Virus record (IMG/VR): IMGVR_UViG_3300021373_002869
Coordinates: 1 to 25,508 of that record
Source of the DNA: a virus
DNA length: 25,508 nucleotides
Strand: one strand, 5' to 3'
Below are positions 1 through 25,508 of the stretch, in pieces. The notes under the pieces are model-generated. The model made no database searches and was not told where the DNA came from. It saw only the letters and a program-made list of their open reading frames with translations. The translations under genes and the position numbers were made by a program. The first letter of the stretch is position 1. Every line of letters starts with the position of its first letter.

Positions 1-262
1 CGTTATTGTCTGGCAATATATCTGCCCAACTAAGCCCCACTGCGCTTAAAATATCCGCATTGCTGCACTGATACGCCATACAATTTAAGACCGGTGCCCC
101 ACCCTCGCCCATGCCTATCTTTAGGCTCTGCCCCTCGCCCTGGTGAACTGGGCACCTGCAACTATACTGCGGCGCTCCATTCTTCGGCGGTCCTATCTTG
201 GCGTTGGGATCAATCCTATATGCCAAACCTTCCAGCGTTATCTTGCTCGCTCTTTTTGTCAT
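1..262 (-). CDS. Primase-helicase N-terminus, second copy, cut by window edge
   Basis: The first 87 codons of a primase gene, reading leftward off the window. The encoded protein is identical to residues 4-90 of the primase at 23501-25387, but the DNA differs at 107, 143, 164, 167, 188, 206, 218 and 227. All eight are synonymous third-codon positions. It holds the N-terminal zinc-ribbon cysteines. Its start overlaps the stop of the upstream HTH gene: two consecutive ATGs at 265-260 around TGA 264-262. The absence of amino-acid change suggests it belongs to an intact gene beyond base 1, not to a decaying fragment. If the genome is circular this may simply be a variant of the right-hand copy. 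Confidence 0.85.
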   Translation of the reverse strand, partial: MTKRASKITLEGLAYRIDPNAKIGPPKNGAPQYSCRCPVHQGEGQSLKIGMGEGGAPVLNCMAYQCSNADILSAVGLSWADILPDNN

Positions 263-453
263 CATTGCAACCACCCGTAAATTGTACTTGCGTGCCGGTC
301 CAACTGCCTGCCGATCTGCTCATAAGTTAAGCCCTCGCCCCGCAACTCCCGCGCCTTTTTTATCTCAAAAACCATTGCGGGCCTTGGCATCCTGCGCGCC
401 TTTTTTGGCTTTTGTATAAAAACCGGCACGTCTTGGTAGTAGCTCTTATCCAT
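262..453 (-). CDS. Small helix-turn-helix protein
   Basis: A 63-residue basic protein. The C-terminal half (ELRGEGLTYEQIGRQLDRHA followed by STIYGWL) is a homeodomain/resolvase-like helix-turn-helix, with 'LTYEQIGRQL' as first helix and 'HASTIYGWL' as recognition helix. I chose ATG 453 over the upstream ATG at 468 because GAGG lies 8 nt before it and it overlaps the methyltransferase stop (AATGGATAA). The stop overlaps the primase start, so it looks translationally coupled between methyltransferase and primase. It probably binds DNA, but no partner can be named. Most of the protein is the HTH, so it could be a regulator or a recombinase-like fragment. Confidence 0.7.
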   Translation of the reverse strand: MDKSYYQDVPVFIQKPKKARRMPRPAMVFEIKKARELRGEGLTYEQIGRQLDRHASTIYGWLQ

Positions 454-1351
454 TGTTAAACCTCGCATTTAATATTTGCCACGCCTTAGCCGCTGTCGCA
501 GGAACTACTCCGTTCCCCAGAAGCCTAAGTCGGTCCACCCTGTGCTGAGTCCCATTAGTTGCTCCACCCAATCCGGATTGAGCTTCGGTGACCCTTGGTT
601 CTTCCCACTCGTATTGCTCTTCTTCTGGTCTTGCAGGCCATTCATCTGATTCAAGTCTCTCCCCAAGCACTTCTGATTGCTCTCCTTCGCAGTTCTCGCT
701 CCCTCGATGTGGTCGCTCGCTTGTGGAGTTGCCCAAGTGTGAACATCCGTAATTAACATTCGTTGCTTGCTGTGTGGGCGCATTCCATTTTGCTTGCAGT
801 CCTGCGCTTGTGGTGTACTCCAACCTTTTTGCAAGGATGAAGACTCGTTTCCTTTGGTGTGGAGCGCCAACTTCACGCGCGCTAAATATTCCCCACGTTG
901 TTCTATAACCATCTTTTTCCAAGTCGCCAATGACGTCTCTGAGTCCGAGGCTAATATGTCCTTCGACATTTTCAAAGAAGACCCTAGAAGGTCTAATTGC
1001 TTGTGTATGTCTCCGAATAATTGGCCAAAGATGTCTGGGATCGTCTGCCCCCGCTCTCTTACCTGCCGCGCTGAACGGTTGGCAAGGGTAGCCGCCAGTG
1101 ATAATGTCAACTGCGCCTCGAAATAAGTGCGCTGGGAAGGTTTTAAGATTCGACCAAATAGGTGCCGGAGCCAACTCTCCCGCTTCCATCTTAGCGACCA
1201 GGTTTGCAATGGCGAAGGCTTCGATCTCCACATAAGCGATGACTCGATGTTTAACCCCGGCAAGGTCAAGTCCTCGCTCGATTCCAGCGTATCCGCTGCA
1301 AAAACTGATGACGGTTGGTAGTTCTTCGGTAGTATCCACATTTATTTCCAC
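446..1351 (-). CDS. C5-cytosine DNA methyltransferase
   Basis: About 301 residues with the ordered motifs of C5-cytosine methyltransferases: motif I 'FCSGYAGIERGL' (17-28), the catalytic PCQPFSAAGKR loop (Cys90), ENV at 127-129, QRKR at 166-169, a target-recognition stretch at about 180-265, and a motif X-like C-terminus (RLRLLGNGVVPATAAKAW). It would methylate cytosine in phage DNA, most likely to evade restriction; no partner endonuclease is visible. The longest start is a GTG at 1351 with its SD directly adjacent. A GTG at 1339, within an ATGTG, shares the better-spaced GAGGG and may be the real start. The specificity is unknown. A second long ORF overprints it (505-1341). Confidence 0.9.
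   Translation of the reverse strand: MEINVDTTEELPTVISFCSGYAGIERGLDLAGVKHRVIAYVEIEAFAIANLVAKMEAGELAPAPIWSNLKTFPAHLFRGAVDIITGGYPCQPFSAAGKRAGADDPRHLWPIIRRHTQAIRPSRVFFENVEGHISLGLRDVIGDLEKDGYRTTWGIFSAREVGAPHQRKRVFILAKRLEYTTSAGLQAKWNAPTQQATNVNYGCSHLGNSTSERPHRGSENCEGEQSEVLGERLESDEWPARPEEEQYEWEEPRVTEAQSGLGGATNGTQHRVDRLRLLGNGVVPATAAKAWQILNARFNNG
505..1341 (-). CDS. Overprinted ORF inside the cytosine methyltransferase gene
   Basis: An open frame of 278 codons in a different frame on the same strand as the methyltransferase. Its ATG (1341) directly follows the TAA of the upstream gene (TAAATG), with GAGGG 9 nt upstream, a better start than that of the methyltransferase frame. The protein begins MWILPKN. 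It contains 'SWLRHLFGRILKPSQ' and 'RGEYLARVKLA', two W-S/A-TPQA-x-D repeats (about 174-178 and 204-208), and ends near LNPDWVEQLMGLSTGWTDLG. From memory, phage proteins with this W-TP-x-A-x-D plus LNPxWVExLMGxPxGW pattern recur beside or inside such methyltransferase genes; I could not check this by search. Function unknown. The alternative is a conserved but untranslated by-product of the methyltransferase sequence. Confidence 0.6.
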   Translation of the reverse strand: MWILPKNYQPSSVFAADTLESSEDLTLPGLNIESSLMWRSKPSPLQTWSLRWKRESWLRHLFGRILKPSQRTYFEAQLTLSLAATLANRSARQVRERGQTIPDIFGQLFGDIHKQLDLLGSSLKMSKDILASDSETSLATWKKMVIEQRGEYLARVKLALHTKGNESSSLQKGWSTPQAQDCKQNGMRPHSKQRMLITDVHTWATPQASDHIEGARTAKESNQKCLGRDLNQMNGLQDQKKSNTSGKNQGSPKLNPDWVEQLMGLSTGWTDLGFWGTE

Positions 1352-1554
1352 CCTCTATTCTTCATAAAATCCGCCAATATGGTATTGGCTGAAATGCACG
1401 CGCTGATATAGCTAATTGCCGATTCCTCGTCGCTCTTTTCCGTCAACATATTTAGCGCATTGCTATAGGTTATCGCCTTGGGGTCCCCAAACGCGTTGCT
1501 TGCTATTACTCTGTGATGCTGCCAGGCCTCATGCCCTCGTAATTTGTGTGGCAT
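1342..1554 (-). CDS. Small protein of unknown function
   Basis: A 70-residue protein, mildly basic at both ends, with a predicted helical middle (AITYSNALNMLTEKSDEESA) and no membrane segment. I do not recognise a family. ATG 1554 is preceded by GGGAG about 6 nt away, inside a repeated leader unit shared with the next upstream gene. Its stop TAA abuts the ATG of the overprinted ORF at 1341, so it belongs to the leftward early operon leading to the methyltransferase locus. The good ribosome site and tight spacing support it as a real gene. Confidence 0.6.
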   Translation of the reverse strand: MPHKLRGHEAWQHHRVIASNAFGDPKAITYSNALNMLTEKSDEESAISYISACISANTILADFMKNRGWK

Positions 1555-1575
1555 CGCTATCTCCCGTTGTCGTTG
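1555..1575 (-). promoter_or_regulatory. Repeated leader/RBS unit, copy 2
   Basis: The minus strand carries AACGACAACGGGAGA just before the gene starting at 1554. The same 15-base unit precedes the gene starting at 1770. It supplies the GGGAG Shine-Dalgarno. Confidence 0.55.
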
Positions 1576-1578
1576 GTG

Positions 1579-1770
1579 TTATGTGTCTTTCAGTTTCTTA
1601 ATCATTCTCTCGCCCGCGAAAAAAGCCTTAATCCGAGATGTGTACATATTGTGCGACAAAAGCCCTTTGCATCTTGCGCCTGTTGTTATTCTGTAGCGCC
1701 ATCTAGTTATAGGGCTGCAGTAAGCACCAACAGTCCTCTCTGCTTCCACAGTTGTTAATTTAAGTTGCAT
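1579..1770 (-). CDS. Small basic protein of unknown function
   Basis: A 63-residue, strongly basic protein (MQLKLTTVEAERTVGAYC... ending MIKKLKDT). A longer in-frame ORF runs back to 1947, but it would lie inside the Cro-like gene. I take ATG 1770 because GGGAG sits about 5 nt upstream in the repeated leader unit. The sequence has scattered Arg/Lys and two Cys, no recognised domain and no membrane segment. It lies second in the leftward early operon, after the HTH gene, and could be a nucleic-acid-binding or anti-host small protein. Confidence 0.55.
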   Translation of the reverse strand: MQLKLTTVEAERTVGAYCSPITRWRYRITTGARCKGLLSHNMYTSRIKAFFAGERMIKKLKDT

Positions 1771-1787
1771 AAATTCTCCCGTTGTCG
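1771..1787 (-). promoter_or_regulatory. Repeated leader/RBS unit, copy 1
   Basis: The minus strand carries AACGACAACGGGAGA directly after the stop of the 1788-2033 gene and before ATG 1770. It is identical over 15 bases to the unit at 1555-1575. Confidence 0.55.
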
Positions 1788-2033
1788 TTAAGCTCTGGTG
1801 TGCGTTGTGCGATGCGCTGCGCCTTCGGCCTTTGCCTCGCCTGCTAACTGCAATAAAGCATAGCCTACGCGATACGCTGGCGCGGTAGTCACTCCGCTTC
1901 GCAAGTTGTGAACTGACATCAAGGTATAATCGACATCTAACGCCCACAACTCGCGCACGATGCGCTCATTGCTCAAACCGATAACATCCAACACGCTGCG
2001 CCAGTCTGGATTAGCCGGGTTTATCTTGCCCAT
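1788..2033 (-). CDS. Cro/Cro-like HTH DNA-binding protein
   Basis: An 81-residue protein whose middle (LSNERIVRELWALDVDYTLM followed by SVHNLRSG) reads as a helix-turn-helix, followed by 'YRVGYALLQLAGEA', a helix common at the end of phage Cro-like domains. ATG 2033 has AAGGGG 6 nt upstream. It is the first gene of the leftward operon, about 25 nt downstream of the predicted start of the leftward promoter. A DNA-binding protein made first from a pair of divergent promoters is classically a regulator of those promoters; this role is inferred from position. No operator was proven. Confidence 0.65.
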   Translation of the reverse strand: MGKINPANPDWRSVLDVIGLSNERIVRELWALDVDYTLMSVHNLRSGVTTAPAYRVGYALLQLAGEAKAEGAAHRTTHTRA

Positions 2034-2043
2034 ATTTTGCCCC

Positions 2044-2072
2044 TTGTAAGTTTAAAGAGCGCTTAGTATAAT
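2044..2072 (+). promoter_or_regulatory. Rightward sigma70-type promoter for SSB/exonuclease genes
   Basis: -35 TTGTAA (2044-2049), a 17-nt spacer and a perfect -10 TATAAT (2067-2072). Predicted start is near 2079, 55 nt before ATG 2134. The -10 overlaps that of the opposite promoter. Confidence 0.6.
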
Positions 2073-2092
2073 CGCCTAGCTTTGTTTGTAAA
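2065..2092 (-). promoter_or_regulatory. Leftward sigma70-type promoter for the early operon
   Basis: On the minus strand, -35 TTTACA (2092-2087), a 16-nt spacer and -10 TATACT (2070-2065), each one base from consensus. Predicted start is near 2058, just before the Cro-like gene. A 5-bp inverted repeat, GCTTT-N6-AAAGC (2079-2094), overlaps its -35 and could be an operator. Confidence 0.6.
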
Positions 2093-2133
2093 GCATTCCT
2101 GTAATAGTTGACTAACTGAAAGAGGCTAAAAAT

Positions 2134-2760
2134 ATGACATTCATCATCAAAGATAAATCAACCGGCGGCGGTGGTAACTTCGAGCAATGCCCGGCTGGCT
2201 CTTATCGCGCAATTTGCACTTCAATTACCGACCTCGGTTTCCACGAGCAAAATTGGCAAGGCGAAAAGGCCCGCGACGTTCGCAAACTGCGCCTCTCTTT
2301 TGAACTCTGCGACGAACAAAAAACCGACGGATCGCCCTTCTATGCCTCGCGTGAGGTAACGCTGAGCCTTAACGAAAAGGCTGCGCTGCGTGCTATCGTT
2401 GACGGTTGGAATGGTAAGGCGATGACCGACGCCGAGGCAAAAGACGGCATCGACCTGGGTAGCTATCTGGGACGCGCTGCAATGCTGTCTATTACGCACA
2501 AGCAAAGCCTAAGCGGTAACACCTATGCCGCGATAAGTAGCGTTAGCTCGCTGCCTAAAGGGTTTACCGAGGTAGAAAAACCCACTGCACCGCTTGAACT
2601 GTTCAACATGGACGGCGACCGTAAAGATTGGCAGTTTCAATACGATGACTTTCCCGAATGGCTCCAGGGCAAAATCAACATTATCGAAGCTGTGCCGGTC
2701 GCTAAATCCTACGGTGAAAAAAAAGACGGCGAATTGGTCGATGATGACATCCCGTTTTAG
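2134..2760 (+). CDS. Phage single-stranded DNA-binding (SSB-like) protein
   Basis: A 208-residue protein resembling phage ssDNA-binding/DUF669-like proteins: a Gly-rich N-terminus, a beta-rich core with 'GSYRAICTSITDLGF' and 'LRLSFELCDEQ', and an acidic tail ending VDDDIPF at residues 202-208. The DDDIPF tip is that of bacterial SSB, which docks replication and repair proteins such as RecO, RecQ, PriA and primase. It probably coats ssDNA during phage replication or recombination and recruits host factors. AGAGG lies 9 nt before ATG. It heads a three-gene rightward operon with a tiny membrane peptide and an exonuclease. Family assignment is moderate; the tip is plain in the sequence. Confidence 0.75.
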   Translation: MTFIIKDKSTGGGGNFEQCPAGSYRAICTSITDLGFHEQNWQGEKARDVRKLRLSFELCDEQKTDGSPFYASREVTLSLNEKAALRAIVDGWNGKAMTDAEAKDGIDLGSYLGRAAMLSITHKQSLSGNTYAAISSVSSLPKGFTEVEKPTAPLELFNMDGDRKDWQFQYDDFPEWLQGKINIIEAVPVAKSYGEKKDGELVDDDIPF

Positions 2761-2849
2761 TGGTTAGCGAACTCCAATTTTATTTGACTTGGGCCGCTAT
2801 GTGCTTTGCGTATGGCGGTTATTTTTTCTCGCTAATGGGTGACATATGA
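2760..2849 (+). CDS. Tiny single-pass membrane peptide
   Basis: A 29-codon ORF starting at GTG 2760, which overlaps the SSB-like gene stop (TTTTAGTG). It ends in TGA 2847-2849, which overlaps the exonuclease start (ATATGA). The peptide begins MVSELQ and has one hydrophobic segment, FYLTWAAMCFAYGGYFFSLM, with almost no charge. Overlapping junctions on both sides suggest translational coupling and explain the 85-base gap between the two larger genes. No separate Shine-Dalgarno is seen. Function unknown; a single membrane span fits a small membrane effector. Confidence 0.5.
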   Translation: MVSELQFYLTWAAMCFAYGGYFFSLMGDI

Positions 2850-3526
2850 ATATTTATATCGACATTGAAACAATTCCAACTCAACCTGAAACCGACGCTA
2901 AACTTGATATTGCCGAAACTATCAAGCCGCCTGCGTCAATGACAAAGGCCGAAACGATAGCTGATTGGCACGCCGGTAGTGGCAAATATGCTGGCGTAAA
3001 AGATCGCAAGATTGATGAAGCGTATCGAAAGACCGCCCTTGACGGCACTCGCGGCGAAATAATTTGCATCTGCTTCGCCACTGATCACAAAGAGTACAGC
3101 GTCTATCGCACGCCTGAGCGTAGCGAGTTTGAAATGCTTTTGGAATTTTACGCGCTGCTAAATGATGCGCTGGCCAATGGGCAAATACCGTACTTCATCG
3201 GGCACAATGTCGTATTTGATCTGCGCTTTATTGTGCAACGCTCAATCATCAACGCTGGCATCAAGCCGCCCCCCTTCCGCATTCCTGCGAATGGTCGCCA
3301 TGGTAGTGATTTTTTCTGCACGATGACTGCCTGGGCCGGATTTCGTGAGCGTATTAGTCTGGATAATCTAAGCGCTGTCCTGCGCTGCGGTGAAAAGGGC
3401 GGAATGTCTGGTGCTGAGGTTTGGGATAATTACAAGCTCGACGCACACGATGCGATCAAAGCGTACTGCGCCCAGGATGTTGCGCTAGTGCGCGACATAT
3501 TTAAACGCATCAACCTGTTTGTGTAA
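2846..3526 (+). CDS. DnaQ/PolB-like 3'-5' exonuclease
   Basis: 226 residues with the DEDD exonuclease motifs: Exo I DIET (Asp6, Glu8), Exo II 'GHNVVFDLRFI' (Asp125) and Exo III 'YCAQDVALV' (Tyr207, Asp211; YxxxD, DEDDy type). This fits the predicted 3'-5' exonuclease group related to the PolB proofreading domain. There is no polymerase domain, so it acts alone, probably trimming 3' ends in phage replication or recombination together with the SSB-like protein. The ATG overlaps the preceding micro-ORF stop. The TAA lies in the A-run that forms the tail of the opposing terminator. Confidence 0.85.
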   Translation: MNIYIDIETIPTQPETDAKLDIAETIKPPASMTKAETIADWHAGSGKYAGVKDRKIDEAYRKTALDGTRGEIICICFATDHKEYSVYRTPERSEFEMLLEFYALLNDALANGQIPYFIGHNVVFDLRFIVQRSIINAGIKPPPFRIPANGRHGSDFFCTMTAWAGFRERISLDNLSAVLRCGEKGGMSGAEVWDNYKLDAHDAIKAYCAQDVALVRDIFKRINLFV

Positions 3527-3547
3527 AAAAGACCCGCGACGCGGGCC
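3525..3547 (-). terminator. Rho-independent terminator of the leftward late operon
   Basis: On the minus strand, stem CCCGC-GTC-GCGGG (3545-3533), followed within two bases by a six-T run (3530-3525). It lies 12 bases after the endolysin stop, between converging transcripts. There is no T-run in the plus direction, so it serves the leftward transcript. Confidence 0.75.
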
Positions 3548-3558
3548 AATGGGGGGGT

Positions 3559-3891
3559 TTATCGGCGCTTTGGTTGGTACTCTAAGTGCAGATGATTCCC
3601 TTCATCTATTAAATCGAAGTCGCAATTCAGCGCCGCCTTTATCTCATTAAATACTTGGCTCATGCCCTTGAATCGCTCGCCGGTCATCTGGTCGGTCGTG
3701 CGTATATCTAACGCTGCCCCGGTGTAATGCAATGACGTTGTAGTGTGGTGTACGCCCTGCTCGCTGCCTGAGGTTATCACGCAATTAAGCCCGAACTTGT
3801 CAAAGCATGGGACCACTGTCCCCGCGACAATCATCGCCAGCTCTGGATTCAAGCCGTTTAACTCAACGCTGTCGTCTTTAATGATTAGCAT
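3559..3891 (-). CDS. Endolysin, M15-type peptidase
   Basis: A 110-residue protein with the zinc-peptidase signature of the M15/VanY group: S-L-H-x-x-G-x-A-x-D at 53-62 (His55, Asp62 as zinc ligands) and HLH at 100-102 (His102). These enzymes cleave peptide bonds in peptidoglycan, so it probably lyses the host wall. There is no signal peptide, so export would need a holin. Its ATG overlaps the stop of the fibre gene (TAATG). It is the last gene of the leftward late operon, just before the terminator. It is a bare catalytic domain with no wall-binding region. No clear holin lies next to it. Confidence 0.85.
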   Translation of the reverse strand: MLIIKDDSVELNGLNPELAMIVAGTVVPCFDKFGLNCVITSGSEQGVHHTTTSLHYTGAALDIRTTDQMTGERFKGMSQVFNEIKAALNCDFDLIDEGNHLHLEYQPKRR

Positions 3892-4469
3892 TAGACAACC
3901 ATCCCTTGCGATACTCGACCGACGATAGCATCGTCCGACGACACGCCTATTGATGCTGACAAAATGCCTGGCGTAGTTCCTGAGCCGCTTTGTGTAACTG
4001 TTATATTTATAGTATCGCCTTGCGCTAAACTCCCGTTGTATAAAGCCGTTCCCGATGAGTATATGTTTTCATTGGTTGATGCGGTCGCAATTTGTGTGCT
4101 TCCGTTTTTTATTTTAACGGTCAATGAAGTGCTAGAAGTAGTCCCATTAAGCCTTAAAATTTTAGCTTTTACGCGGTACGCGCCTGTAACATTTATTTTA
4201 AAAACTAACTCTGTGTCTTCGGAGCCATAAACTCCCATATTAAAACCACTTCCCAAACAAACATCGCCTGCCGCGCTTGTAAGCGCAACCTGTGACAATT
4301 TCGCATTAGTCACGCTGCCATCTTCGTAGGCCGCCGTTTGTAATTTAGGCGCACCCGCTGAACCCTCGCTGATCGCTATAGGATTATCTCGCAAAGCCGT
4401 CACTAGGCTCTCGTCGATCGGCGAACCTGCATCTACTGAGCCGTTGGCTATTGGTGTGTAGGTAGTCAT
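3891..4469 (-). CDS. Tail fibre/appendage-like protein
   Basis: 192 residues. The N-terminal 45 (PIANGSVDAGSPIDESLVTA, then LRDNPIAISEGSAGAP) match a segment common at the start of phage tail appendage proteins, probably the attachment part. The C-terminal region (75-190) is Ser/Thr/Gly-rich and beta-rich without Cys pairs or catalytic motifs. It likely forms an appendage on the tail tip, consistent with its place after the two tail-tip genes and before the endolysin. The assignment rests on N-terminal pattern, composition and position. Confidence 0.55.
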   Translation of the reverse strand: MTTYTPIANGSVDAGSPIDESLVTALRDNPIAISEGSAGAPKLQTAAYEDGSVTNAKLSQVALTSAAGDVCLGSGFNMGVYGSEDTELVFKINVTGAYRVKAKILRLNGTTSSTSLTVKIKNGSTQIATASTNENIYSSGTALYNGSLAQGDTINITVTQSGSGTTPGILSASIGVSSDDAIVGRVSQGMVV

Positions 4470-4477
4470 TTTTCCCC

Positions 4478-6262
4478 CTAAATAATCTCATAAGCGTTGT
4501 CGCCGTTTGGCATCAATTTCGTCGTGCTGTCGGCTATCCAACTATAAGTAGGATTAGCATCGCCAAGCGCCGTTGTATAGTCCGCTACGCCGTTTGGCGT
4601 GATAAATGCGGGCCTTCCCACCGATGACAAAAACTGCAACGCCTCGATCTTTATAACCTGTCGCGCTGCATCGACCTGAGTCGATAGCATTTGCATCTCG
4701 CGTGTCTGGGCCTCGCCCGTCACTGATTGGTAAAGCTCGGTGCAAATATCAAATAAGTCGCCGGTCGCGTACTGCGTTTGACTGATATCAATGTCGGCCT
4801 TGACCATTATCGGCGGCACTTTGTATCGGTTTAATAGCCTGGTAGCCTGCTGCCCTGCCAGCGCCGACCCTTGCACCCATTGGCAAAAAACTTTTTTGAT
4901 GCCTTTCTGGTTGTACTCATTAACGCCTTCGCTGTTAGCATCAACGCGGGCCACCACGTTTGTATAGTTGCCGACCTTGTCGCGGTCGCCTGCTTGGTTT
5001 CGCTTGCCGGTGTAAAAATAAACCTGCGACAAACGATCCTTGACCTGATGCTGGATGCTCGCCTTGTTGCGTAGTATAACGTTGTCGCCAATACAGTCGT
5101 TTTCTGCGGTCGTTGGCACTTGCGCCTTAAATCGTATCTTGTTAGCAACGTCGTCCACCCATATATCAACGCCGCATTCGACGCATATTTGATCGAGCAA
5201 CTTGTTTAACTCGGTTGGCTCGCTCACTATGTTCTGCAAATTGTAATTGGTTAGCCACTGGTTAGCCTCTGCGGTCCAATCTGCCGTTGTTATTGCGCTT
5301 GCCGGAATGCCTGCATAAGTCGTCAATAAATCGGCAACCACCGCATCGACGCGCTGTGTGCTAGTGAATCCGTACTCTAAGCACAACTGAACACTCTCAC
5401 CGCTGTCGTGCTGCCCTGTGTTGGCCTCGCTGCCGCCATAGCCTCGCGTAATTGATGATAACCGGTCGCCGCTGTTGCTGGTGTATCGCATTAGCTCGTC
5501 GCCTATCCGCACAACACCTGCCGCCGGGTAAAGCGCCCCCTCGCCAGTCTGCAAGTCTAAATGGCTTGAGCCTGTGCCCATGTGCGCACTAAGTGTGCCG
5601 GTGCTCGCTTCCGGTATCTTGGTTTTAAGCGCCTCGGTTAGACTTAAAACATCCTTGCCGATAATCTTTACAACGCCGTTGGCATCTGGGCCGTCAATGC
5701 GGTCGATAATGTAATTATAAACTCGATCAAAACTTGCGCCATCTGCGCTGCCGTCGTCGTTGAAATAGCCCAACTTAACGCGCAAAGCTCGCCCAACGTA
5801 ATGCGGATTTCTTGCAAATAGCTTGCCAAAAAACGTACCTTGATCGCTGGCTATATAATTGCGGTCGGCTGCGTATGGATCGGTTTGCAGATCGTTGTCG
5901 GTAAAGTCGATCAACTGAATATCAACCCGGCTGCGCGATGATAGGCCCCGCCCTGGTGCTAACTTGGTCGGTGCAATGTTGACGCTTTTAACTGCTGGCG
6001 CTATCGGTATCGAGTCTATAAATATCGGAGCTGCATCTGCCTTGCTAAACCTAACCACTAGCGGGTTGTTGCCTGTTGGCAAACGTTGCGCATAAGCGCT
6101 GGGCACTTGGCACGTTTCTAGCGTGTTATAACACTGAGCGCCTGCGCCACCGTTAGCGGTGCAAGCGCCTACGCCGTAATCCCATGCGCATCGGTCTAAA
6201 TCAAGCTCGACAATATAATTAGGCTCGCGCCCGACCTTGTCTTTTTGACCGTCAAAACTCAC
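4478..6262 (-). CDS. Tail-tip hub-like protein with Cys4 N-terminus
   Basis: A 594-residue tail protein. The N-terminus (ELDLDRCAWDYGVGAC, then a Gly/Ala stretch and QCYNTLETC) carries Cys25, Cys34, Cys44 and Cys51 with spacing 9-10-7, as seen in a group of phage tail-tip proteins. The later region is beta-rich, with a hub-like segment around 300-480 (RVDAVVADLLTTYAGIP; LLDQICVECGVDIWVDD). Cysteines in hub-region proteins of lambda-like tails can hold an Fe-S cluster or zinc; whether these do is inference. GTG 6262 overlaps the preceding stop (GTGA). It probably joins tail tube to fibre and contacts the tape measure. Confidence 0.65.
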   Translation of the reverse strand: MSFDGQKDKVGREPNYIVELDLDRCAWDYGVGACTANGGAGAQCYNTLETCQVPSAYAQRLPTGNNPLVVRFSKADAAPIFIDSIPIAPAVKSVNIAPTKLAPGRGLSSRSRVDIQLIDFTDNDLQTDPYAADRNYIASDQGTFFGKLFARNPHYVGRALRVKLGYFNDDGSADGASFDRVYNYIIDRIDGPDANGVVKIIGKDVLSLTEALKTKIPEASTGTLSAHMGTGSSHLDLQTGEGALYPAAGVVRIGDELMRYTSNSGDRLSSITRGYGGSEANTGQHDSGESVQLCLEYGFTSTQRVDAVVADLLTTYAGIPASAITTADWTAEANQWLTNYNLQNIVSEPTELNKLLDQICVECGVDIWVDDVANKIRFKAQVPTTAENDCIGDNVILRNKASIQHQVKDRLSQVYFYTGKRNQAGDRDKVGNYTNVVARVDANSEGVNEYNQKGIKKVFCQWVQGSALAGQQATRLLNRYKVPPIMVKADIDISQTQYATGDLFDICTELYQSVTGEAQTREMQMLSTQVDAARQVIKIEALQFLSSVGRPAFITPNGVADYTTALGDANPTYSWIADSTTKLMPNGDNAYEII

Positions 6263-7059
6263 TTAATGATCGCCTTGACTTTTAAATTTATCGACGCTGA
6301 ACAAAGCGAACTATAAACCGGCTGCTGCGGTTTTTCTGTCCAACAATAGGCGCTTATTGTGTCGCCTGTTGCGCCTGTTCCGTAGTGATTTGGCCAACTA
6401 AAAAAGAACGGCTTGCGCGCTGCGTGCTCTAAAAACGGCACCCATTCATCGCGCAAATTTACCTGCGTTATGCCCTGCTGTTTAATTGTTAAATCCATCG
6501 GCTTGCGCTTAATACTGCGCCCTAAATAATTAGCCGCATTGCCTTGTGCATTTATCGAGTCGTAGTGTTCATAAACTGGCGGTCTAAATCCTGTGCCGAT
6601 TGGCTGCAAATTCCATGTCACATTAGAAAACTGCACTATTGATATAAACATATCTGCGTCGGTGTTTTGAAAAAATAAGCGCCACCACTTCTTTTTGACC
6701 TCGGCTGATTCATCAAGGTTAAATTGACCGACTAATAAATTAGGGAATGTTGTAAATTGAAAAATGCTGGTTCCTAAACCTACCGATGTCCAGGTTATAC
6801 CGTCATCTGACCACTGCACCGTCACGCTGCCCCTTAATGACTGCCCCATTATGCAAATTGTATTTACCTTTCTCGTCGGCCCACCTAGTTGCCCCAAGGT
6901 TATAAAATTGGTGCCAGTGTTGGCAAACTTAATGCCAGTATGTGTCTTGTTATCTGCCAAACTTTCAATATTATAGCCCGACGCAAGCGCACTGCTGTTT
7001 AACACGCCTTGCGCTATAGCTATATTTAGCAAATTATCGTATGCAATAAAAGCCGTCAT
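6259..7059 (-). CDS. Minor tail / distal tail-like protein
   Basis: 266 residues, beta-rich with many aromatics ('VTVQWSDDGITWTSVG', 'KKWWRLFFQ'), consistent with a beta-sandwich (discoidin/galactose-binding-like) in the first half and a tail-attachment fold at the end. Start ATG overlaps the tape measure stop (ATGA) and its stop overlaps the hub gene start. The position right after the tape measure is where distal tail proteins sit. I do not recognise a named family from motifs. Confidence 0.5.
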   Translation of the reverse strand: MTAFIAYDNLLNIAIAQGVLNSSALASGYNIESLADNKTHTGIKFANTGTNFITLGQLGGPTRKVNTICIMGQSLRGSVTVQWSDDGITWTSVGLGTSIFQFTTFPNLLVGQFNLDESAEVKKKWWRLFFQNTDADMFISIVQFSNVTWNLQPIGTGFRPPVYEHYDSINAQGNAANYLGRSIKRKPMDLTIKQQGITQVNLRDEWVPFLEHAARKPFFFSWPNHYGTGATGDTISAYCWTEKPQQPVYSSLCSASINLKVKAIIK

Positions 7060-8861
7060 ACCGCCACCACCTGAACATCTAAGCCGCTGCCGTCGCGCAA
7101 CGCTTCGGCAAAATCATTTTCTATGAACTCGCGAACCGCGTTAGTGTCTGTGATACCGCCGGTAAAATCAATACTAATTACGTTGGTCGGCTGAGTCGTG
7201 CGGTCGGTTATAAAATCATCATCGGCGCTGCTGATTGGATCAAGCCCGCCAAAACCACCGCCGCTGCCTGGTGCACCACCGCCACCACCGCCACCGCCGC
7301 TTAATGCGCCGATAGACCCGGTTCCTAGTTTAATTGCAAACGCTTTGGCTGCTAGTGTTTTGCTGGTCGCTATCGCCGCACCTGCTAATGCTGTGCCTTT
7401 TGCGAGTATAGCCGCTTGAGTCGCACCGGTTGGATCGGGCACAAGCGAGGCTTGTAGTGCGTGCCCTGCTTTAATTGCTGCTGCTTCGCGTGAACCTTGC
7501 GCTAGTATTTCGCTGCCTGCAAATGCTGCATCTATTGCGATGCCTGCTATTGCTGCGGCCTTGCTATCGCCCAACGCTTTCTTGGCAAGGCCCGCTACTG
7601 CTGAGTACCCGGCGCGCTTCAAACCAAATAAGGCGTTGTCTGCTTTTTTCTCAATATTTAAAAGCTCTTTTTTCTCGCTGTTTTTAATACGCAAAAGCTC
7701 GTCTTTTACTAACTGCGCCTGTGATACTTCCGGGCTTTCTGTTGGATCGACTTCGCCTGGCTTGCCTATTACTGCCGCCGCTGCTGCTTCGTTAGCCGCT
7801 GCAATGATAGGCGCAACAAACGCTTGTATTTTTTCTGACGGCGGCGGCGCAAGTAATGCCGCTTGGAATTCTTCAGTAGCGTTGACCGCTGCGCTCACTA
7901 GCTGCTCGCTGATACCTGTGATTGCGCCCTTGAACTCTGAGCCTGTTATAAGATTAACAAAACCCACAACGCCGCTTTCAAGCTCTGCCAGTACCGCAAC
8001 AACGCCCGCCACCGCATTAAACGCAATGACCTTTATCGCTTGGAATACTAGGCTTATGCCGTTGATAGCATCCGCAACAAAACCCGCGCCGGTTATCATG
8101 CTGTTGAATACTTGCGTCGCTACTGTACCTGCGCCGCCTGCTTGCTTCGCCATTTCCAAAAACTGATTGGACGCTGCTTCCAACAATGGCGAAAACTGTA
8201 CCGCTAATTGCTGGCCAAAACCTGAGACTACCTCTTTGGCTTTAAATAGAGAATCGTTAGCCGCTTCGATCTTGGCTATATCGACTCGCGTTAGGGCTAT
8301 GCCATAGTCGTCGATTTCTTTCGATATTGCTTTTAAACCTTCCTCGCCCAGCGCAAGCGTATTAACTAAAGCAACGCCTTCGCTGTCAAATAACTTCATC
8401 GACAACCGGACCTTGTCGCCCTGGCTTGCAACGTTTTCCATCGCGCCGGCTATCTTGGCGAACTGCTCATCCGCTGATAGCTGGGCCAATACTGTTGCGT
8501 CTAGGTTTAATTCTTTCAGCGCGTCGCGTGCTTCGCCTGTGCCCTGCGCGGCCTCTGCTGTACGCCGTACCATGCGCTGTAAAGCCATGTTAGCGGTTTC
8601 TAGCTTAACGCCTGTCAACGCTGCCGCGCGTTGTACGCCCTGCAAAGCCTGTGGCATAACGCCCAGTTTGTCGGCCGTCTTGCCCAGCGCATCGGCTGAC
8701 TTCAAGCCCGCTGCCGTTAGTGCTGCGAGTGCTGCGGTAGAACCTGCAAACGCTGCGACGCCAATCGACCCGGCTTTTTTAAAGCCCTGCTCAACACCTT
8801 TTAGCGCCGACTTTGTTTTGTCGTTCGCTAGTATGTCGTAGGTTATACTTGCTCGTGCCAT
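7056..8861 (-). CDS. Tail tape measure protein
   Basis: 601 residues, Ala-rich and largely helical, with hydrophobic stretches near 30-55 and 250-310, then a Gly-rich stretch near 520-540 containing eight consecutive Gly. The N-terminus 'ASITYDILANDKTKSALKGV' followed by phage tape-measure-type helices (ADKLGVMPQALQGVQRAA) is characteristic. It sets tail length and helps DNA passage. At about 1.5 Å per residue the tail would be near 90 nm, an estimate. ATG 8861 abuts the TAG of the frameshifted chaperone extension, the order expected in lambda-like tails. Confidence 0.85.
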   Translation of the reverse strand: MARASITYDILANDKTKSALKGVEQGFKKAGSIGVAAFAGSTAALAALTAAGLKSADALGKTADKLGVMPQALQGVQRAAALTGVKLETANMALQRMVRRTAEAAQGTGEARDALKELNLDATVLAQLSADEQFAKIAGAMENVASQGDKVRLSMKLFDSEGVALVNTLALGEEGLKAISKEIDDYGIALTRVDIAKIEAANDSLFKAKEVVSGFGQQLAVQFSPLLEAASNQFLEMAKQAGGAGTVATQVFNSMITGAGFVADAINGISLVFQAIKVIAFNAVAGVVAVLAELESGVVGFVNLITGSEFKGAITGISEQLVSAAVNATEEFQAALLAPPPSEKIQAFVAPIIAAANEAAAAAVIGKPGEVDPTESPEVSQAQLVKDELLRIKNSEKKELLNIEKKADNALFGLKRAGYSAVAGLAKKALGDSKAAAIAGIAIDAAFAGSEILAQGSREAAAIKAGHALQASLVPDPTGATQAAILAKGTALAGAAIATSKTLAAKAFAIKLGTGSIGALSGGGGGGGGAPGSGGGFGGLDPISSADDDFITDRTTQPTNVISIDFTGGITDTNAVREFIENDFAEALRDGSGLDVQVVAV

Positions 8862-9331
8862 CTACTTGCGCCTTTTCATCGCTTCCGCTCGTTCATTCAA
8901 AAACCACAACCACCCGCGATACTCATCGACGCGCATTTGCTGCACTTGCTCGACGGTCATTTTCAACTCAAATGCCAGGGCAAATAAATTACCCCACTGC
9001 TGCCCCGGCTTTATTAGTTTTTTTCGCTTTCTTCCTCGCTGTTATCGGTAGCAAGTATAGCGGTGCAAGCCTCGCCAATAACATTCGCCGAAATAAACCG
9101 ACAAAAGTCCAAGAAGTCTGCCGGTGGTACAAGTGCTGTGCCGTCGTCGTTTCTTGCGCGAACCTGAATAATGCGGGCCATTCTAGTAAAGTCGTCGGTT
9201 TCTTTTGCCATCGCCTGCGCTTGGTGTATCGTCAATGGTTTGACGTAAAACGTTGGCAAGCCTTCGACGTTTACTTCTGTTGGCTCGATATTCATATACG
9301 CCTTTTTCGCGTCTTTTATAAAGTCGCTCAT
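8862..9331 (-). CDS. Tail assembly chaperone GT fusion made by -1 frameshift
   Basis: The upstream protein (9331-9014) ends GAA AAA AAC TAA. A -1 slip on A AAA AAC lets ribosomes read on as 'LIKPGQQWGNLFALAFELKM' and onward for 51 residues to a TAG at 8862, next to the tape measure ATG. The fusion would be 156 residues. It is organised like lambda gpG/gpGT, where the short form is in excess and the T extension binds tape measure and tube protein. An 8-bp stem with a 7-nt spacer follows the slip site. The extension has no good start of its own; the first in-frame ATG gives only 32 residues. Confidence 0.85.
8974..9023 (-). promoter_or_regulatory. -1 frameshift signal: slippery site plus stem-loop
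   Basis: Minus strand: slippery A AAA AAC (9023-9017), spacer TAATAAA (9016-9010), then stem GCCGGGGC (9009-9002) pairing with GCCCTGGC (8981-8974), 8 bp with one G·U, around a 20-nt loop. All parts of a canonical signal are present, with the zero-frame stop in the spacer. Confidence 0.85.
9014..9331 (-). CDS. Tail assembly chaperone, short (G-like) form
   Basis: A 105-residue acidic protein (MSDFIKDAKK..., ending EEESEKN), encoded directly after the tail tube gene and before the tape measure. The content fits the gpG-type chaperone: helical, 'YVKPLTIHQAQAMAKETDD' then 'FTRMARIIQVRA', acidic tail. It is expected to coat the tape measure during tail assembly and not be part of the virion. ATG 9331 follows a GGGGG site that lies in a small hairpin. 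A fraction of ribosomes should shift to give the GT fusion. Confidence 0.8.
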   Translation of the reverse strand: MSDFIKDAKKAYMNIEPTEVNVEGLPTFYVKPLTIHQAQAMAKETDDFTRMARIIQVRARNDDGTALVPPADFLDFCRFISANVIGEACTAILATDNSEEESEKN

Positions 9332-9332
9332 A

Positions 9333-9347
9333 ATTACCCCCGGTAAT
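9333..9347 (-). promoter_or_regulatory. Hairpin over the chaperone ribosome-binding site
   Basis: Minus strand ATTACC-GGG-GGTAAT, immediately before TATG. The only Shine-Dalgarno-like bases (GGGGG, 9341-9337) are in the loop and stem, so folding could limit translation of the G/GT gene. Confidence 0.45.
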
Positions 9348-9357
9348 GATTAAAAAA

Positions 9358-9771
9358 TTAAACGCTGGAAGTTGTCAATGCGCCGTTGATTGTTAGGCTG
9401 GCTGAAAATGTAACAAGCGAATCAACGCCGCCGCTTTTTTCAACGCTGGTGACTGTCGCGCCGCCTGCTGTTGTCTCATAATAAGTCGAGCCTGCAACCG
9501 TACCTTCTGGGTAAAGCTCAAAATCAACGATAGACCCCACCACTATATCGGCCTGCCCAGCGTCGTCCGGATTCCAAAAACCCGATAAACTCAAGCTGCG
9601 AGTCGTTGCGCCTGCAATCGTTGCCTTTGTGCAAGTGCCGATCTCGCTTGCGTCGATCTCCTCGGATTCTTCCGATAAAGTCCACTCTTGTACGCCGCCC
9701 ACAACTGCGACGGTCCCGCCTTGTGTCACTGCCTTGAATACGCCGGTACAACCTCGCGTTGCTGTAGTCAT
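9358..9771 (-). CDS. Major tail tube protein
   Basis: 137 residues, beta-rich with low Lys/Arg and high Thr/Gly/Ala, ending in FSASLTINGALTTSSV. The pattern 'GVQEWTLSEESEEIDASEIG' followed by 'SGFWNPDDAGQ' is typical of siphovirus tube proteins built on the tube/Hcp-like fold. It polymerises around the tape measure. Its place between the tail terminator and the G/GT chaperone gene is the expected one. A GAGG lies about 11 nt before ATG 9771. Confidence 0.75.
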   Translation of the reverse strand: MTTATRGCTGVFKAVTQGGTVAVVGGVQEWTLSEESEEIDASEIGTCTKATIAGATTRSLSLSGFWNPDDAGQADIVVGSIVDFELYPEGTVAGSTYYETTAGGATVTSVEKSGGVDSLVTFSASLTINGALTTSSV

Positions 9772-9783
9772 CTTTCTATACCT

Positions 9784-10326
9784 CTATGTAATTGGGACCT
9801 TGGGTAAACCCTCGGCCGCGTAGTAAAAAACTGTAAACTCCATGCGCAACGTTCCCGCTGTGCTTTGTGGGTCTTCATCTAGCTCTAATGTATAGGCTGA
9901 GATTTCCATGCCCGTTGCTAACCCGCCAAACGTTTGATCACTGTATAGTGCTGTCTCAACGCCTGCGCTGTAGCCATCCAATATTGTTGTAACTGGCTGC
10001 GCTGGATTAACTGATCGAGCCGCAATATTTATAACTAACGTAAGCTCATGCTGTGGCGTTGCCGTCATCATGCCTGCGCTGTAGTCGGTTTGATCTTGCG
10101 ACCAATCAACACTAATGCCGTAGACATCTGCTAAATCAATCGGCAAACGCCTGCCGACATAGACTTTATTTGGATACTCTGAATTCAAACTGCTGTAAAC
10201 GCTGGCGATAATTGCCGCTCTGATTGTCGTCGTCAAAGTAATTACCTGCGGCCCAAAAATAGCCGACTCCTGACCGGTGCCAAAAAGCGCTTCTTCTAAT
10301 CCTACGCCAAACCCTGCAACCGACAT
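9784..10326 (-). CDS. Tail terminator-like (gpU-type) protein
   Basis: 180 residues. 'TIRAAIIASVYSSLNSEYPN', 'KVYVGRRLPID' and the C-terminal 'TLRMEFTVFYYAAEG' are suggestive of tail terminator/minor tail proteins, which cap the tube and join it to the head. Position between the head-tail joining protein and the tube protein fits that role. The ATG at 10326 overlaps the upstream gene stop. The family assignment rests on position and pattern; it could instead be another neck protein. Confidence 0.55.
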   Translation of the reverse strand: MSVAGFGVGLEEALFGTGQESAIFGPQVITLTTTIRAAIIASVYSSLNSEYPNKVYVGRRLPIDLADVYGISVDWSQDQTDYSAGMMTATPQHELTLVINIAARSVNPAQPVTTILDGYSAGVETALYSDQTFGGLATGMEISAYTLELDEDPQSTAGTLRMEFTVFYYAAEGLPKVPIT

Positions 10327-10643
10327 TAGCTGTAAACCTTTTGCAAATACAGATAGTCCTCGCCGTCGCCGTTTGGCTCTGTGTGCGTTACCTGGTACTG
10401 CACGCTGCGAATAGTTAGCGAATCACCAACCACCGGCGCATCGCTTGATCTAATCCAACAACGCGGTGCCCGCGTGCCCATTACAAGATCGCCGGTTTCT
10501 GAATCGTAATACTCTAAATCAAATAAAACAGGCACAACCAACGACGTAGAAAATACCGTCGCTGATTCTGCCCACCCGCTCTCTATATCATAAAAAACGG
10601 AACCGCCACCTATGTCTGTGGCCATGTCATCGCGTAGCGACAT
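10326..10643 (-). CDS. Head-tail joining protein (FII-like)
   Basis: A 105-residue beta-rich protein with 'FDLEYYDSETGDLVMGTRAP' and 'DAPVVGDSLTIRSVQYQVTH', followed by a final 'YLYLQKVYS'. Length, motif style and position match the lambda FII/head-tail connector group, which closes the head after packaging and receives the tail. It overlaps both neighbours by one base or a few, as in a coupled operon. Confidence 0.6.
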   Translation of the reverse strand: MSLRDDMATDIGGGSVFYDIESGWAESATVFSTSLVVPVLFDLEYYDSETGDLVMGTRAPRCWIRSSDAPVVGDSLTIRSVQYQVTHTEPNGDGEDYLYLQKVYS

Positions 10644-10975
10644 TAACTTCGCACGTCAACTGCGCCAGTCACTGACGACGCTGCGTTATCAACTGCGCCC
10701 CAGGCATAGCCCAAAAACGTATTGCTGCCAACTGTAACTGTGGCAACGCCTGCCGATGTCGCATAAATAGCTTGGCCGTTAGTCCATGCTTGCGATGCTG
10801 TTTTGGTTAATGTAAAAACGCCGCGAAAAGCCACTGCAACTAAATCGCCAACCGCTCCGCTTTCTAAATAAACGCCAGCCCTGCTTGTGCCGATATAAAC
10901 TGTGCCTTGTGTTACTGGGCCACCTGTGACGACGATGCTTTGCTTGTCGCCGCTTGAAACGTATTTGTTTGTCAT
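10643..10975 (-). CDS. DUF2190-like capsid-associated protein
   Basis: 110 residues, small and Gly/Ala/Val-rich, with the DUF2190-type pattern: an N-terminal 'VVTGGPVTQGTVYIG', a middle 'GVFTLTKTASQAWTNGQAIY' and 'TFLGYAWGAVDNAASSV' near the end. Proteins of this family lie after the major capsid gene in many phages and are thought to decorate or stabilise the capsid. GAGG is 9 nt before ATG 10975. Family membership is fairly likely, exact role inferred. Confidence 0.65.
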   Translation of the reverse strand: MTNKYVSSGDKQSIVVTGGPVTQGTVYIGTSRAGVYLESGAVGDLVAVAFRGVFTLTKTASQAWTNGQAIYATSAGVATVTVGSNTFLGYAWGAVDNAASSVTGAVDVRS

Positions 10976-11006
10976 GATTTGAACCTCAATAATTTAATAA
11001 ATGATT

Positions 11007-11024
11007 GGGCACTTCCTTGTGCCC
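11007..11024. other. Hairpin after the capsid gene
   Basis: GGGCAC-TTCCTT-GTGCCC, a 6-bp perfect stem in the 57-base gap between capsid gene stop and the next gene. There is no T-run on the minus strand, so it is probably an mRNA stability or processing element or partial attenuator rather than a terminator. Confidence 0.5.
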
Positions 11025-11032
11025 GCTGTGTT

Positions 11033-13042
11033 TTATGCTCCAGCGTTTTCGGCTAGTGCGCGGTGGCTGATAGCCTTAACACCAACTTCCAAGCGCACCT
11101 TGTAGGTGATGCCGTCGGTGGTGAAGCCGTTCTCGCTTTCCAGCGTTGGTGCTTGCTGGCCATTGAGATACGCCACTTCAATCGTATCGTGCAACGTTGG
11201 ATCGCCTGCCGCATACCATTTGGTCGCGCTGGCTGCATCAAGTCGTGCGTCGCTGATAGTCTCGAACGTACCGTTGAATGGGTTCGGTCGAGTACCGCCA
11301 CCGGCCTTGCCTGTTGACTGCTGGTCTGGATCGGCTGTCGCTGATTGCAAAATCATCGCCTGAGTTTCAAGTGCAACCGGCACAATGACACGCGCGATGC
11401 GAATGTTTTGGCCATGTGCGTTTGACCCCAAACCTTTCTGCTTGGCCATTAACACCTTCAACTCATCTAACGTTGATACGCTAGGCGTGCCCGCAACCGC
11501 TGCTTGGTTAGCGTGTGCCGCTGAGAATAGGTTGTTGCCATCTTGCATTGCTGGGTTTCCGGTTAAAATTGCGTAGACTAAGTCGCCAGTTTTGCGCTCG
11601 GCTGCTCGGCCCATTTCTGCCGGGATGCGCGCCAATGCGTTTAAGTCTTCGTTGATAATGACCTCTCGTGTGATCGAGAATAAACGACCGTATTTCTGGG
11701 CCTGGATATACTCTTTTGAGTCGCTCATTTGGCCATGCTCGTACTCGCCATTTTCAGGCACTTCGGCTAAGTCGCTAAACGTTGAAAGATCAACGCGTGA
11801 TTCTTGGCGAAAGCTCGACACGCTGCCGACGTTACAAAAACCGCGCCAGGTTTCGGCCGCTTCCATAAAGCCCTTTTGCATTTGCTTGTTGGCGATGTTC
11901 TCAACCAACGCAGTAAATACGCTGCTACCGTTGCCTACAAAGGAACGTACCGCGCTGTGAGGCAATGCTGCTGGGTTTAGTGCGTAACCTACTGCACTGC
12001 GCAAGTCGAACTTGTTGACGTTCTCAACACCCATGAGCGTTAAAGAATGCCGCGCCATTTCTGCCATGGTCATGCCGGCAAATTCGTTGCCCGCTAATAC
12101 TGAGCGCGCTTCGTCGCCTGTAACAATCTGCAAACGCGCTTCTAAAGCGTTGCGCATTCCGTCCGCTTGTTTGTCCTCGGCTGCTTCCTTAATACGAACC
12201 TGTGAACGCTGCGCGCCCGCTTCGGTTTTTGGTTGTGGTGCAATGTAATCGCTGTCGCTCTCGTTGCCGATTAAGCCTAACAACTTGCGCTGCGCCTGCT
12301 CGATAGTGCTGCCATCGTCTAGGCACGCATTGCGTAAAGCCTGGTAAACTTCTTGGTCGAACTTAGGCTCGGCAAATAGTGCGTTTATATCTGCTTGGCG
12401 CTCGCGCTCTCGCTTGATGCCTTCGCTTGCACCGGCTTTGCGGGCCGATTCAAAATTTGCAACAACGCCATCGTTAGCGTTATCGCCTTTTGGCGTTGTG
12501 TCTTTGCTCATTGGTGTAGCCTCTTGGTTTGCTGTTGTTGTGGCTTGCTCTCGCTCGCCGGTTGGTAATTCTTGATTGCGCCCTATGCCGACCGAACTAT
12601 CTGCCGGGACCGCAACTACCGACGCTTCCATCGGTGTGAATCTTGTCACTGTATAAACTGTTTCGCCGTCTTCGCCTTGACTTCGTTCTTCGTCGTCGAT
12701 GCTGTAGCGGATGCTAATATCGGTTAGTGTGCCGTCGTCTACTTGCCCCTGGCGCTCTTTGCCCGCTGCACTATTGCTAAACGTTAGATCGCCAACTAGC
12801 TTGCCATCCTCGCGTAGTCGTATGCCATTAACCCTGCCGATTGGTTGGTCCGTGTCATGGTTAAATAACAAAACCAAACCATTGTCGGCGCGCTCCATAT
12901 TGATCGAGTCGGCATCGTGCCTGAGTATCTCGGTATAACCTTGTCGCCGCACTGGTAGCTCACTGCTTAACGATGCGCTGTAAACTGTTCGCCCGTCTTG
13001 CTTGCGCGATTCAATGCGCGCTGTTCTGTTTTGTGTTTTCAC
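11033..13042 (-). CDS. Prohead protease fused to major capsid protein
   Basis: A 669-residue fusion. The N-terminal ~160 residues are a HK97-type prohead protease ('LLFNHDTDQPIGRV', His62; 'TDISIRYSI', Ser110). A charged linker/scaffold-like region (about 165-290, 'EGIKRERERQADINALFAEP') leads to the capsid domain (about 310-669, 'VFTALVENIANKQMQKGFME', 'RIPAEMGRAAERKTGDLVYA'). The protease presumably frees and matures the capsid part. I use GTG 13042, which overlaps the upstream TAG (TAGTG), with AAGAGG upstream; a longer ORF to 13096 would run into the spike gene. In lambda-type operons the protease gene follows portal; here five other genes intervene. Confidence 0.85.
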   Translation of the reverse strand: MKTQNRTARIESRKQDGRTVYSASLSSELPVRRQGYTEILRHDADSINMERADNGLVLLFNHDTDQPIGRVNGIRLREDGKLVGDLTFSNSAAGKERQGQVDDGTLTDISIRYSIDDEERSQGEDGETVYTVTRFTPMEASVVAVPADSSVGIGRNQELPTGEREQATTTANQEATPMSKDTTPKGDNANDGVVANFESARKAGASEGIKRERERQADINALFAEPKFDQEVYQALRNACLDDGSTIEQAQRKLLGLIGNESDSDYIAPQPKTEAGAQRSQVRIKEAAEDKQADGMRNALEARLQIVTGDEARSVLAGNEFAGMTMAEMARHSLTLMGVENVNKFDLRSAVGYALNPAALPHSAVRSFVGNGSSVFTALVENIANKQMQKGFMEAAETWRGFCNVGSVSSFRQESRVDLSTFSDLAEVPENGEYEHGQMSDSKEYIQAQKYGRLFSITREVIINEDLNALARIPAEMGRAAERKTGDLVYAILTGNPAMQDGNNLFSAAHANQAAVAGTPSVSTLDELKVLMAKQKGLGSNAHGQNIRIARVIVPVALETQAMILQSATADPDQQSTGKAGGGTRPNPFNGTFETISDARLDAASATKWYAAGDPTLHDTIEVAYLNGQQAPTLESENGFTTDGITYKVRLEVGVKAISHRALAENAGA

Positions 13043-14829
13043 TATTCCGCAACCTCTTGGTTGTTTGCATCTATAGAATTTGTTGATTGGTCCCATATGC
13101 TAACGCCGCCAACATTAACGGCAACATTGCTGGTAATTAAACAGCCCGTTGTTCCTGTTACAACTCTAATACACTGGTGATCTGTTCCGGTCGCTGCGTT
13201 TTTAATATAGTTATTGCTGATAACCGAATTATTGTTTGCTCCGCTGGCAACTGGGTTTGTAAGTATCGTCACCCCGCCCAGGTTAGTGCCGCCGCTATCA
13301 ATATGATTGCCGCTAATAACTAACGACACGCCAACGTTGGGCCTGATACCGCCGTTTAAAACGTTGCCTGTGACTGTTGTGCAAGTCGATACTTGCTCAT
13401 AGGTTGGCGTGGTTTGGTGTATATGGCAATTTTTTACGTGGTCAACGTAGCGCGTGACCCTGCCATCTGAATTTGAATTGCGTATTGTTACGCCGTCAAT
13501 CGTAACGCTTGTGCTTGATGTTGCACCTAATCCGCCTTGTATATCGGGCAAATTTACGCCGCCGCAATCATCAATAATGCCGCCACTAATACTAACGTCC
13601 ACGCCTTGCGAACAAAATATTGCCCGCGCTGAACCATTTGCAATGTTATTGCCTGATAGTGATACTCGCGTGCCGTTGCATAATATTCCAGTACTAGTGC
13701 AATCGCTTATTTGATTAAAGGCAACAACACAATCTAAATTATTTTCTTTTAATAGATCAAATTTAATTCCTTCCGCAACGCCTTTAATAACGTTCGCTTG
13801 CACGACAAAATTGCGGTGCATATTGTTGCCAACAAAGCCGACGCCCTGCCCGCAATTATCAATAACGTTTGATGTTATGGCTGAGTCTTTAACCTCTGTC
13901 CCGCTGTCTGCGTTATTTACTAATATGCCTGCGTCGGCAAAATCTCTAACAAGGTTATTAGAAATAACGATGCCCAAAATATCATCATCGGGATCAGAAA
14001 CGACATTTTCTAAACCTATGCCACTGCTGCCTGCCAATGCTGATTTAGTGCCCGCAACCGTTGACCCTTGCACTGTGTTATTGGTTACAACGACATTTCT
14101 GCAATTTTGTAAATTAATCGCTGCCGCGCCTGTGTTTGCCACGCCCACTAACAATGGCGATGGCGTCGCTATGCCCGTGTTATTTATGATCTTGCCGTTC
14201 TGTACGAACGCCATGTCGAATGCCTCGTCGCCTATGTTGTATGCGAGGCAATTTTTAATAACTGCATTTTGAATGTATTTTAACTGTATGCCATGCGTTT
14301 GCTCGCCGGTTCCGCCTTCGTGGGCTACTGGGTAAAGGTCTTCGAACTCAACCCCATTGACTGTTACGTTTTGCAAATAATTAGCGTAGTCGCCAACGGT
14401 CGGTAAAACTGCGGGCCATATCTTTAACGCAACGTATGCTTGATTGTCCGGTATTCCATTTTTTGACCATACAAGCCGCGTGTTATTGCCTTTAATAATT
14501 AGATTGCCTGACCCCTGAGTGATTGCCAGCGTTGTGCCTTTGTATATGCCGTATCGACCTGGGCCGAATTCAACAAACGCTGGTAGATTATCACGCGCTG
14601 CAAAAAGCGCTGTCTCGATAGTGCCTTGATCGTTAGTGCTGCCGTCTGCTGTGCATTGGTAGAATGTAACGCCATTGCTGGCTGTAACTGCAATCTGGCC
14701 TTTAGCAAGCGTGCTGTACGCTTTTAAAGTATCTGGCGTTATTCTTTTGTTTGCGCCATCGTCTGCTGCCAACGATTCGGTGCCCGCTGGTGCTGTTATT
14801 TCTGTCCACGTTGTTACACGAGTCGCCAT
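13042..14829 (-). CDS. Tailspike-like right-handed beta-helix protein
   Basis: 595 residues. Residues about 60-110 ('GSTNDQGTIETALFAARDNL', 'FVEFGPGRYGIYKG') form the pectate-lyase-3 entry common in phage tailspikes. From about 140 on there are many short repeats rich in N-x-[IV]-x-x-[CN] (e.g. 'VVVTNNTVQG', 'VISNNLVRDFADAGI', 'LVISGNHID'), the hallmark of a parallel beta-helix. Spikes of this kind bind and often cleave surface polysaccharide. No catalytic residue can be fixed by eye. The N-terminal 50 residues (RITPDTLKAY...) may attach it to the virion. Location between portal and capsid is unusual. Confidence 0.7.
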   Translation of the reverse strand: MATRVTTWTEITAPAGTESLAADDGANKRITPDTLKAYSTLAKGQIAVTASNGVTFYQCTADGSTNDQGTIETALFAARDNLPAFVEFGPGRYGIYKGTTLAITQGSGNLIIKGNNTRLVWSKNGIPDNQAYVALKIWPAVLPTVGDYANYLQNVTVNGVEFEDLYPVAHEGGTGEQTHGIQLKYIQNAVIKNCLAYNIGDEAFDMAFVQNGKIINNTGIATPSPLLVGVANTGAAAINLQNCRNVVVTNNTVQGSTVAGTKSALAGSSGIGLENVVSDPDDDILGIVISNNLVRDFADAGILVNNADSGTEVKDSAITSNVIDNCGQGVGFVGNNMHRNFVVQANVIKGVAEGIKFDLLKENNLDCVVAFNQISDCTSTGILCNGTRVSLSGNNIANGSARAIFCSQGVDVSISGGIIDDCGGVNLPDIQGGLGATSSTSVTIDGVTIRNSNSDGRVTRYVDHVKNCHIHQTTPTYEQVSTCTTVTGNVLNGGIRPNVGVSLVISGNHIDSGGTNLGGVTILTNPVASGANNNSVISNNYIKNAATGTDHQCIRVVTGTTGCLITSNVAVNVGGVSIWDQSTNSIDANNQEVAE

Positions 14830-14838
14830 AGTTTGCGC

Positions 14839-15618
14839 CTAGTCAAAAATCGCGGCGAATGCTGCATCGTCGCTTAATGAATCAATAATATTAAAAGTGC
14901 TGCCGCCTGCCGTGTTTCTAAAATAGAAAAAATAGTTATTGCTGTATCGGTTGGCTGTTGACGGCGGATTAATGCCATATTCTGATCTGGTAAAACCATT
15001 AGCATCTACTGGTATGGAAACCGCGCACGAACTCATCGAGCCGTCGGTGTTTTTTAAAATAATTTCCGCACCTGCTCCGCTCGGCACTGCTGTAAAGCCT
15101 GAAAAACTCTGATTATCACCAATGTTTAAATGGACTACTGACGTATCAAGTAGTGCCGAATACGTATCAAACGTTAAATTATTTGCCAGGTCCGCGTTTT
15201 TTGTTGCGCTTACGCAAACACCCGTTGAGCAAATAGTGAAAAAAGCCGAATTGCTTGATGATGCTGTGCTTAATGTTATTGCCGCCGCGCCTGACGCGCC
15301 TGCCGTTGTAAACTCTGAAACGTCAAAACAAGATATATAATTGGCAATGTTTGTTGTCGCGCCTGTTGTGCTTGTTTGCTGGCCATAGCCTGCGCCAAAA
15401 GAGAACACCGCTGATTGACTTGAACCGCCAACGCTTAACGTTAAACTGTCGATAGATATTGCACTGTTAAATGCGTCGATTTGATAACCTAAAATAAGAG
15501 TCTTTGCACCGGCTGGAATAACGATTGCCTCACTGTCCGCCGCTGTGCCGCCTGGGTTGGATTGATACCACCCCTCATCTGAGGCGTGATCTGTTCGCAA
15601 ATATGTTGGCGCTGCCAT
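14839..15618 (-). CDS. Ser/Ala-rich protein, possible virion appendage
   Basis: 259 residues, rich in Ser, Ala, Thr and Asn, with little Lys and Arg. No signal peptide or membrane segment is seen. The sequence looks all-beta ('TLILGYQIDAFNSAISIDSL', 'FFYFRNTAGGSTFNI'), as in appendage or head-fibre proteins. I do not recognise a family. AGG about 8 nt before ATG 15618 overlaps the stop of the preceding secreted-protein gene. It precedes the tailspike gene by 9 bases, so it may be a spike partner or capsid fibre. Confidence 0.5.
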   Translation of the reverse strand: MAAPTYLRTDHASDEGWYQSNPGGTAADSEAIVIPAGAKTLILGYQIDAFNSAISIDSLTLSVGGSSQSAVFSFGAGYGQQTSTTGATTNIANYISCFDVSEFTTAGASGAAAITLSTASSSNSAFFTICSTGVCVSATKNADLANNLTFDTYSALLDTSVVHLNIGDNQSFSGFTAVPSGAGAEIILKNTDGSMSSCAVSIPVDANGFTRSEYGINPPSTANRYSNNYFFYFRNTAGGSTFNIIDSLSDDAAFAAIFD

Positions 15619-15626
15619 TTTAATAC

Positions 15627-16010
15627 CTACTTAAAAATAACTGTAAAACTGCTAGGCGCATTTGGTGCTGCTGGCAAACACGTTGCCGCTGGCTCGCTTC
15701 GCCTGCCGTTTGTGTCTATCGTTACAAGCTCAAAACAATTTGCGCCCGGTGCTATCTCGTAACCTTCTGCAATGTATTCGCTGACATTTGCGCTAATATC
15801 AATCGTTAGCCCGCTGCCGGTTAGCTGATAGCCTGCTATTTCGCTCGCTGCTAGTGTCGTGCCGTCTGTTCGCGTTGTCGGCGCTGTATAAGTAAATACC
15901 AGGCTCGCCGCGTTTGATGCCTGCAACGGCGATGCTGTGATAACTGCGGCGCATAGCCAGATCGCGGTCATCGCGTATCTGGTCCACCTGCTTTGCAAAT
16001 TCTTTCGCAT
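15627..16010 (-). CDS. Secreted protein with Fn3/Ig-like domain
   Basis: 127 residues. A long N-terminal signal peptide (MRKNLQSRWTR then 'YAMTAIWLCAAVITASPLQA', cleavage after an ALA-type site near residue 32) precedes one beta-sandwich domain with Fn3-like strands ('SLVFTYTAPTTRTDG', 'ELVTIDTNGRRSEPA'). It would be exported to the periplasm, unusual within a head gene cluster. ATG 16010 overlaps the preceding stop (TGATG); a TTG at 16013 is the only longer alternative. Function unknown: a host-surface modifier, superinfection exclusion factor or lysis helper are possible. Two Cys may form a disulphide. Confidence 0.6.
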   Translation of the reverse strand: MRKNLQSRWTRYAMTAIWLCAAVITASPLQASNAASLVFTYTAPTTRTDGTTLAASEIAGYQLTGSGLTIDISANVSEYIAEGYEIAPGANCFELVTIDTNGRRSEPAATCLPAAPNAPSSFTVIFK

Positions 16011-16258
16011 CAATCATCTACCGAACGCAATCTATTTGCTGCGCCTTCTAAATTACCCACGCGCTCTGATAATTTAATCAAAATCGCGTTGGCCTCTTTG
16101 TGATTTGCCTCGCATTCGTCTAGCTTTTGCTCCGCGTGCTCTATTCTTTGGCTCATGGTCATTTGATTTGTTTTCCATAAAGCAACCATGCCTGCCGCTA
16201 ATGCCATAACTATTGCGCTGGCTACTTCTAGCAAATTGTCTTCCATGCGCTCAATCAT
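16010..16258 (-). CDS. Membrane protein with coiled coil, spanin/holin-like
   Basis: About 82 residues: an N-terminal transmembrane segment (LLEVASAIVMALAAGMVALW) followed by a coiled coil of about 50 residues (SQRIEHAEQKLDECEANHKE... ILIKLSERVGNLE). This topology resembles an inner-membrane spanin (Rz-like) or a phage coiled-coil membrane protein. No overlapping lipobox protein (Rz1) is found, so spanin is only a suggestion. ATG 16258 or 16246 may be used; both overlap or closely follow the upstream stop at 16251. With 16251-16502 it may form a lysis module far from the endolysin. Confidence 0.5.
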   Translation of the reverse strand: MIERMEDNLLEVASAIVMALAAGMVALWKTNQMTMSQRIEHAEQKLDECEANHKEANAILIKLSERVGNLEGAANRLRSVDD

Positions 16259-16502
16259 CTTTGTTCGATGCGTTGCGGAAATTCTGGGCAACTAAATTAA
16301 TCAACATTCGCACACCTGGTATGGCTTTCTGTATCTTCATTGGGACCCATGCTGCTAACGCTGCACCGCCGCCCATTGTCGATAGGATGCCCATAAATAA
16401 ATCGAGGTAATCCCATCGGTGAAGTGTGCCCGTCTGCTCTAGGCTTTGCCCTAGTGCCGATGCTGATAATAATGATGCCGCCAAAATCAAAAATGTTTTC
16501 AT
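16251..16502 (-). CDS. Small two-hydrophobic-segment membrane protein, possible holin
   Basis: 83 residues. Residues 1-18 look like a signal peptide or signal anchor (MKTFLILAASLLSASALG) and 36-54 a transmembrane segment (FMGILSTMGGGAALAAWVPM), with a basic/polar tail ending NASNKDD. A short protein with two membrane segments and a charged tail fits a holin, but no family is recognised. ATG 16502 overlaps the portal stop. It lies between portal and another small membrane protein, the likely place for a lysis set in this phage. Confidence 0.5.
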   Translation of the reverse strand: MKTFLILAASLLSASALGQSLEQTGTLHRWDYLDLFMGILSTMGGGAALAAWVPMKIQKAIPGVRMLINLVAQNFRNASNKDD

Positions 16503-18031
16503 GCTGCGCCTGCCTCGTTTTCGCCTTCGTTGATGTCTTCGTTGATGTCTTCGATTAGGGTTTCGGGCTCTGCAAGATCAATCGTTGACGCGAATAACTC
16601 GTTCTCGCTTTCTTCGCTCATTTCTTCCATAACCTTTGCCGGATCGCGGCCCCGCTGTCGCATTACCTCTTTGCGCGATTCCAGTTTGGCATCGACCAAC
16701 TCGCGCCAGGCTTTCGCCTCTTTTGCTGGATCAATCCAAGGCAACGACGGCGGCCGGAATTCGCAGCGCGTTAGCGTTGATTGATCTACGCCGCGCAAAC
16801 TCCCTAATGCCCCGGACAACGCCGCCGCCGTTATAAAGTCGGACCATATCGGTTTATAGAATTTGCGTACAAAATAATTGAAGTGTGCTCTGTAAGCTAT
16901 TGATCCTTCAATCAACTCTTGTCTTTGTGCAGAATATGTACCATTATAGTCTTTGCTGATTGAGCTAAACCGCGTGCCGGTGCCGCCTGCTACTGCGCGT
17001 AGCATTGCGTTCCTGAACTCATTTAATCCAGTGTTCGGCCTGTTGCTGTCGATAGTGGTCACGCCTTCGCCTGGCATTAGTTCAAAGCCCATGCCCGGTG
17101 CCATTCCAAACTCGCGATTGCCGTCTGTATTCACTGCGGTTGGTGCTGACGCCTCACCGCTTTTGGTGATTGCAAACGTCATGCTCGCTGCAACCTTAGC
17201 CGCGATGCGCTCGCTTTCTTCGTAATCTTTAATGTCGCGCATCCGGTCGATGACGCTGTGTATCAATGGCACGCCTCGGCGCTGACGCAATCGCTTGACG
17301 TATTTAAGGTGGTAAACGCCTGCCGCCTCAATGCGCTGGGTTTCGCTCAGCATAGTGACTGTCGTGCTAATAACTTCGCCAGGGTGCGATTTGTAAAAAT
17401 AATACGCTGTAGGCGCGCCCCATTCGTTACACTCAATGCCCTGAATAACGTTATTGCCTGTCACTAATAAATCTAGTGGGCAATAATCAGCATCAAGCAT
17501 ATCAACGGCATAGGGCACTTGCGTCTTGTATGCAAAGCCCGCGTTATTGATAATTGGGCGCAAGAATATCTCACCGTCGCGGAATACGTGACGCGCAACC
17601 ATGCGCTCCATTTGTTCAAAGCCGAACTCACCCGTTGTATCTGGGCACTGCGCCCACTCGTCGTACAACTCCAGCGCCCGGTTATTAACATCGGTCGCCA
17701 GCTCGCCGTTAGCTAGTTTAATTTGTGGAACTTTGGACGCGCCCGCGCCGATGATATTGTTCAATAAATCATCAAAAATGGCGTTGGTTAGATCGTGATT
17801 TTCTTCAAGATAGCGCGCTAAATCGCGTAGCCTGGTGCCTGCGTTATCGACAATCGCATTGGGCGACATTCCTGCGCCGACAACTGGCTTGCGGTATTGT
17901 GTGTTTGTCGCTGCGTCATAAAGCCTCGCGGCCTCATTCATTGCGCTCTGTAGCTGGTACTCGCGGTGGCTTTTTGCGCGCTTGGCTGCGTAGCCTGGCG
18001 CAATCTTGGCGACAAAGTCCAAACCCTTCAT
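16499..18031 (-). CDS. Phage portal protein, lambda family
   Basis: 510 residues. Typical lambda-family portal segments are present: 'AATNTQYRKPVVGAGMSPNA', 'LRDLARYLEENHDLTNAIFD', 'NIIGAGASKVPQIK', 'MVARHVFRDGEIFLRPI', 'YAVDMLDADYCPLD', 'GVPLIHSVIDRMRDIKDYEE' and 'YSAQRQELIEGSIAYRAHF'. The dodecameric portal is the DNA channel of the head and the docking point for terminase. ATG 18031 overlaps the gpW stop (TGATG); a TTG at 18034 gives a one-residue longer form. The C-terminus is acidic (DINEDINEGENEAGAA). It follows gpW as in lambda. Confidence 0.9.
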   Translation of the reverse strand: MKGLDFVAKIAPGYAAKRAKSHREYQLQSAMNEAARLYDAATNTQYRKPVVGAGMSPNAIVDNAGTRLRDLARYLEENHDLTNAIFDDLLNNIIGAGASKVPQIKLANGELATDVNNRALELYDEWAQCPDTTGEFGFEQMERMVARHVFRDGEIFLRPIINNAGFAYKTQVPYAVDMLDADYCPLDLLVTGNNVIQGIECNEWGAPTAYYFYKSHPGEVISTTVTMLSETQRIEAAGVYHLKYVKRLRQRRGVPLIHSVIDRMRDIKDYEESERIAAKVAASMTFAITKSGEASAPTAVNTDGNREFGMAPGMGFELMPGEGVTTIDSNRPNTGLNEFRNAMLRAVAGGTGTRFSSISKDYNGTYSAQRQELIEGSIAYRAHFNYFVRKFYKPIWSDFITAAALSGALGSLRGVDQSTLTRCEFRPPSLPWIDPAKEAKAWRELVDAKLESRKEVMRQRGRDPAKVMEEMSEESENELFASTIDLAEPETLIEDINEDINEGENEAGAA

Positions 18032-18255
18032 CAATGAAAAGCCGCCGTCAATAGGCCCGTCTTGCTGCCGTTGGCCCTTGCCTCGAATATCGCTTCGTCG
18101 CGTCTTAGGCTCGATAGCATCGTTTGCAGCTCTGCAAGCTGGGCGCGCTGTACTGACTTGTCGCCCTTGCCGTAGCTTTGCGCCGTGACGGTTTTAGATA
18201 TTGCGGTTTCAACTTCCGCAATCTTCGCCTGAATTCCGGCCAATGTCTGAGCCAT
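18031..18255 (-). CDS. Head-tail connector gpW-like protein
   Basis: 74 residues, helical ('MAQTLAGIQAKIAEVETAIS', 'RAQLAELQTMLSSLRRDEAI'), size and style of lambda gpW, which binds the portal at head completion. I use ATG 18255 because AGAGGTG lies 6-8 nt upstream; a GTG at 18264 has the SD directly on it. Its stop overlaps the portal start. It follows the 290-bp gap after terL and is the first gene of the structural part transcribed from a predicted extended -10 promoter. Confidence 0.75.
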   Translation of the reverse strand: MAQTLAGIQAKIAEVETAISKTVTAQSYGKGDKSVQRAQLAELQTMLSSLRRDEAIFEARANGSKTGLLTAAFH

Positions 18256-18281
18256 ATAACGCACCTCTGGTCTGAGTTTAC

Positions 18282-18290
18282 GTTATAGCA
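18282..18290 (-). promoter_or_regulatory. Possible extended -10 promoter before gpW/portal
   Basis: Minus strand TGCTATAAC: TGn plus TATAAC, an extended -10 with no clear -35. Predicted start is about 20 nt before ATG 18255. Confidence 0.4.
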
Positions 18291-18335
18291 AAAAGGAATA
18301 GGCTTTGCTTGTTTTTATAACTTTGTGTTTTTAGC

Positions 18336-18357
18336 TTGTGATAGGCCCATATCACAA
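18336..18357. repeat. 8-bp inverted repeat
   Basis: TTGTGATA-GGCCCA-TATCACAA, perfect arms. It resembles a symmetric binding site, but the TGTGA/TCACA halves are 10 bases apart, not the 6 of a CRP site. Confidence 0.65.
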
Positions 18358-18373
18358 AAGCCGGTTTTTGTAC

Positions 18374-18405
18374 CCCAGAATTAACTCGGTGTAGTTATGT
18401 CTGGG
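18374..18405. repeat. Nested hairpin, first of a tandem pair
   Basis: CCCAGA (18374-18379) pairs with TCTGGG (18400-18405). Inside lies TAACT (18382-18386) pairing with AGTTA (18393-18397) around CGGTGT, separated by a 2x2 internal loop. Confidence 0.7.
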
Positions 18406-18435
18406 CTTTACTCACTCCCTAGAGAGTGGGTAAAG
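18406..18435. repeat. 12-bp hairpin, second of a tandem pair
   Basis: CTTTACTCACTC (18406-18417) pairs with GAGTGGGTAAAG (18424-18435) around CCTAGA. As plus-strand RNA it is fully paired with one G·U; on the minus strand that pair is a C/A mismatch. It begins at the base after the previous hairpin. Confidence 0.75.
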
Positions 18436-18464
18436 AAAACCAAACTAATACCAACTTCCGCGCA

Positions 18465-18495
18465 CTGTCACAACTGTCACAGCTGTCACTGTCAC
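18465..18495. repeat. Four CTGTCAC direct repeats
   Basis: CTGTCAC at 18465, 18474, 18483 and 18489: two steps of 9 bp and one of 6. The cluster is followed by an A-rich run. It looks like an iteron or a multi-site protein-binding region. Confidence 0.7.
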
Positions 18496-18534
18496 AAATA
18501 AAAAAAACAAAAGTATTTTTCTGCCCTGAATACT
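18495..18534 (-). terminator. Possible weak terminator after terL
   Basis: Minus strand AGTATT...AATACT (18534-18512), 6-bp AT-rich stem with an 11-nt loop, then TTTGTTTTTTTTATTT. The stem is weak, but the T-tract is long and it follows the terL stop. Confidence 0.35.
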
Positions 18535-18539
18535 ACCGA

Positions 18540-20492
18540 TTAAAACAACGATTTGCGCTGATAGCTTGAATTTTGCACCGGTCTGCGGGCCATCTTGGCC
18601 TGCCCCTGCTGAACCTTGCGCTCAACCTTGCCAACCACCTTGCGCAACGTGTGGCTATTTAGACTATATGCCGCTGCTGCTGCGAGCACTTCGCAGTCGA
18701 AATAGTGGTTTTCTTTATCGCGTGCCACCCATATTGCCCGGCCTTGCTCGGTTATCACCAATTCCTCTGCAACAACCTGGCGGCAATATTCTTCGCTGGT
18801 TTCGTTGTGCAAAAACCACCCGCCGCTCTCTGCATCGCTTGGCCACTTGATGCGGGCGTGCACCCATCGCTTGAAATAGTCGGTGTTTATGTTAAATAGC
18901 TTCACGCCGCGCTTAACTAGCTTGCCGCCGTAACTGTAGTCAATATCTCGGTTTGATATTGGCGTTTCCATCGTCTGCCGGCCCTTAGTTGGGAATGCTT
19001 TTCCTATTCCTAGGTTACGACAAAACGTGTAAACGGCATGGTCGGGCCGCACATGAACGTCGCCCGGTCTATAGCCTGAGTCGATAAACGCCCGAAATAC
19101 CGCCTTGCCGCTGTACTCGCGCTGCAAAATAGAGTTTAACGCAAGCCAAACATTATCGTATTCGGTGTCGCCTGCAAGGTAATCGTGATCTATTAGCCAA
19201 CTCGTATTATCAGCGCCCCACCCCCGCACCACGTAATATATGCCATTTTTTTGCACGTCGGCCCCAATGGTGATTAACTGGCACTGCTGATCTGGCATAA
19301 CCTTTGGCGGATACTCGCGTTTGCACGCCGCCACTTCTTCCCAGTCTGGTGCATCGCCCTTCAATCGGTAAACCTCACCGCCGTAGGTATTAACAATGGC
19401 TTGTATTTTGTTCGGATCGCCTGATTTTTCGGCCTTCAATACCTGGCTGGCTATGTCATAAAACGACGCCCAGGGCGATGCAAGCCCGCTAATCCAAAAG
19501 CCAACGGCCTTCGCTGGCTCGTTTTCGTCGGCCTCGACGTAATAATCGAGCACAACCTGCCGACCTTCGGGAACCGCCTCGCGGTCGCCTAGTCTGCGCA
19601 TACGTAAATAGCGCCCGCCTGCATTTAGTTTGTTTTTGTCTTTGGTATCGTGAACGCCGCCGCAATGCGGGCAAACAACCTGCGCTGCGTCTGCTGCTTT
19701 CTCGATGTTGCTGCCTTCTGGCCATATCAACAACGATAACTGAGGCACAAATGCTGCTCTACAGTGTTTGCAATGCCATGCCCAAAAAAACATCGCGCTG
19801 GATTCTAGTAAATCCCATATTGCGCTGCCGCCTTCTATCGTTGGTGTTGAGAATTTGCCGCGCTTTCTGTTGGCGTAGTTCTTCGTTCGGGCCTCGGCTA
19901 GTGAGATCGGATCGCCTTCGCCGCCTGTATCGCGGCCCATGCGGTCCACTTCATCAATCAGTACAAGCCCTGCCGGATGGCTTGCAAGCTCGGTGGCGCT
20001 GCCTGCCCAGGCAAAGCCCAGCCTAACCCCAGCAATCCATTTCTCAAAAACGCCGTTGCGCTGCCCTTTTTCTAGCTTACCGCTTAGGCTTTCGCTGGTT
20101 TCTAGCATCGTACTAACGCGGTCCTTCGACATTGATTTGACGTTTTTCTCGGTTGGGCCGATATACAACGCCGGGCAATAAGGCCCATCGTCCATGCGGT
20201 GCCCTATAACATTGAAGATCGCTTCGGTCTTGCCCATCTGGGCACCACAAACCACGCTAATATCTTCAATATTGGGGGCGCTGAAAGCCTCGTAAATCGG
20301 CCACCAAAACGGTGCGCGGTCTGTTCGCCACTTGCCAGGCTCCGGCGCTGAGTTTGGTAACACTCGCTCGGCGTCTGCCCATTGTCCAGCGTTACGATTT
20401 GGCGGCGGCCTTACTATCGTTGCCGCTGACAATATCGCCTGCGATAGTGCTAAGCGTTGTGGCGTAAGTGTCTCGAATTTGTCTAAGCTCAT
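18540..20492 (-). CDS. terL: Terminase large subunit, GpA family
   Basis: 650 residues from ATG 20492. The N-terminal ATPase has a Walker A 'CGAQMGKTE' (about 82-90) and Walker B 'LVLIDEVDR' (about 176-184). A zinc ribbon (CKHC at 241-244, CPHC at 274-277) separates it from the nuclease, whose acids lie in 'TIGADVQ', 'FIDSGYR' and 'HYFDCEVLAAAAA'. It cuts and pumps DNA into proheads. The start is not settled: the frame stays open to 20534. ATG 20492 has AGGCAGG upstream, and any sensible start overlaps terS by about 100 nt. Confidence 0.9.
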   Translation of the reverse strand: MSLDKFETLTPQRLALSQAILSAATIVRPPPNRNAGQWADAERVLPNSAPEPGKWRTDRAPFWWPIYEAFSAPNIEDISVVCGAQMGKTEAIFNVIGHRMDDGPYCPALYIGPTEKNVKSMSKDRVSTMLETSESLSGKLEKGQRNGVFEKWIAGVRLGFAWAGSATELASHPAGLVLIDEVDRMGRDTGGEGDPISLAEARTKNYANRKRGKFSTPTIEGGSAIWDLLESSAMFFWAWHCKHCRAAFVPQLSLLIWPEGSNIEKAADAAQVVCPHCGGVHDTKDKNKLNAGGRYLRMRRLGDREAVPEGRQVVLDYYVEADENEPAKAVGFWISGLASPWASFYDIASQVLKAEKSGDPNKIQAIVNTYGGEVYRLKGDAPDWEEVAACKREYPPKVMPDQQCQLITIGADVQKNGIYYVVRGWGADNTSWLIDHDYLAGDTEYDNVWLALNSILQREYSGKAVFRAFIDSGYRPGDVHVRPDHAVYTFCRNLGIGKAFPTKGRQTMETPISNRDIDYSYGGKLVKRGVKLFNINTDYFKRWVHARIKWPSDAESGGWFLHNETSEEYCRQVVAEELVITEQGRAIWVARDKENHYFDCEVLAAAAAYSLNSHTLRKVVGKVERKVQQGQAKMARRPVQNSSYQRKSLF

Positions 20493-20922
20493 CGCGTAGC
20501 CTGCCTTGCATTTCCGCTGGTTGGTCAATGTCAATTAATTCTGGCGCGATTCTTGCGGCCACGCCTTCTAGCTCGCTGGCTAATGATGATACGGCCCTGA
20601 ACAACGCGCCCCGGACCATATCAACCGGCAACATTTCCAACAAGCTCTGCTGGTTTTGTAGTTTGATTTTAAGCGTTTGCTGCTCGTTTAAATCAATACG
20701 CGCCTGCTTGTCTGCCGGGCTTTCGTTGCTGCCCTTGTTGCGCTCGCGGTCTATGCACCAATTCACGCAATCGGCAACTGGGTAAACACCGCGCCCGCCT
20801 TTCGGCATTCCATCAACCTTTGCAAAGCGTGCAACGGTTTCACGCGTCACGCCTAGCAACTCGCCTAGTGCATCTGCCCCGCACGTTACGCCGTCGAATG
20901 TCATCAACCGTTCTTGCGTCAT
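20392..20922 (-). CDS. terS: Terminase small subunit, Nu1-like
   Basis: 176 residues. The N-terminal winged HTH ('ADALGELLGVTRETVARFAK', 'VDGMPKGGRGVYPVADCVNW') is of the Nu1 type that binds the packaging site. A charged helical region (about 75-105) and a C-terminal oligomerisation/TerL contact region follow. I use ATG 20922, with GGGG 7 nt upstream; a GTG at 20937 adds five residues. It overlaps the terL start by about 100 bases. The recognition site is not obvious; a site upstream of this gene or the terL-gpW gap are candidates. Confidence 0.8.
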   Translation of the reverse strand: MTQERLMTFDGVTCGADALGELLGVTRETVARFAKVDGMPKGGRGVYPVADCVNWCIDRERNKGSNESPADKQARIDLNEQQTLKIKLQNQQSLLEMLPVDMVRGALFRAVSSLASELEGVAARIAPELIDIDQPAEMQGRLRDELRQIRDTYATTLSTIAGDIVSGNDSKAAAKS

Positions 20923-21036
20923 TTCTGCCCCGCTCACTTATTGGCCAAACTATTTGAAATAAAAATAGGCGATTATTGCGAGCTTTCCGCATCGCCGGCT
21001 TTTTGCTTGGGAGTACCTTTTTTGATCAAAATGCTT

Positions 21037-21672
21037 TTATGATCTGCGGCCTGTTCTCCAATTATATTCTTTCAATTTTGCTCTTAATATACGGTCATAA
21101 ACCCTCTTAAACTGTGTTCTTGCTTTTGGGCTAACTATCAAATCATTGAATTCTTTTATTAAATCATCGCGCATACCGATCTTAGGCATCATTAAATTCT
21201 TCCCATTACTTCTACGCTTCCACACCTGCCCTTGGCTATCTTTAAATGCTTTCCTATAAAATCGCCCGCCTTTGGCCTTTACTCCAAACTGCCTGCTTCC
21301 CCTGCTTTGCGCTCCTTTTGTCCAACTTTTAGCCTGCTTTATTTCTGCGCCTGCTATCGCTGAAACTGGCAAACCGCGCAAATGCACCCATATACGGGCC
21401 GATAGATTGGCTTTTTTAGCTTCGTATAACAATATTCTTTGCTTTGTTTTTATTGGTTTTCCGCCTGACTGTTTAGAAGTCCATCTAAACCTTACGAATT
21501 TTGGCGGTAGTTTTAAATCCTCAGCAACCTTTTTTATTGCTTGGCTTTTTGCTGTTCTTGCGGTTTCGTTTATCGCAAACCTGGCCGCTGTATAAGCCCG
21601 TCGTCTGAGCTTTTTATTTGTCGATCTAAGCTCTTTTAAATCGAGCTTGACTTGTAAACTAGGCGCTGCCAT
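21037..21672 (-). CDS. Minor tail protein Z-like
   Basis: 211 very basic residues. 'AARFAINETARTAKSQAIKK' followed by 'LPPKFVRFRW' and a C-terminal 'QFKRVYDRILRAKLKEY' fit the lambda minor tail protein Z group, which acts late in tail-head joining. In lambda, Z lies after FII; here it lies two genes before terL, next to a DNA methyltransferase. The SD AAGGGG is 8 nt before ATG 21672. It shares a 17-bp start context with the methyltransferase gene. The approximately 115 bases to terS hold no clear gene. Confidence 0.65.
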   Translation of the reverse strand: MAAPSLQVKLDLKELRSTNKKLRRRAYTAARFAINETARTAKSQAIKKVAEDLKLPPKFVRFRWTSKQSGGKPIKTKQRILLYEAKKANLSARIWVHLRGLPVSAIAGAEIKQAKSWTKGAQSRGSRQFGVKAKGGRFYRKAFKDSQGQVWKRRSNGKNLMMPKIGMRDDLIKEFNDLIVSPKARTQFKRVYDRILRAKLKEYNWRTGRRS

Positions 21673-21683
21673 TGCTTAACCCC

Positions 21684-22331
21684 TTATATCAACGCTTGCT
21701 GTGCTGTTGCTTGTTTAAATCGCTCGCACGCCGCTTCATAATAGTCTTTGTCCAGCTCACAACCGACAAAATTAAAGCCGCCATAATGCGCTGCTATTGC
21801 GCTGCTGCCGCTGCCTAAATGCGTATCAAGTATCCGGTCGCCTTCTTTGGCGTATTTAGATAGGAGCCAATCATATAGTTGTACAGGCTTTTGGCATGGG
21901 TGAATATCTGTGCCTCTTAGTTTATTATATTTATCCGTGGCTCCCCATTCATGCCGATAATAAACTACTTGCTGTAATCTGCTGTAGCTGGCTATCTCAC
22001 ATCTGCTCATATTTGGGTTCATAACAACCTTATCCCATACTATAGAGCCACCCTTTCCATCTACCCATTGATAGTAGTTGCTGCCCCATATAATGCGCTC
22101 CCTACTAACTCTAACTAGCTCATTAAAATATTTTACATCTGGCGCTTTATTATTCCATGTATATGCTTTGTGCTTTCCAACAGAAACCCCTTTACTGTAG
22201 CTCTTTGTTGGATTGAAATTACCTATCCCATACGGCGGATCAACAATAGCCAACTCAAATGCATTATCTTCAAGCCCTGCCATATACTCCATGCAATCGC
22301 AATTTAATAACTCTATATTAGGCGCTGCCAT
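21684..22331 (-). CDS. N6-adenine/N4-cytosine DNA methyltransferase
   Basis: 215 residues from ATG 22331. The catalytic motif DPPYG is at about 31-35, and the SAM-binding motif comes later ('DTHLGSGSSAIAAHYGGFNF'), the order of the beta class. 'IIWGSNYY' and 'HPCQKPVQLYDWLL' are usual in phage adenine-type methyltransferases. It methylates A or C in a site that cannot be read from sequence, probably protecting phage DNA from host cutting. The longer frame to 22430 lies over the upstream gene; GGAG 9 nt before ATG 22331 decides the start. This is the second DNA methyltransferase in the window. Confidence 0.88.
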   Translation of the reverse strand: MAAPNIELLNCDCMEYMAGLEDNAFELAIVDPPYGIGNFNPTKSYSKGVSVGKHKAYTWNNKAPDVKYFNELVRVSRERIIWGSNYYQWVDGKGGSIVWDKVVMNPNMSRCEIASYSRLQQVVYYRHEWGATDKYNKLRGTDIHPCQKPVQLYDWLLSKYAKEGDRILDTHLGSGSSAIAAHYGGFNFVGCELDKDYYEAACERFKQATAQQALI

Positions 22332-22533
22332 TGCTGATATTCTCCATTTTACTTGCTCGACATTCTTGGCACCAATACATGCGCCGTATTGGTCGCATTT
22401 CCACAACGTAATAATCAACACGCCTATCACGCGATAATCTCAGCGCAAACCTGTTGGCCTCGCTCTCGCTGTGTGTTGTCATATGTATCACGTTGTTATC
22501 GGCATTCACCACGCCATACTCTGCGCTAATCAT
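22318..22533 (-). CDS. Small protein of unknown function
   Basis: 71 residues (MISAEYGVVNADNNVIHMTT...). 'SEANRFALRLSRDRRVDYYV' is a charged helix-strand element, and a C-terminal WCQECRAS pair of cysteines stands out. I do not recognise a family. ATG overlaps the stop of the upstream gene (ATGA), AGGG lies 7 nt before it, and its stop overlaps the methyltransferase start by 14 bases, so it is probably translated in this tight early cluster. Confidence 0.55.
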   Translation of the reverse strand: MISAEYGVVNADNNVIHMTTHSESEANRFALRLSRDRRVDYYVVEMRPIRRMYWCQECRASKMENISNGSA

Positions 22534-22823
22534 TCAAAAGCCCTATTTGCTGGCGGTTCTAAAATCCACTTGCTCATACCTTCGGGCACCAATGGCAAAT
22601 GGACCATGAACCGGGTTAAATCCTTGATCTTGTATAAATCAACTAGCGTTGGATCAATCACAAGCCCCTCGCGCATGATCTCACGCTGCACCCATTGATA
22701 TGTAGCATCATCATCAAGGCATTGCGCTATAACGCGCTGGCGCTCTTTGTAGTCGGTTTCCTTAATGTAATCCAACCACCTTCGGACCGCATAACTGCGG
22801 TATAACTTATCCATCAATTTCAT
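22530..22823 (-). CDS. Small protein of unknown function
   Basis: 97 residues, mostly helical and basic at the start (MKLMDKLYRSYAVRRWLDYI), with a central 'ECLDDD'-like acidic segment (QCLDDDATYQWVQREIM). No family recognised. ATG 22823 is preceded by TAGG at 5 nt; a GTG at 22829 is less likely. Stop overlaps the start of the next gene. It follows the tiny membrane peptide and the HNH gene in the same direction. Confidence 0.55.
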   Translation of the reverse strand: MKLMDKLYRSYAVRRWLDYIKETDYKERQRVIAQCLDDDATYQWVQREIMREGLVIDPTLVDLYKIKDLTRFMVHLPLVPEGMSKWILEPPANRAFE

Positions 22824-22829
22824 ATGCAC

Positions 22830-22910
22830 CTACCAAAATGAGACAATCAATAAAGCCAATAATACGCCCATAATTCCGCCGGTCAAAATGTCGATCAGTA
22901 TTTTATTCAT
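22830..22910 (-). CDS. 26-residue single-pass membrane peptide
   Basis: ATG 22910 overlaps the end of the HNH gene (TATGAATAA), with GGAG about 11 nt upstream. The stop TAG (22832-22830) lies just before the next gene, and the stop's TAGG doubles as that gene's SD. The peptide has short polar ends and a hydrophobic core: MNKILIDILTGGIMGVLLAL followed by LIVSFW. That is one membrane span with nothing else. It looks real because it fills the gap exactly. Function unknown; a holin-like or membrane-effector role is possible. Confidence 0.5.
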   Translation of the reverse strand: MNKILIDILTGGIMGVLLALLIVSFW

Positions 22911-23334
22911 AATCTATAAACTCCAGGTATTTAGTAGGATATAACGTTCGCTGTAATTTGAGGTATTCGTTTTGCTGTTTATAGTGCCTGGCGATCTCGC
23001 CTGACTTGTTAGCCTTGCGCGCTGCCTTGGCTCGATCTGGGCAAACGCTCTTTTCTAACAATAGACCAATTTGCCCTTCACCCAACTTCTGCGTTGCCCA
23101 TTGTGTAAAAATAACGGGATTGTTGCCGAGCTTCATATGGCATGACATGCAGTGTGCAAATGCGTTTGACGCTGTAAACCTGAGCGCCCATATTCCCCGG
23201 CTAAATAAGTGACTACAATCTAACCCCTGCGGTCGCTGCCTGTAATCATTGTGACAATACTCGCAACGGTAGTTTGCCCTCTCTCGTATGCAATAGCTAA
23301 ACTGCACGTCCGCTGGATAGCGTTTAATCTTCAT
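22903..23334 (-). CDS. HNH/NinG-like zinc-binding nuclease
   Basis: 143 residues. Two CxxC pairs (Cys24/27 and Cys62/65), with C40-S-H42 and His66 between and after ('GLDCSHLFSRG', 'NAFAHCMSCHMKLG'), give the HNH/Treble-clef pattern of phage NinG-like and HNH proteins. It probably cleaves DNA in recombination or packaging. The basic C-terminal third (RAKAARKANKSGEIARHYKQ) would bind nucleic acid. It is the first gene of the block after the iteron cluster, downstream of the primase. NinG versus a plain HNH endonuclease cannot be settled by eye. Confidence 0.7.
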   Translation of the reverse strand: MKIKRYPADVQFSYCIRERANYRCEYCHNDYRQRPQGLDCSHLFSRGIWALRFTASNAFAHCMSCHMKLGNNPVIFTQWATQKLGEGQIGLLLEKSVCPDRAKAARKANKSGEIARHYKQQNEYLKLQRTLYPTKYLEFIDYE

Positions 23335-23358
23335 CTATAACCCGCCCCTATTTTTTGA

Positions 23359-23495
23359 GCAAACTGAGCAAACTGAATAGCCCCCTTGCTTAACACCCCT
23401 CGCAAACCCGCCCCTGCGTTGAGTTTGCGCAGTTTGCGCAGTTTGCCCGCTTTGTACGCCAGTTTTAGTTTGCCCGCTTTGTTTGTTCAGTTTGC
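23359..23495. repeat. Iteron cluster, candidate replication origin
   Basis: Five AGTTTGC direct copies (23422, 23431, 23440, 23467, 23489) and two inverted GCAAACT (23359, 23368). Several steps are exactly 9 bp and one is 27 bp. A 16-base unit, AGTTTGCCCGCTTTGT, occurs at 23440 and 23467. The two arms form a 16-bp inverted repeat with one mismatch. It lies in the only gap between primase and HNH genes. Confidence 0.7.
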
Positions 23496-23500
23496 CCACC

Positions 23501-25387
23501 CTAGTCTTGCGTGTTTCTCGACCAAAATTTGGCGTTTTTTTCCATACCTTTCGACAATATAAAGCGCTCCCCAGCGTACTTTTTTAGCACCTTCTCGGCC
23601 TGCCTGCGACTAATACCATGATCGACCCGCAACGCCTTTAATAAGTCGCTGCTCTTAACCTGCCCCTTGCCCAGCTCTAACCATATCGCCTCAATGGTCG
23701 AATCATTCTCCAGCGCAAACTTCTCGTTATTGCGCTTTTGGGCTATATCAATGTATTCATCTAAAAACTCGATCTGGCGCGTCTTGCCGTTTATCTTTAT
23801 CGTAATGTCCTCGCGTATGCCTCGGCACTTTTCCTCGCGTGTGCTCAATAACCACTCGTCCACCTTCTCGCCTGGCTTGCGGTCCATGTCTAAGTATAGC
23901 AAAACGTCGCAATCGCTCTTGAGATCGCCTGTGCCCTCGTAAACGTGTAGCCCTGTCTCTTTGTCGGCGTACTTGTTTGTATGCCCCAAAAGCACAACGG
24001 TAGCCCCTTTGCCGCACATACTGCGCAACATATCATACAACTTGGCACCGCTGCTCTTATTAAGCACGTCGGTCATTTTTTTGAGCGTGTCAAATATCCA
24101 TATTTCATCGGCAAACGATTGGCCCGCTGCTGCCCGCTCTGTAATGTCGGCAACGATCTGGCGCATTGACTTACCATCACGCAAGTCGGGCACTAGGTAG
24201 TCAATACGGTCAAACACCCCCGCCTCGTGCATCCGTATGGCGTAATCCTTGGCCGCCCCGGTGCTTATATCTGCATTAACATAGGTCACTCGCAAGTCGT
24301 TGCGCTTTGCCAACCTTATCGCGATATGCTCCATTACGGTCGTCTTGCCCGCTCCAGGCTCCGCAATGATCGCATTAATCATGCCCTTGATGATCAGATT
24401 ATCGACTACCCACTCGCTGTCCTCTAACGCCAAAAACTCGTCTAGCGTGCACTTGTATTGGGCCTTCCAATCTTCTTCGACCACCTCGCCGCGCTCCACC
24501 GCTGTCGGTATCTCGTCGCCCTGCTCATAATAGTCGTTGATGTCGCCGTTGGGCGTGTGGATGCGCTTGTGGGCCTCAAACTCGCGTTGCCCTTCGTCGT
24601 TGCCCTCGTATAATTCCACGACCGTTGCGTGTGTATACTTGGCGACAATCGCCGCTATTTCTCTCTGCTTTGTAGCAGTGTTACCAAACAACACAGCCGC
24701 ACAACCAACGTTAAGCGCCACACAAGCCGTTACCGCTGTTGCCCAACCTTCGCTCACAACAATATATTCGCTGATCGTTGGATTGCCTATGAAGAATACC
24801 CCATGCGGGCCAAAACCCTTCTTACCGCCTTTGCCGGTCCGAGCGATAAACTCGGCCCCAACAAACGCCCCTGTCTCGATGCTATGCCTGGGCACTATCA
24901 AGCACTGCTTGCCGCCCATGCGCCCAGGCTTGCCCACTCTGACGTCGCCAGTGTCAATAAACGCGTCTTCCATCGTGCGCTGAAACTTGGCTATAAAGTA
25001 AGGATGCGCTGCTATAGCCTCGCCATCGCTCGAGCCTTTCAAATACTCGGCCTCGGCGTATGGCGTGTTATCGTTAGTAACTGGCCGCTCAATCACCCTT
25101 GGCGCTATTGGCGTCACGTTATTGTCTGGCAATATATCTGCCCAACTAAGCCCCACTGCGCTTAAAATATCCGCATTGCTGCACTGATACGCCATACAAT
25201 TTAAGACCGGTGCCCCACCCTCACCCATGCCTATCTTTAGGCTCTGCCCCTCGCCCTGATGAACTGGGCACCTGCAACTGTATTGCGGCGCTCCATTCTT
25301 CGGTGGTCCTATCTTGGCGTTTGGATCAATCCTGTATGCCAAGCCTTCCAGCGTTATCTTGCTCGCTCTTTTTGTCATTTTTTGCAT
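23501..25387 (-). CDS. Primase-helicase (zinc ribbon, TOPRIM, RecA-like ATPase)
   Basis: 628 residues. An N-terminal zinc ribbon is built from Cys38, Cys40, His43, Cys64 and Cys69. A TOPRIM-like region follows (about 205-285; 'YIVVSEGWATAV' gives the Glu, 'EGNDEGQ' the acidic loop). A RecA/AAA_25-type ATPase has Walker A 'AEPGAGKTT' (342-350), Walker B 'IWIFDT' (429-434) and 'LLGHTNK' (466-472), with a winged-helix-like C-terminus (575-625). It should prime and unwind phage DNA. The first Asp of the usual TOPRIM DxD is a Gly here. ATG 25387 follows GGAG by 8 nt; ATG 25378 is an alternative. Confidence 0.88.
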   Translation of the reverse strand: MQKMTKRASKITLEGLAYRIDPNAKIGPPKNGAPQYSCRCPVHQGEGQSLKIGMGEGGAPVLNCMAYQCSNADILSAVGLSWADILPDNNVTPIAPRVIERPVTNDNTPYAEAEYLKGSSDGEAIAAHPYFIAKFQRTMEDAFIDTGDVRVGKPGRMGGKQCLIVPRHSIETGAFVGAEFIARTGKGGKKGFGPHGVFFIGNPTISEYIVVSEGWATAVTACVALNVGCAAVLFGNTATKQREIAAIVAKYTHATVVELYEGNDEGQREFEAHKRIHTPNGDINDYYEQGDEIPTAVERGEVVEEDWKAQYKCTLDEFLALEDSEWVVDNLIIKGMINAIIAEPGAGKTTVMEHIAIRLAKRNDLRVTYVNADISTGAAKDYAIRMHEAGVFDRIDYLVPDLRDGKSMRQIVADITERAAAGQSFADEIWIFDTLKKMTDVLNKSSGAKLYDMLRSMCGKGATVVLLGHTNKYADKETGLHVYEGTGDLKSDCDVLLYLDMDRKPGEKVDEWLLSTREEKCRGIREDITIKINGKTRQIEFLDEYIDIAQKRNNEKFALENDSTIEAIWLELGKGQVKSSDLLKALRVDHGISRRQAEKVLKKYAGERFILSKGMEKNAKFWSRNTQD

Positions 25388-25390
25388 CCC

Positions 25391-25508
25391 CTAATCTCCA
25401 CAAAAACAAGGTATTGTTTCGTCATCGGGCAAGTCAAACAAATTGCCTTGATCGGTCGCTATGATTTTCATCTGCTCGTAGTTTGGCTGGTCTTTTCTAA
25501 ATGTCGCT
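25391..25508 (-). CDS. C-terminus of an unknown protein, cut by window edge
   Basis: An open frame entering from the right edge, ending with TAG three bases before the primase ATG. The visible part reads 'FRKDQPNYEQMKIIATDQGN' then LFDLPDDETIPCFCGD and includes QGNLFDL, which fits the QxxLF pattern of beta-clamp-binding peptides. It may be a replication-linked protein, but the domain itself lies outside the window. An internal ATG would leave a 26-residue peptide, so both are possible. The gene differs from the one that precedes the left-end primase copy. Confidence 0.5.
   Translation of the reverse strand, partial: ATFRKDQPNYEQMKIIATDQGNLFDLPDDETIPCFCGD

Follow-up and report, generated by a model that had tools for sequence, protein, structure and literature searches.

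Two overlapping genes at a phage cytosine methyltransferase locus, probably encoding the two subunits of one enzyme

Introduction

When two long open reading frames cover nearly the same stretch of DNA, are both of them genes, and if so, do their products belong together? The question is raised by a cytosine methyltransferase locus in a viral sequence of 25,508 nucleotides (IMG/VR record IMGVR_UViG_3300021373_002869, positions 1 to 25,508), referred to here as the window. A preliminary description of this DNA had pointed to a 278-codon frame overprinting the methyltransferase, and had supposed that if both are made, they would be two unrelated proteins, possibly sharing an ATGTG start region. 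We call the methyltransferase frame alpha and the overprinted one beta. Both are genuine genes, conserved and under purifying selection. The locus very probably encodes one two-subunit m5C DNA methyltransferase in two overlapping frames, co-initiated at ATGTG and methylating phage DNA.

Organization of the Locus

Both frames are in the list of open reading frames, on the minus strand; beta is read in the +1 frame relative to alpha and spans some 93% of it. The parts of the locus, all on the minus strand, are as follows.

446-1351, minus strand: alpha frame as listed among the open reading frames, 301 codons from a GTG
449..1339, minus strand: alpha, predicted catalytic subunit of an m5C DNA methyltransferase, 297 aa when started at GTG1339; stop codon at 446-448, alternative GTG at 1351
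505..1341, minus strand: beta, overlapping gene in alpha's +1 frame, 278 codons from an ATG; stop at 505-507
1337..1341, minus strand: ATGTG double start, the beta ATG (1341-1339) overlapping the alpha GTG (1339-1337)
1351..1355, minus strand: GAGGG, Shine-Dalgarno-like and probably serving both starts, as seen in the sequence and in homologues with a G-rich block at -11 to -7
1079..1087, minus strand: alpha motif IV, PCQ, with the catalytic Cys86; invariant in 60 sequences
965..973, minus strand: alpha motif VI, ENV; E123 and N124 invariant in 60 sequences
845..856, minus strand: alpha motif VIII, QRKR; R163 and R165 invariant in 60 sequences
500..517, minus strand: alpha motif X, GNGVVP; G275 and N276 invariant in 60 sequences
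799..822, minus strand: beta module 1, WSTPQAQD, at the target recognition domain (TRD) position, in a region of beta-led constraint
712..735, minus strand: beta module 2, WATPQASD, a pattern match
526..582, minus strand: beta putative motif IX, LNPDWVEQLMGLSTGWTDL; L262, M263 and G264 invariant in 62 sequences

A small open reading frame (265-450, minus strand; MDKSYYQDVPVFIQKPKKARRMPRPAMVFEIKKARELRGEGLTYEQIGRQLDRHASTIYGWLQ), whose product resembles a helix-turn-helix protein, sits between a primase-like gene and the methyltransferase pair.

Both Frames Are Under Selection

Beta is found in alpha's +1 frame at all 159 homologous loci, 80 of which were fetched by a search with alpha alone and carry beta without exception. 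Its openness was compared with a null in which the alpha protein is held fixed and its synonymous codons are shuffled 500 times. In the window, the shuffled +1 frame has a mean of 108 codons, a 99th percentile of 239 and a maximum of 260, so that the observed 278 codons exceed all 500 shuffles; the remaining frame, with 39 codons, is ordinary. Over 99 non-redundant loci, the median +1 open run is 287 codons versus a shuffle mean of 103 (p<0.002 in 92 of the 99), and the same shuffles reveal no excess openness in the remaining frame. Taken alone, the open length of beta would be modest evidence, and it is conservation and selection that settle the matter.

Selection was counted in 33 independent homologue pairs by classing each isolated difference according to its effect in both frames. 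In this simplified count, which is not a full likelihood model, the dN/dS-type ratios for beta are 0.15 for NN/NS (95% bootstrap 0.12-0.19) and 0.28 for SN/SS (0.23-0.34), versus 1.85 and 1.14 in the third frame used as a control, which is not under purifying selection. Third-position differences in alpha amount to 0.142 within the overlap and to 0.36 in the short tail past beta's stop. The preliminary description had suggested looking for constraint in both frames across homologues, and had allowed that the second frame might turn out to be a mere shadow or to be broken by stops. Instead, it is open in the homologues and selected beyond what a shadow would give, and the two long overlapping frames are real.

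The constraint is not evenly spread. Over alpha residues 1-75 both frames are constrained, beta's N-terminal 75 residues strongly so (ratios of 0.16 and 0.12). Over motifs IV-VIII the constraint is led by alpha (0.06-0.12) and is weak in beta (0.37-0.69), whereas at the TRD position it is led by beta (0.05-0.09) and weak in alpha (0.37-0.64). At the IX-X end, it bears on both frames. A selection confined to the C-terminus of beta was considered and ruled out, since the N-terminal 75 residues are constrained too and weakness is limited to motifs IV-VIII. With the alpha protein fixed, the identity of beta to the window is 0.69 at the N-terminus (null 0.36), 0.48 in the middle (null 0.32) and 0.67 at motif IX (null 0.29); in the stretch at the TRD position, which is too variable for good alignment, it is 0.22 versus 0.15.

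Motifs Missing from Alpha Appear to Lie in Beta

Alpha is a C5-cytosine DNA methyltransferase (PF00145, E 3.5e-30 in Pfam). Its profile matches M.HhaI with an E-value of 5.6e-24, aligning over motifs I-VIII only, and Foldseek matches to its model are m5C methyltransferases. As PF00145 membership demands, motifs I, IV (PCQ), VI (ENV), VIII (QxRxR) and X are all present, and PCQ (C86), the EN of ENV (E123-N124), RxR (R163/R165) and GN (G275-N276) are invariant in 60 alpha sequences. In the same 60 sequences the TRD region is variable, and a pattern search did not find motif IX in alpha's frame. The AlphaFold model of alpha has a confident catalytic fold at residues 1-175 and is confident again at about 270-296, with a helix near the end; residues 176-265 have a pLDDT below 50, with no folded TRD. 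In a PF00145 member, the chain should also include a TRD and motif IX. That of alpha does not, and both appear to be in beta.

Beta has no match in Pfam or NCBIfam. It does match phrog_1008 ("DNA methyltransferase") with an E-value of 1.6e-25, as does the beta of Paenibacillus phage Diva (1.1e-73), which means that beta open reading frames have already been clustered in PHROG 1008; the label is silent on their encoding inside another methyltransferase gene and on the role of the protein. Two copies of W-TP-x-A-x-D, at residues 174 and 203, stand at the TRD position and are followed by LNPDWVEQLMGLSTGWTDL, in which LMG does not vary across 62 sequences. The preliminary description had seen repeats of both W-TP-x-A-x-D and LNPDWVEQLMG in this frame; the former occurs twice in beta, the latter just once. 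Among homologues, the number of WxTPxAxD modules per beta is mostly 1-5, with a spacing of about 35 residues, and beta length correlates with the module count (r 0.73) and with alpha length (r 0.94). The AlphaFold model of beta is poor (mean pLDDT 52.7), and a search of solved structures with the beta profile returned nothing, no solved m5C enzyme included. The TRD and motif IX assignments thus rest on motif pattern, position and frame-swapped relatives.

These relatives are found in actinobacteria and actinophages. Motif X is directly preceded by the same motif IX (for example RLSPAFVEWLMGLPAGHVTD), in alpha's own frame, in Streptomyces, Actinomadura, Gordonia phage Trax and Mycobacterium phage Graduation. 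No other finding argues as strongly for reading beta's tail as motif IX. Four actinobacterial loci (L219, L220, L222 and L223) have their WxTP modules in the +1 frame and motif IX in alpha's frame, which indicates that the motif moved between frames during evolution. When a profile of the IX-X segment is compared with the PDB, the best methyltransferase match is weak (E 0.15) and is to a solved plant-type DNA methyltransferase. The LNPDWVEQLMGLSTGWTDL segment of beta reads as the missing motif IX of alpha.

Since beta carries what alpha lacks, namely the modules at the TRD position and motif IX, the two look like subunits of one m5C methyltransferase, and the idea of two unrelated proteins is probably wrong: the parts are complementary. 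It is improbable that beta, though truly made as an overlapping protein, has a task of its own, such as that of an anti-restriction or regulatory factor, next to an alpha that is a complete enzyme. Beta's lack of a Pfam match and the strong, otherwise unexplained constraint on its N-terminal 75 residues are what such a separate job would have in its favor. It would leave alpha without motif IX or a foldable TRD, while the WxTPxAxD modules and motif IX fall in beta exactly at the position missing from alpha. It also sits badly with the actinobacterial relatives that hold motif IX in alpha's own frame, and with the 159 loci, none of which was seen to have beta without alpha.

Probable Initiation at the ATGTG Site

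The start context reported for beta in the preliminary description is present in the sequence, with TAAATG and, 9 nt upstream, GAGGG. The alternative GTG at 1351 lies inside this Shine-Dalgarno, just one codon downstream of a TAG, which makes GTG1339, inside ATGTG, the likely start of alpha. An [A/G]TGTG start is found in 92 of 93 close loci (87 ATGTG, 5 GTGTG), with a G-rich block at -11 to -7, and in 46 close loci no codon other than that GTG could start alpha past the in-frame stop that comes before it. The shared start put forward earlier is probably right.

In E. coli, AUGUG and GUGUG sites can start both frames (Kohl et al.; PMC9841429), and at AUGUG both frames are translated at DtoStart 12/14, in vitro and in vivo (PMC9841429). 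We measured the Shine-Dalgarno spacing by ungapped alignment to UAAGGAGG in the 80 loci with a recognisable Shine-Dalgarno. The commonest alignments give a DtoStart to the beta start of 12 (12/14) in 26 of these loci and of 13 (13/15) in 21. The spacing thus suits a double start in many homologues; the GAGGG of the window has a long one, with a DtoStart of about 18, outside the spacings tested in E. coli. More distant relatives have other starts: ATGAATG in Acinetobacter phage ABMM1, and a beta start inside alpha in Paenibacillus phages. In this host, alpha and beta are probably co-initiated from ATGTG.

A single chain could also be imagined, in which ribosomal frameshifting would lead from the N-terminal half of alpha to the TRD and motif IX of beta and back to motif X. 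Judging from motif order, reading frames 0, +1 and 0 would indeed restore the single-chain succession of I-VIII, TRD, IX and X. Two shifts would be required, however, and beta has its own conserved start and Shine-Dalgarno; moreover, a shift near motif VIII would leave the selection on beta's N-terminal 75 residues (0.16 and 0.12) unexplained. We regard this reading as less probable still than a separate job for beta. Weakest of all, to the point of being hardly credible, is a frame shadow, in which beta would be a by-product of alpha's composition and not be made: the +1 frame is naturally rather open with alpha fixed (a window mean of 108 codons), and in most segments a shadow would share an identity of 0.29-0.36 with beta, but the synonymous-shuffle nulls and the dN/dS-type ratios with their third-frame control rule it out, the double start is conserved, and the motifs fall where alpha itself is unconstrained.

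A Model for a Two-Subunit Methyltransferase

The pair is most likely an obligate two-subunit methyltransferase built like M.EcoHK31I, to judge from the analogy in motif layout. Alpha would fold as the AdoMet-binding catalytic domain (motifs I-VIII) together with the motif X helix, and where single-chain enzymes hold the TRD and motif IX, it would have a weakly constrained, disordered-looking stretch. Beta would supply the missing parts, with its WxTPxAxD modules at the TRD position and then motif IX. One Shine-Dalgarno would recruit the ribosome, and the ATGTG would divide initiation between beta (ATG) and alpha (GTG), which would let a single site deliver both subunits at a set ratio. The two would then assemble and methylate phage DNA, probably evading host restriction. 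Heterodimer formation, methylation and protection against host restriction are what we infer. A further idea can be held only tentatively, and we stop just short of favoring it: that the conserved AUGUG double start yields, from one ribosome-binding site, two long proteins that are obligate enzyme halves, and that beta's variable modules (mostly 1-5) are exchangeable target-recognition units, the phage changing its methylation specificity through repeats that have to remain open in both frames.

The window pair shares several traits with known systems. In M.EcoHK31I too, the second polypeptide comes from another frame of the same gene; Lee, Kam and Shaw (1995) reportedly described the two EcoHK31I genes as sharing much of their length in different frames. 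M.EcoHK31I (YGGCCR) is a natural split m5C methyltransferase of two polypeptides (PMC3404938; PMC3439449); its large subunit holds motifs I-VIII and X, its small subunit motif IX (PMC3404938). By motif layout the window pair is similar, alpha having I-VIII and X and the second polypeptide a putative motif IX. The TRD of M.EcoHK31I is predicted in the large subunit, whereas constraint in the window places TRD-like modules in beta. The beta of the window also shares its starting point with alpha, by way of ATGTG, and extends over about 93% of it, unlike the shorter EcoHK31I beta of 176 aa. M.AquI (CYCGRG) is likewise an m5C methyltransferase in two polypeptides, but its split is sequential, with IX and X both in the small subunit, whereas in the window X stays with alpha.

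With regard to initiation, the likeness is to the AUGUG/GUGUG sites of E. coli (pqiA, tamA, narQ), where starts overlap by one base and share one Shine-Dalgarno (PMC9841429). The alternative frames of pqiA and tamA are short peptides (PMC9841429), whereas both frames of the window are long, conserved and selected. In Paenibacillus phage Diva, an overlapping pair (DIVA_49/DIVA_50) is annotated, the inner one as "g49 internal gene" without a proposed function; Diva's beta starts inside alpha, and the window's at alpha's start. In the literature searched, we found nothing on overlapping phage methyltransferases beyond the EcoHK31I and AUGUG papers. Compared with known two-part enzymes, the near-complete overlap, the shared double start, the TRD-like modules in variable number and the wide, mostly unannotated distribution are new.

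If the model is correct, the locus would clearly illustrate how an AUGUG site can yield two functional long proteins; the 2022 E. coli study anticipated dual products from AUGUG and demonstrated them with short alternative peptides (PMC9841429). It would also be a multi-domain enzyme whose parts are spread over two reading frames of one DNA stretch, constraint alternating between these frames, and predictions of methylation specificity made with alpha by itself would overlook the part that probably determines it.

Distribution and Annotation

The overlapping arrangement is common to hundreds of viral and bacterial genomes, and usually only one of the two genes is annotated. It is found in phages of Paenibacillus, Acinetobacter, Salmonella, Stenotrophomonas, Synechococcus, Microcystis and Mycobacterium. 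Among 80 bacterial loci that the alpha profile retrieved, a strict-pattern motif IX stands in the +1 frame in 56, which is not an unbiased rate since the profile was built from overlapping members; these belong to Verrucomicrobia, Alphaproteobacteria, Firmicutes, Bacteroidota and others. The four actinobacterial loci are those of the 80 with motif IX in alpha's frame. The beta HMM score was dropped as sole proof in distant loci: a single-chain Staphylococcus enzyme (L168) gives a weak +1 match of 24.8 bits, and for this reason the motif IX pattern was used instead.

Annotators call alpha only (as in E. coli), beta only or occasionally both (as in Diva), and if the model holds, it would correct a broad annotation gap, with related loci in phages and in bacteria of many phyla. 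Beta alone is annotated in Synechococcus phage Ssp-JY39 (L167) and in Sphingomonas (WP_239025738.1; L160).

Other Features of the Window

A second DNA methyltransferase, of the N6_N4_Mtase family (PF01555, E 1e-15), is encoded at 21684-22430 (minus strand), and the phage thus has at least two DNA methyltransferases; the window genes examined include no restriction enzyme. At 3559-3891 (minus strand) there is a small protein with a marginal match to a Hedgehog-signal domain (PF01085, 22.0 bits for a cut-off of 22.1); it is likely a peptidase belonging to the lysis or tail region of the phage. The ends of the window (1-262 and 25117-25378) form an imperfect direct repeat, with 106 identical bases and about 97% identity over 262, which spans the start of a primase-helicase-like gene. 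The repeat suggests that the genome is circular or permuted and that strains differ at the join.

Follow-up and report, generated by a model that had tools for sequence, protein, structure and literature searches.

In phage lambda, a -1 slip near the end of gene G gives access to a short T extension, with G remaining the main product, and the partners of G and GT are the tape measure protein and the major tail protein (as set out in part of PMC5009743). Similar arrangements have been reported well beyond lambda. AAAAAAC is found at the tail chaperone slip site of the phiCbK-like phages and GGGAAAC at that of Colossus (excerpt of PMC3556154), AAAAAAC adjoins the stop of the chaperone gene in gp12/gp13 of Acinetobacter phage vB_AbaS_Loki, where it is a predicted site (excerpt of PMC5313236), and AAAAAAC is possibly used in a Paenibacillus phage (excerpt of PMC6003738). 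The g-t sites of haloarchaeal viruses include both G_GGA_AAC and A_AAA_AAC, and in E. coli slippage at the second of these is weak relative to A_AAA_AAG (section of PMC5009743). Slip sites of this type have also been treated in general, with the use of RBS-like features (part of PMC10885494), and an SD element has been described for dnaX and for T4 gene 60 (section of PMC5009743). Since chaperone sites with AAAAAAC or GGGAAAC have already been published, the arrangement as such is known, and what is added here is the present phage and the extent of conservation across many loci.

The sequence analyzed here, referred to as the window, is the whole 25,508-nt stretch of the virus record IMGVR_UViG_3300021373_002869. 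We are highly confident that a region on its minus strand encodes a lambda-type G/GT -1 frameshift, from which a tail assembly chaperone would be made as two products. As such, it represents an ordinary and well-supported case of a known mechanism in a marine-type tailed phage.

Organization of the locus

PHROGs and Pfam matches place G between the major tail protein (MTP) and the tape measure protein in the order MTP-G-T-TMP, all on one strand, and the tail terminator is also encoded upstream of G, beside the major tail protein (Table 1). The 3' end of G reads GAA AAA AAC TAA TAA, so that A AAA AAC has the phase that a -1 slip requires. From CTA at 9017 to AAG at 8865, the -1 frame holds 51 open codons that are followed by TAG, and this stop adjoins the ATG of the TMP gene as TAGATG, T and TMP being in the same frame. 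The predicted GT fusion would have 156 aa, with the junction ...EK[N/K]LIKPGQQW.... The original prediction had announced a complete signal here, made up of A AAA AAC before the zero-frame stop, a 7-nt spacer, an 8-bp stem and a -1 frame open for 51 codons up to a stop abutting the tape measure start. Every one of these parts is present.

Table 1. Features of the G/GT region, given in window coordinates.
Feature	Position	Strand	Basis
Gene G, predicted tail assembly chaperone, 105 aa	9014..9331	minus	ORF; ATG 9331, stop TAA 9016-9014
Second stop TAA, directly after the zero-frame stop of G	9013-9011	minus	sequence
Slippery heptamer A AAA AAC	9017..9023	minus	-1-slip phase, adjoins zero-frame TAA
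Spacer TAATAAA, 7 nt, from heptamer to stem	9016-9010	minus	sequence
3' stem-loop, 8-bp outer stem GCCGGGGC/GCCCTGGC, further pairing predicted inside	8974..9009	minus	fold prediction
SD-like GAGGAA, 8 nt 5' of the slip site, probable 5' stimulator	9032..9037	minus	anti-SD duplex energy
T extension, 51 codons + TAG, entered after a -1 slip	8862..9017	minus	open -1 frame
Tail length tape measure protein (TMP), 601 aa	7056..8861	minus	phrog_9483, E 1.6e-73
Major tail protein, 137 aa, upstream of G	9358..9771	minus	phrog_1407, E 1.5e-14; PF06199 Phage_tail_2, E 2.8e-7

Two other ORFs of the window deserve a comment. A single ORF of 687 aa (11033-13096) matches both the prohead serine protease PF04586 and the phage capsid family PF25209, and protease and major capsid protein therefore appear to be fused. 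An ORF for a 595-aa beta-helix protein (13040-14826; PF13229, E 3.3e-12; phrog_7458 tail spike, E 1e-4) is located among the head genes, where it overlaps the beginning of the capsid-protease ORF. The sequences flanking this position are only about 6 nt apart in the close relative L003, which suggests that a gene of about 1.8 kb was gained here.

Identity of the G protein

On its own, G from the window had no match in Pfam, PHROGs or NCBIfam, nor any among annotated phages when used as a direct query. The same direct query of viral contigs matched two of them, L001 and the partial L002. Because the direct searches with G yielded so little, relatives were gathered through TMP.

An AlphaFold2 model of G, built on a 30-member alignment, reached a mean pLDDT of 86.4, and its best match in the PDB was the HK97 tail assembly chaperone 2OB9 (Foldseek probability 1.00, E 5.9e-3), with a Z of 9.2, an rmsd of 3.4 and 96 residues aligned. 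The rows ranking below it, at Z 5.9 and 5.1, are presumably phage tail chaperones as well. 2OB9 was also the top PDB match, a weak one (E 0.16), for a profile of G and its relatives. When the 30 alignment members were scanned singly, 22 matched the tail assembly chaperone family phrog_344, and 4 matched phrog_16513, which bears the same name. Besides, a profile of the window G and its close relative matched a profile of 22 distant G proteins with an E of 1.5e-11. The predicted fold and the homology to distant tail modules thus support the assignment of G as a tail assembly chaperone.

Conservation of the slip site

The TMP alignment used to collect relatives provided at least 80 IMG/VR loci and 26 genome loci, to which 15 phage records and the window were added, giving 122 sources examined; L001, L002, L004 and L020, which are duplicates or fragments, had been left out before counting. 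Five sources were too short upstream, three were without the arrangement, and 114 held a G-like ORF together with a -1 ORF, defined as 35 or more open codons in the -1 frame beyond the stop of the G-like ORF. Among the matches listed, the arrangement is thus absent from 3 of 117 testable loci, one of which (L105) does carry a GGGAAAC site and seems to have been missed through an edge effect of the script.

A strong heptamer is located 0-1 codons before the G stop in 66 of the 114 loci among the matches listed; it is AAAAAAC in 52 and GGGAAAC in 14, and in 59 of the 66 it directly precedes the stop. Another 36 of the 114, again among the matches listed, have in the overlap either a different X_XXY_YYZ heptamer or AAAAAAC/GGGAAAC farther from the stop (6-20 codons before it in 8 of these 36), and the G/T overlap of the remaining 12 has no X_XXY_YYZ heptamer. 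As a control, other distinct ORF ends of the related loci were inspected, and AAAAAAC or GGGAAAC occurred no more than one codon from the stop in 7 of 1378, six of these seven being G genes themselves. The seventh is an ORF of L070 (2176-2829), about 1.9 kb upstream of the TMP gene, with AAAAAAC directly before TGA. In the close relative, contig IMGVR_UViG_3300025645_000447, the heptamer is identical to that of the window, the zero-frame stop comes one codon later (AAC TCA TAG) and the -1 frame is still open.

This conservation bears on two alternative explanations. The window comes from the record of an uncultured virus and the frame break falls at a homopolymer, as would be expected if a sequencing or assembly error had split one continuous gene. 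Yet a second contig has the break at the same position, and so do many distant contigs and genomes, some of them with GGGAAAC, and because independent loci share it, such an error can be practically discarded. The other alternative is that the G-T fusion arises when the RNA polymerase slips on the stretch of seven As at 9024-9018. A run of this length is short for transcriptional slippage, which moreover would need no downstream stem, whereas 14 of the 66 strong loci (among the matches listed) have GGGAAAC without a long homopolymer, some of them with a homologous T. As GGGAAAC stands in for the A run in these relatives, polymerase slippage is very improbable.

The T extension

A profile of T from the window and its close relative matched T of 22 distant loci with an E of 1.2e-9, and the window T also matches phrog_26456 (E 3.3e-5), a family annotated as of unknown function. 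At the slip site the T peptides have K-L in common, and they also share an L-A..L motif and an invariant W. Between the window and 3300025645_000447, four sense codons of T are changed, three of the four synonymously in the -1 frame. Conservation of the -1 frame, whose absence the original prediction had named as evidence against the frameshift, was looked for in the relatives and found: slip site, -1 frame and T peptide are all conserved. The observed part of the G/GT reading thus comprises the anatomy of the locus and this conservation, beside a chaperone fold that is predicted.

An additional constraint on positions 8861-9040, which show 5 mismatches in 180 nt with respect to the close relative, was considered and rejected, given that other 60-nt stretches of the TMP gene diverge equally little (0-3 mismatches per 60 nt). 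The low divergence of this segment may be due to recombination.

T could also be a separate protein, made by internal initiation or by termination-reinitiation with no frameshift involved. The -1 frame of the window does contain a TTG at 8966 and an ATG at 8960, and in 8 of 55 distinct related sites the fourth codon of T is an ATG that overlaps the G stop (TAATG/TGATG). Against this, the TTG and the ATG of the window are T codons 20 and 22 and are its first in-frame starts, so that initiation there would omit the conserved ...LFALAFEL, which makes a separate T unlikely in the window; neither ATG nor GTG appears among the first 20 T codons in 28 of the 55 distinct sites, and the in-phase slippery heptamer of 66 of the 114 loci (among the matches listed) would be left unexplained. 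Taken as a whole, we consider a separately initiated T quite unlikely. The sites in which ATG overlaps the G stop form a subgroup (L031, L036, L037, L038, L043, L047, L051 and L060), and because of this overlap reinitiation could there add some free T besides GT.

With G/GT frameshifting as the preferred reading, the annotation should be changed accordingly: G and T of the window, and the paired hypothetical proteins of its relatives, should be joined as G/GT. Gene order, the 2OB9-like model, the homology of G and T and the slip site at 66 of 114 loci (among the matches listed) all agree with the lambda-type chaperone that the original prediction had named.

The downstream stem-loop

The outer stem pairs GCCGGGGC (9009-9002) with GCCCTGGC (8981-8974) through 8 pairs, including one G-U, and encloses 20 nt. 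The predicted fold of the stem-loop has a free energy of -17.9 kcal/mol (z -2.72), and the 46 nt located 3' of the heptamer fold with -19.4 kcal/mol, compared with -11.95 (sd 2.53) in dinucleotide shuffles, of which 1 in 200 was as good. What had been taken for a 20-nt loop is itself predicted to pair, the structure consisting of 10 outer pairs and an inner 5-pair helix closed by a 4-nt loop. Against shuffles that preserve the codons of the window's T, the stem region had a z of about -2.5, and a search of Rfam returned no match within 8700-9400. Inside the inner stem-loop (9001-8982) lies GGGGTAATTTAT, which recurs exactly (12/12) in the G start region of L001, is nearly matched at the G start of the window too (9345-9331), and is similar to the region where ribosomes would bind for G. 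This recurrence is probably due to chance.

The stem-loop had been regarded as specific to this phage, a view that does not hold, as it is identical in 3300025645_000447, and a stem of other sequence occupies the equivalent place in many distant relatives. The sites with GGGAAAC are mixed, some of them being without a clear stem. A 3' stimulatory RNA structure is not known to be needed in every member of the G/GT type.

Covariation was counted over a 15-pair helix in 18 relatives, picked from 61 loci for gap-free alignment; the window, whose T has one codon more, was left out for that reason. In this set, 86.3% of the stem cells are paired compared with 81.0 (sd 1.1) in shuffles, the covariation score is 0.221 compared with 0.127 (0.164 in the best slid version), and both sides have changed in 13 stem cells compared with 6.1. 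The number of pairs with changes on both sides is 4, which is not above shuffles (148 of 500 reached it), and sliding the helix by -1 gives 5.

For a broader comparison, the loci were grouped into 24 clusters by single linkage at 50% identity, one cluster holding 27 loci. The structure following the slip site has a mean codon-preserving z of -1.38 over the 24 clusters (12 below -1.5 and 4 above 0.9); the controls at the T end and in G 180-232 have means of +0.22 and -0.09, respectively. A further control, G 60-112, scored too (mean z -0.88, 8 of 24 clusters below -1.5), and for this reason the test is not fully specific. The putative downstream stem has some support beyond that expected from amino-acid coding, although one control region scored as well and some clusters are without the stem.

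The SD-like element

The 6-mers at GAGGAA in the window form an anti-SD duplex of about -5.7 to -5.9 kcal/mol, which in the window alone is no stronger than in codon-preserving shuffles. Across 59 distinct sites, mean anti-SD pairing is strongest for 6-mers ending 5-7 nt ahead of the heptamer. At the SD-like position, GAG is used over GAA in a proportion of 41:18, compared with 221:340 elsewhere in G (related sequences being counted separately). Over the 24 clusters, the effect is small and significant (p 0.0048 in one test and 0.015 in another), and pairing of -5 kcal/mol or better is found in 16 of the 24, a number that falls to 1-4 clusters when the position is shifted (five shifts examined). 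These data give modest, family-level support for selection on the SD-like element, and the GAGGAA upstream of the slip site is probably a stimulator, as for dnaX.

A broader generalization can be put forward tentatively, since we see it as somewhat more doubtful than probable. A large and diverse group of tail modules, from bacterial genomes as well as uncultured contigs, many carrying record titles of marine gammaproteobacteria, may keep a three-part cassette in which a GGAGG-type SD-like element lies 5-11 nt before an AAC-ending heptamer, the heptamer (A_AAA_AAC or, in its place, G_GGA_AAC) almost always abuts the zero-frame stop, and a stem follows downstream. Frameshifting in this group might be tuned by tRNA-Asn and the waiting stop, and not rely on AAG-type heptamers, which are the most efficient in E. 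coli. The loci offer AAC-type slip sites that differ naturally in having or lacking a stem and an SD-like element, so that the contribution of each stimulator could be weighed.

Proposed mechanism

The majority of ribosomes would read G up to the TAA and release the product of 105 aa. The downstream stem-loop would impose a pause with AAA and AAC of the A AAA AAC heptamer in the P and A sites, and pairing of the SD-like GAGGAA with 16S rRNA, together with the waiting stop codon, would probably help to hold the ribosome. A small fraction would slip back one base, onto AAA AAA, and read 51 further codons, giving rise to GT of about 156 aa. By analogy with lambda, G would coat TMP, the T part of GT would recruit the major tail protein, and the G:GT ratio would matter for tail assembly. 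We infer the slippage itself, its efficiency, the roles of the SD-like element and the stop, and the binding partners.

Comparison with known systems

The window would share with lambda G/GT a -1 slip near the end of G and a short T extension. The lambda slip site, which we take to be G GGA AAG, has as its counterpart in the window an A AAA AAC heptamer that, in contrast to lambda, stands directly before the zero-frame stop and is accompanied by a clear stem-loop. With HK97 gp13 (PDB 2OB9), the predicted fold of G is alike, while sequence identity in the structural alignments is 6-12%. The two heptamers of the window and its relatives are the same as those of gp93/gp94 of Caulobacter phage phiCbK and of Colossus, and AAAAAAC lies next to the chaperone stop in Loki gp12/gp13, as it does in the window.

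The E. coli dnaX cassette comprises an SD element, a slippery A-run heptamer and a stem-loop, as here (section of PMC5009743). The heptamer of dnaX is A AAA AAG, whereas that of the window is A AAA AAC. In both cases SD element, heptamer and stem-loop follow one another in the same order, and the spacing from the SD element to the heptamer, presumably 10 nt in dnaX, is longer than here, where it is 8 nt in the window and mostly 6 in its relatives.
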